A DNA stretch of 43,893 nt from a virus, in the IMG/VR virus record IMGVR_UViG_3300037225_000060, positions 1 to 43,893 of that record; one strand, written 5' to 3'. The notes under the pieces were generated by a model. That model did not search any database, was not told the DNA's origin, and saw only the letters and a program-made list of their open reading frames with translations. The position numbers were made by a program, and so were the translations under genes. Shown here piece after piece: positions 1 to 43,893 of this stretch. Within the stretch, counting starts at the first letter, position 1. Every line of letters begins with the position of its first letter.

Positions 1-127
1 AAGCGACCAACTTAACTAAGGAAGTCGCAAATGAAAAAGATAGAATTTCCGAAAGAGATTGACAGTCCTTTATCCGTATCAGACTTAATTCAAATCCATA
101 ATCAAGGGGTTACTAAGTTTCAAGAGA
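1..127. repeat. Left copy of 127-bp terminal overlap
   Basis: These bases are repeated exactly at 43767-43893. The copy contains the portal start codon and the end of the preceding small gene. A perfect 127-base end overlap is what an assembler leaves when it closes a circular contig at k=127, so it most likely shows that the genome is circular or circularly permuted rather than a packaged terminal repeat. Confidence 0.95.
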
Positions 128-2160
128 TTTGGGCTGAGGGGGATAAGAACGAAAGGTCATGGTTAGGCAAGAACTGGACTGAGCAGCAGGAACTTGACAT
201 TAGAAGTCAGAATAGGCAGCCATATTCCTTTCCTTTAATCGCTAATAAATTACAAATCATTTCAGCCACACAGAAGAAAACAAGAACCTCATTCAAGGTT
301 GAGGCTGTTTCAGATCCCAATGATGAGATTAAGGCAGATTTAGCAACCATTTTCATTAAAGATGTAGAAAAGCAATCAAAGTTTAAGTATTTAGAGTCAG
401 ATGTATTTGACAGGGGTTTAGCCATTAAATACGGTGTGTCGGAAGTTTACCTGGATTGGGTTAATGGTGCGAATATTCCTAAAGTCAGACTGGTAGATTG
501 GAAAAACTTCATTTGGGATTCAAACTCTAAATTATACGATAGGTCAGATTCATTATTCGATTGCAAGATTGAAAAACTATACCGCTATCAGTTAGAGCAG
601 CAGGGATTTGACACTAAACTCATTCCTACTCAAACAACCGGCTCATTTTTAGGACGTGAAATGTCAAATTATTACATTACTCACGCAAAAGACGGACACC
701 CCGAGTTTGACGTAATTACTTTATTTCATCACTATCAGAAGGTAAATAGAACTTACCATGTTTTAATCTTCCCTGATTCACAGAACTTATTAGGGCTTAC
801 GGATGTAACGGTAGGAAAGTACAGGTCAAAGAAAGAAGCTGAAGCGAAAGCAAAAGAATTAGATTGGGAATACATCTCAAGAGGACTTGCACCCGAGTCT
901 CACATTGAGGAGAAGAACGAACAAAGATATGATTATTATAAATTTGTTTATAATATGCTTTTAGAATATGACGAAACAGAACTTGAAAGAACACCGTTCA
1001 ATGTTTACTTTACTTTCTTCTTAGAGGGTGAATGTATATCTATGATGGATTTTTTAAGAAGTCCACAGATGTATATGGATAGAATCTTTTCACAGATTGA
1101 TTATTCATTAGGCAAGGCATTAAAGGGAGTAAAGGAATTAAATGTAAACGCTTTGGCTGAAGGGGAAACGCCCGAGACAGCACAAACGAAGATGAATAAA
1201 ACAGGAGGGGTAGTATTAAAACAAGGAACCGAGGATGTAATATCTACTCACGCAGAAGAGCAATTAAACCCCGCATATATGACCATGTTCGCTGTTATGC
1301 AGAATATATTAGAGGATTTGGGAGGAGGAAGATCATTCCAGGGACTTGCAGAGGGTAAAAGTGAATCCGGTGTTTCGGTAGAAGCCAAGAAACAGCAAGG
1401 ACAGATGATTGCACTTAATTTCGTAGATAACCTATCAAGATGGAAACAGGGATTAGGTGAAAATATTCTATGGTGGATTAAGAATTATGTTGATACCGAA
1501 AGATATATTAAGGTTCAAGGTGGAGCGTTAGACCCGCAAATGATTCAGATGTTACAGCAGAATAATATTTACGTTCCTTCAAACAGGGCTGATGGAGGAG
1601 GATATGTTAAGATAAACGATCCTGATAACCGGATGTCATTCTTAAATGATGCTGAACTTGAATTGGTGGTTACTGAAGCTGAGTTGACAGAAACAGAAAG
1701 ACAATTAAAATACATGCAGATGCAGGCAGCAGAGAAAGTTGATCCTACATTAGCACAGTCTCAAGTTTGGTTAGAAACTAAATTAAAGTATATGGACATT
1801 GACGCTTCCACAAGACAGAAACTTTTACAGGAACGCCAACAGATTATGCAACAAAATATGCAAATGCAACAGCAACAGATGCAATTACAACAATCACAAT
1901 TTCAACAGCAACAACAATTACAGAAAGCTGAAATCCTAATGAAGATGCACATAGCAGACTCAGCGCCTAAAGTAGTCATGGCTTATAAGGATACACCTAA
2001 TGATATTAAACGTCAATTAGAACTTGAAGCCGGATTAAATCCAAGCACACAACCGGATAAAAATAGTAATACACCAATTAAACCCGTAGGAGGAACTAAT
2101 GGGAGCAATAACAAACCTGTTAAAAAGTCCAATAAAGATAAAGCCCTCCAAGAAGGGTAG
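31..2160 (+). CDS. Portal protein
   Basis: 709-residue portal protein, the dodecameric ring at one capsid vertex through which DNA is packaged and ejected. The call rests on size, position directly after the terminase genes across the circle, and a sequence resembling podovirus portals: an N-terminal region opening on lipid-free alpha/beta sequence, a region near residues 340-470 typical of portal wing/stem segments, and a very Gln-rich helical stretch at about 595-640 followed by a polar, low-complexity tail rich in Asn, Lys and Pro. A long Q-rich C-terminal barrel-like segment is known from P22-type portals. AAGGAAG lies just upstream of the ATG. The 62-residue gene before it (43640-43828) overlaps its start by 32 bases. 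Confidence 0.85.
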   Translation: MKKIEFPKEIDSPLSVSDLIQIHNQGVTKFQEIWAEGDKNERSWLGKNWTEQQELDIRSQNRQPYSFPLIANKLQIISATQKKTRTSFKVEAVSDPNDEIKADLATIFIKDVEKQSKFKYLESDVFDRGLAIKYGVSEVYLDWVNGANIPKVRLVDWKNFIWDSNSKLYDRSDSLFDCKIEKLYRYQLEQQGFDTKLIPTQTTGSFLGREMSNYYITHAKDGHPEFDVITLFHHYQKVNRTYHVLIFPDSQNLLGLTDVTVGKYRSKKEAEAKAKELDWEYISRGLAPESHIEEKNEQRYDYYKFVYNMLLEYDETELERTPFNVYFTFFLEGECISMMDFLRSPQMYMDRIFSQIDYSLGKALKGVKELNVNALAEGETPETAQTKMNKTGGVVLKQGTEDVISTHAEEQLNPAYMTMFAVMQNILEDLGGGRSFQGLAEGKSESGVSVEAKKQQGQMIALNFVDNLSRWKQGLGENILWWIKNYVDTERYIKVQGGALDPQMIQMLQQNNIYVPSNRADGGGYVKINDPDNRMSFLNDAELELVVTEAELTETERQLKYMQMQAAEKVDPTLAQSQVWLETKLKYMDIDASTRQKLLQERQQIMQQNMQMQQQQMQLQQSQFQQQQQLQKAEILMKMHIADSAPKVVMAYKDTPNDIKRQLELEAGLNPSTQPDKNSNTPIKPVGGTNGSNNKPVKKSNKDKALQEG

Positions 2161-2293
2161 TTTACATAAAGCATTGGGAATACCGCAAGGGAATAAAATC
2201 CCTTCAAATAAATTAGCGGTTAAACCTACTGATTCGCCTATAATCAAGAAGAAGAAAATATTTGCCTTGAACTCTAAAAAATGGAATCACTAA
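2099..2293 (+). CDS. Small conserved phage protein after portal
   Basis: 64-residue basic protein beginning inside the last codons of the portal gene (62-base overlap, other frame). It is real rather than a shadow: an AGGAGG site sits five bases before its ATG, and it has the pattern K-G-S-L-H-K-A-L-G-I-P, a Pro/Lys middle and an F-A-x-N-x-x-K-W end, which I recognise from small phage proteins encoded next to portal genes. Function unknown. Its position suggests a small head-completion or virion-associated role (inference). Confidence 0.75.
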   Translation: MGAITNLLKSPIKIKPSKKGSLHKALGIPQGNKIPSNKLAVKPTDSPIIKKKKIFALNSKKWNH

Positions 2294-2464
2294 ATGACCG
2301 CCCCATCCTCAGAGTTATATGATATAATCATGGACACGATTGATGCAAATGAGGAATTGACTGTTTGTGAGGTTATTTATGTCATTGAAAGAGTTAAACA
2401 CGAATTGATGCAAGGTGTTGACAGGACAGAAAAGGAAGAAAAGGAAAATGAGGATGAGAAGTAG
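2294..2464 (+). CDS. Small acidic hypothetical protein
   Basis: 56 residues, starting next to the TAA of the previous gene (stop 2291-2293, ATG 2294-2296), with a strongly charged Glu/Lys C-terminal tail and a predicted helical middle. It ends exactly where promoter 2465-2502 begins. No family recognised. It is supported by tight packing and lack of any better frame; expression from the portal operon is likely. Confidence 0.55.
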   Translation: MTAPSSELYDIIMDTIDANEELTVCEVIYVIERVKHELMQGVDRTEKEEKENEDEK

Positions 2465-2502
2465 TTTCGACTTTATTTGTATGTATAAAAGATTTAATTT
2501 TG
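2465..2502 (+). promoter_or_regulatory. Late promoter, copy 1
   Basis: TTTCGACTTTA at 2465-2475, then exactly 19 bases, then TAATTTTG at 2495-2502. The same two elements with identical spacing occur at 3392, 24143 and 40973. The second element matches the Bacteroidota -7 consensus TAnnTTTG, so transcription would start a few bases after 2502, about 30 bases before the gene at 2538. Confidence 0.8.
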
Positions 2503-2537
2503 TATAAGAAATCAAAATAAAATAAGGAATCAGAAAA

Positions 2538-2849
2538 ATGGAACTATGGCTTTATATACTCACCGCAGTTTTAGCAATTCATGTTGTTTGTTTTTGGCTC
2601 TATGTTGCCACAGATAGACCAACAGACATTAATGAAGGATTACTCAAACATCAAGCCCACACCCTACATCACCTAATCCAATACTTCGGGTTAAATTTTG
2701 AAATGTTAAATAATTATGGGGGATGGAAACCTATTGGAGACACAAAGAATGGTAAACTTGATATGATAGAACAAAAGATTAAGGCATTAGAAGAATATAA
2801 TAATATAAGGTTTCCTCAAAACAAATCTCTATACATGAGGGTTAAATGA
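2538..2849 (+). CDS. Small single-span membrane protein
   Basis: 103 residues with one N-terminal transmembrane segment (about residues 3-24, rich in Leu, Val, Phe and Trp) and a soluble C-terminal part with a His-rich patch near residues 37-47 and a predicted helix at 73-92. It is the first gene after late promoter copy 1 and has a GGAAT-type ribosome site. No family recognised. It overlaps the next small gene by ATGA, so the three genes 2538-3285 are translationally coupled. Confidence 0.65.
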   Translation: MELWLYILTAVLAIHVVCFWLYVATDRPTDINEGLLKHQAHTLHHLIQYFGLNFEMLNNYGGWKPIGDTKNGKLDMIEQKIKALEEYNNIRFPQNKSLYMRVK

Positions 2850-2971
2850 AAAAGATCACACGCTTTTTGTATTTCAATCTCATAAGATATTTGGATATTT
2901 ATTATTGGAAGATTAAATGGGAACATCCCGACTATCACAAACAGCATCCCGATCACGAAGTAATAATATGA
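2846..2971 (+). CDS. Tiny hypothetical protein
   Basis: 41 residues, aromatic and basic in its first half (many Tyr, Phe, Trp, Lys and Arg) and His/Asp-rich in its second half. It starts within the stop of the previous gene (ATGA) and its own stop overlaps the next start (ATGA at 2968-2971). This double coupling is the main evidence that it is translated. Function unknown. Confidence 0.5.
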   Translation: MKKITRFLYFNLIRYLDIYYWKIKWEHPDYHKQHPDHEVII

Positions 2972-3285
2972 AACTCCTACTCAACATATTAAAATCCTTT
3001 CTCAAATGGTGGCGCAATGAATCTGATAAGACAGAGTATGTCTATTCCCCTATCACAAAAAAAGAGATTGTTGTGCCCGTGGGATTCATTAAGAACAGAG
3101 AAGAACAAGACCAAGACCTAATAAACTTCTTTATTCCGTATGCTGATAAGAACTGTAAACATTGCTATGGAACTGCAAATACGGGATGGGACGCCAAGCG
3201 AAATGCTTATGACATTTGCAGATGCGTAATAGTCAACATTGAAAAGGTAAAGGCACAACAAACATTACAGGGGCAAAGAAACTAA
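2968..3285 (+). CDS. Putative zinc-binding small protein
   Basis: 105 residues. I place the start at the ATG at 2968 rather than further upstream because it overlaps the preceding stop as ATGA. The protein opens with an amphipathic, Trp-containing helix and later carries C-x-x-C-Y-G (about residues 63-68) and C-R-C (about 85-87), a spacing like the CxxCxG zinc sites of DnaJ-type and small phage zinc-ribbon proteins. Metal binding is inferred; no specific function can be assigned. Confidence 0.6.
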   Translation: MKLLLNILKSFLKWWRNESDKTEYVYSPITKKEIVVPVGFIKNREEQDQDLINFFIPYADKNCKHCYGTANTGWDAKRNAYDICRCVIVNIEKVKAQQTLQGQRN

Positions 3286-3292
3286 ACCTAAC

Positions 3293-3388
3293 ATGATACC
3301 TAAAATAATTATTATAATAGTCCTTTTTGTATTCATATTAGTAATTATATCCGGCGTTATTATTATACTCAATGAACTAAAGAAATAA
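3293..3388 (+). CDS. 31-residue membrane peptide
   Basis: Thirty-one residues that are almost entirely Ile, Val, Leu and Phe, with a short Asn-Glu-Leu-Lys-Lys tail: a single membrane span. It ends three bases before late promoter copy 2. The ribosome site is weak. The all-hydrophobic composition across a full reading frame argues for a real peptide, but chance in AT-rich DNA cannot be excluded. Confidence 0.4.
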   Translation: MIPKIIIIIVLFVFILVIISGVIIILNELKK

Positions 3389-3391
3389 TAT

Positions 3392-3429
3392 TTTCGACTT
3401 TATTTATTTAATGTAAGTAAGTATTTTTA
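3392..3429 (+). promoter_or_regulatory. Late promoter, copy 2
   Basis: TTTCGACTTTA at 3392-3402, 19 bases, then TATTTTTA at 3422-3429. It follows a membrane-peptide stop and precedes the scaffold/capsid block. Predicted initiation falls at or almost at the ATG of the 57-residue frame at 3436, so that frame would be leaderless, or the promoter mainly serves the scaffold and capsid genes. Confidence 0.8.
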
Positions 3430-3435
3430 TCACTA

Positions 3436-3609
3436 ATGAGTCAGACACTTGAAATATCAGACATTACAGGGAAACTTCTCGCAACAATACAGGAGAAGGA
3501 TTTTAACAAAGATAAACCTTTAATAGTCAAGTTAAGGACTCCAGAGGAAGAAAAACCCTATCAATCAATGATTAAACAAACGAATAAGAATAAATTAGTA
3601 ATGAGTTAG
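3436..3609 (+). CDS. Small hypothetical protein, possibly leaderless
   Basis: 57-residue frame with a charged, mixed composition and no recognised family. There is no Shine-Dalgarno site. Its ATG lies seven bases after the -7 element of late promoter copy 2, so a transcript from it would have almost no leader. A rho-independent terminator follows at 3643. The arrangement promoter, short frame, terminator, scaffold gene could also be a short regulatory transcript. Confidence 0.45.
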   Translation: MSQTLEISDITGKLLATIQEKDFNKDKPLIVKLRTPEEEKPYQSMIKQTNKNKLVMS

Positions 3610-3642
3610 TTTTATACAACATATTTAAGCAAGGATTAAACC

Positions 3643-3677
3643 AAGCGCAATTTGAGAAATCAGGTTGCGCTTTTTTA
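3643..3677 (+). terminator. Rho-independent terminator before scaffold gene
   Basis: An 8-bp stem AAGCGCAA (3643-3650) and TTGCGCTT (3665-3672) with a 14-base loop, followed by a run of T. It sits between promoter copy 2 and the scaffold gene, so it may be partial, setting the ratio of the short transcript to the head-gene transcript. Confidence 0.8.
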
Positions 3678-3697
3678 TTAAATAACAGGAAACAATA

Positions 3698-4690
3698 ATG
3701 GACGACAACAAGGAAAAGGAACTGGAAGTCAAAGACCAAGAAAATGAGGAAGAACTCGATGAGCAATCTTCTGAATTTCAGTCTGATGACGAACAGCAAT
3801 CCATAGACCGAGTAGAAAGCCTACTTAAAAGTCAGGGAAAAGAAGTTGAGCAATCTGAAGTAACTGAAAAGGTTAAGAAACCCGAAGAAGTTACAGAAGA
3901 ACTCAAACCGGAAGTTCCTATGATTGACGAGGCATTAGCCTCACAATATCCCGTATTGAAACCTAATATAGGCAAACCACAGTCAATTATACCAGACCTA
4001 TATGCGAAACTTCAAAGGGAATTAACTAAACAAAGACAAAAGCCCCAACCCACAGAGATTAAGGAACCCGAATTAGGAGAAATGCCCGATCCGGTAGACG
4101 ATCCACAGGCTTTTAAGGAATGGCTCAAACAGGCAAGGGAAAGAGACAGAAAAGAGGCTAAAGATGAAGTTTTGAAAGAAATGGAATCCCGCCTTACACC
4201 TTTTCAGGAACAGGTTATTCAAAAGACCCAAGAGGATGTAAAATATGCAATCTCTGAAGATTTGAATGAATTTGTTGAGGAAGGTAAGTCTTTTGATTCT
4301 GATGAAGCTATCAACTATTGGAAAGAACAAAACGCCTCAAATTTGTATTTGGAGGATGGAGAATTGAACACGGATTTTACGCATTTCTATGACGTAAATC
4401 CTAAAAAGTTTGTTCAGGAAGTCACTAACCTTTACAGACTTAAACAGCTCACATCCAATAAACAAAAGACCGCAGAGGAAATCAAAGCCGATAAGTTGAA
4501 AACAGATGCCGAAGCGAAGAAAAAAGCAGCTGATTTGGTTGCTAAGAATATTCGGGATGCCAATAACTTAAAAACTAAAGATAAAGAATTAATCAGATTC
4601 AAAGTACCTGATGATCGTAAAGAATTAACCCCTGAGGAGAAGTTGTTAGGTGATGTCTATTCAATCACAGAACAAGAAAATAACGTTTAA
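3698..4690 (+). CDS. Capsid scaffolding protein
   Basis: 330 residues, very rich in Glu, Lys, Asp and Gln with almost no Cys, predicted largely helical and coiled-coil, with an acidic disordered N-terminus and a basic, Lys-rich helix near residues 255-290. It lies directly before the major capsid gene. This composition and position are typical of internal scaffolds that guide procapsid assembly and then leave. A head-protease function is not supported: no Ser/His/Asp motif is visible. An AGGA site precedes the ATG. Confidence 0.8.
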   Translation: MDDNKEKELEVKDQENEEELDEQSSEFQSDDEQQSIDRVESLLKSQGKEVEQSEVTEKVKKPEEVTEELKPEVPMIDEALASQYPVLKPNIGKPQSIIPDLYAKLQRELTKQRQKPQPTEIKEPELGEMPDPVDDPQAFKEWLKQARERDRKEAKDEVLKEMESRLTPFQEQVIQKTQEDVKYAISEDLNEFVEEGKSFDSDEAINYWKEQNASNLYLEDGELNTDFTHFYDVNPKKFVQEVTNLYRLKQLTSNKQKTAEEIKADKLKTDAEAKKKAADLVAKNIRDANNLKTKDKELIRFKVPDDRKELTPEEKLLGDVYSITEQENNV

Positions 4691-4701
4691 CAGGTAATAT
4701 T

Positions 4702-5895
4702 ATGGCATTCACAGGTGTAATTTCCGGTGTCAGGACTCAGGATAATGGCGTACTTGCTGCTAACCAACGCCCCGACATAGATACGACTCTAAAAGTTTTG
4801 GAACCGTATCAAACTCCATTTTTGCAATTTCTTTTCTTCTCAAACAAACAGAGTAAACCCGTTATAAATAAATCGGGTAAATTCTCATGGTTTGAGGATG
4901 AATATCAGCCCTATCAGACAACTATTAAAGCTGCTATCACAGCATCCACGACACTTTCATTAACGACTTCCAATATAACCGATATGACCATTTTCAAGGC
5001 TTATGATACGGTTTATATTGAAGATACTGATGAAATGGCTTACGTATCGGCTTCTTCAGCAGGTGCGACAGCAACACTTACAGCTATGGATGGCTCTACT
5101 TCTCTAACTTCGGTTGCAACAGTAGGATCTTATATTAAAATAATCGGTAGTGCTAATATCGAAAATAACAGCACACCCACTTTCATGTCAACTCAGGAAG
5201 TTGAAAAATATTCCTATTGTCAGATATTTGAAGAAGGCGTAGCTAATACAGGTAGAGATCAGGCGGGAGAGGCTTATACCGATGGCAAGACTCACGCTGA
5301 ATTAGTCCAGAAAAAGATGAAAGAAATGAAATTCCAATACGAAAGGGCTTTCATTTATAATCTTACTGCAGGAACAGCCGGTACAGGCGGGAACAAGAGA
5401 ACATGGACTATCGGACTATTAGGACGTTTAACTACTAATAAATCCGGCTATGATTCTTTAGACGAAACATTTTGGGATAATTATTTCGTTAATGTTTTCG
5501 CTAAAGGAACGGGTAAAAAAGCCCATTATTGCGGTTCAAATCAGTATCAGGCTATTCAGAACATCATAAAGAATAAACTAGGTGTAATGCCTAATTCATT
5601 CGTAACTAAATACGGTGTAAGGGTAGCTGAATACGAACATGGAATGGGAACAATCAAAATTATTTGGGATCCGGTTCTTGATGGTAAATTCGTTAATTGG
5701 GGAATAACCATTGACGAAGGTAACGTTAAAGGACGTCACATGGGCAATGATGATAAAGGCTCAAGGAAATTCAGAATCGAAGCTAATGTTCAGACTCCGG
5801 GAACTGATAGAAAGGAAACTAAATTGTTAGCTGATATAGGTGTCCAGATCGAACAGGAAGAAACAATGGGCATTCTGTATAAGAAAGCAGCTTAA
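4702..5895 (+). CDS. Major capsid protein, SU10/DUF5309-like
   Basis: 397 residues, HK97-fold coat protein. It resembles the SU10-type/DUF5309 family: N-terminal arm with P-D-I-D-T-T-L, a Trp-containing segment near residue 54, a Thr/Ser/Ala-rich insertion at about 70-150 (beta-rich insertion domain), a helical spine near 165-225 with E-R-A-F-I-Y-N, and a beta-rich C-terminal half including W-D-P-V-L-D-G. It follows the scaffold by 11 bases and is followed by a GC-rich hairpin at 5902. The fold assignment is by family resemblance and position. Confidence 0.85.
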   Translation: MAFTGVISGVRTQDNGVLAANQRPDIDTTLKVLEPYQTPFLQFLFFSNKQSKPVINKSGKFSWFEDEYQPYQTTIKAAITASTTLSLTTSNITDMTIFKAYDTVYIEDTDEMAYVSASSAGATATLTAMDGSTSLTSVATVGSYIKIIGSANIENNSTPTFMSTQEVEKYSYCQIFEEGVANTGRDQAGEAYTDGKTHAELVQKKMKEMKFQYERAFIYNLTAGTAGTGGNKRTWTIGLLGRLTTNKSGYDSLDETFWDNYFVNVFAKGTGKKAHYCGSNQYQAIQNIIKNKLGVMPNSFVTKYGVRVAEYEHGMGTIKIIWDPVLDGKFVNWGITIDEGNVKGRHMGNDDKGSRKFRIEANVQTPGTDRKETKLLADIGVQIEQEETMGILYKKAA

Positions 5896-5901
5896 TTAAA
5901 C

Positions 5902-5917
5902 GGGGTGGAAACACCCC
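5902..5917 (+). terminator. GAAA-loop hairpin after capsid gene
   Basis: GGGGTG (5902-5907), loop GAAA, CACCCC (5912-5917). There is no strong U-run after it, so it may be a partial terminator or an mRNA-stabilising 3' hairpin. Similar hairpins occur at 7424 and 33211. Confidence 0.65.
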
Positions 5918-5947
5918 ACTATTTATAAAATTCAAGGAATAATAAAA

Positions 5948-6388
5948 ATGTCAACTGAGGTAATGTTCACAAGCAAGCATAAAAAACTGCAAATTCAAAC
6001 CAAAGTGGAAACAGTTCAATTTCAACCTTCCGGTGCGTTAGGAATCTTTAAGACCTCAAATGAAGAACTCATAAATGCACTTCGAAGTGATAAGGAATAC
6101 GGCAAATCATTTGGAGATAAACCGGAGTTTCTAAGCAAATTTGGAAAGACAAAGGGTGTCATATATCAGGGACTTAACCCTGATGGAACACCCAAAATGG
6201 AAAGTGTTGAGGTAGATAGCAATGTAGTAAATGGTGTCCGAACTTCAGATAACCAGCCTAAATTTGCAGCCGAACCGAATAAAGATGAATTATTCCGTGA
6301 ATACATAAAACTTTCTAAGATTATTAAAAAATCAGACGAACAAAAAACTCGAATAACTGAACTTAAAACTGAACTTAAACTGGATTAA
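5948..6388 (+). CDS. Hypothetical head-associated protein
   Basis: 146 residues, soluble, charged, with a beta-rich start (residues 1-60), a linker containing V-I-Y-Q-G-L-N-P-D-G, and a Lys/Glu-rich C-terminal helix (about 108-146). AAGGAAT precedes the ATG. It sits between the capsid gene and two exported paralogues. No family recognised. Position suggests a capsid-associated or head-completion protein (inference). It lacks the signal peptide that its two downstream neighbours carry. Confidence 0.65.
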   Translation: MSTEVMFTSKHKKLQIQTKVETVQFQPSGALGIFKTSNEELINALRSDKEYGKSFGDKPEFLSKFGKTKGVIYQGLNPDGTPKMESVEVDSNVVNGVRTSDNQPKFAAEPNKDELFREYIKLSKIIKKSDEQKTRITELKTELKLD

Positions 6389-6391
6389 AAA

Positions 6392-6886
6392 ATGAAAAAA
6401 TTATTGCTCTTTATTGTGTTAATATTCTGCATTGGAATCCAAGCGCAGACATTGACAAAAAGTGAGTATGATAATTATACCGTTTATAACTATCAGCTTA
6501 CGACCTTCGGGAGTGATTCTGGTGGAACTGTTTACAGCCCCTGGATAACCACCGCCGGAATACTTCACTCGGATTTAACTAACAACCCCTTAACTTTGGG
6601 GTATGCTGGTTATCTAAGTTATGCTGCTAATCAAACATCACTATATACGATTAAGATTCAAGGCAGAATGACAACCGGATATACTTCAAACAATGCAACA
6701 GTAGCGACTATTGTTACGAATTATGTAGGGCGTTATGACACACTTTCTTTAACGACCACAACCCTGACGAATTATCATCCTGATCAGATTCGATTTGCGA
6801 TTACTGGCGCAGGGAATAACTCAGGGCAGAACCGTGTACGGATATGGCTAACATTACCGAAGTTCAAAAACTATATAGTGAAATAA
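6392..6886 (+). CDS. Exported beta-rich protein, paralogue A
   Basis: 164 residues. Residues 1-18 form a clear Sec signal peptide (MKK, then a Leu/Ile/Phe core) with a likely cut after I-Q-A and Gln at +1. The mature part is Thr/Tyr/Asn-rich and beta-predicted. It is a tandem paralogue of the next gene: shared blocks include F-G-S-D-S, G-T-V-Y-S-P-W-I, N-P-L-T, G-Y-A-G-Y, I-Q-G-R and a closing R-x-W-x-T-x-P-K. It lies between capsid and adaptor genes, where decoration or head-fibre genes usually sit, yet it appears to be secreted. Whether it is a virion part or a host-surface protein is open. Confidence 0.75.
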   Translation: MKKLLLFIVLIFCIGIQAQTLTKSEYDNYTVYNYQLTTFGSDSGGTVYSPWITTAGILHSDLTNNPLTLGYAGYLSYAANQTSLYTIKIQGRMTTGYTSNNATVATIVTNYVGRYDTLSLTTTTLTNYHPDQIRFAITGAGNNSGQNRVRIWLTLPKFKNYIVK

Positions 6887-6896
6887 GGGGGCTAAA

Positions 6897-7418
6897 ATGA
6901 AATATCTATTAGCCTTCTTAATGCTTCTGTTATTTACCGGATTATCTTATCCACAGTTGACAAAAGTAACTAATACCAATTATGACAATTATTGTTTTAA
7001 TATGGTATTCGGCTCAGACTCAAACGGAACGGTTTACTCTCCCTGGATTAAAGTTAAACCTCTGAATATAGACCTGATTAACAATCCCCTTACAGTAGGC
7101 TATGCCGGTTATGAGGATCTGACAACTTATCCTTATGAAGATACTACTTATTGTAATATTGTAATTCAAGGAAGACTCAACACTACTTATGCGAGTAATC
7201 CCATAGCAGCCGATACAATAGTATATCATTATCTAGGTATCAACGATTCATTATCGCTTGCAAGCGTCAATTTAAATAACTGGAAACCTGATGAAATCAG
7301 ATTTGCTGTTACAGGGCTTGGTACATACGGAACCGTAGGAACGAGGTCAACAGGCGCACACGCAAGAATAAGAGTATGGATAACTGTCCCTAAGTGGAAA
7401 GGTATAATTCTTAAATAA
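6897..7418 (+). CDS. Exported beta-rich protein, paralogue B
   Basis: 173 residues, tandem duplicate of the preceding gene with the same conserved blocks (F-G-S-D-S, G-T-V-Y-S-P-W-I, N-P-L-T-V-G-Y-A-G-Y, P-D-E-I-R-F-A-V-T-G, W-K-G-I-I-L-K end) and its own N-terminal signal peptide of about 19 residues; Gln is at or close to the mature start. AAGGGGG before the ATG is a strong ribosome site, so high expression is likely. A hairpin follows at 7424. The pair arose by duplication and has diverged considerably; function unknown. Confidence 0.75.
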   Translation: MKYLLAFLMLLLFTGLSYPQLTKVTNTNYDNYCFNMVFGSDSNGTVYSPWIKVKPLNIDLINNPLTVGYAGYEDLTTYPYEDTTYCNIVIQGRLNTTYASNPIAADTIVYHYLGINDSLSLASVNLNNWKPDEIRFAVTGLGTYGTVGTRSTGAHARIRVWITVPKWKGIILK

Positions 7419-7423
7419 TTAAC

Positions 7424-7439
7424 GGGGACGAAAGTCCCC
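7424..7439 (+). terminator. GAAA-loop hairpin after exported paralogue B
   Basis: GGGGAC (7424-7429), loop GAAA, GTCCCC (7434-7439), with no U-run. Same ACGGGG...GAAA...CCCCA design as the hairpin after the capsid gene; probably a partial terminator or 3' stabiliser. Confidence 0.6.
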
Positions 7440-7455
7440 AAATATAAGGAGGGTT

Positions 7456-7995
7456 ATGCTTTCTACTGAAATGCTCGCACGTTGCAGAAGCCTTGTAGAT
7501 GAAGACCAAGCGAGTTTCTGGAAAGATTCAGAAATCTATTCATGGCTTACAGACGGTCAGAATGATATAATAAAGCAACTTGTTTTAGGATGGGATAAGA
7601 TTTCTGTTTTACCCACACCGTTAAGACCTTTATTAAAACAATCCACAGGCACAACTACTGACAATCCCCCTACAATTCCCGTGCCGGAGGATTATGTTGA
7701 TTATGCAGATTTTCATTACAATAATCGTGCCTATCGGATAGTCTCTCCAAATGATACGTTCATTTTTCATAATAACGATTATTTGACTGAATGGGTAGAG
7801 TTTTATGCAGGAATATTGAAGGTTAATACTAATTTTCTTAATAAAACCTTTGAATTAAACTACATATCCAAACCCGCAAACATAGACGCAACTCACGAAG
7901 CAACCTTAGATATAAGATTCCATAATGACATAGTAGGTTATGCTTTCAAGCAGATGTTAATTAAAAACCAGAGTGGTGAAAATGTTACTCAGTGA
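7456..7995 (+). CDS. Head-tail adaptor protein, first
   Basis: 179 residues with the form of podovirus head-tail connector/adaptor proteins: an N-terminal helix bundle containing W-K-D-S-E-I-Y-S-W-L-T-D-G-Q-N-D-I (residues about 22-38), a Pro-rich V-P-E-D-Y-V-D-Y turn near 75-85, and a C-terminal beta/helix part. Such proteins bind under the portal and seal the head. TAAGGAGGG precedes the ATG, one of the strongest ribosome sites here. It overlaps the next gene by 14 bases, which has the same type of N-terminus, so the two probably form successive rings. Confidence 0.65.
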   Translation: MLSTEMLARCRSLVDEDQASFWKDSEIYSWLTDGQNDIIKQLVLGWDKISVLPTPLRPLLKQSTGTTTDNPPTIPVPEDYVDYADFHYNNRAYRIVSPNDTFIFHNNDYLTEWVEFYAGILKVNTNFLNKTFELNYISKPANIDATHEATLDIRFHNDIVGYAFKQMLIKNQSGENVTQ

Positions 7996-9163
7996 ACTTA
8001 CAAGCATGTTTCTAACTCGTTATGAGCTAGAGTGCAGAAAAAGAAAAGAAACCGCTTTAATCTTAAATGATGGTGAGATGGCATTTTTCTTGTCTGATGC
8101 ACAGCAGGATATTCAAAGAAGATTAAAAGTATTAAAGGGATATACGGATATTACCTTAGTTCCTAATATGGACTCCTATGCTTTGCCGACTAATTTCGGT
8201 CAGTCTATACTTGCTTTAATCGACCAGACTAAATTAAGGAAATCCAATACAATATTAGAAAATGCAGCAACAATAGGGCAACCTTGCGAGTATGTGATTG
8301 TTCAAGGGCAGATACCACATATTTTACTATCACCCACCCCAGATAATTCCTATGTTTTAAGACTATATTATTATTTAGATACTTTATATTACAGACCTTC
8401 GCTTAGTTTTCAGCAGGATTGGGGAACTTTCAACGGAATAGCTTATACGGGATCTGCATTATTGCCGGACAAATACTCAATGGCAATCATTTATAAAATG
8501 CTGTCAATGATGATAGATTCTTTCGAAGCTAAATATGAATCAGAATTACAAAGATTAAGAGGTGGTTTAGTTGAAGACTTGGAGGATACAATGAGATATA
8601 ATTTTGGTGGTATTGAAGAGCCATCCATAGCACGAATCATCACAGGCATTACTAATAGCTTTACAGCGACTTCCCCTTCGGCATCCGCTACACCACAACT
8701 ATTATTTACCATTATAAATGCGAATGGCAACCCTAATCCGCTAACCATTGAAAGAAATGATTTTAATGCACAATTAACCTTTAGTCTAATTGATACCGGA
8801 AAATACAGGGTTACCTCAGACCTCCCGATATTTGTTGACGGGAATGACATAGAGGTTAAACTTCTGCCAAGAACAGACACAGAGCCTTATCTGTTACAAC
8901 CAATAAGGGTTAGCAGTTATATTTTAGATGTTTATATTATTCCACAACAATCAGGTGGATTTGCAGATCACGATTTAAGATACGAGATAATCAATCCGGC
9001 AGCCTTAATGTTTAATCCGACAAGTGTTACAGACGTTATGAGGGGAAGTGCGGGATTATGGGCAGATAGGCCATTAGTGGGAATACCAATAGGTTATTCT
9101 TATTTCGCCAAAGACCTTGATAGAAATACAAATTATTTTTTCAATGGTGTAGATTATGTATAA
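7982..9163 (+). CDS. Head-tail adaptor-like protein, second
   Basis: 393 residues from the ATG at 7982; a GTG nine bases upstream is possible but has a poorer context. The first 200 residues resemble the preceding adaptor: helix with D-G-E-M-A-F-F-L-S-D-A-Q-Q-D-I, Y-A-L-P turn, and a later helical segment ending in an E-D-L-E-D motif. The last 180 residues are beta-rich with a P-I-F-V-D-G-N-D-I stretch. It likely forms a collar or tail ring below the first adaptor. Its stop overlaps the start of the large spike gene. Confidence 0.55.
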   Translation: MLLSELTSMFLTRYELECRKRKETALILNDGEMAFFLSDAQQDIQRRLKVLKGYTDITLVPNMDSYALPTNFGQSILALIDQTKLRKSNTILENAATIGQPCEYVIVQGQIPHILLSPTPDNSYVLRLYYYLDTLYYRPSLSFQQDWGTFNGIAYTGSALLPDKYSMAIIYKMLSMMIDSFEAKYESELQRLRGGLVEDLEDTMRYNFGGIEEPSIARIITGITNSFTATSPSASATPQLLFTIINANGNPNPLTIERNDFNAQLTFSLIDTGKYRVTSDLPIFVDGNDIEVKLLPRTDTEPYLLQPIRVSSYILDVYIIPQQSGGFADHDLRYEIINPAALMFNPTSVTDVMRGSAGLWADRPLVGIPIGYSYFAKDLDRNTNYFFNGVDYV

Positions 9164-12100
9164 ACTAATTTTATTTTTACTGTTAAGTATTTTAACCTAT
9201 GCACAGGACGATCATTTCATACATAATCACGAATTTCAATTAGTGAATGGCGTGAGGATGGTTTACCCTACTGGTGTAAATATACTCGCACCTGGAAATC
9301 AGAACATTCTTCATGGCACGGCAGCGTTAGCTAATACATCAGCGTTAAATTCCGCGATGGCTACTATCTCAAATAATGGTGTTGTTGTAATAGAGAAAGG
9401 AACTTATCCGCTTTCCACGATTACAATTCCTGCGGGAGTTACGTTAAAGTGTATGCCCGATGCAATTCTTTCCTTGCAGAACAATGAGGTTTTAACTATA
9501 AATGGAAGTATTGATGCGGGATTATATCAGATATTTGATACTACCGGGACAGTTGATTTAAGTAATGCTAAACTAAAGGAAGCATATTCTGAGTGGTTCG
9601 GTGCCAAATCGGATAATTCTACGATTTGTACCAGGGCAATTCAGAAAAATATTAACGCATTTGGTTTAACTGGTGGTATAATAAAATTTAATTCGGGCAT
9701 ATATTTGACTGACGAAGTTACCATATCCCATAGTGCAATTACTTTAGAGGGAAGTGGTAATGGCGAGACATGGAGAAACGAGGGAACTATTTTGCAGTCT
9801 CCGACTGGCGATACTGGTTGGGTAATTAGTGTTAATCGTGCGGGAGCATTGGGAAACAATACGGGATTTATTCTTAGAAATTTAACTATCAAGGGGAATG
9901 CAACCGCTGCCGGTGGATTGAGGATTTATGATAGAGATGCGACTGATGCGTTATGGGGCGGTTGTTTTGTTGAGAGTGTGAGAATGTGCGACTTTACAAA
10001 ACGGGGATGGCAGACGACACTTTCTAATTCTCCTATCGCGGGATATAATGTTTTAATTCAATCTTCCAATGGCTCACAAGTATTCACGGCAAAAGATAGA
10101 ATCTTCATAGGCGGGGATGGTGAATCACCCGAAGCATGTATAGTTACGGTAGGTGGGACAGGCTCTTGCTATGTGGATTATCTGATGAACAATCATACAT
10201 CAGGACAGTTGTTAGCAGGGGCTATTGGTGGTATAGGAATGATGCTCCAACATGTTCAGGATTCACAATTCCAAAATATCCAGACAGATAACTGCCAGAC
10301 AGGATTTTATTTTACAACAGAGACAGGAACTAATCACTCTGTTGAGAATAGTTATTTCGCAAGATTAGAGGCTTATAATGGACAAAATGGTTTTCTAATG
10401 GATGGATTTGGTGTTAATTGGGGGTATGGGTTAAAGTCAGTATCACAAGAATATTTTGATTTGGATATGGATGGCTCATTTATGGTTGTTTATGGGGCGC
10501 AAATAGAACAAGGCGGGACTGTTCCTTTCGGTTCTCCTCGTTCGGTAAGGATAAGAAATGTAACCTCAGGAGCAATGGTTTTGTTATCAGATTTTGGAAT
10601 GCTTAAAGGAACTGCTGCCTTAGCCCCAAATATAAGTATTGAAAATTCCACAGGTGTTGAGCTTGTAAGAACTTCATTTCCTTACTATGGACAAGGATAT
10701 AAGTTTATAAGAATAGACTCACTTTCAAGAAATGTTAAAATAAGTGGGCTTGGCATTTATGCCCCTTCAGTAGGGGTAAACAAATACCCTGATTATCTGG
10801 GTACTTCGCAAAATAATCCGTATGAGTTTTTAGATGATAAGGGTTATAACACTATTGTTGAGTTTAATGGCAATATTTATACTAATAAATATGATTATTA
10901 TAATTCAAAATATCCGTATATAGTTCCTAATGGAATCACAAGTCAGAGCAATTTGAACTCTGCTCTATTTGGGGGATTTGATGTTGCGAGAACAAACTTA
11001 ATCAATAATCAGAACCCATCTACCTGGGGGGCATATTCTGGCATTACATTAATATCAGGACAATTAAGTCCTATCGGGGATTCAACTGCATACAAGGTAG
11101 TTAATACCACAAATGGTGCTTATACTGGATGTTCGGTTACTGTTTCTGATACTGTAGGGACTTTTTGGTTCATGGCTAAAACCGATACAAGTATTGGTTA
11201 TCAAACATTCGCAATGAGAATCTATGATAATACAGCAGGTCATTTATTGGTCGGGGATAATTTTACGGCAAGAAACAGTTGGGAACTTTATAGTCTGACA
11301 TCTAAACTAATATCAGGGCATAATTATTTATTGCAAATATATCCTGGGGGAATAGATAGAAATAATTATATCGGTGATATTACTATTTGGAAACCCTGTT
11401 TTGCACAGATAGATCATCCCTCTACTATTATGGATGGTGGAGAAACGGTGACAGGAGGACTTTATGATAGAGGGAAAACAAGTTCTGCAAGTCAAGCTGA
11501 TCTTAAGCCGGCATTATATGGCCTTGTGGATGCTACAAGGACAAATTTAATATCAGACCAAACATTTACAAGTAGTGCAGATATAAATGTCCAATCAGGT
11601 AAAACTGATCCATTGGGAACCTCTACTGCTTACAAACTTAACAATACAGTCATAGCAAATTTTGTTCGTTATACAATAACAATTAGTGATACCATAGTAA
11701 CATTTTGGTTAATGGCTAAAACCGACACTTCATTAGTTTCTCAAATATTCAGCGTTTTGATTTATGACAATACATTAGGTGCGAATTTAGCTATTAAGAA
11801 ATTTACCGCAACAAACACGTGGAATTTATTTAGTATCACTACTCCGCTTATTTCTGGACATGAATACCTATTCCAAATTTATCCGGGTGGAAGGGCAGAA
11901 GATGGTGGAAATTTGGGTGATCTTACAGTTTGGCGACCATGTATTGCCACTATAAATCATTCATCTAATATGCTAACCGAAGGACAGGTTGTCCCTGCCG
12001 GTTTTTATTCTCCCAACATTATGGGGGGTGCTATAACGATAGGAGTGAAAATAGACTCGGCGAGCATAAACACGGATTCATTATTCTTCTGGGTTAATGG

Positions 12101-12188
12101 TTCAAAATACAAAGCTGTCAAAAGTGAATTTCCATATTGGTTACTGCTATTTCTTCCTTTATGGTTATTCAGGAGAAGAAAAGCATGA
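9156..12188 (+). CDS. Exported tail-spike-like beta-helix protein with C-terminal anchor
   Basis: 1010 residues. Residues 1-16 are a signal peptide with a probable cut before Gln17. Two pectate-lyase-type starts follow (about 40-125, and S-E-W-F-G-A-K-S-D near 145), then a right-handed beta-helix to about 580. Two tandem jelly-roll, CBM-like domains of about 165 residues each (about 600-770 and 785-950) share D-x-x-R-T-N, F-W-x-M-A-K-T-D-T-S and Q-I-Y-P-G-G. The last 20 residues are a short hydrophobic run (Y-W-L-L-L-F-L-P-L-W-L-F) then R-R-R-K-A, resembling a tripartite C-terminal sorting or membrane anchor. Probable polysaccharide-binding or degrading spike; the exported, anchored form is highly unusual for a phage. 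Confidence 0.75.
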   Translation: MYKLILFLLLSILTYAQDDHFIHNHEFQLVNGVRMVYPTGVNILAPGNQNILHGTAALANTSALNSAMATISNNGVVVIEKGTYPLSTITIPAGVTLKCMPDAILSLQNNEVLTINGSIDAGLYQIFDTTGTVDLSNAKLKEAYSEWFGAKSDNSTICTRAIQKNINAFGLTGGIIKFNSGIYLTDEVTISHSAITLEGSGNGETWRNEGTILQSPTGDTGWVISVNRAGALGNNTGFILRNLTIKGNATAAGGLRIYDRDATDALWGGCFVESVRMCDFTKRGWQTTLSNSPIAGYNVLIQSSNGSQVFTAKDRIFIGGDGESPEACIVTVGGTGSCYVDYLMNNHTSGQLLAGAIGGIGMMLQHVQDSQFQNIQTDNCQTGFYFTTETGTNHSVENSYFARLEAYNGQNGFLMDGFGVNWGYGLKSVSQEYFDLDMDGSFMVVYGAQIEQGGTVPFGSPRSVRIRNVTSGAMVLLSDFGMLKGTAALAPNISIENSTGVELVRTSFPYYGQGYKFIRIDSLSRNVKISGLGIYAPSVGVNKYPDYLGTSQNNPYEFLDDKGYNTIVEFNGNIYTNKYDYYNSKYPYIVPNGITSQSNLNSALFGGFDVARTNLINNQNPSTWGAYSGITLISGQLSPIGDSTAYKVVNTTNGAYTGCSVTVSDTVGTFWFMAKTDTSIGYQTFAMRIYDNTAGHLLVGDNFTARNSWELYSLTSKLISGHNYLLQIYPGGIDRNNYIGDITIWKPCFAQIDHPSTIMDGGETVTGGLYDRGKTSSASQADLKPALYGLVDATRTNLISDQTFTSSADINVQSGKTDPLGTSTAYKLNNTVIANFVRYTITISDTIVTFWLMAKTDTSLVSQIFSVLIYDNTLGANLAIKKFTATNTWNLFSITTPLISGHEYLFQIYPGGRAEDGGNLGDLTVWRPCIATINHSSNMLTEGQVVPAGFYSPNIMGGAITIGVKIDSASINTDSLFFWVNGSKYKAVKSEFPYWLLLFLPLWLFRRRKA

Positions 12189-13471
12189 AAAAGATTTTAA
12201 TTCCTATTATTATAATCGTTTTTTCTACCATAGGATGTGCGCAAAACTTTTGGGGATGGAGGGCAATACAGGATTCGATAAGCAGGATAAATATACAGTC
12301 GCAATCTACTACACATACAGACGTATATGTTCCTGACTCAACAGTATTCCAAACTGTTTTTGGATTAGATACTGCTAAGGTTAATATTCGTGGCTCTATT
12401 CACAACATAGATACAGCATCACTAAGTAATAGAATCAATTTGAAACTTACGGGGACAGATACTTTATCGTTGTCTAATCGTATAAATCAGAAATTAACTG
12501 GTGTTGATACCCTTTCATTATCGAATAGAGTTAATACCAAACTTACAGGAACGGACACGCTTTCACTAAATAACAGAATAAATAATAAATTAAGTGGCGC
12601 AGATACGCTTTCATTGAGCAATAGAATAAATAGTAAACGTGATAGTATTCTTAACATGAAAGACCTTGATACTGCCGGTATTGATGTGGGCAAGGTTATT
12701 ATGAGGGGCATTGGTAATTGGGTTATGGCAACTGTTTCCGGTTCGGGAGGAACAGGCAACCTTGATAGTTTAAGTACAGTATTAAAGGCGTATTCAGATG
12801 CAGATACAGCTAAGTCAAGACTTTATACCAATGCCCAAATAGCACAAGCCACAAGTGCTATAAACACTAAACTCACAGGCACAGATACCTTATCACTTTC
12901 AAACAGAGTAAATGCAAAAGTAAGTTGGGATTCCACATACGCACCCAAAAAGGCTTATGCAGATGCGAGATACCAAGCAAAAGGAACTTACCTTGTTCCT
13001 TCTGATTCTGCAAATAGTAGGGCATATTCAGCATTACTATATCAGGCAAAAGGGACTTATCTTATCCCAAGTGACTCGACAGCAAATAGAGCATTCTCTA
13101 ATCTGAAATACCAAGCGAAAGGAACTTACGTTATTCCTTCTGATACCTCTGCACAAAGAACATTTTCAGATGCTAAATATCAAGCCAAGGCAACTTATTT
13201 AATACCTTCAGATAGTTCAGCAATCAGAACGTATTCCGATTTGAGATATGCTTATAAAACTACTTACGGAACAGTAACAATTACAAACGATACTGTTATA
13301 ACGGTTACGCATGGCTATGGAGCAATACCAAGTTTGGGACAGATAAACATTACAATGGGATTTAATACAACTGGCATTTCTTATTATGTGGATGCGAGAG
13401 GAACGACTACTTTTAGAATACACTTCTGTATCCCCGTAACAGGTGATATAGGTTGGAATATAGTGAGGTAA
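12185..13471 (+). CDS. Repeat-containing tail fibre with lipoprotein-like signal
   Basis: 428 residues from the ATG at 12185 (AGGAG site; ATGA overlap with the spike stop). Residues 1-20 are a signal peptide ending T-I-G-C-A-Q: either a lipobox with Cys18, or a signal peptidase I site with Gln20 at +1. Two repeat arrays follow: four to five 16-residue units S-L-S-N-R-I-N-x-K-L-T-G-x-D-T-L (79-145) and four 23-residue units Y-Q-A-K-G-T-Y-L-I-P-S-D (263-354). The last 70 residues, with V-T-H-G-Y-G and T-T-F-R-I-H-F, look like a distal tail-fibre receptor-binding domain. Typical fibre architecture with an atypical export signal. Confidence 0.7.
   Translation: MKKILIPIIIIVFSTIGCAQNFWGWRAIQDSISRINIQSQSTTHTDVYVPDSTVFQTVFGLDTAKVNIRGSIHNIDTASLSNRINLKLTGTDTLSLSNRINQKLTGVDTLSLSNRVNTKLTGTDTLSLNNRINNKLSGADTLSLSNRINSKRDSILNMKDLDTAGIDVGKVIMRGIGNWVMATVSGSGGTGNLDSLSTVLKAYSDADTAKSRLYTNAQIAQATSAINTKLTGTDTLSLSNRVNAKVSWDSTYAPKKAYADARYQAKGTYLVPSDSANSRAYSALLYQAKGTYLIPSDSTANRAFSNLKYQAKGTYVIPSDTSAQRTFSDAKYQAKATYLIPSDSSAIRTYSDLRYAYKTTYGTVTITNDTVITVTHGYGAIPSLGQINITMGFNTTGISYYVDARGTTTFRIHFCIPVTGDIGWNIVR
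12419..12610 (+). repeat. Four 48-bp coding repeats in fibre gene
   Basis: Each unit encodes a 16-residue motif of the form S-L-S-N-R-I-N-x-K-L-T-G-x-D-T-L. A fifth, partial unit runs to about 12636 and a stray copy is near 12870. Divergence is mostly silent or at the variable residues 8 and 13, consistent with tandem duplication under protein-level selection; probably a triple-stranded shaft. Confidence 0.8.
12971..13246 (+). repeat. Four 69-bp coding repeats in fibre gene
   Basis: Each unit encodes 23 residues starting Y-Q-A-K-G-T-Y and containing I-P-S-D. A degenerate fifth unit starts at about 13247. The pattern resembles the Y-x-x-K and D-x-R-Y shaft repeats of many phage fibres. Confidence 0.8.
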
Positions 13472-13473
13472 AT

Positions 13474-15492
13474 ATGAAAACAAGATATTTTATTTTCGCA
13501 CTTTTATTATGGTTCGTTTTATGTGGTTCGTTATTCGCCACTAATCATTATTTATCAACATCATCATCTGGTAGTGGAAGTGGATTAAGTTGGGCTAATA
13601 AACTAATATACACAAGTTTCAGTTTTTCATCATTGGGAGCGGGAGATATTGTCTATATGGATGGAGGAACTGATTCTGTTACCTATGGTGTTTGGTCAAT
13701 ATCTAAAACTGTAAGTGGCGGAATAATCACCATTACCAAAGGCATAGACGCAGGGCATAATGGAAAAGTAATATTTGAGAGAACAAGTGGGGGTGTTTCA
13801 GATTCTTATATACTACAATTATCGAGTTGTTCAAATATTAAATTGTTTGGAATGATATTTAAGTGGTCTGATGCGACTGATAATACTTATGATACACAGC
13901 ACAATCCTTTATATGTAGTCAATTCCCATGATGTGACACTTGACCATGATACTGTTTATTCTAATGGCAATGCTAATATGGTTGCGATTTATACGAGTTA
14001 TAATATTTCAGTAACAAACTGTTGGTTAGAGGTTTTACCTAATTCTATTTATATTTCAGATCAAAACAATATAGTAATCTGGGGTAATGGTTCTCCTTCG
14101 ACAGGAGGAAATAAAATTATTGGCAATACACTTATTCAGGCAGGGCAGAACGATCAACCACATAATGAATGTATTTTAATTGGTGCAAGTGGTAGTGACT
14201 ATGGTTCATCTGGAAATCCAAAACCCATAACAACAATAGCTAATAACTTTTTCTATTATGGCACAACAACTTCTCAGGGTGCAACTACGGGAATATATAC
14301 CAATCAGACTCATTGTAATAGCTTTTTGGTTTATAATAACATATTTTCTTTTGCATCAAATCCCCAAATTGATATTGTTGAAATGCCATCGAATAGTAGT
14401 AGTTATAAAAGTTCATTATATTATTATAACAATACTTGCATAAATCAAAGTTCAACTGGTGGTGGATTGTGTTTCGGATATTTAGATACTCTTGTAATGA
14501 AAAATAATATTATTTCCGTATATGGCAATTCAGCAAATAATATTAGGTTTACAGGGGGAACCACAATGGCTTCTATCACATATAAAGATATTGACTATAA
14601 TCAATATTATAGGGCTAGTGGATTTTATGCCGCCGGAATAAGTGCAAATTGGACTACATGGAGAAATTATACCAACACATCGGGTGGTGGCGTTGATGCA
14701 CATTCTTTAACGAGCGCACCTTCTTTCTTAAATCTTTGGGGAACTAGTGCAACTGATTATCGGGTAACTTCTTCTTCTGGTGGAATAAATACAGGTGTAA
14801 CTATATCAACTGTTGGTACTGATTATTTCAATACATCAAGACCGCAGGGTTCAACTTATGATATTGGTGCTTATGAATATGTATCTGCTGTAACCATTCC
14901 AACAGTAACTACTACGACTGCATCAAGCATAGACACTGCAACAGCAACTTCGGGTGGTAATGTAACGTCAAGTGGTGGTGCAACCGTAACGAGTAGAGGA
15001 GTATGTTGGAATACTTCTGCAAATCCAACAACATCTAATTCTCATACTTCCGATGGTTCTGGCATAGGTATATTCACAAGTTCAATTTCAGGACTAAATA
15101 ATAATACATTATATCATTATAGAAGTTATGCTGTTAATTCGGTTGGAACTGCTTATGGTTCTGATTTAACCTTCACGACTTTAGGAGTAGTAACGCCACC
15201 CGTTTTGATTGCGCCAACAAATGGAAGTAGCGGTCAAACTATAACAAGCATATTGACATGGAGTCCTGTTGTAGGCGCAACAAGTTATGGCTATCAACTC
15301 TATTATTATTATTATTCAAGCGGTGCGTGGACTTCGATACTTTTATTCTCTGGGTCAACTGCATCAACAAGTGTAACGTTGTCATTACCAATGAATAATC
15401 GTTATTATACTTGGAGAGTTAATGCAACTGGAACAGGGGGAACCTCGGCTTGGTCAAGTATTTATTCATTTCAAACAACGCCATGTCAATGA
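13474..15492 (+). CDS. Exported beta-helix/FN3 adhesin-like protein
   Basis: 672 residues from the ATG at 13474. The upstream in-frame ATG at 13453 lies inside the previous gene and would bury the signal peptide. Residues 1-23 are a signal peptide (cut after L-F-A). Residues about 25-470 form a parallel beta-helix with many N-N/N-T-x-I turns and closing D-I-G-A-Y-E-Y, the ending typical of Bacteroidota secreted right-handed beta-helix proteins. Then come a Thr/Ser-rich FN3-like module (about 475-565, G-x-V-T-S-S-G and S-R-G-V-C-W) and a second FN3 module (about 572-670). The architecture is host-like and suggests capture from a bacterial surface protein. Likely adhesin or receptor-binding role. 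Confidence 0.75.
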   Translation: MKTRYFIFALLLWFVLCGSLFATNHYLSTSSSGSGSGLSWANKLIYTSFSFSSLGAGDIVYMDGGTDSVTYGVWSISKTVSGGIITITKGIDAGHNGKVIFERTSGGVSDSYILQLSSCSNIKLFGMIFKWSDATDNTYDTQHNPLYVVNSHDVTLDHDTVYSNGNANMVAIYTSYNISVTNCWLEVLPNSIYISDQNNIVIWGNGSPSTGGNKIIGNTLIQAGQNDQPHNECILIGASGSDYGSSGNPKPITTIANNFFYYGTTTSQGATTGIYTNQTHCNSFLVYNNIFSFASNPQIDIVEMPSNSSSYKSSLYYYNNTCINQSSTGGGLCFGYLDTLVMKNNIISVYGNSANNIRFTGGTTMASITYKDIDYNQYYRASGFYAAGISANWTTWRNYTNTSGGGVDAHSLTSAPSFLNLWGTSATDYRVTSSSGGINTGVTISTVGTDYFNTSRPQGSTYDIGAYEYVSAVTIPTVTTTTASSIDTATATSGGNVTSSGGATVTSRGVCWNTSANPTTSNSHTSDGSGIGIFTSSISGLNNNTLYHYRSYAVNSVGTAYGSDLTFTTLGVVTPPVLIAPTNGSSGQTITSILTWSPVVGATSYGYQLYYYYYSSGAWTSILLFSGSTASTSVTLSLPMNNRYYTWRVNATGTGGTSAWSSIYSFQTTPCQ

Positions 15493-17735
15493 ATTTCAAA
15501 GAATTAAATAATTTCAATAAAGTAGATGAATCTTTAAGCCCCGAACTTATTGCAGAAACTTCTTTGGCTAAGTTAGAAAACATGATCTTGACTAAAGCAT
15601 CTGAAGGATTGAAACCCATTAAAAGAGGAGGTTACGTTCCTTTACTTACAGTAGAAACCCCAGATAATATTGTCTCTCTGCATGATGTAAAAGATTCAGC
15701 AGGAACAAATTTATTATTGGCTTCTTGTGGAACTTTATTGGAAAAATATAATACCGGAACAGATAATTGGGATTCCTTAAAAACCATTACACCCGGAAAA
15801 ACGAGAATTTCCCCTTACGGAAAAGATATTGTAGTTACTAATGATAATGACGCACCTTTTATTTTAAGAGGCGTGGATTTTGCCACAGTTGAGAGTCTTC
15901 AAATTACAACACCAGACGTATCTTCAATTACATCCTCTCACAAATCAGGGGGGAACTTAACAGCATCCATGAGGTATTTTTATTTATTAGTTTACATTAC
16001 TGACGATGGACAATTAAGCCCCCCCTCCTTGCCATTTACTCATTATTTAGATTCTAATAATTTATCTACTGATGATACGAATAAACAAATAAGATTCGAT
16101 TCTTTGCCTGTTTCTTCTGATGTAAGAGTAACGGCAAGAAAAATTTATAGGACTAAGGGAGTTGATACTGATGCAGTAGGTCAATTTGTGTTTTATCTTT
16201 TAAGAGACTTAAATAATACAGATACCTATATTGAGGATTCTTTAGCAGATACTGAATTAACCATAGAAGATTTAATCTATATCAACGTTCCACAAACAGC
16301 GAAATTTAATTGTATAAATTATGAAAGATTATTTTTGGCTAGTGGATCAATAATTGAAAAGAACTTTTTTCCACCGGCACATTCCGGTGTTGCCACATCA
16401 CCTCCAGGGGGATGGACTAACGGACTTGGAACTTCTTTTGCGTGGACATCTGCTCCTTATCCGAATATAGGTCTATTCGCAGATACGGATTATATTTGGG
16501 GATTTACTTTTGTTGATTCGCTAGGAATGGAAAGCGATATAATGCTTACACAGGTCTATAACTCAGGAGGAACGGACCCTACAATTCAGATTGCCGTTAT
16601 ATTGTCAAATATACCCATGACGGGTTTTGACCCCGCGCACTCAACAGGTTTTGCGCCGGACGGATTGATTTTAGGAATGAATATTTATAGAAGCAAACAA
16701 GGTGATTTAACTAAGTTTTATAGAGTAGCCACAAAGGTAAGAATAGACTTAACTTCTTATACCGATGAAAAAGATGACGATTCTTTAGGAGTAGAATTTA
16801 ACCAATCGGCAAATTCATATCCCAATGCTTTGTTTGTTTCAGAAGTAGGTCAGATAGCCTCGATAACCATTAAGAGAATGATTTTCCCTGATGATGGGGA
16901 TTTAATCACCGGAATTTTTGATGATGAAGATGGGGTAATGATATTCAAGGAAAATTCTATTTGTAAAGTCTTCACCTCTAACGTTCCCGAAGCATGGGTG
17001 TTAAGAAAATTAGTCTCCGACTCAGGAGCAGAGAAAGATACTATCATAAAGCAAGACAAGAGATATTATTATAGAGCAAATAACAGGATTTATGTTTATG
17101 ACGGTTCAGGAGAACCAAAACCAATTTCAGATACTTTCAAATCTTCTATTGAGGCGATTACATCCTTCAACTCGATAACATATATAACTTCCAAAAACTG
17201 GCTCGTAATCGGAGTGACCGCCTCATCTAATTATTTATACATTTATGATGAATTAGTTAATACGTGGTATAAGTTTTCAATTACTAATAATGGTGCATTG
17301 ATTGAAAAGAAACATGGTACTTATGCAAAGGATTTAATCATAGGTGATGGGAAATTTGTAATAAGATATGACGATTCTTTAACGGTAGATCAAGAAGGTG
17401 GAGATGAAGCAGTTATAACTTCATTACTAAGGACAAAAACTCTAGTAAGTTCGATAAATCTTTACAGATTGAGATTCTTACTTGTTAATATGAATTTAGT
17501 TGTAGGTTCGCTTACTTATTTAATAGTAAATCCAGACAACTCAGAACAAAAGACCATAACGGAAACAAAAACAGTTTCAGTAGGAACAATTAAAAAATAC
17601 TTAGATCAATTAACCGGATTGCTTCAAATAGCAAATAAATTCTATATCGAAATCTCCGGTGATTCACTAAAAGAGTTATATGCTTTAAGGGTTGAATATA
17701 AGGCTTTAAGACGAGGAAGGGCAGTTGCTAAGTAA
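15483..17735 (+). CDS. Tail hub/stabilisation-like beta-propeller protein
   Basis: 750 residues from ATG 15483; ATG 15489, two codons later, overlaps the preceding stop as ATGA and is equally plausible. The protein is beta-rich without a signal peptide. Features include an N-terminal segment ending G-L-K-P-I-K-R-G-G-Y, FN3-like middle parts (R-K-I-Y-R-T-K, M-N-I-Y-R-S-K), and a C-terminal propeller-like series with F-D-D-E-D-G-V-M-I-F-K-E-N-S, D-K-R-Y-Y-Y-R and N-T-W-Y-K-F. This pattern is shared with podovirus tail hub or packaged-DNA stabilisation proteins. It would plug the tail tube below the adaptors and carry the fibres. Confidence 0.6.
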   Translation: MSMNFKELNNFNKVDESLSPELIAETSLAKLENMILTKASEGLKPIKRGGYVPLLTVETPDNIVSLHDVKDSAGTNLLLASCGTLLEKYNTGTDNWDSLKTITPGKTRISPYGKDIVVTNDNDAPFILRGVDFATVESLQITTPDVSSITSSHKSGGNLTASMRYFYLLVYITDDGQLSPPSLPFTHYLDSNNLSTDDTNKQIRFDSLPVSSDVRVTARKIYRTKGVDTDAVGQFVFYLLRDLNNTDTYIEDSLADTELTIEDLIYINVPQTAKFNCINYERLFLASGSIIEKNFFPPAHSGVATSPPGGWTNGLGTSFAWTSAPYPNIGLFADTDYIWGFTFVDSLGMESDIMLTQVYNSGGTDPTIQIAVILSNIPMTGFDPAHSTGFAPDGLILGMNIYRSKQGDLTKFYRVATKVRIDLTSYTDEKDDDSLGVEFNQSANSYPNALFVSEVGQIASITIKRMIFPDDGDLITGIFDDEDGVMIFKENSICKVFTSNVPEAWVLRKLVSDSGAEKDTIIKQDKRYYYRANNRIYVYDGSGEPKPISDTFKSSIEAITSFNSITYITSKNWLVIGVTASSNYLYIYDELVNTWYKFSITNNGALIEKKHGTYAKDLIIGDGKFVIRYDDSLTVDQEGGDEAVITSLLRTKTLVSSINLYRLRFLLVNMNLVVGSLTYLIVNPDNSEQKTITETKTVSVGTIKKYLDQLTGLLQIANKFYIEISGDSLKELYALRVEYKALRRGRAVAK

Positions 17736-17745
17736 AGAAGATTTA

Positions 17746-17919
17746 ATGGATTTAAGAAATTATACACATCCCAAAGTTGAGATAGTGACTAAATTACCTG
17801 ATCCCAAAGGTGTAAAAGAAGTTCACAAGGAAGTGCTGATTAAAAGTGCGACCGGATATGATAAATACCAATTTATAGACAATGCCTGGCATTTAGCAGG
17901 CACATTAACAAAGGTGTAA
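17746..17919 (+). CDS. Small hypothetical protein
   Basis: 57 residues from the ATG at 17746 (AAAGAAG upstream). A TTG at 17725 inside the previous gene is the only alternative. Contains Y-T-H-P-K, a Pro/Lys patch and an aromatic end (Y-Q-F-I-D-N-A-W-H-L). No family recognised. Packed between the hub gene and the ejection-protein genes, so probably virion-related. Confidence 0.6.
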   Translation: MDLRNYTHPKVEIVTKLPDPKGVKEVHKEVLIKSATGYDKYQFIDNAWHLAGTLTKV

Positions 17920-17920
17920 T

Positions 17921-18541
17921 ATGCCAACAAATCCGCTTTTATCTAACGCACTTTGGGACTATTTGAAAGCCTCAAATAATGGCAATCAAAGCAATGCGAC
18001 AAATGATTACAACGCTTCAGTGGGTGGACTTGACGATCCAGCTTCAGCTTTAACACAATCAGGTTATTTAACTGATATGTTAAAGAATAACATTAACGGT
18101 CAGAATCCGGTTATAGCACAGGAACGCCAAACAGGAACTACTTCGATAAATAACAACACGGCAGCAGGACTTACAAAACTTAAACAGCAAGGTTCAATGT
18201 CAGGCTTCAGGGGTGCCGATCCTAATTCAATAAGCCAACTTTATACCGGAGCCTCCGATTCAATGACGGGACTTAATGCTCAATTAGGAGTACAGGATGC
18301 AGGGTTTAGAAGTAACGCTATCACTCAACTATTAGGCTTACAAGGTCAGCAATTACAGGAAAATCAGGGTAATCAAAATAGACAATTACAAATGCTGCAA
18401 ACCTTAATGAGCGGAAGACAGAACTTTGACCAATTACACTCACAACAGAATGCACAGAATCAGTCGGGATGGGGAAGTGCGATAGGTGGATTATTAAAAG
18501 GTGCCGGAGAAGTCGGGGCAGCCGCTCTGATGGGAGGTTAA
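17921..18541 (+). CDS. Putative internal (ejection) virion protein 1
   Basis: 206 residues, rich in Gln, Asn, Gly and Ser with very few charged residues, a long Q/N helical stretch (about 125-180), and a Gly/Ala C-terminus (G-A-A-A-L-M-G-G) that could insert in a membrane. AAAGGTG precedes the ATG. Three consecutive genes (this one, 18543 and 19670) have the features and order of podovirus ejection proteins, which leave the virion with DNA and form a channel across the envelope. Assignment is by composition and context. Confidence 0.55.
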   Translation: MPTNPLLSNALWDYLKASNNGNQSNATNDYNASVGGLDDPASALTQSGYLTDMLKNNINGQNPVIAQERQTGTTSINNNTAAGLTKLKQQGSMSGFRGADPNSISQLYTGASDSMTGLNAQLGVQDAGFRSNAITQLLGLQGQQLQENQGNQNRQLQMLQTLMSGRQNFDQLHSQQNAQNQSGWGSAIGGLLKGAGEVGAAALMGG

Positions 18542-18542
18542 T

Positions 18543-19670
18543 ATGCCAAACGGAATTATGGCAGGTGGAATAGGTCAAGGTTTAGGTGAGGGCATGGGTG
18601 CTATTGCTCAGATGCTTATGTATAATAAACAACGAGCATACCAACAGCAACAGAAAGATGAAGCAAGGCAAAATGAGTTAACCGATTACGGTATTAAACT
18701 CAACATGAAGAATAATCTTGACTTGCAGAACCAACAAGCCACAGACCTTCAGAAACAGCAAGAGAACGCCTCAGATGCACCGATAATCTCTAATTTAATT
18801 CAGGGAGGACAGAATCAGGACGTGGTTGATAGAACTATGCCAACGCCCGGAAATATGTTGAATGAACCTCAATTTAATCAACAGTTTCAGAAATATTCAC
18901 CTTCGGACATTGCAAATCAGGTAGGACAAACTCATCTAACTCCAGATGCAAAGAAATCTTTTTTAGAATATCTTTTGAAACCAAAAGAGACAATGAAATT
19001 ATCTCAATTCGATTACTCAGACCCTAAAAAGATTACAGCCTTTGACCAAATTTCAAATACATTCGTTCCAGTTCCCGGATATGAGAATAAAAATCCTTAT
19101 TATACACCACCCGCAGCGCAGAAACTTGAAAAAGTAGAAGGATATAATAGTGATGGTGATAAAGTAGTTCAATTCTATACACCAAGCGGTTCATTACATC
19201 ATACTATAAACACAGGACTAAAAGGCAGTAGTGGAGGAGGAGACACGATAGACGATCCTGAAAAATACAATAGTAAACTAAACACCGTTACTCAAAAAGA
19301 CTTACAAAGACAAAAAGATTTAACAGAATATAATGGTGAAACCGATGAAGTGAAAAGACAGGGCTTAGCAGGATTAGTTAATACAACGGCAAATGAAATT
19401 CAGAATGATGCAGAGTCTTATTTTGACCCCCTAACCAAACAGGAACAAAATAAATGGTTTCAAGTAGCACAAGGAGTTGCTAAGTCTAAAGGTCAATCAT
19501 TAGAAGATTGGGAAAAGAATAATCAAGGTGATGCAAGGAATATGTTTAATAAATTTGTTAAAGGAGAATTTACAGACGGCTCATTAGGTAAAGACAAAAA
19601 GGCAAGCTCAAGAACAAGAGCTTTAAGTTTATATGGTATCGGTCACTATGGATATATCAGGAATAGATAA
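18543..19670 (+). CDS. Putative internal (ejection) virion protein 2
   Basis: 375 residues. N-terminal Gly/Met-rich helix (G-G-I-G-Q-G-L-G-E-G-M-G), then a Q-rich helical region (about 25-80), a Pro/Gln linker and a charged C-terminal half. GGGAGG stands before the ATG. The Gly-rich amphipathic start followed by a Q-rich helix is also seen in its upstream neighbour, supporting a common role in DNA ejection. The stop overlaps the next start (TAATG). Confidence 0.55.
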   Translation: MPNGIMAGGIGQGLGEGMGAIAQMLMYNKQRAYQQQQKDEARQNELTDYGIKLNMKNNLDLQNQQATDLQKQQENASDAPIISNLIQGGQNQDVVDRTMPTPGNMLNEPQFNQQFQKYSPSDIANQVGQTHLTPDAKKSFLEYLLKPKETMKLSQFDYSDPKKITAFDQISNTFVPVPGYENKNPYYTPPAAQKLEKVEGYNSDGDKVVQFYTPSGSLHHTINTGLKGSSGGGDTIDDPEKYNSKLNTVTQKDLQRQKDLTEYNGETDEVKRQGLAGLVNTTANEIQNDAESYFDPLTKQEQNKWFQVAQGVAKSKGQSLEDWEKNNQGDARNMFNKFVKGEFTDGSLGKDKKASSRTRALSLYGIGHYGYIRNR

Positions 19671-22600
19671 TGGGTGACGTTAATAAATACATTCAGGACT
19701 TTACTGGAGGACTTTCAGATGCAAATGGCACCCCTATTCCTATGATCTCACCTCATCAACAGGATGCGGCGACAAACGAAAAGAATCGGATGAATGTTGC
19801 AATTAAGACCAGTAGATATTTACAAAAGAAACAAGACGAAGCCCCCTCACCCAACATTCCAGATGTACAACCCATCAGGGATAACTTTATTTCAAGCATA
19901 TTTAAACCCATTACAAGCATTATGGGACAAGGTGCAGATGCAGTTCAAGACATAAGTAAAGGAAAGATTGAGGGTGCATTAAAAGGAGGACTAACAGCAG
20001 TAAACACAGCATTTTTGCCCGCCACAATTCCCCTTAGTGGAATATCGGGAGCAGCACAAGACGTAGGTGCGACAGATGTAGCGGAGGGAATTAACCGCAC
20101 AATGCAGATACCCTTTAATTTATTAAAGTCAGGTTCAGAGGCTTACGATCAAATCCTTAATCATTTAGGGATCCCAACACACCTAAAGAATCAGGAATTA
20201 GACAAAGTGGCTAACGAATTATTGATTACAGGAGGGGGATTAGGTTTACTTGGCAACTTACACGGAGTAGGGAAGGAAATAACCAATAACAATACACCTT
20301 TACCGAATATTCAAGAGGGGAATGCTGGAATAGGTTCAGATATTATTGATTCTCATTTAGGGGACGTAATTCCACAGACACCTAATAAAACTCCGATAGT
20401 TCCAACAGAGGGGAAATATCCCTTATCTAAAGTTCAAGAGGCAAGAAATAAATTATCAAATACTCCGGTTACTGATTTGCTTAAAGATGAAAAGACACAG
20501 ATTCAGGATAGGTTAAATGAAATTGACAATCAGATTAACAATCCTGAATTAGTTAATGGCGGAAAGAACGTAACTGTAGATATGTTTTCTCTAAACAGAG
20601 AGAAACAACAACTTCAAACAAGATTACAAGCATTAGGAGGCAAAAATGCCATTTCAGAGCAAAAGTCAGATGAGAGCAGCATTCGGGGGATACCTCGGAC
20701 AGGAAATGAAGTCCAAAGCGAAAACATGGGCAAAGGAAACCCCGAATCCGAAATCACCCCCAATGCACAAGAAAAAGGGAGCAATAAGCCGGATGCTGAG
20801 CAAGTAAAATCTGAAAATATTCTTGATGCTCCTGTTTTCAGAAAGGCATTACAAAAAGAGTTTGACCAAGCGAAGGGACAGGAGATACTTGATAAATTAG
20901 ATGAACAGAAAATTACCCCCCAATCGGTTGCCGAAAAGTTTTGGAAAGAAACCTATCCAAAATTAGACGCAAGGACTAAAGCTAAATTTGATAAAATGAT
21001 TCCTCCTGAAGCAAGGGGGGAAGGTGCCGATTATGGACTAAGGGCGGGTGATTTGGAAGGAACGGAAAGGGGAGATATTGCTTTAATGCACACCGCTAAC
21101 GAGATGTATGGCAAGTCCTCTACACCCCCCGAAAAAGCGGGGGAGAAACCGATTACTGAATCCCCCGACTTGGGAGAGAAGAAGGGTTTATCCTCCGGTG
21201 ATAAATTCATGGACGATAAAGGACGTACAGGCACTATTACCGATATGAACGTTGAAGGAAGACCTAATGTAGCGAAGGTTAAACTATCAGACGGGAAAGA
21301 TACGTTTATCAGCAAGAAGAAACTGCAATCTAATGAGACGGAATTTCCTTTTGGGGAGAATGTAAAACCAAAAGAACAAAATTTTACTGAATTTGCTAAT
21401 GAGAATAAATATCCCTCTGATTATGACGTTTTAGAACATGGAACGTTAGGAGAAAGCGGTCATACAACCAAAAGAGCTAAAAATACTCTATTTACTGAAG
21501 ACGAAGCCTCAAAACGTGCTTTAAGACTATCTGATAAATACAGCAAGGGATTAGCCGAAGGGGGGAATTTCAAGGTTGATAAACAAGACCTTGAAGATTT
21601 GATGTATATAGGAGGTCATTTTGTAGAAAAGGGAATAAGGGACTTCGCTGATTGGTCAAAGGAAATGATTAAAGAACTTCCCGAAAGATTAAAAAATGTT
21701 GTTGATTTGAAAGATTTATATAATAAAGTTAAAGCAGATAATCCAGAGTTCTTCTCTGAAGAAAAACCTGTTTTAGGTATTTCACAGAAAGTTAAAGAAC
21801 AGAGAGAAGAAACCATAGGAACAAAAGCACCAGAATCAGGCGAGGGTTGGAGTCCACAGGAAGCGGTTGACAGGGGTAAGGACTTAATCAAACAAGGCGT
21901 AAAGCCTGAAGATGAATTGGCAAAGTTTCAGAAAGATGGAAGAACAAACGCCGATATGGTTGCTACTGTAAGGACAAAATTAACCGACCTGCAAAAAGAA
22001 TCAGGCAAGACTTATGATACACATGGCAAAGACAGTCCAGAATTTAAGGAAGCACAATTAAAGGAAGAAAAATGGGCTAAGGACATACAGCCTATATTAA
22101 CCGAGTGGTCTAAAATGGGTGCGGGAATGATGGGTGCGGAAGAAATTGATACGGGTTCAGTATATGGCATGGAACGAAGTTTTAAGGATAGGACAGGAAA
22201 AGATTTCACTCCCGAACAATCCAAGGTTGCAGAACAATTAACCACAAGAATAAAGGAATTATCTGATAAAGTTGATGAGAAAAACAAACAGATTTCAGAC
22301 CTTATAAGCAGAAATGAAAAATTAGAAAAAAGTCCACGTTCAATAAGAACGCAATCAAAAGACGTTGCTGATAAAATAAGAACTGCAAAGATCCACAGAC
22401 CGGGAGTCTTTTCAGCAGCAACACCCGCCTCTTTAGCGTGGGATGCAGGAGTTGAAACGGTTGCTCAGGTTATTGAAAAAGGTGGAGTAGTAGCAGATGC
22501 CATTCAGAAAGGTATTGAAAAGATTAAAGAAACCGATTGGTACAAAGGACTTAATTCTAAAAAACAACAGGAAGCAGAAACAGAGTTTAAGAATTGGCAT

Positions 22601-24142
22601 AATGATCAATTAAAAACTAAGGTTGATATTTCTAAAGACTTCGCAGATAAGAAAGGAAATAAATTCTCTACTCAGGAGGTTAATGCGATTTGGAAACATG
22701 CTAAAGATAATTACATAGATAAAGGTGTTACAGATTTTAATGATATGGTTGACGGAGTGTCTAAAGATACCGGACTTTCAAATAAACAAGTAAGAAGCGC
22801 AATAGCGCAACCAAAGCAAATAAGGGAGATTACGGATGAAAGGTATAGGCTTCAGAACGCAAGGAATAAAGCGATTCAAAATGCTAAAGCATGGGTAAGG
22901 TCAGCAGATACACCTCAAGCAGTAAAATTCTTAAAGGCAATTCCAAGCGTATTCTTTGGTGCTAAAGTATTCGGACACGGAACTGTAGGAATGATTACAC
23001 ACGCAGGAATGGATATTTATAGACCTTCATCATGGAGAATTTACTTCCCTAATTTCATTAAGCAGTTCAAACTTGCTTTTGATGATACAGCAGGATATGA
23101 AAAGGAAATGTCAGACCTGAAGCATGGTCCTGATTTTATATTTTGGAAACGTAATAAATTAGCAGTTGACCCCGATAAAATTTATAATGAATACGAACAA
23201 GCCGGAAAGTTCTTTGGCAGATTAGGTGAAATGGGCAATAGAGGATTTCAGATATTAAAGATTCATAGATTAGAAGTTGCAAAAGATATTTACAAACATT
23301 TATCAGATGTAGAAAAATCAGACCCGGATACAGCGAAAGAAATAGCTCAATGGGTTAATCACTCAACAGGAACAACAGATGTAAATTTACCTAAAGTTGC
23401 AAATACCTTATTCTTTGCACCTAAGTTAGAAGTTTCAAGATGGCAGAGATTAACCACTGATCCTGCAAAAGCAGTAGGAACGTTCTTAAATTGGAAAGAT
23501 GCAAAACCTTCTGATAAAGTATTCGCTAAACTATGGGCTAAGAAGTCAGCAGAAACATTAGGAACATTAGCAGGACTTTTAGCAGCGAACCAAGCACTAT
23601 TATCTTTATCCGGTTCTACTCAAAGAATAAACTTCACAGATCCCACAAAAGGAGATTTCCTTAAATTCAAAGCAGGAAATAAAGTAATTGATGCTTCCGG
23701 TGGAATGTTATCTACTGTAAGTTTCGTAGGCCAAATGATGGGTGCCTGGATTGAAAGCCAGAAACAACTTCATGGAGATACACGTTCACAGGCAATGTTT
23801 AAGGCTATCGGAAATTACGGACGTGGTAAATTAAGCCCATTCGCAGGAACTTCTTTTGATGTAGCATCACATACTGATTATGCGGGGAATGTTTTACCGT
23901 TTTATAGCGATAAACCGCAGAAAGGTAGGGTGAAATATGGTGTAGGTGAATATTTTTTAAGACAGCAAACACCGATTCCTATTTCTGAAGGGATAAATGA
24001 TGTTTACGAACAAATGAAATTAAAAGGCATGTCTGAACCACAAATTAAGGATATTCTTACAGGTATTTTCTTGTCTGTTTCAAGTGGTGGCACAGGCGCA
24101 AGAGTTAGACAGGACTTCAATGTCAAGAAAACAGAATATTAG
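19670..24142 (+). CDS. Large internal virion protein with polyvalent-protein domains
   Basis: 1490 residues, the largest protein here. N-terminal 200 residues contain an amphipathic Gly/Ala-rich segment; about 240-480 is charged and disordered; about 510-545 looks like an SH3-type module (D-D-K-G-R-T-G-T-I-T-D). About 640-680 contains G-G-H-F-V-E-K-G-I-R-D-F-A-D-W-S, which matches a domain common in phage polyvalent proteins; a shorter related helix recurs near 920-960. The C-terminal 400 residues are helical with hydrophobic Ala/Gly/Leu stretches (about 1290-1320) and a conserved-looking end. Likely ejected into the cell with the DNA. No protease, nuclease or polymerase motif is visible. Confidence 0.6.
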   Translation: MGDVNKYIQDFTGGLSDANGTPIPMISPHQQDAATNEKNRMNVAIKTSRYLQKKQDEAPSPNIPDVQPIRDNFISSIFKPITSIMGQGADAVQDISKGKIEGALKGGLTAVNTAFLPATIPLSGISGAAQDVGATDVAEGINRTMQIPFNLLKSGSEAYDQILNHLGIPTHLKNQELDKVANELLITGGGLGLLGNLHGVGKEITNNNTPLPNIQEGNAGIGSDIIDSHLGDVIPQTPNKTPIVPTEGKYPLSKVQEARNKLSNTPVTDLLKDEKTQIQDRLNEIDNQINNPELVNGGKNVTVDMFSLNREKQQLQTRLQALGGKNAISEQKSDESSIRGIPRTGNEVQSENMGKGNPESEITPNAQEKGSNKPDAEQVKSENILDAPVFRKALQKEFDQAKGQEILDKLDEQKITPQSVAEKFWKETYPKLDARTKAKFDKMIPPEARGEGADYGLRAGDLEGTERGDIALMHTANEMYGKSSTPPEKAGEKPITESPDLGEKKGLSSGDKFMDDKGRTGTITDMNVEGRPNVAKVKLSDGKDTFISKKKLQSNETEFPFGENVKPKEQNFTEFANENKYPSDYDVLEHGTLGESGHTTKRAKNTLFTEDEASKRALRLSDKYSKGLAEGGNFKVDKQDLEDLMYIGGHFVEKGIRDFADWSKEMIKELPERLKNVVDLKDLYNKVKADNPEFFSEEKPVLGISQKVKEQREETIGTKAPESGEGWSPQEAVDRGKDLIKQGVKPEDELAKFQKDGRTNADMVATVRTKLTDLQKESGKTYDTHGKDSPEFKEAQLKEEKWAKDIQPILTEWSKMGAGMMGAEEIDTGSVYGMERSFKDRTGKDFTPEQSKVAEQLTTRIKELSDKVDEKNKQISDLISRNEKLEKSPRSIRTQSKDVADKIRTAKIHRPGVFSAATPASLAWDAGVETVAQVIEKGGVVADAIQKGIEKIKETDWYKGLNSKKQQEAETEFKNWHNDQLKTKVDISKDFADKKGNKFSTQEVNAIWKHAKDNYIDKGVTDFNDMVDGVSKDTGLSNKQVRSAIAQPKQIREITDERYRLQNARNKAIQNAKAWVRSADTPQAVKFLKAIPSVFFGAKVFGHGTVGMITHAGMDIYRPSSWRIYFPNFIKQFKLAFDDTAGYEKEMSDLKHGPDFIFWKRNKLAVDPDKIYNEYEQAGKFFGRLGEMGNRGFQILKIHRLEVAKDIYKHLSDVEKSDPDTAKEIAQWVNHSTGTTDVNLPKVANTLFFAPKLEVSRWQRLTTDPAKAVGTFLNWKDAKPSDKVFAKLWAKKSAETLGTLAGLLAANQALLSLSGSTQRINFTDPTKGDFLKFKAGNKVIDASGGMLSTVSFVGQMMGAWIESQKQLHGDTRSQAMFKAIGNYGRGKLSPFAGTSFDVASHTDYAGNVLPFYSDKPQKGRVKYGVGEYFLRQQTPIPISEGINDVYEQMKLKGMSEPQIKDILTGIFLSVSSGGTGARVRQDFNVKKTEY

Positions 24143-24180
24143 TTTCGACTTTAATTTTTATGAATTTCAAGGTAATTTTA
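24143..24180 (+). promoter_or_regulatory. Late promoter, copy 3
   Basis: TTTCGACTTTA at 24143-24153 begins immediately after the stop of the large ejection protein; 19 bases later comes TAATTTTA at 24173-24180. It drives the exported-protein and lysis block. The gene at 24201 starts about 20 bases downstream. Confidence 0.8.
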
Positions 24181-24200
24181 ATCAATAAAGGATCAACAAA

Positions 24201-24632
24201 ATGAAAAAACTTCTGCTCATCTTCTGTTTTTCTGCTCTTATAGTTTTAGGGCAGAATCAATTTCATAACCCAGACTACTTCTTTGGAAAGGACTCTACTT
24301 GTTTCGGTACTCCGGGAGATTCAATTTCCAACTGCAATAACTTTTCTCTCAATAAATATCTTTATTTATCTTATCAATGCTCAACAACAGGTGGAGATTC
24401 ATTAAGCGTAGAAGCTTATAATAAAGACCTTAGTGTGTGGTTTACGGTAGCAGTAAGGACTGTTAATAGCGATTCATTATTCACTACTATTTATCAAACA
24501 GGTGCATCTACCAAAAGACTATATCTTGTTAATGTTGTAAGACCATATCAAGTAAGGGTTACTCTTATAAATTATCGTTTAGCAGTACCTACAAGGAAAG
24601 GTTATTTGTCGTGGGTTGGGAAGAATGATTAG
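24201..24632 (+). CDS. Small exported protein
   Basis: 143 residues with a signal peptide (residues 1-17, K-K then L-L-L-I-F-C-F core; cut before Q18). The mature part is beta-predicted with four Cys, ending R-P-Y-Q-V-R-V-T-L-I-N-Y. It has the same size and general make-up as the exported pair at 6392-7418 (D-S-L-S repeats, late V-R-V-T strand), so a distant relationship is possible. First gene after late promoter copy 3; function unknown. Confidence 0.65.
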   Translation: MKKLLLIFCFSALIVLGQNQFHNPDYFFGKDSTCFGTPGDSISNCNNFSLNKYLYLSYQCSTTGGDSLSVEAYNKDLSVWFTVAVRTVNSDSLFTTIYQTGASTKRLYLVNVVRPYQVRVTLINYRLAVPTRKGYLSWVGKND

Positions 24633-24641
24633 GAGATTAAA

Positions 24642-26675
24642 ATGAAAAATATAATTTTAATCTTTTTATTATTGACTATTCAAACTTTTGGACAGTTTGA
24701 GCAGTTTGATTTCTTTAAGGGAATGAGTAAGGTTCAGAATACCGTTCCCCCTCCTCATAACTATATGCTCGATTCTCTTGTGGCATATTGGAAGGGTGGT
24801 TCACTTGTTGATACTACAGGGCATGGCAATACTTTAACTAAAAATGGCTCTCCAACTGTTGTAAGTGGCGTAGGCACGGGTAATGCTTGGGATTGTGTCG
24901 GTGGTAATTATGTAAAAAGAACATCGAATTATAATCTTCAAATGGGACATTCTGATTATACTATTGCTTTCTGGGTTAAGAGAGGAAGTTTGGATGAAGA
25001 TAATGGTAATTTTTCAAATATAATAGGAAGTACATCAATAAATCAATTACCTGCAATTAATTATGAATATATTCCCTTTACATTAACCAATTCAGATCCT
25101 GTAATATCTCGCCTATATTTATCTCAAACTGTTGGTGACACCATACATTATGTATGGGATGAGGGATGGCATTTATTCGTTATAACCAGAACATTAGTGG
25201 ATAGTAGTACAATAGTGTATGATAATGGAATTAGGATAGACTCTCTCAAAACGAGTATTGGAACTTACACAAATGGTAATTTTTTTCTTGGTTATGGTAG
25301 TGATGCTTTAGAACTTTTCATTGGGGATGTTGGAATATGGCATAGAAATATATCCTCAACAGAAGTATTGACTTTATGGAATACAGGGCTGGGCAATACT
25401 TATCCTCTTGGTTCATTAAATTATTATGAGCATCCGAACTCTACGATTAAAAGTGTTGGAATAGACGTATCTAAAACACCTAACGAAGCATTCCTTACTG
25501 TTAGTTCAACTCAAAATTTTAGTGCGGGGGATTCTCTTTATATATGGAATGTTAAGTTTAATGCGATTGATACATTAGCCTTATTCACCAGAAATTTTTG
25601 GCACATAACCGATATTAAAAATGATACAACTTTGAATGTTGATTTTTATCCGATAATTGATGATGGAGAAGATTTATATATATCAAACGATTATCCTTTC
25701 TGTATTGATTTATCAAGAACAGTTTTAACAGCATATTCTGGTTCTCCTGCGACAAATGGAATTACACCTATAAGAGTAGTTCGTCCACATGGAACTGTCT
25801 TTGCTGGCACAACCCTTATTATCGGCGGGCATGATTTCGGTTTTCTTCTACAAGAATTTCCTAATCCAATGGATTTAAGGTATCACTGGGATATTATTAG
25901 CCCGATAGCGAATGATGTTATTCCAGATACATTGCTTGCTTGTGTTTATGTGGCAAGTAAAGATAGAGTATATTTTGTTTCGCATTCAGGCATACTTGAA
26001 CTCAATCCGCATAATCAACAAATTCAATTAGTCATTTCTTTACAGGGGAAAATCGGTGGTGGCTCTATAGCTACAGATGGAAGTTATCTTTATGTAGTAA
26101 CTTTTAACGAGAATCCCTCGGTTATTTATAAATATGCACTTTCAAATTTTACCTTGACAGATTCTGTCCATATTGCGGGGAAAACTTATGGACATGCCAT
26201 TGGATATGACGGTGCTTATCTCTATGCAACCTCAGCTTTGCCTACTGGCACTAATTGGTTAGCAAAGGTTAATCCTTCCGATTTAACATATTCAATAATA
26301 GATGTCGGTGGTAAACCAACAGACGATATGTGCTTTACGAGTGATTATGTTTATTTGGGTTATGAAGATACTACAGAATGTGAAAGATTTTTGAAAAGTG
26401 ACTTATCTTCCGGTGGTATGGTTAATGTAGGCAATAGAGTATATGCCATGTTCTCAGATAATAATTATGTCTATGTAGGGAGTTCACAAAATAATAATAT
26501 GGAGAGAATTTCAAATCCTAACAGTTCTACTTTCGGAGATTTAACAGTTCAAACTTATACGGTTTCGGGAGTAAGTGGAAGTGTCAACGAGATTTTAGCT
26601 TTAGGTGATAACCTTTACTTTACTTCATATTATCCATCAAAAATTGGGGTAATAAGTAAAAATGTTTTCAATTAA
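24642..26675 (+). CDS. Exported LamG/beta-propeller protein
   Basis: 677 residues. Signal peptide 1-17, Gln at +1. Residues about 45-255 form a LamG/concanavalin-like domain (L-V-A-Y-W-K, H-S-D-Y-T-I-A-F-W-V-K, E-L-F-I-G-D-V-G-I-W-H-R, followed by E-V-L-T-L-W-N). Residues about 430-677 show repeated blades of the form D-G-S-Y-L-Y-V, D-G-A-Y-L-Y-A, S-D-Y-V-Y-L-G, D-N-N-Y-V-Y-V, i.e. a beta-propeller. TTAGGAGA before the ATG. Carbohydrate-binding or adhesion role is likely; host-type architecture suggests capture. It is expressed with the lysis genes rather than the tail genes, which may fit a cell-surface rather than virion role. Confidence 0.7.
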   Translation: MKNIILIFLLLTIQTFGQFEQFDFFKGMSKVQNTVPPPHNYMLDSLVAYWKGGSLVDTTGHGNTLTKNGSPTVVSGVGTGNAWDCVGGNYVKRTSNYNLQMGHSDYTIAFWVKRGSLDEDNGNFSNIIGSTSINQLPAINYEYIPFTLTNSDPVISRLYLSQTVGDTIHYVWDEGWHLFVITRTLVDSSTIVYDNGIRIDSLKTSIGTYTNGNFFLGYGSDALELFIGDVGIWHRNISSTEVLTLWNTGLGNTYPLGSLNYYEHPNSTIKSVGIDVSKTPNEAFLTVSSTQNFSAGDSLYIWNVKFNAIDTLALFTRNFWHITDIKNDTTLNVDFYPIIDDGEDLYISNDYPFCIDLSRTVLTAYSGSPATNGITPIRVVRPHGTVFAGTTLIIGGHDFGFLLQEFPNPMDLRYHWDIISPIANDVIPDTLLACVYVASKDRVYFVSHSGILELNPHNQQIQLVISLQGKIGGGSIATDGSYLYVVTFNENPSVIYKYALSNFTLTDSVHIAGKTYGHAIGYDGAYLYATSALPTGTNWLAKVNPSDLTYSIIDVGGKPTDDMCFTSDYVYLGYEDTTECERFLKSDLSSGGMVNVGNRVYAMFSDNNYVYVGSSQNNNMERISNPNSSTFGDLTVQTYTVSGVSGSVNEILALGDNLYFTSYYPSKIGVISKNVFN

Positions 26676-26719
26676 AAAAGCACCTTAACAGACAACAGAA
26701 CCACGAGGATAATTGAATT

Positions 26720-26953
26720 ATGGAATATATTGGACAGCACATCTTTGCTATGATAGCATCTGCATTTGGTGGGCTTATTATTATAATGATAAATATGGTA
26801 TTTGCAAGAATAAAGGATGTTAATGCAAAGACAGCCGAAAATAAAGTCGATCTGAATCAGAGAATATCTGATATTGAAGCAAAGGTAGGAATACTTGAAA
26901 TTCGCTTTGATGAAAACTGGAAAGATATAACCCTAAAGCAAGAGGATAACTGA
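26720..26953 (+). CDS. Small membrane protein, holin or spanin candidate
   Basis: 77 residues: one transmembrane span (about 8-30, Ile/Ala/Gly-rich) followed by a coiled-coil (about 33-70, with E-N-K-V-D-L-N-Q-R-I). Resembles single-span phage proteins with a C-terminal coiled coil found in lysis cassettes. First of five consecutive small membrane proteins before two cell-wall enzymes. Exact role (holin, pinholin or inner-membrane spanin) cannot be told from sequence. Confidence 0.55.
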   Translation: MEYIGQHIFAMIASAFGGLIIIMINMVFARIKDVNAKTAENKVDLNQRISDIEAKVGILEIRFDENWKDITLKQEDN

Positions 26954-26955
26954 AC

Positions 26956-27342
26956 ATGGCAGATGAACATGGGAACATAAAGTCACAAGATACTCAAACT
27001 CAAACAGATTATTACCCAAAAATTGAGAAACGAGTGATACAAATAAGATTAGTACATGCAGTATTGACAGCTTTAGTATTTGCGATTGGTATGATAGTCT
27101 CTACGACTCTATTTATAAACAGCGTAACCTCAAGATTGGATAATGCGGAAACGGCAATAATTAAAATAAATACGGAAACTATTCCATTGTTACAAAAAGT
27201 TGATGCAGATATAGCAGCTAAGAAAGACAAGTTGGTTCACTATACAGGCATCTTAACAACGAATATTAAAAGGGACGTGGAAAGCAGGGGAATTAAATGG
27301 AGTACAGAAGTACCGGAAGAATTTTTAGATATAATGAAATAA
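26956..27342 (+). CDS. Single-span membrane protein with coiled coil
   Basis: 128 residues; cytoplasmic N-terminus of about 30 residues, one membrane span (about 34-54), then a periplasmic-type helical region (about 55-100). The topology resembles inner-membrane spanins or phage proteins of unknown function in lysis cassettes. Three bases separate it from the preceding gene. No enzymatic motif. Confidence 0.55.
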   Translation: MADEHGNIKSQDTQTQTDYYPKIEKRVIQIRLVHAVLTALVFAIGMIVSTTLFINSVTSRLDNAETAIIKINTETIPLLQKVDADIAAKKDKLVHYTGILTTNIKRDVESRGIKWSTEVPEEFLDIMK

Positions 27343-27343
27343 A

Positions 27344-27433
27344 ATGAAGCTTTGGGAAAAGATATTATACTTGATTTGCATACCTATTGGAATAATAGGA
27401 ATTGTAATAATTTGTTTTACGCATATAAAATAA
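27344..27433 (+). CDS. 29-residue membrane peptide
   Basis: Starts one base after the previous stop. A short polar start (M-K-L-W-E-K) and a single hydrophobic span with Ile, Gly and Cys, ending in H-I-K. Too short for a family assignment; its position among holin-like genes supports translation. Confidence 0.45.
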   Translation: MKLWEKILYLICIPIGIIGIVIICFTHIK

Positions 27434-27443
27434 GGAGTTCATC

Positions 27444-27620
27444 ATGGTCAGTTTATTGGTTTTTATAATAGTAGTTTTAATAGTTCTCGGTCTTTTGGTA
27501 TGGGGAGTTCAACAAGCGACACCACCCCTAACCGCACCTTTACAGAAGATAATAATTCTATTACTCATTCTGATTGCGGTTTTAGTTATCTTGAGTAAGT
27601 CAGGTATTCTTAACATATAG
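27444..27620 (+). CDS. Two-span membrane protein, holin candidate
   Basis: 58 residues with two strongly hydrophobic spans (about 3-22 and 36-53) separated by a short loop with Q-Q-A-T-P-P. AAGGAG stands seven to nine bases before the ATG. Size and hairpin topology fit a small class II-type holin, but no family can be named from sequence alone. Confidence 0.55.
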   Translation: MVSLLVFIIVVLIVLGLLVWGVQQATPPLTAPLQKIIILLLILIAVLVILSKSGILNI

Positions 27621-27628
27621 GAGAATTT

Positions 27629-27868
27629 ATGCAAGACTTAAAGTGGAACATAACCACTATCATAGCATTTATTTTAATAGCTCTCGGTGCTTTCAAAACA
27701 TGGATGGATGCAAATGCGGGTAAACCCTTTGATTATATAGGGTGTGCATTTTTCGTATTAACCGCTATCAGCAGTCACTTTATCGGTAGTAATCCTAATG
27801 GCAGTAAGAAAACAGACGCACAGGTTCAGGCACAGAACTTACCTACACCACCGAAGGTGCAACCATGA
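27629..27868 (+). CDS. Putative holin
   Basis: 79 residues, two membrane spans (about 8-24 and 39-55) and a polar Gln/Pro-rich tail. Directly followed, with a four-base ATGA overlap, by the cell-wall hydrolase gene. Among the five membrane proteins this one is best placed to be the holin: size, paired spans, hydrophilic C-terminus and adjacency to lytic enzymes. Confidence 0.55.
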   Translation: MQDLKWNITTIIAFILIALGAFKTWMDANAGKPFDYIGCAFFVLTAISSHFIGSNPNGSKKTDAQVQAQNLPTPPKVQP

Positions 27869-28476
27869 TTAAGCCGGAAGATTTGAAAGTTGGTGACATC
27901 CTGATTGTCAATGCAAAACAAGGTGGTTTTCTCTCATCCGCAATACGATTCTTTTCAGGTGAAGATTGGACTCATGCTTGTTTCTTGGTGGGAGATATAC
28001 AGAATGAACCTATGGTCTATGAAGCCGAAATTATCATGGCTAACAATCCAGTTAAAGAGTACATTAACGATACTAATGTGGACTATGAGATTTGGCGTTT
28101 AAATAATGTTCGTCAGGACTCTTTAGATGCCTTTGCAAAGCAAGTTATGGAAGATGGGATTAACTCTGGCTATGGAATGACCGCTTTACCCTGGTTCATG
28201 TTCAGATGGTTACAACAGCAAATCAGTCCAAGTTCAAAAGTAATAGGTCAGCGTAATTGGTTCCCCGGAAAGATATGCAGTGAGGAAACATTTGAGTTTT
28301 TAATTAAAGAAGCAAGTGAAAATCCCCCATTATTAGATTTGATTAAACCATATAACAGATATACTACTTCTCCGGGTGATCTTTCAAGACTATTCCACAA
28401 GTCAGTATTGGACGCTAAAAACGTAATTGCCCTTATTGATTACAGGGTAGATTATAAGAATTATCCGAATGAGTGA
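27865..28476 (+). CDS. Permuted NlpC/P60-type (YiiX-like) hydrolase
   Basis: 203 residues. It has the layout of circularly permuted NlpC/P60 enzymes: V-G-D-I-L near the start, a catalytic-type His37 in W-T-H-A-C, an acidic Y-E-A-E strand near 52-55, and a likely nucleophile Cys138 in K-I-C-S-E-E. These papain-like enzymes act on peptide or amide bonds in the cell wall or on lipids. Lying between holin-type genes and the lysozyme, it is probably a second lytic enzyme. No signal peptide is visible, so release would depend on the holin. Confidence 0.65.
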   Translation: MIKPEDLKVGDILIVNAKQGGFLSSAIRFFSGEDWTHACFLVGDIQNEPMVYEAEIIMANNPVKEYINDTNVDYEIWRLNNVRQDSLDAFAKQVMEDGINSGYGMTALPWFMFRWLQQQISPSSKVIGQRNWFPGKICSEETFEFLIKEASENPPLLDLIKPYNRYTTSPGDLSRLFHKSVLDAKNVIALIDYRVDYKNYPNE

Positions 28477-28960
28477 ACCAAACGATATTATCAAGTTCTT
28501 TGAGCAATGCAGACTTACCGCATATCAGGATAGTGGCTCAATTTGGACTCTGGCGTGGGGCAGGACTGCGAATGTCCATCAAGGTGATACTTGCACCCAA
28601 GTTCAGGCAGATTCGTGGCTTGATGAGGATATACAGAACGCCATAACGAGAGTCCGAGGGGTTATTACAATCCCCCTTCAAGACTTTGAACTTTCAGCCC
28701 TCACATCACAGGCATACAATTTGCGTTCCTTTGAAATGTTAGCTGCACATCTCCAAAACGAGGGAAGGGCAAAATATCAGGTTAAATCCTTACTTTATTG
28801 CAAGGATAGTCAGGGTATAACCTTTAATGGGTTACTTATAAGAAGGATTGCAGAACGATTGTTATTCAATAACCGATATTGGAAGGATATAGCTACCTCA
28901 TTACAAACGAAAAAATCTCTCCAATATACACAATCCATGATACCCAAGTTATTCCCATGA
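28469..28960 (+). CDS. Endolysin, GH24 (T4-type) lysozyme
   Basis: 163 residues. Catalytic triad of T4-type lysozymes with native spacing: Glu12, Asp21 and Thr27 (spacing 9 and 6, as in T4 E11, D20, T26). The usual E-G motif is E-Q-C here, with Cys14 next to the active site. C-terminal G-L-L-I-R-R-I-A-E-R-L-L-F-N is the conserved GH24 end helix. It cuts glycan strands of peptidoglycan. Overlaps the hydrolase gene by eight bases and the next small gene by ATGA. No signal-arrest-release segment is visible, so a holin is needed. Confidence 0.8.
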   Translation: MSEPNDIIKFFEQCRLTAYQDSGSIWTLAWGRTANVHQGDTCTQVQADSWLDEDIQNAITRVRGVITIPLQDFELSALTSQAYNLRSFEMLAAHLQNEGRAKYQVKSLLYCKDSQGITFNGLLIRRIAERLLFNNRYWKDIATSLQTKKSLQYTQSMIPKLFP

Positions 28961-29172
28961 CTAAAAGTGGTATAGATGTTATCCCCGATGGCTTTACCTT
29001 CTCCGAAAATAAACACATGATAACCTATGAAGATATGGACGTGGATTTACACGAATTGTTTTTGAGAATGAAATTGAAAGAGCCAACCGATATGTTTAAC
29101 ATGAGTCTAGTGCTCGAGAATTTCGCTGTCCATGCTGAACTGAAAGAAGAAACCAAGAAATTGTTAATCTAA
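28957..29172 (+). CDS. Small acidic hypothetical protein after lysozyme
   Basis: 71 residues from the ATG at 28957 (ATGA overlap with the lysozyme stop), Asp/Glu-rich in the first half, predicted helical at about 33-70. Last gene of the late transcript. Its 3' end overlaps by nine bases with the convergent minus-strand gene 29164-29313. No family recognised. Confidence 0.6.
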   Translation: MTKSGIDVIPDGFTFSENKHMITYEDMDVDLHELFLRMKLKEPTDMFNMSLVLENFAVHAELKEETKKLLI

Positions 29173-29313
29173 CTTCTTCCCTTTATGCTCGATAATCTTT
29201 TCAAATATCTTAGGTGCATATTTACCCAATCCAATTCCAGACCATTCTGATAAGTTCCAAATGCAACTTAATAAGAATTTCCACGGTGTAACCCAATTCC
29301 ATAAATAAAACAT
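29164..29313 (-). CDS. 49-residue minus-strand protein
   Basis: The only minus-strand gene I can support. 49 residues starting M-F-Y-L-W-N-W-V-T-P-W-K-F-L, aromatic and amphipathic in the first half, Lys-rich at the end. AAAGGAAG lies four bases before the ATG on the minus strand, matching the genome's best ribosome sites. It converges on the late transcript and lies next to the inverted 25-base repeat at 29333-29357. The Trp-rich amphipathic start could associate with membranes. No family recognised; a regulatory or exclusion role would be guesswork. Confidence 0.55.
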   Translation of the reverse strand: MFYLWNWVTPWKFLLSCIWNLSEWSGIGLGKYAPKIFEKIIEHKGKKLD

Positions 29314-29515
29314 TATGCTTCCTTTATTTAATTATTTCTCTATCCGTTAGTTAGTTTCATTCTATATAAAGTTTCACGACCGAATGGAAATTAAAAAAGA
29401 AAAACAATAAAGTCAAGTTTTACCCAAGTATTTATTTTATTTATTTTCGGCTTGGCTATTGACATTGATTGAGCGTTTTACGTTATTTACCAAAGTAAAA
29501 CAAAAAGGTGTTGTA
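29314..29515. promoter_or_regulatory. Divergent control region between late end and early genes
   Basis: About 200 bases with no plus-strand gene, AT-rich, separating the minus-strand gene from the plus-strand early operon. It must hold the early promoter. Candidate elements are TTGACA at 29459-29464 and an AT-rich TACGTTAT at 29479, but the match to TTTG-N19-TAnnTTTG is poor. The motif TTTCGGCTTGG near 29445 resembles the late element only partly and lacks the correctly spaced second box. A minus-strand promoter is also expected here. Confidence 0.45.
29333..29357 (-). repeat. 25-base inverted repeat, copy 1
   Basis: On the minus strand this is a perfect copy of 39809-39833. On the minus strand the bases just before and within it read as start-K-L-T-N-G-stop; copy 2 encodes the same K-L-T-N-G end of a Cys-rich gene. 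The minus-strand gene begins 20 bases after it. Confidence 0.9.
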
Positions 29516-29674
29516 ATGGAAAGAAATCTGATATATAATTTTAAGGTTACAAAGTACGAAAAACAAGTAATCAAATCCCGCACGAACAAACTTAAAAAGA
29601 AAACTCGATTTACCACATCTATTATAGTAGCTCAGGCGTTAGCCCTATATCTTCAATCTCTAAAGGCTTCCTAA
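29516..29674 (+). CDS. Ribbon-helix-helix-like small protein
   Basis: 52 residues from the ATG at 29516, with AAGGTG in front. It is strongly basic: strand N-F-K-V-T, helix Y-E-K-Q-V-I-K-S-R, linker, then helix T-T-S-I-I-V-A-Q-A-L-A-L-Y-L, which matches the RHH/Arc layout of DNA-binding repressors. First gene of the early operon and directly after the control region, so an early autoregulator is plausible. Assignment from pattern only. Confidence 0.55.
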   Translation: MERNLIYNFKVTKYEKQVIKSRTNKLKKKTRFTTSIIVAQALALYLQSLKAS

Positions 29675-29916
29675 TGAAAGCATACGAAGATTGTACTCTT
29701 GACGAGTTGATAAACCAAAAGCTAACCAACAATGATGCGATAGAGGATTATTGCACAGAGGTTCCGGTAAATCATAAACAGATAGATGATCTGGAATATC
29801 AGAATGATTTAATAGACGATATGGTCGAGCATATTAAGAACCATCCTAAATTTCTTAATGCTGCGCCTACAATGGACACAAGTAAATGGACTTATTCAAT
29901 GTTACAGGAGGATTAA
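29674..29916 (+). CDS. Hypothetical early protein
   Basis: 80 residues, acidic, with D-E-L-I-N-Q-K and a run of Asp/Glu/Asn; predicted helical. Starts inside the previous stop (TAATG). No family recognised. Confidence 0.55.
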   Translation: MKAYEDCTLDELINQKLTNNDAIEDYCTEVPVNHKQIDDLEYQNDLIDDMVEHIKNHPKFLNAAPTMDTSKWTYSMLQED

Positions 29917-29917
29917 C

Positions 29918-30127
29918 ATGGACATTGACACATCGGCACTCAGAGAAGGTGAAACGATTAGATATACTTCCGGCAAGGTTGCTCATGCCATTAAGTATGC
30001 AGAGAACGAGGTTTATGTAAACGAGGAACTTGCTAAAATGTGTACCACGTTTACGAGAAGTCAGAAGTACAGAATTAGAGCAGATAAAAGAAAACAGGCT
30101 ATTGAGAAATTAAAGAATATTAAATAA
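29918..30127 (+). CDS. Hypothetical early protein
   Basis: 69 residues from the ATG at 29918, chosen because AGGAGG lies six bases before it and the upstream frame is inside the previous gene. Contains a beta-rich start (G-E-T-I-R-Y-T-S-G-K-V-A-H) and a Lys/Arg-rich C-terminal helix. No family recognised. Followed by a strong hairpin. Confidence 0.6.
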   Translation: MDIDTSALREGETIRYTSGKVAHAIKYAENEVYVNEELAKMCTTFTRSQKYRIRADKRKQAIEKLKNIK

Positions 30128-30130
30128 AAA

Positions 30131-30149
30131 GGGCTGCCGGAAGCAGCCC
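30131..30149 (+). terminator. Strong hairpin after first early genes
   Basis: GGGCTGC (30131-30137), loop CGGAA, GCAGCCC (30143-30149), a 7-bp GC-rich stem. It is followed by TAAAG rather than a U-run, so it is either an attenuator or a processing/stability hairpin between early genes 1-3 and the DUF1351-like gene. Confidence 0.65.
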
Positions 30150-30183
30150 TAAAGAAAACCAATAATACTTACGAGGTAAAAAT

Positions 30184-30906
30184 ATGCAAGACGGAACATT
30201 AAATCAAGAACTTACTCTTTTAAACATAACAGCCAAAGAGTATTACTCAAACTTTCCTACTGTAATAAATCTTAAAGATAAAATTGAAACTGCCATTAAA
30301 GAATCGAAAAATATTATAATCTTTACCGACTCATCAGTCGAAAAGGCAAGCCAATTTATTAAGGGTTTCAAAGCACTTGATAAAAAGATTGAAGATTTGC
30401 GGAAAACTGAAAAGGAACCGTTCCTATTAAAAGGTAAGGAAATAGATTCTTTCTTTAAGGAACTACAGCAGATGTTTGAGAAAGAAGCCAAACGTCTTGA
30501 AAATGAAATCCTTGCATGGAGGCGCAAACAGGAAGAAGAAGCAAGGCAGCGTGAAGCTGAAGAACGTAAAAGATTAGAAGATGAAGCCATTAAAGATGCC
30601 CTTGCTAAAGAGGAAGAACTTAAAAAAGCAGCGGTTGATAAGGGCGAAGATCCCACAAAAGTAAAAGTTGAAATTGCCATAGTGCCGGAAACGGTTGTTG
30701 AGGAAATAAAACTATCCTCTCACAATTCAAGCGGTTTATCTTCTGCCAGATACAAAAGATTTGAGATCGTAAATATTGAACTGGTCCCGCGCGAATACCT
30801 ATGTGTTGACGAGGCGAAGGTTAAAGCCGAAAGATCGAAATACGATTTTACTGATAAATCCACTATTCCTGGAATTCGTTTCTCATTTACGGAGGGGCTT
30901 AGGTAA
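30184..30906 (+). CDS. DUF1351-like phage protein
   Basis: 240 residues. Long central Glu/Lys/Arg coiled coil (about 60-165) and a C-terminal domain with R-F-E-I-V-N, V-P-R-E-Y-L-C-V-D and S-T-I-P-G-I-R-F, the pattern of DUF1351 proteins found beside phage recombination genes. It precedes the nuclease and annealing genes, as in many phages. The biochemical role of the family is not established; a cofactor in recombination or replication is inferred from context. Confidence 0.65.
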   Translation: MQDGTLNQELTLLNITAKEYYSNFPTVINLKDKIETAIKESKNIIIFTDSSVEKASQFIKGFKALDKKIEDLRKTEKEPFLLKGKEIDSFFKELQQMFEKEAKRLENEILAWRRKQEEEARQREAEERKRLEDEAIKDALAKEEELKKAAVDKGEDPTKVKVEIAIVPETVVEEIKLSSHNSSGLSSARYKRFEIVNIELVPREYLCVDEAKVKAERSKYDFTDKSTIPGIRFSFTEGLR

Positions 30907-31139
30907 TGGAAACCAAGTACACACAAGAACAAATTGATGAAATGGCTAAGAAGATCGGGACTTTAGAACATTACGGAATGTGTATGGCATGGAGAAATGC
31001 CAATGCCGGTTCGCCCTATTTCCGAAATGATCTGATTACATCCGAAGGTAAAAGCTTAGGCGATATTTACCAAGAAAGACTATTCGGACACTTCGGGGGA
31101 TTCACTCCCGAAATATCGAAATCAATAGGGTGGGACTAA
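30906..31139 (+). CDS. Conserved phage protein of unknown function
   Basis: 77 residues ending Y-Q-E-R-L-F-G-H-F-G-G-F-T-P-E-I-S-K-S-I-G-W-D, a C-terminal pattern I recognise from small proteins near phage recombination modules. Overlaps its neighbours on both sides. Function unknown. Confidence 0.6.
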   Translation: METKYTQEQIDEMAKKIGTLEHYGMCMAWRNANAGSPYFRNDLITSEGKSLGDIYQERLFGHFGGFTPEISKSIGWD

Positions 31140-31951
31140 TGGAAAACATTGACGGTGTAGATTATTTGAGAGTATCGGAAATCAATTCATATTTGGAATG
31201 TCCGAGTAAGTTCTACTTCCAAGCTATTGAGAAAGTAGAGACTCCGAATAAGATAGCACTTGCCGGAGGAACGGCTTATCACTCAGCATTAGAGATTAAC
31301 TATTCCCAAAAGATAAAATCGAGAACTGATTTACCGATTGCCGATGTAGTGGACGCTTTTTCTTCTGAATACGATAAGGAAGTTTCTTTTGTTGATAAAG
31401 TAGATTTTGATATTGAAACCCCTGGACAAGTCAAAGACGCTTGGATTGATGTTCTTAAAATTTACATGAAAGACGTTGCATACAGAATATTTCCGGCAGC
31501 AGTTGAGAGAAGGATTAAAGCAAAATTAAAAGGCTATACATACGGGCTTACTGGGAAGATCGACATTAAAGATGAGGATGCTGTAATTGTTGACCATAAG
31601 ACCACTAGCAAACCCTATAAAACCATTCCTGAAAACTATAAGATTCAAGTTGGTGGCGGTTATTGTTTGCTCGATAAAGCACTTACAACTTCTGATCCTG
31701 AAAATATGCCTACTAAATCAGCGAGGATAGATTATAATATCAGGAAATCCCCCAAATCTCCGAAAGCTGAAGTAAGAAATATTCAGGTTGATATTGATAT
31801 CCCCTATTTCCTAAATGTATTTGAACAAGTTTCTAATGGAATTAGTGCCGGTGCATTCCCGCCAAATAGAGGGTTCATGTACTGCACTAAAAGGTTTTGC
31901 AAGTTCTGGGAAGTTTGCGAAGCCAAATATAAAGGTCATGTAAGAGAATAA
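31139..31951 (+). CDS. Cas4/RecB-type PD-(D/E)XK nuclease with Fe-S cysteines
   Basis: 270 residues from the ATG at 31139 (TAATG overlap). Conserved order: Cys21 in Y-L-E-C-P-S-K-F, the G-T-A-Y-H-S-A-L-E motif (about 46-54), the catalytic core I-D-I-K-D and V-I-V-D-H-K-T-T (about 140-157), a Gln motif in Y-K-I-Q-V-G-G-G-Y, and a C-terminal cluster Y-C-T-K-R-F-C-K-F-W-E-V-C (about 248-260). Cys21 plus the three C-terminal Cys would bind a 4Fe-4S cluster as in Cas4/AddB. Probable 5'-3' or resecting exonuclease partner for the annealing protein at 32091. Confidence 0.8.
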   Translation: MENIDGVDYLRVSEINSYLECPSKFYFQAIEKVETPNKIALAGGTAYHSALEINYSQKIKSRTDLPIADVVDAFSSEYDKEVSFVDKVDFDIETPGQVKDAWIDVLKIYMKDVAYRIFPAAVERRIKAKLKGYTYGLTGKIDIKDEDAVIVDHKTTSKPYKTIPENYKIQVGGGYCLLDKALTTSDPENMPTKSARIDYNIRKSPKSPKAEVRNIQVDIDIPYFLNVFEQVSNGISAGAFPPNRGFMYCTKRFCKFWEVCEAKYKGHVRE

Positions 31952-31952
31952 C

Positions 31953-32043
31953 AGTGGCTATAAAAAGACTTTCACAGCGTTAAGCCGGTTGCCCGGAAGT
32001 TGCCAAGGTGAAAGATGTGTCGGTAGGCGGACTCATAGCCACT
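31953..32043 (+). ncRNA. Structured RNA candidate, class unknown
   Basis: A nested fold visible by eye: outer 9-bp stem AGTGGCTAT (31953-31961) with ATAGCCACT (32035-32043); inner 7-bp stem CTTTCAC (31969-31975) with GTGAAAG (32008-32014); inside it CCGG-TTGC-CCGG (31985-31996). The 3' internal-loop strand (32015-32034) is G-rich. It lies in the 139-base gap between the nuclease and annealing genes, the gap's only structured part, more GC-rich than its surroundings. Not a tRNA and no riboswitch I recognise. Could be a riboswitch, ribozyme, small RNA or processing element. Confidence 0.7.
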
Positions 32044-32090
32044 AAATATTTAATAATAATTATTTCATAACTAAAAAAAAGGAAAGAGAG

Positions 32091-33191
32091 ATGAACGAGA
32101 ACAGTAATTTTGAAGTAGAGACTATTCAGTCTCTTGATAGTAATGCCATTGACCGAGCCATTGAGGGCGGTGGTTTAATGCAAACAAAGGCACAATATAC
32201 TACTGCGGTTCAGGTAATCCGCAAAAGAAACATTGACGCTATTATGTTAAGCGTTGAAAAGGAGGCTTCTTTAGCTGGGGATGATTTCTATTATGCTTGG
32301 GGACAGGGAGCCGGTTATATCGAAGGTATCTCCATTGTCGGTGCTGAAATTCTTGCAAGACTATGGGGCAACTGCGCTGTTAATACAAGGGTTGAAGAAA
32401 AGGGAGACAGCTTCATTTTTTACGGTGATTTTATTGATTTTGAAACCGGCTATAATCTTACCCGTCCTTTCAGAACTTCCAAAAAAATACTTTTCAAAAA
32501 AGACGGTAAAACAGCTATCTATGAAAAAGAAAGAAATGATGATATAGTATTCCAGATAGGTGTTTCCAAGGGGTCAAGAAATGTTATAGTCCATGCCATA
32601 CCAAGATATGTCCAGGATAAAGCAATCTCTAAAGCAAAAGAAGGAACCAAAAAACTTCTTGAAAAAATGGGTATAGAAAAAGCCACGCTAATGATTATCG
32701 GCAAAGCGACCAAGGTAAAGGTTCCGGTTGAAAGGATAGAATCAAATTATGGTAAAAAAGAAAGATGGGATATTGAAAGGCTTATTCTTATCTCCGGTGC
32801 GTTAAGAACCATTGAGGATGGCTACGGTACTATTAACGATGTTTTCCCGCCTGAAGAAGGAGAGAAGCCAACAGATGATAATGACAAGTCTCCAATAACT
32901 ACCGATAAGAAGCCTGAACCCGAACAGCCAAAAGAAAAAGAAATCATCATCGAGGGTGCCGGTGTAGTTGATGAAAAAACAGGCGAAATTATAAAGGAAG
33001 AACCCGCGAAAAATCCCTTTGAACGTGGCGCACAGGGATTCTATTTGTTTGAAGTTGGTAAGATAAAAACGAAAGAAGATTATTCCGATTTTGAAAAAAC
33101 CTATGTCGCCGAGATTACGAAAAACTTTACCGGACAGAAACTTGCTCAGGTAAAGAATGCTTTGGCAGCGAAAGAAAAGGAACTTAAATAA
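32091..33191 (+). CDS. Putative single-strand annealing/recombination protein
   Basis: 366 residues. AAGGAAAGAG before the ATG. The N-terminal 250 residues form a compact alpha/beta domain with G-A-E-I-L-A-R-L-W-G, F-I-D-F-E-T-G and S-R-N-V-I-V-H-A-I-P-R-Y; the remainder is a charged Pro/Glu/Lys linker (about 255-300) and a short helical tail. Following a DUF1351-like gene and a Cas4/RecB-type nuclease, it occupies the place of a RecT/Erf/Rad52-type annealing protein. I do not see a diagnostic Erf or RecT motif, so the function is inferred from context. Confidence 0.5.
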   Translation: MNENSNFEVETIQSLDSNAIDRAIEGGGLMQTKAQYTTAVQVIRKRNIDAIMLSVEKEASLAGDDFYYAWGQGAGYIEGISIVGAEILARLWGNCAVNTRVEEKGDSFIFYGDFIDFETGYNLTRPFRTSKKILFKKDGKTAIYEKERNDDIVFQIGVSKGSRNVIVHAIPRYVQDKAISKAKEGTKKLLEKMGIEKATLMIIGKATKVKVPVERIESNYGKKERWDIERLILISGALRTIEDGYGTINDVFPPEEGEKPTDDNDKSPITTDKKPEPEQPKEKEIIIEGAGVVDEKTGEIIKEEPAKNPFERGAQGFYLFEVGKIKTKEDYSDFEKTYVAEITKNFTGQKLAQVKNALAAKEKELK

Positions 33192-33210
33192 TTAACTAAT
33201 CATTAACAAC

Positions 33211-33226
33211 GGGAGGGAAGCCTCCC
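33211..33226 (+). terminator. GAAG-loop hairpin after annealing gene
   Basis: GGGAGG (33211-33216), loop GAAG, CCTCCC (33221-33226), followed by ATTTATT. Same A-C-G-G-G design as at 5902 and 7424. Could be a weak terminator. Confidence 0.65.
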
Positions 33227-33242
33227 ATTTATTCTACAAACT

Positions 33243-33413
33243 ATGGAAAACTTTCAATTAAAATTCGCCAAACAAAACCTTAAAAAAGTTGATGTTAAAA
33301 AACTCAATGATTGGGAGATAGATTTCCTTGCAAAAGTTGAGGACTTAATATTGAGGGGAATAGAATTAACAAGAAAGCAATTCAATGTACTCAAAGAGAT
33401 GAGTGAAAAATGA
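33243..33413 (+). CDS. Small hypothetical early protein
   Basis: 56 residues with the pattern W-E-I-D-F-L-A-K-V-E-D-L-I and L-T-R-K-Q-F-N-V-L-K-E-M, a short helical motif seen at the C-termini of phage replication-associated proteins and as free small proteins. The stop overlaps the next start (ATGA). Confidence 0.6.
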   Translation: MENFQLKFAKQNLKKVDVKKLNDWEIDFLAKVEDLILRGIELTRKQFNVLKEMSEK

Positions 33414-33766
33414 GTTTCCATGTACCAAATGAATGCAGGATAAAAGACGGATTAATGGGTTCCGATAATTCCTATGGGAATAATGGAGCTTTTCAATTCT
33501 CTTATAAAAGCTTTGACTTTCATGCTGTCGCCTCTGATGGGATGGGATGGGAACACGTTTCAGTAACAATAAAGGCTAATCATACTCCGTCATGGGAACA
33601 AATGTGTTTCGTTAAAAGTCTGTTTTGGGATGATGAAGATACGGTAATTCAATTCCATCCTAAAAAATCTGATTACGTTAATAACCATAATTACTGCCTA
33701 CACCTATGGAGATCAACGGAAACAGAAGTTAAAACTCCTCCGACAATTATGGTAGGTATTAAATGA
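33410..33766 (+). CDS. Conserved phage protein, DUF7694-like
   Basis: 118 residues. Contains W-E-H-V-S-V-T, T-P-S-W-E-Q-M-C-F-V-K-S-L-F-W-D-D-E-D and Y-V-N-N-H-N-Y-C-L-H-L-W, which I recognise as a widespread family of small phage proteins (I believe annotated as DUF7694). Function unknown. Common in early regions next to nuclease and replication genes. Coupled to both neighbours by ATGA overlaps. Confidence 0.7.
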   Translation: MSFHVPNECRIKDGLMGSDNSYGNNGAFQFSYKSFDFHAVASDGMGWEHVSVTIKANHTPSWEQMCFVKSLFWDDEDTVIQFHPKKSDYVNNHNYCLHLWRSTETEVKTPPTIMVGIK

Positions 33767-33942
33767 GCAAATATTTTGACCCCTATTGTTCTTCAGGTGC
33801 TATTAAAATATCCCGCACTCATCCGAAGGTAAAGAACAAAAATTACGTTAAGAAAGGGACTAAGCCGACAGCAGAGCAAAGGGGATTGAAGCCTTTAAGA
33901 TTGGGTCGGGTTAAAGATGAATTATTAGGAGGAAAGAAATGA
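33763..33942 (+). CDS. Small basic hypothetical protein
   Basis: 59 residues, Lys/Arg-rich, with Y-C-S-S-G-A-I-K and a Pro/Gly-rich middle; ends within the ATGA start of the next nuclease gene. Could bind nucleic acid by charge, but no motif identifies it. Confidence 0.55.
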   Translation: MSKYFDPYCSSGAIKISRTHPKVKNKNYVKKGTKPTAEQRGLKPLRLGRVKDELLGGKK

Positions 33943-34523
33943 ACCATTTTCATCCTGGTATTAAAAAAGCTAAAAAAGAATACCTCTTTAACGGAGTTAA
34001 GCTTGACTCAGCAGAAGAATTAGAATTTGCTATGTGGCTGGATGAAGCTACAAAAGCGGGTTTAGTTTTAACTTCCGAATATCATCCAGAGCCGTTTGAA
34101 ATTATTCCAACATTCTTTGTTGAAGATCCCAAAAGAAGGTGTTTATTCAGAGCGCATACTTACGGTGTGGATTGGATATTAACCCTATCAAGTAAGTTCT
34201 ATCAGCTATTCCCTAACGTATTCCAATTTGCTAGCACTCCCTTTGATAAAGTATATCTTGATATCAAAGGAGCAAATCCGAGAATGATTTCAGAGTCAGA
34301 CCACACTTTCAGGATTAACCAAAAACTTGTTTACGACAAATATAAAATCTATGTGCATAAAACTATTCTATGCGATTACAAAGTAGGGAAGAATATGCGG
34401 CCTGGATTTTTCGCTAAGACTTTTTGTCCTCAACAAGCAATGTTTATGAAGAATCGGAGGGTATTAACAGTAAGAAAGAATTACTCAAACTGTAAACTAA
34501 TAAATCAATTAATAAATAATTAA
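33939..34523 (+). CDS. DUF1064-type PD-(D/E)XK endonuclease
   Basis: 194 residues. Follows the DUF1064 pattern: F-N-G-V-K-L-D-S-A-E-E-L-E-F (about 17-30), an acidic V-D-W-I strand (about 69-72), then L-D-I-K-G-A (about 104-109) giving the D...D-x-K catalytic set, and a F-R-I-N-Q-K-L-V-Y helix. The family is a VSR/T7-endonuclease I-like group of phage nucleases, thought to cut branched DNA. A Holliday-junction or debranching role before packaging is likely. Confidence 0.7.
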   Translation: MNHFHPGIKKAKKEYLFNGVKLDSAEELEFAMWLDEATKAGLVLTSEYHPEPFEIIPTFFVEDPKRRCLFRAHTYGVDWILTLSSKFYQLFPNVFQFASTPFDKVYLDIKGANPRMISESDHTFRINQKLVYDKYKIYVHKTILCDYKVGKNMRPGFFAKTFCPQQAMFMKNRRVLTVRKNYSNCKLINQLINN

Positions 34524-34532
34524 AGGATTACT

Positions 34533-35198
34533 ATGGAAACAATTAAAAAACTGATTGATTGCCCTATGGGGGATGAACAAAAAATGGAGATTGGCAATAG
34601 AATTGCTACTCTCGAAATTGAAATTGAGGAAGTAGAGGCAAGAAAGAAATCTGCGGTTGCCTCTTTCAATGCTGATATTACAGAAAAACAGGCTACTTGC
34701 TTACAGTTATCAAAACAATTAAAACTTGGTATCAGTCAGGAAGAAATTGAATGTTTTTACGCATTGAACGAACCGAAAACAGGACAGAAACAACTTTACA
34801 GATTTGACAATTCTGAAAAGATCGGCGAACCTGAGAAAATGTCAGAATTTGACGGACAGGAAAAACTTGAATTCCCAAATGAACTTGAAAATAAAGTGTT
34901 TGATGCAATAAAAGAGCAGGGGGAAAGAATTATTGACGGGGGAAATAATTTTATAGAATTAAGCCACGCAGAACTTGAGGATTTATTAAGTGAAAATCTT
35001 GATTCAGAAGAAATTGGGAATCTTTTATCTGATGGATTAGAAAACGAATTTCCATCACCGTCAGAAAATCATTCCATCCTTATTGAACAATCCGACTACC
35101 CGAAACTAAGGGCTATACTTCGGGACACGCTTAATCCGGTGCTTGCTAATTCCGATAAAGAAGAAAATATTATCAATATACCAGAGGAGAAGGAATAA
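34533..35198 (+). CDS. Hypothetical coiled-coil early protein
   Basis: 221 residues: helical coiled coil (about 15-70), a conserved-looking module with Y-A-L-N-E-P-K-T-G-Q-K and D-N-S-E-K-I-G, then a very acidic C-terminal half (about 110-221). The middle module resembles a motif (E-P-x-x-G-x-K-x-x-x-R then T-G-E) found in phage proteins of unknown function. AAAGGA before the ATG. Acidic DNA mimicry is possible but unsupported. Confidence 0.6.
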   Translation: METIKKLIDCPMGDEQKMEIGNRIATLEIEIEEVEARKKSAVASFNADITEKQATCLQLSKQLKLGISQEEIECFYALNEPKTGQKQLYRFDNSEKIGEPEKMSEFDGQEKLEFPNELENKVFDAIKEQGERIIDGGNNFIELSHAELEDLLSENLDSEEIGNLLSDGLENEFPSPSENHSILIEQSDYPKLRAILRDTLNPVLANSDKEENIINIPEEKE

Positions 35199-35398
35199 TG
35201 AATATTTGTCAATCGGGACATTCCGAAATTGTTTATGACGGAAGGGAGTGTCCCTTATGTGAAGAAATCCAGACAAGGGTTGATATGGAAATGGAATTAA
35301 AGTCTGAAATAAAAAGCCTTGAAAGTGATTTAGAAAAATCTGAAAATTACATAATTGATCTTGATGAGGAAATCGCCAACTTAAAGGCGGGTCAATAA
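35198..35398 (+). CDS. Zinc-ribbon/coiled-coil small protein
   Basis: 66 residues. C-Q-S-G-H near the start and C-P-L-C at about 19-22 make a C-x3-H...C-x2-C zinc site, followed by a coiled coil to the end. Such proteins are common in phage early regions; role unknown. Overlaps neighbours at both ends. Confidence 0.65.
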   Translation: MNICQSGHSEIVYDGRECPLCEEIQTRVDMEMELKSEIKSLESDLEKSENYIIDLDEEIANLKAGQ

Positions 35399-35718
35399 TG
35401 CCCTCTAACCAAACCCTCAGGGCGGTAACTAACCGCTCAAATTTTGATCGGGGTAAAGATTTAGCACAGCGTACTTCGATTGAACAATGCAAATTTATTG
35501 CAGAGCATTTCTCAATCTTAAAGCAGATAGATACTAAAAGCAGACCTTCCGGATGGAAAACAAAGAAGTTCCGGGAGTGTTCTGATAAAATTAACAGAAG
35601 GGAACCGTTATCAGATATTGATATGTCTTTTCTTGATAGCATTTATGAGGCTGTTATTGGTAAGGTATTTAATGTGCCAAGCTATAAAAACGAGTTCTAT
35701 AAGGGGCATAAGCGGTGA
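35398..35718 (+). CDS. Hypothetical early protein
   Basis: 106 residues, basic N-terminus (N-R-S-N-F-D-R-G-K), predicted mostly helical; ends Y-K-G-H-K-R. No family recognised. Its stop overlaps the GTG start of the next gene. Confidence 0.6.
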   Translation: MPSNQTLRAVTNRSNFDRGKDLAQRTSIEQCKFIAEHFSILKQIDTKSRPSGWKTKKFRECSDKINRREPLSDIDMSFLDSIYEAVIGKVFNVPSYKNEFYKGHKR

Positions 35719-36116
35719 AGGACCTTCTCATATCCATACTCCTAACTAAATCCAATATCGAGCATCCGCTTCTTTCTAAGGATTTATTTGATATGGTTAA
35801 GCCAAATGTTTCTTTAAGGTCATTTCAGCGTATGATACCCGAGATAATCAACACCTATAATCAGGAAGTCTATTCTAAGGTCATTAGAGGGCTTACAGGC
35901 AAAGATTCGGCTGTATTGATATTGTCAGACAAAAGCAGGGGATTTTATGCAGCAGGGACAAAGGAAAGCAGAAAGGAAGGGGCTATAAGTTATTTCCTAA
36001 CTGTAAAAGCTGAATTAGAGAAATCAAGATTTATCAATAAGTGCATCATTGAAATTGATAATTACCGATTTCAGCAAGATTTCGATTTCTTAAAAGAACC
36101 AGGAGAATTGTTTTGA
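35715..36116 (+). CDS. Winged-helix-like early protein
   Basis: 133 residues from a GTG start overlapping the previous stop (GTGA). S-L-R-S-F-Q-R-M-I-P-E-I is the recognition-helix-like part, then L-S-D-K-S-R-G-F-Y-A-A and a helix, the same order as phage winged-helix proteins whose wing ends in G-Y-Y-L-P. Probable DNA-binding protein; partner or site unknown. Confidence 0.5.
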   Translation: MKDLLISILLTKSNIEHPLLSKDLFDMVKPNVSLRSFQRMIPEIINTYNQEVYSKVIRGLTGKDSAVLILSDKSRGFYAAGTKESRKEGAISYFLTVKAELEKSRFINKCIIEIDNYRFQQDFDFLKEPGELF

Positions 36117-37006
36117 AAACACGCAAGGAATTTAGAGCGGAGACAGTAAAGGCACGAACGGAAAATAAAGATCGCTCACAAGTCAACTGCAAATTATTTA
36201 ATGACCATTTTCAGAATTTCAAGGTTTATAATATTCCGAAAGCTCAGCTGATAATAGCAGACATACCCTATAACGTGGGGATAAATGCCTATGGTTCTAA
36301 TCCGAGTTGGTATGTTGACGGTGATAATAAGAACGGAGAAAGCGAACTTGCAGGAAAGGAATTTTTTGATACTGATAAAGATTTTAGAATTACAGAGTTC
36401 TTACATTTTTGCTCTACTATGCTGAGAAAGGAGCCAAAGGAGAGGGGTAAGGCTCCCTGTATGATAGTCTTTTGTGAATTTGAGGCACAGTTTGAACTTA
36501 TAGAAAAAGCTAAGGAATATGGGCTAAACAAATATATCAATTTAGTTTTCCGCAAAAACTTTTCGGCACAGGTATTAAAAGCCAATATGAGAATAGTTGG
36601 TAATTGTGAATATGCTATTATTTTGTTTCGGGATAAGTTACCAAAATTTAATAATAATGGTAAAATGGTTTTTAATTGTCTGGATTGGGAAAAGGATTCA
36701 GACACACCGAAAATTCACCCTACACAAAAGCCCATAAAGTTATTAGAAAAACTTATAAAAATATTTACAGACGAAGGGGAAGTTGTTATTGATCCTGTTG
36801 CTGGAAGCGGGACATCACTAATCGCAGCTCTGAATTGCAACAGAAACGCTTACGGATTTGAAATTAAAAAGAATTATTACAAAGAAGCCAATCAATTTTT
36901 ACAAGATAAATTATTAGAAAAAGAAGAAATTAAAAAGTTTGGATGGAATAAAACAGCGGCAAGTAAAATTCATCCAATATTAGACTTTAAGGAATTAGCA
37001 ATATGA
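36113..37006 (+). CDS. DNA methyltransferase, beta class (N6_N4_Mtase)
   Basis: 297 residues from a TTG start (TTGA overlap with the previous stop; AGGAG eight bases upstream; no ATG in frame nearby). Motif IV is D-I-P-Y-N-V-G (Asp50) instead of D-P-P-Y; H-P-T-Q-K-P at about 202-207; motif I D-P-V-A-G-S-G-T-S at 227-235. Order IV then I is the beta class of adenine-N6/cytosine-N4 enzymes. No restriction enzyme is beside it, so it is an orphan, likely protecting phage DNA from host restriction. Target sequence cannot be read from the gene. Confidence 0.85.
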   Translation: MKTRKEFRAETVKARTENKDRSQVNCKLFNDHFQNFKVYNIPKAQLIIADIPYNVGINAYGSNPSWYVDGDNKNGESELAGKEFFDTDKDFRITEFLHFCSTMLRKEPKERGKAPCMIVFCEFEAQFELIEKAKEYGLNKYINLVFRKNFSAQVLKANMRIVGNCEYAIILFRDKLPKFNNNGKMVFNCLDWEKDSDTPKIHPTQKPIKLLEKLIKIFTDEGEVVIDPVAGSGTSLIAALNCNRNAYGFEIKKNYYKEANQFLQDKLLEKEEIKKFGWNKTAASKIHPILDFKELAI

Positions 37007-37031
37007 AATTTAATATCGGGACGGAAATTAT

Positions 37032-37469
37032 ATGAAAACTAAAAAATTAAGATTCGGAGATTTAATAGAGAATGGTTATGCGAGCAAAAATAATCCCCAT
37101 AGAACTGGAATATTTGTCAAATATTATTACAGACATGGCAAAGTCAATCCAGGCAAAACGAATGTTTTGACAAATGGTAGTGGCGATTTTTGGGAAATGT
37201 CTGCATGCGAAGAACAGCAGATCAAATTAGGTAACATTACAATGCTCAAGCCCAATGAGAACCTCTATGTAATATCGCTTTTTGACAAAACAGTTAAAGC
37301 CGCCGTTAGACTGATAGATCATCTTACCAAACACTTGGAAAATGTCCCTGACGAATTTTGGGCACCTTATGAATGTGAATACACCTCGCTTGTTTGGGAA
37401 TTAACAAGGAAAGATCGTGAGGACAAACATCATGCCCAAATACCCCAAATTATATCGGAAGAGTTTTAA
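37032..37469 (+). CDS. Conserved hypothetical phage protein
   Basis: 145 residues. N-terminal pattern F-G-D-L-I-E-N-G-Y-A-S-K-N-N-P-H-R-T-G-I-F-V is shared with small phage proteins of unknown function; it continues with a beta-rich N-T-N-G-S-G-D-F-W motif and a helical C-terminal half. The short frame between 37003 and 37035 (ten residues) is not counted as a gene. Confidence 0.6.
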   Translation: MKTKKLRFGDLIENGYASKNNPHRTGIFVKYYYRHGKVNPGKTNVLTNGSGDFWEMSACEEQQIKLGNITMLKPNENLYVISLFDKTVKAAVRLIDHLTKHLENVPDEFWAPYECEYTSLVWELTRKDREDKHHAQIPQIISEEF

Positions 37470-37470
37470 T

Positions 37471-37545
37471 ATGGCTTCACTTGTTGACTTTAATCAAAAG
37501 GACTACTACATTGCTTATGCGACAATTGAGTATTATGGAAAATAA
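37471..37545 (+). CDS. 24-residue frame, possible gene remnant
   Basis: Starts two bases after the previous stop; reads M-A-S-L-V-D-F-N-Q-K-D-Y-Y and ends 22 bases before the hairpin at 37567. It may be a tiny gene or the start of a gene interrupted when the homing endonuclease arrived. Weak evidence. Confidence 0.3.
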   Translation: MASLVDFNQKDYYIAYATIEYYGK

Positions 37546-37566
37546 TTATAACATAGTAAATAAAAT

Positions 37567-37633
37567 ATCCCCTGGAGTGTTGTGTTCTCCTTACCGAGAC
37601 CATAACTCAGTTGTCGCCAACTACTCCGGGGAT
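37567..37633 (+). promoter_or_regulatory. Hairpin before homing endonuclease gene
   Basis: Outer stem ATCCCC-T-GGAGT (37567-37578, one bulged T) with ACTCCGGGGAT (37623-37633), and an inner 5-bp hairpin AGTTG-TCGC-CAACT (37609-37622) stacked against it. TTTT follows. It could terminate transcripts from upstream, or block the endonuclease ribosome site as hairpins do for some T4 homing endonucleases. Confidence 0.65.
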
Positions 37634-37655
37634 TTTCTATTTTATGGAGCCTACC

Positions 37656-38270
37656 ATGCCTAAATACACACCCGCCATATATAAAATTTATTTTAAACAA
37701 AAGCCAGAAATCCTTTACATAGGCAGTGCCGTTGATTTTAATCTTAGAATGATTAGGCATAAACACCACCTTAAAAAAGGTATTCATAGAAACTTACACC
37801 TTCAGAGATCATATAATAAATATGGAAAAGAAAATATGGTTTTTGAAATTTTAGAAAAATTAAATAGTCCTGAGTTTTTGATTCAAAGAGAACAGTTTTT
37901 TATTGATTCATTAAACCCCCAAATCAATATTCTTAAAATTGCTTGTAGTCCACTCGGATATAAACATTCAGAAGAAACGAAGAAATATATAAGCAAGGTT
38001 AATACTGGAAGGAAGATGACACCTGAGCAAATTATAAAAGGTGTAATTGCTCGTAAAGGACAAAGGACTTCACTTGGTTGTAAAAGAACTGAAACCATGA
38101 GGAAACATTTAAGCGACTTAAAGAAAAAACCCATCATTAACATTAAGACAGGACAAATAGTAGACTCTCTTAATTGGGTTTCTGAAATTACTGGAATAAA
38201 ATATCAGACTCTTTACGCTAAATTATCTGGTACTCATAGAAACGATACAAACTGGAGATTTTATGCGTGA
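37656..38270 (+). CDS. GIY-YIG homing endonuclease
   Basis: 204 residues from the ATG at 37656, with GGAG six bases before; ATG 37644 is an alternative. GIY-YIG core: A-I-Y-K-I-Y and L-Y-I-G-S-A (about 5-25), Arg in F-N-L-R-M-I-R-H, then Asn/Glu positions. C-terminal NUMOD-type repeats: G-Y-K-H-S-E-E-T-K-K and L-G-C-K-R-T-E-T, then a DNA-binding segment ending D-T-N-W-R-F. Freestanding, not in an intron: flanking genes are intact. It overlaps the replication initiator start by eight bases. A selfish insertion in the early operon. Confidence 0.85.
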   Translation: MPKYTPAIYKIYFKQKPEILYIGSAVDFNLRMIRHKHHLKKGIHRNLHLQRSYNKYGKENMVFEILEKLNSPEFLIQREQFFIDSLNPQINILKIACSPLGYKHSEETKKYISKVNTGRKMTPEQIIKGVIARKGQRTSLGCKRTETMRKHLSDLKKKPIINIKTGQIVDSLNWVSEITGIKYQTLYAKLSGTHRNDTNWRFYA

Positions 38271-38955
38271 TCCTGCATTTTTGTTTTACTTTGTAGACTT
38301 TGCTTACGGTACAAGAAAAATGACCTTTGAAGAAAAAGGGTGTTATATCGAATTGATATGTGAGCAAGCGGATTCAGGACATTTGACCATTGAAGACATT
38401 AAGCGAACACTCAAAAATAGTTTCCCTATATGGGAGTCCATAAGGTGTAAGTATGATATGGATAATGATGGGAAATTCTATAATAAAATTCTTGATGAGC
38501 ATATAGAAAAAAGAAGAAAATATACAGAAAGTAGGAAAAACAACCTTAATTCTCCCCATAAGGACGCTCATATCAATTCCGATATGGAAAATAAAGATAT
38601 AAATACAAATAGAATTGAGATTGTAATTAACTCTTGGAATGCCTTTGCTGAAATGAAAAACTTACCCAAGTTTACCAAACTTACCGATAAACGGGAGTCT
38701 CATTTGACAAAAAGGATAAATGAAAAGGAATTTAACTTTGACAACATTTTAGAACATATAGAAAAAAGCGATTTTCTTCTCGGATTAAAAACAGAGTGGA
38801 AGGTTGATTTGGATTTTATAATAAAGAATAGTGATAATTATCTGAAAATATTGGAAGGAAAATATAATAATGGAACAAATAAAATCGGTAACGGAGCAAG
38901 CCCTATCGACCTTGCAACTATCACAGCAAACAGATTCAAAAGACAACAGAAATGA
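38263..38955 (+). CDS. Replication initiator-like protein
   Basis: 230 residues. N-terminal DUF1376-like domain: F-Y-F-V-D-F-A-Y-G-T-R-K-M-T-F-E-E-K-G-C-Y. C-terminal domain with W-N-A-F-A-E-M-K-N-L-P, L-T-D-K-R, S-D-F-L-L-G, W-K-V-D-L-D-F and Y-L-K-I-L-E-G-K-Y, the ending shared by phage replication proteins of the lambda O/DnaD type. It likely binds the phage origin. The homing endonuclease stop overlaps its start; GGAG lies eight bases upstream. Confidence 0.75.
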   Translation: MRDPAFLFYFVDFAYGTRKMTFEEKGCYIELICEQADSGHLTIEDIKRTLKNSFPIWESIRCKYDMDNDGKFYNKILDEHIEKRRKYTESRKNNLNSPHKDAHINSDMENKDINTNRIEIVINSWNAFAEMKNLPKFTKLTDKRESHLTKRINEKEFNFDNILEHIEKSDFLLGLKTEWKVDLDFIIKNSDNYLKILEGKYNNGTNKIGNGASPIDLATITANRFKRQQK

Positions 38956-39355
38956 AATAAGTATTTATAAACAGGGGAAAGTGACCCCCGAATCTTTCGC
39001 CGATGGTGTAGTCCTGATCAAAAAAGCATTCCCGGAACTCCCCCAAGGTTGGTACGAGGTTTTAGATACAATGCTGGATGAGGAAAAGTTTAGCGATATA
39101 AAATTTAAGCATGCCATAAATAATTTAATTAAAACTTGTCCTTATCCGAAACCGGCTATTGCAAACATAATCGGATTTGATAAAAAAGCTAAAATTTATC
39201 ATTATCAGGAACTAATGAAGCTGCATAGCGAAAGCTATTATCCAGGAGCGAAGGAAGATCCAGTTGACAAATATTATTATCGAATTAGATTAAATGGAGG
39301 ATTCAGATTCATAAAAAAAGAAGACTTTATCGAAGGAGTTTTTGATAAAATATGA
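38870..39355 (+). CDS. Putative helicase loader/replication accessory
   Basis: 161 residues. Its start lies 86 bases inside the initiator gene, supported by GGAAGGA nine bases upstream. Contains F-P-E-L-P-Q-G-W-Y-E-V-L and T-C-P-Y-P-K-P-A-I-A-N-I-I-G-F-D-K-K, a layout I associate with proteins directly after phage initiators in Bacteroidota phages. Probably loads the host replicative helicase; there is no Walker motif, so it is not a DnaC-type ATPase. Confidence 0.5.
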   Translation: MEQIKSVTEQALSTLQLSQQTDSKDNRNEISIYKQGKVTPESFADGVVLIKKAFPELPQGWYEVLDTMLDEEKFSDIKFKHAINNLIKTCPYPKPAIANIIGFDKKAKIYHYQELMKLHSESYYPGAKEDPVDKYYYRIRLNGGFRFIKKEDFIEGVFDKI

Positions 39356-39567
39356 GTGACAAGTTTTGGGAAACCCCGGAATGGATTAGAACAAAAACGC
39401 TTGGTATGAAAACCGATAAACTATTAACTAAAATTGAATACTTAAAATATGTTGGAGCCAAAAACTTTACTGAAGAAGGATATAAAAAATATTTGGAGAT
39501 TATGCAGCAGCCGGAAGAAAGAGAACCTGAATTTATTTATAAGAATTATTATGAAACAGAAGATTGA
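39352..39567 (+). CDS. Hypothetical early protein
   Basis: 71 residues, start overlaps the previous stop. Charged, with W-E-T-P-E-W-I-R-T-K-T-L-G near the start and a Glu/Tyr-rich end. No family recognised. Confidence 0.55.
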   Translation: MSDKFWETPEWIRTKTLGMKTDKLLTKIEYLKYVGAKNFTEEGYKKYLEIMQQPEEREPEFIYKNYYETED

Positions 39568-39607
39568 AAGCTTATTAAATGAGCCACCTAAAAATATTAC
39601 AAATTAA
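39551..39607 (+). CDS. 18-residue frame, doubtful
   Basis: Starts inside the end of the previous gene and stops just before the AAAGGAGGTGA ribosome site of the next. It may only couple translation. Listed so the gap 39568-39619 is accounted for. Confidence 0.2.
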   Translation: MKQKIESLLNEPPKNITN

Positions 39608-39619
39608 AAGGAGGTGAGG

Positions 39620-39826
39620 ATGAAATGTTGTGGTAATTGCAAGTTTTTTATCCCGACAGGACAATCGACAGCTTTTAAGATAGTTATTCAAGTCGGGCAA
39701 TGTGATTATAAAATGAAATATCCTGATGCTGCCGCATTTAAGCATGAAATTCTTATGAAAGAGATGATGGATTGTTGGGGGTTAAATTGTAGATGTTACT
39801 ATAAATCAAAACTAACTAACGGATAG
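39620..39826 (+). CDS. Cys-rich zinc-type small protein
   Basis: 68 residues. The ATG at 39620 is chosen over a GTG at 39614 because AAAGGAGG ends five bases before it, the best ribosome site in the early region. Six Cys residues (C-C-G-N-C near the start, C-D-Y in the middle, C-W-G-L-N-C-R-C near the end) suggest metal binding. The last five codons (K-L-T-N-G) lie inside the 25-base repeat. Confidence 0.6.
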   Translation: MKCCGNCKFFIPTGQSTAFKIVIQVGQCDYKMKYPDAAAFKHEILMKEMMDCWGLNCRCYYKSKLTNG

Positions 39827-39833
39827 AGAAATA
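39809..39833 (+). repeat. 25-base inverted repeat, copy 2
   Basis: Exact inverse of 29333-29357. It covers the end of the Cys-rich gene, its stop codon, the short gap and the first base of the start codon at 39833. Confidence 0.9.
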
Positions 39834-40039
39834 TGCTCAACAAACAATCTGGCAATATGTACGATTTTGTTACTCATACTTGGAATGTAATTAAGGGCAA
39901 ATGCTCTCACGAATGTTCATACTGCTATATGAAACACTTTGCACAAAAGCCTATTCGATTTGATGAAAAGGAATTTAATAATAAAATGCAGGGGATTACT
40001 GACGGAACAATTCAACTCAAAATTTACAAGGACAAGAAA
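39833..40039 (+). pseudogene. Truncated gp37/gp68-type radical-SAM gene
   Basis: Only the N-terminal segment with the C-x3-C-x2-C cluster motif remains. The catalytic barrel that follows in the family is missing, so no radical-SAM activity is expected. After the family-like R-F-D-E-K-E-F stretch about 20 residues of unrelated sequence lead into the coiled-coil gene. Confidence 0.65.
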
Positions 40040-40477
40040 ATGAAACTCCTCAACCGTATTCTTAACTTCTTTTATGATCCGCAACCCCTGATAAAACAAC
40101 TTGGCTCTATTAACGAAAGCCTTATAAGGGAAAATAATAGGCTTGCTAAATTAAATGCTGAACAGGCACATACAGTTACCGACCTAAGACAGCGACACGC
40201 TGAATTAGTCAAGGAAAATAAGGAAATGAACGGACTACTTTCCAAAATGGCTATTGATAATGACGATTATTCCCTTGCAAATAAAGAATTGAAAGAATCC
40301 CACACCCTCGACATGGAAACACTAAGGGGGATGAACGAAACTATCTGTAATTTGCAGGACTCTAAGACATATTTAGAGGGAGAGAATGAAAACCAAGATA
40401 AATTTATTAAACGAATCAAAAGTATAAACAAGGAACTCCGCATTGAAGTTAAGAAATATAAAAAGGTGAAAAAATGA
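39833..40477 (+). CDS. Fused radical-SAM fragment plus coiled-coil protein
   Basis: 214 residues in one frame, joining two unrelated parts. Residues 1-50 match the start of phage gp37/gp68 (DUF5131-type) radical-SAM proteins: G-N-M-Y-D-F-V-T-H-T-W-N, then the C-S-H-E-C-S-Y-C iron-sulphur motif and R-F-D-E-K-E-F. The family is normally far longer; here it stops after about 50 residues. From M70 (ATG at 40040, with AAGGA in front) the rest is a K-L-L-N-R-I-L-N-F-F start and a long coiled coil. The coiled-coil part probably has its own start, so both forms may be made. Confidence 0.6.
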   Translation: MLNKQSGNMYDFVTHTWNVIKGKCSHECSYCYMKHFAQKPIRFDEKEFNNKMQGITDGTIQLKIYKDKKMKLLNRILNFFYDPQPLIKQLGSINESLIRENNRLAKLNAEQAHTVTDLRQRHAELVKENKEMNGLLSKMAIDNDDYSLANKELKESHTLDMETLRGMNETICNLQDSKTYLEGENENQDKFIKRIKSINKELRIEVKKYKKVKK

Positions 40478-40599
40478 AACTTATAACTAATTGGAATATT
40501 GTAAAGGTAGAATTATTCGGCTATGAATATAATATCTTCAATGTCATGGTTCAGATAAATTTGTCTCAAGGAATCCTTATGGGATTTGTCCTTAACTAA
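40474..40599 (+). CDS. 41-residue hypothetical protein
   Basis: ATGA overlap with the preceding stop and TAATG overlap with the next start; AAAAAGGTG before it. Mixed hydrophobic composition (V-E-L-F-G-Y-E-Y-N-I-F-N). No family recognised. Confidence 0.5.
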   Translation: MKLITNWNIVKVELFGYEYNIFNVMVQINLSQGILMGFVLN

Positions 40600-40799
40600 T
40601 GAAATCAACACCTGAGACTTACAGAGAAATTTACCGGAAATACAGAGAATATAAATCGGGTAAAAGATTAAGTTTTAAGATTTCCGGCACTAAACACTCT
40701 GAAATATTAGAAAAACTTGCAGATGAATATAACCGAAGTGTTGGCACTATTCACTATATTTGTTTTGATAAACGAGCTAAAATAAGGATGGGACAATGA
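40599..40799 (+). CDS. Helix-turn-helix protein, candidate late activator
   Basis: 66 residues, basic. Residues about 34-56 form a helix-turn-helix (I-L-E-K-L-A-D-E-Y-N-R-S-V-G-T-I-H-Y-I) of the type in sigma region 4 and small activators. It is the second-last gene of the early operon, 170 bases before late promoter copy 4 and the terminase genes. A small HTH protein there often switches on late transcription; that role is inference. Confidence 0.55.
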   Translation: MKSTPETYREIYRKYREYKSGKRLSFKISGTKHSEILEKLADEYNRSVGTIHYICFDKRAKIRMGQ

Positions 40800-40969
40800 A
40801 AAAGGAGTTGTGGGCTTTTGTGATTAGTTCATTTATAGGGTTTATAATCACCGTAATAATATTCGGGCAAGGACTTCATTATGCAGAATCATATTCAGAC
40901 TTCATTATGGGTGGCATTCTATTTCGATTTATCTTTTTGCGTGATTATATAAAGAAAAAACCCCATTAG
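40796..40969 (+). CDS. Small membrane protein, end of early operon
   Basis: 57 residues, ATGA overlap with the HTH gene. One clear span (about 7-25) and a weaker one (about 35-48), basic end (K-K-K-P-H). No family recognised; last gene before late promoter copy 4. Confidence 0.55.
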   Translation: MKKELWAFVISSFIGFIITVIIFGQGLHYAESYSDFIMGGILFRFIFLRDYIKKKPH

Positions 40970-40972
40970 CAT

Positions 40973-41010
40973 TTTCGACTTTATTCTTATTTCCTATTAC
41001 TTTATTTTTG
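40973..41010 (+). promoter_or_regulatory. Late promoter, copy 4
   Basis: TTTCGACTTTA at 40973-40983, 19 bases, TATTTTTG at 41003-41010, the best match to TAnnTTTG. It begins three bases after the last early stop and precedes the small terminase gene by about 45 bases. It would drive terminase, portal and the genes across the circle junction. Confidence 0.85.
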
Positions 41011-41053
41011 TGGGTAGGTAAGAAAGGTAGAAAACGATTGAAATACGATTCTA

Positions 41054-41365
41054 ATGAATACTAATCCAAAAAGCAAATTCTCTAAAGAAAACCAACCACC
41101 TAATGAGAATAAAAGAAAAAAGAAAAGAAAAACCATTGTCAAAGAACAATTAGGGTTAAAAAACATTGACGATTTGAAAGATGATGTTTTAATGATATGG
41201 AAAGAACTTGTTAGAAAAGGGACAAAAGAAGAAAAGAAATATGCTGCAAAAGAAATTAGTAAGTATCTATTTGCACAAAAGAAAGAAATTACTGGAGATA
41301 TGTCATTTAAGTTTGAAGACTGGCTAAAGGGACAGGAAAAAGAAGTTGACAAATACGGTGTTTAA
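41054..41365 (+). CDS. Small terminase subunit-like protein
   Basis: 103 residues, directly before the large terminase and overlapping it by 20 bases. Begins with K-F-S-K-E-N-Q-P-P-N-E-N-K-R-K-K-K-R-K, the basic start of DUF5681/small-terminase-type proteins, followed by helical segments I-D-D-L-K-D-D-V-L-M-I-W. Would recognise phage DNA and feed it to the large subunit. Confidence 0.65.
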   Translation: MNTNPKSKFSKENQPPNENKRKKKRKTIVKEQLGLKNIDDLKDDVLMIWKELVRKGTKEEKKYAAKEISKYLFAQKKEITGDMSFKFEDWLKGQEKEVDKYGV

Positions 41366-43088
41366 TAAAATATTCAAAGTCTTTGAGAGATATGCTGAAA
41401 CTTGCCTAAAGATCAAGAATAAGCCAGGGGAAATCGTTCCCTTTATATTAAATAACGCACAAAAAAAAGTATTAACTGCTTATTATAAGGCACGAGAAGA
41501 AGATAAGTTATTAAGATTCATTATTCTTAAAGCACGCCAAGAAGGAGTTTCAACACTTTGGGAGGGGATCATATACCAAAGAACGAAAAATCAATTTAAC
41601 CGGAAAGCTCAAATCGTAGGACATGAAAATGATGCCTGTAATAATTTATTTGATATGTTTAAGAGATTCCACGATTATGACGAAGCACAGGCAGAGGTAG
41701 AGCACTCAAACGAAAAGAAATTAAGTTTTAAGACCCTCAAAAGCGAAATCAAGGTTAAATCCGCCGAGGGAAGGGAGAATGTTAAAAGATCAGATACCAT
41801 CCAAGATTTACATGCTACAGAAGTTGCATTTTGGGCTGACGCAAAGGCTTCAATGAATGCGCTATTACAAACCGTCCCAGATCAGAAAAATACCCTAGTG
41901 GTAATTGAATCAACAGCTAATGGAATCGGAGGATGGTTTTACGATACCTGGCAAGACGCTATGAATGGAGATAATGATTATATTCCTATATTTTTAGCCT
42001 GGTTTGACTTGCCCGAATATACCAAAGACTTTGAGAATACAACACAGAAAGAAAACCTATTAAAATCCATTGATGAATATGAGATTTCGTTACTTAAAAA
42101 TTATAATTTAGTCCCAGAACAATTAAATTGGCGCAGATATACAATAGCCAATAAGTGTGGGGGAGACCTAGACCTATTCAAACAAGAATATCCCTCAACA
42201 CCGGAAGAAGCGTTTATTATCTCTGGTAGACCCGTATTTGATGCTACTATTTGTCTTAAAAAGTTGAATGGTTGCAAAGAACCATTATCAACAGGTTTTT
42301 TGCATCCGATTTATAATAATACCGAAGAATACCGGAAGATAAAATTAGAGGGTGGCTCATATTATGATTTGAAGAAATTTATGATTGGTGTTGAGTGGGA
42401 AGAAAATCCGAGAGGATATATTAAACTTTATGAAGAAATTCAGTATGATGAAAATGAGCATGGTGTTTATGTGGGAGGATGTGATGTTGCCGAGGGTTTA
42501 GAGCAGGGGGATTTCTCTTATATGCCATATATGGATAGAAGAACGAATAAGGATGTTTTAATATGGCATGGACATATTGACCCTGATTTATTGGCTGAAG
42601 AACAACATAAAATACAGTGGTTTTTAGGTAGTAAATGTACTGTTAATACCGAAATGAATAATAATGGTTTAACGACTATAAACACAGCTTATCAGTTAGG
42701 CGTAAGGCAATATTACAGAGAGGATTTCAAGAAAGGTTATGTGGCTAATAAATCTCAACTGGGAACAAGAACCACGACACAGACCAAACCATTTATGATT
42801 AACGACCTCAATGAAAACATAAGGGAAAGTCTATGGGAATGTAATGAAAAAGAATTTTGGGGAGAATGCTTAACGTTTGTAAGGGATTCGCATGGCGCAA
42901 TGGGTGCGCAAGGAAAATTAAGCGACCCAGGGACAAAGTGTTTTGATGATCGAGTAATGGGACAGGCATTGAAATTCAGATGTCATATTTGGATGAGCAA
43001 TTATCATAAAGTTGTGAAAGTAGAGGAAATAATTACAGGCAGGGCAGCGGTAAGCAGAGAAAATCAAGTTAAGGAAACAACATTTTAA
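41346..43088 (+). CDS. terL: Terminase large subunit
   Basis: 580 residues. Walker A variant K62-A-R-Q-E-G-V-S-T70; Walker B acidic end E159 in H-A-T-E-V-A-F-W; coupling motif E-S-T-A-N-G near 188-193; RNase H-like nuclease acids Asp380 (G-C-D-V-A-E-G), Glu436 (N-T-E-M-N-N-N-G) and Asp534/535 (F-D-D-R-V). ATP-driven packaging motor and headful nuclease. Start is TTG at 41346 or GTG at 41358; no ATG fits. Both overlap the small subunit gene. The terminase plus a circular assembly is consistent with headful packaging. Confidence 0.92.
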   Translation: MTNTVFNKIFKVFERYAETCLKIKNKPGEIVPFILNNAQKKVLTAYYKAREEDKLLRFIILKARQEGVSTLWEGIIYQRTKNQFNRKAQIVGHENDACNNLFDMFKRFHDYDEAQAEVEHSNEKKLSFKTLKSEIKVKSAEGRENVKRSDTIQDLHATEVAFWADAKASMNALLQTVPDQKNTLVVIESTANGIGGWFYDTWQDAMNGDNDYIPIFLAWFDLPEYTKDFENTTQKENLLKSIDEYEISLLKNYNLVPEQLNWRRYTIANKCGGDLDLFKQEYPSTPEEAFIISGRPVFDATICLKKLNGCKEPLSTGFLHPIYNNTEEYRKIKLEGGSYYDLKKFMIGVEWEENPRGYIKLYEEIQYDENEHGVYVGGCDVAEGLEQGDFSYMPYMDRRTNKDVLIWHGHIDPDLLAEEQHKIQWFLGSKCTVNTEMNNNGLTTINTAYQLGVRQYYREDFKKGYVANKSQLGTRTTTQTKPFMINDLNENIRESLWECNEKEFWGECLTFVRDSHGAMGAQGKLSDPGTKCFDDRVMGQALKFRCHIWMSNYHKVVKVEEIITGRAAVSRENQVKETTF

Positions 43089-43100
43089 TGGAGGCAACCC

Positions 43101-43295
43101 ATGAAGCGCACACTTGAGGAAGTCCAGGAACTATTCAAAAAATTTAAGACATTGAATAACGAAGAAAAAGACCAAATGATTAAAGACCTAAATCCGCCAT
43201 ATCCAGACGATCCGGTTAGGGAAGCAAAGAGGCAAAAATTTATGCAAGGCATAGCTGAACCAGTGATATTTGAAGGAAGTTATTTCGATGACTGA
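43101..43295 (+). CDS. Small hypothetical protein after terminase
   Basis: 64 residues, GGAGG six bases before the ATG. Charged, helical first half (T-L-E-E-V-Q-E-L-F-K-K-F), then Pro/Asp. No family recognised; position between terminase and portal suggests a packaging or head role. Confidence 0.6.
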   Translation: MKRTLEEVQELFKKFKTLNNEEKDQMIKDLNPPYPDDPVREAKRQKFMQGIAEPVIFEGSYFDD

Positions 43296-43647
43296 GAAAG
43301 AACGTTTACAGAAACATCTTCCATTAGTTCAAAGACTTGTTGACAGGGCTAATGAAGAAGGGATAGTGGGCTCAAACACTAAGGATGAGCTAGAGATTCA
43401 CGCAGAGCCTTACAAGGGCTTTTTTATCGGCATTGCAAGAGTTGTAGTTGATGGGTGTGCTTATTTCAAGGGATGGGCTACAGGTGAGGTATTGAACGCA
43501 ACCACAGGGCAAATGGTTACTCAGCATTTTGAAAGTGATTTACTTCAGAGCAAGCACGAAGTAGGTAAACAGCTTTATAAATATGTTGATAAATTCAGAA
43601 GCATTAGACCCATTGTTCACATTAAACCAGAATCGGAATATGTATAA
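43288..43647 (+). CDS. Hypothetical protein
   Basis: 119 residues from the ATG at 43288, which overlaps the previous stop by eight bases. Helical start and a beta-rich middle with G-F-F-I-G-I-A-R-V-V-V-D-G-C-A-Y. No family recognised. Confidence 0.6.
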   Translation: MTEKERLQKHLPLVQRLVDRANEEGIVGSNTKDELEIHAEPYKGFFIGIARVVVDGCAYFKGWATGEVLNATTGQMVTQHFESDLLQSKHEVGKQLYKYVDKFRSIRPIVHIKPESEYV

Positions 43648-43828
43648 TACACAGCAAGTAAAAAAGTACCAAACAGAACTTGATGAAAAAATCGAAATAC
43701 TTTATCGTCAAGGGGCATTTAATCTTTTTGGTAATCCTCCCTATTTTATTAAAACAGGAAGCTCCCAAGCGACCAACTTAACTAAGGAAGTCGCAAATGA
43801 AAAAGATAGAATTTCCGAAAGAGATTGA
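43640..43828 (+). CDS. Small protein overlapping portal start
   Basis: 62 residues from the ATG at 43640 (overlapping the previous stop). Helical start (Y-N-T-Q-Q-V-K-K-Y-Q-T-E-L-D-E-K-I) and F-N-L-F-G-N-P-P-Y-F. It ends 32 bases inside the portal gene, at the position equal to base 62 of the window. Confidence 0.55.
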   Translation: MYNTQQVKKYQTELDEKIEILYRQGAFNLFGNPPYFIKTGSSQATNLTKEVANEKDRISERD

Positions 43829-43893
43829 CAGTCCTTTATCCGTATCAGACTTAATTCAAATCCATAATCAAGGGGTTACTAAGTTTCAAGAGA
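43767..43893. repeat. Right copy of 127-bp terminal overlap
   Basis: Identical to 1-127. Removing it joins the small genes after the terminase to the portal gene without a gap. Confidence 0.95.
43797..43893 (+). CDS. Portal gene start, duplicated by the terminal overlap
   Basis: First 32 codons of the portal gene repeated because the contig wraps round. Not a second portal; it is the same gene as 31-2160. Confidence 0.9.
   Translation, partial: MKKIEFPKEIDSPLSVSDLIQIHNQGVTKFQE

Follow-up and report, generated by a model that had tools for sequence, protein, structure and literature searches.

A folded element of 91 nt lies on the plus strand of a phage genome at positions 31953-32043, between the gene for a PD-(D/E)XK (RecB/Cas4-like) exonuclease (31139-31951, plus strand; Pfam PDDEXK_1, E 6e-18; PHROG exonucleases) and the gene for a probable single-strand annealing protein (32091-33191, plus strand). 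The window examined in this study is the whole IMG/VR record IMGVR_UViG_3300037225_000060, a stretch of 43,893 nucleotides with a GC content of 36%. Its first 127 bases are the same as its last 127 and the phage record looks complete, with a large terminase that can be identified as well as a P22-like portal and an SU10-type major capsid protein. In cellular genomes, the terminase has its best relative (about 50% identity) on a contig of 5.5 kb; the genome in question shares its class with an Ignavibacteria MAG, which weakly suggests a host in that group. The terminase relatives were dropped as a source of homologous loci, since they contained no detectable nuclease/annealing pair. Protein relatives of the two genes that flank the element are remote (about 20-30% identity), and the lineage is therefore poorly sampled; comparison of a nuclease alignment with genomes and IMG/VR yielded no close nuclease relative.

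The product of the downstream gene belongs to PHROG 3657, a family listed as of unknown function. Its AlphaFold model (pLDDT 81) had no significant structural match in the PDB, and no Pfam or NCBIfam match lent support to the assignment. Among the viral models of BFVD, the protein's own family was recovered first, and the annotated matches that came after it included Bet, essential recombination function (ERF), Rad52, and RecT proteins, at E values of about 7e-4 to 1e-2. Several relatives of the gene have PD-(D/E)XK nucleases nearby; in two phages, Geobacillus phage TP-84 and Bacillus phage vB_BpsM-61, an ERF-type annealing protein is encoded behind a related nuclease. The modeled fold thus points to a likely annealing protein of the Rad52/ERF/Bet type, and to have PHROG 3657 as an annealing protein family would be a modest gain in itself. 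The identities that the original prediction gave to the two neighbors are upheld, by Pfam for the nuclease and purely by predicted fold for the annealing protein. The 3' end of the nuclease reading frame, directly upstream of the element, itself contains two long hairpins (31842-31930) that score z -4.9 against synonymous codon shuffles in a hand-picked window; a coarse scan of the whole genome gives comparable extremes elsewhere, and for this reason we do not claim that the block forms part of a larger RNA.

The gap between the two genes measures 139 bases, of which the element takes 91. A single base separates the nuclease stop codon from the start of the element, and 47 bases separate its end from the ATG of the annealing gene. 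Three helices of 9, 7, and 4 bp had been predicted within these 91 bases, and all were found at the expected places, the first two being perfect. P1 (9 bp) pairs AGTGGCTAT at 31953-31961 with ATAGCCACT at 32035-32043; P2 (7 bp) pairs CTTTCAC at 31969-31975 with GTGAAAG at 32008-32014; and the inner 4-bp hairpin, CCGG-TTGC-CCGG, occupies 31985-31996 (arms 31985-31988 and 31993-31996), all on the plus strand. The helices had been described as nested, which holds for P1 and P2; the predicted fold is, however, a three-way junction rather than a simple nest. P1 closes the junction, P2 bears an inner 3-bp helix together with the 4-bp helix, and the third arm is predicted to be a weak 3-bp hairpin, GTC-GGTAGGCG-GAC (32019-32032, plus strand), which contains the G-rich strand GGTAGGCGGAC (32022-32032) that had been singled out beforehand. 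A pseudoknot search returned weak, mostly AU pairings and no pseudoknot of note. The element contains no open reading frame of at least 30 codons, and ARAGORN finds no tRNA or tmRNA, in agreement with what had been read from the sequence. Its GC content of 51% stands against 36% for the genome, a value that 17 other places match.

The gap had also been called AT-rich. This is true only of its 3' third (32044-32080). The leader of the annealing gene (32044-32090, plus strand) is A/U-rich, predicted to be mostly unpaired, and carries a Shine-Dalgarno-like AGGAAAG before the ATG. Only three places in the genome reach 37 or more A/T in 40 bases, the segment 32041-32080 being one of them, and of 38 gene leaders this one ties for the most A/U-rich and is among the less paired. 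In the mRNA context the purine-rich Shine-Dalgarno run is predicted to be largely unpaired, and the AUG and the last bases of the leader to be mostly paired.

We tentatively read the element as a cis-acting structure in a polycistronic phage mRNA, set between the cistrons for the nuclease and the annealing protein; we regard this as possible and as the foremost of the readings considered. This reading covers the position and strand of the element with the fewest assumptions. In its favor, the nuclease gene, the element, and the annealing gene are co-directional, with the element immediately between the two genes, the structure is predicted to be stable within its mRNA context, the nested GC-containing helices exceed shuffled expectation, and a terminator-like hairpin, GGGAGG-GAAG-CCTCCC followed by ATTTATT (33211-33226, plus strand), stands after the annealing gene. 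In such an arrangement, the transcript of the nuclease gene would extend across the element and include the annealing gene, and the folded 91 nt behind the nuclease stop codon, if formed in vivo, would act as both a barrier and a stabilizer. The element might thereby restrict translational coupling of ribosomes that come from the nuclease cistron; it might also protect the 3' portion of the message from RNase or else offer RNase a site. The adjoining unpaired A/U-rich leader would leave the Shine-Dalgarno sequence of the annealing gene open, so that, as we propose, the annealing protein could be made independently of the nuclease. Because no relative of the element is detectable in the collections searched, an ordinary local element of mRNA control or stability is the most likely explanation, and not a demonstrated new RNA class; nothing in the observation needs a new kind of system, and if the structure is merely an intercistronic hairpin it is ordinary.

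One comparison for such a structure is with RNase III-type intercistronic hairpins, with which it shares stems with internal loops between the cistrons of a co-directional operon. Processing hairpins of this type occur in phage polycistronic mRNAs, for example the early mRNA of T7. The double-stranded runs of the element are, in contrast, short (9 and 7 bp) and interrupted by the junction, whereas RNase III recognition calls for about two turns of near-continuous double-stranded RNA. Intrinsic termination, which the original prediction had also doubted, does not fit: no terminator is called at 31953-32043, a call that needs a GC hairpin followed by a T run, and the sequence after the stem is AAATATTTAATAATAATT. 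The element has no U-tract and is therefore not a plain terminator.

Several findings count against a cis-acting function. The paired state predicted for the AUG and the last leader bases is one. Another is that a gap of at least 80 nt precedes the relative of the downstream gene in only 9 of 78 loci, with gene starts called mechanically, so the element does not accompany the PHROG 3657 family as a conserved feature. In one such relative locus (L117), the 120-nt gap holds a very stable, near-perfect hairpin with arms GGTGGCGCTGACAGCCT and AGGCTGTCAGCGTTCACC, unlike the element in the window. Finally, since no homologue of the element was found, there is no sign of selection on its structure.

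The strength of the fold bears on whether the element is instead a structure that arose by chance or neutrally within a non-coding gap, unselected and picked out by scanning the whole window. We consider this unlikely, although it is the most serious of the alternatives. On the plus strand the minimum free energy is -28.7 kcal/mol, with a modest z of -1.99, and 8 of 200 shuffles are as good, which favors chance and weighs against a cis-acting element. Perfect 9-bp inverted repeats are ordinary per se (15 in the window versus 16.5 in shuffles), several other spots in the window fold equally well or better, the element is placed high, though not first, among intergenic stretches, and no conservation is detectable. 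Chance accounts poorly, however, for the combination of helices: nesting of a 9-bp P1 (4 or more G/C) around a 7-bp P2 (3 or more G/C) is observed once, as compared with 0.017 per shuffled window. The shuffling was local and the G/C thresholds were chosen once the element had been seen, so that this rarity is moderate evidence; without the GC conditions, joint 9- and 7-bp nesting is observed twice versus 1.2 in shuffles. Chance is further disfavored by the fact that the gap is unusually long and GC rises locally where the element lies, and by the minus strand, which folds at -30.8 with z -4.08 and is equaled by 0 of 200 shuffles. This stronger fold of the minus strand would not be foreseen for an mRNA element of the coding strand, and in that respect it also counts against the cis-acting reading.

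A more specific form of control is suggested by analogy with gene 32 of T4, where unstructured A+U-rich sequence, over 40 nt long, connects a folded element to the AUG, and the single-stranded DNA-binding protein represses its own translation (PMC3014915, PMC535899). By this analogy, annealing protein in excess over single-stranded DNA would bind the folded element, then spread along the unpaired A/U-rich leader and cover its own ribosome-binding site. The operators of T4 and RB69 gene 32 resemble the predicted layout of the present locus in having an upstream fold and an unpaired A/U-rich run into the ribosome-binding site; their product is a single-stranded DNA-binding recombination protein (PMC3014915, PMC535899), and here a 47-nt A/U-rich gap leads to the AUG of a product that resembles an annealing protein by its predicted fold. 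The similarity is one of layout alone. The T4 operator has a pseudoknot of about 28 nt with UUAAA repeats after it, whereas the element is predicted to form a three-way junction of 91 nt in which no clear pseudoknot is seen, followed by a leader whose last bases and AUG are predicted to be mostly paired; there is no sequence relation, and the probable Rad52-type protein downstream is not predicted to be an OB-fold SSB. Relatives in the family mostly have no such leader, and the layout can come about by chance in an AT-rich genome. The operator of T4 gene 43 likewise forms an RNA structure, some 40 nt ahead of the start codon of a replication/recombination gene, but it consists of an 18-base hairpin-loop with sequence overlapping the ribosome-binding site (PMC3014915); the structure here is far larger, and 47 nt separate its end from the AUG. 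We judge autogenous repression by the annealing protein to be an unlikely explanation; if true, it would mean that control in the style of gene 32 reaches beyond OB-fold SSBs to annealing proteins of the Rad52 type.

Searches for relatives of the element bear on the idea of an undescribed RNA. The Rfam comparison that had been proposed as a check was run at gathering and at permissive thresholds over 4227 families and gave no match to the element, which is therefore not of a described class; the sole permissive match, outside the element, was to T-box at 10.1 bits against a threshold of 93. Core nucleotides of hammerhead, twister, twister-sister, pistol, SRP, and tRNA-like RNAs, compared by eye, were absent, and no model of these matched. 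Searches of phages and plasmids with blastn, including distant settings, produced chance-level fragments only, and an exact 21-base core found no relative in IMG/VR. The gapped internal-loop pattern AGCGTTAA-N10..16-AAGTTGCC had 118 matches in IMG/VR, which were ranked by flanking complementarity and fold; none had the architecture of the element, and the top-ranked match looked unrelated and apparently coding. A single-sequence covariance model (R1) recovered only the element itself when run on the window, on 176 loci that had been fetched, on 50 records in full, and on 294 genomes from the class of the Ignavibacteria MAG, the likely host class. A model built on one sequence detects near relatives, and these negatives therefore limit close rather than distant homology.

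It is quite improbable that the element is the first known representative of an RNA class not yet described (a ribozyme, a ligand switch, or an autogenous operator of Rad52-type annealing proteins) from poorly sampled phages, with its other members missing from the searched collections. Still more improbable is an independent RNA of an undescribed class, be it a self-cleaving ribozyme, a ligand-binding riboswitch, or a trans-acting small RNA. The compact branched fold and purine-rich joining strand, features shared with the ribozyme and riboswitch classes of Rfam, speak for it together with the failure to match any of those classes, permissive filters included; yet functional classes normally recur and no relative appeared in any collection tried, the element has no promoter call and no terminator, and no conserved junction sequence can be demonstrated. 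A DNA-level site for replication or recombination (a hairpin with an AT-rich unwinding patch), or a remnant of a small insertion bounded by inverted repeats, is equally improbable: a GC hairpin does adjoin one of the three most AT-rich patches, both DNA strands are able to fold, and 9-bp terminal inverted repeats are present, but there is no GC-skew extreme at the element, inspection by eye reveals no target duplication at its flanks, and the window contains no second copy.

Other structures and motifs were observed in the window. A stronger structured stretch lies at 37562-37646 (119-nt fold z -4.3, with 0 of 200 shuffles as good), where a branched CCCC..GGGG stem and then a T-rich run directly precede a gene for a GIY-YIG/NUMOD3 homing endonuclease. 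Translational brakes are known for phage homing endonucleases (PMC3014915), and the stretch may be such a brake or a terminator-like insulator. It shares the loop GGTARG with the element at 31953-32043 if one of the two is read on the other strand, a likeness that we judged to be chance; R1 misses the stretch. The motif TTTCGACTTTATT occurs on the plus strand at 2465, 3392, 24143, and 40973, shortly before gene starts and with a mismatch in one copy, and is a candidate for a promoter element of the phage. At 3642-3675, shortly before the reading frame that begins at 3698, lies AAGCGCAA..TTGCGCTTTTTTATT, which looks like a canonical intrinsic terminator.
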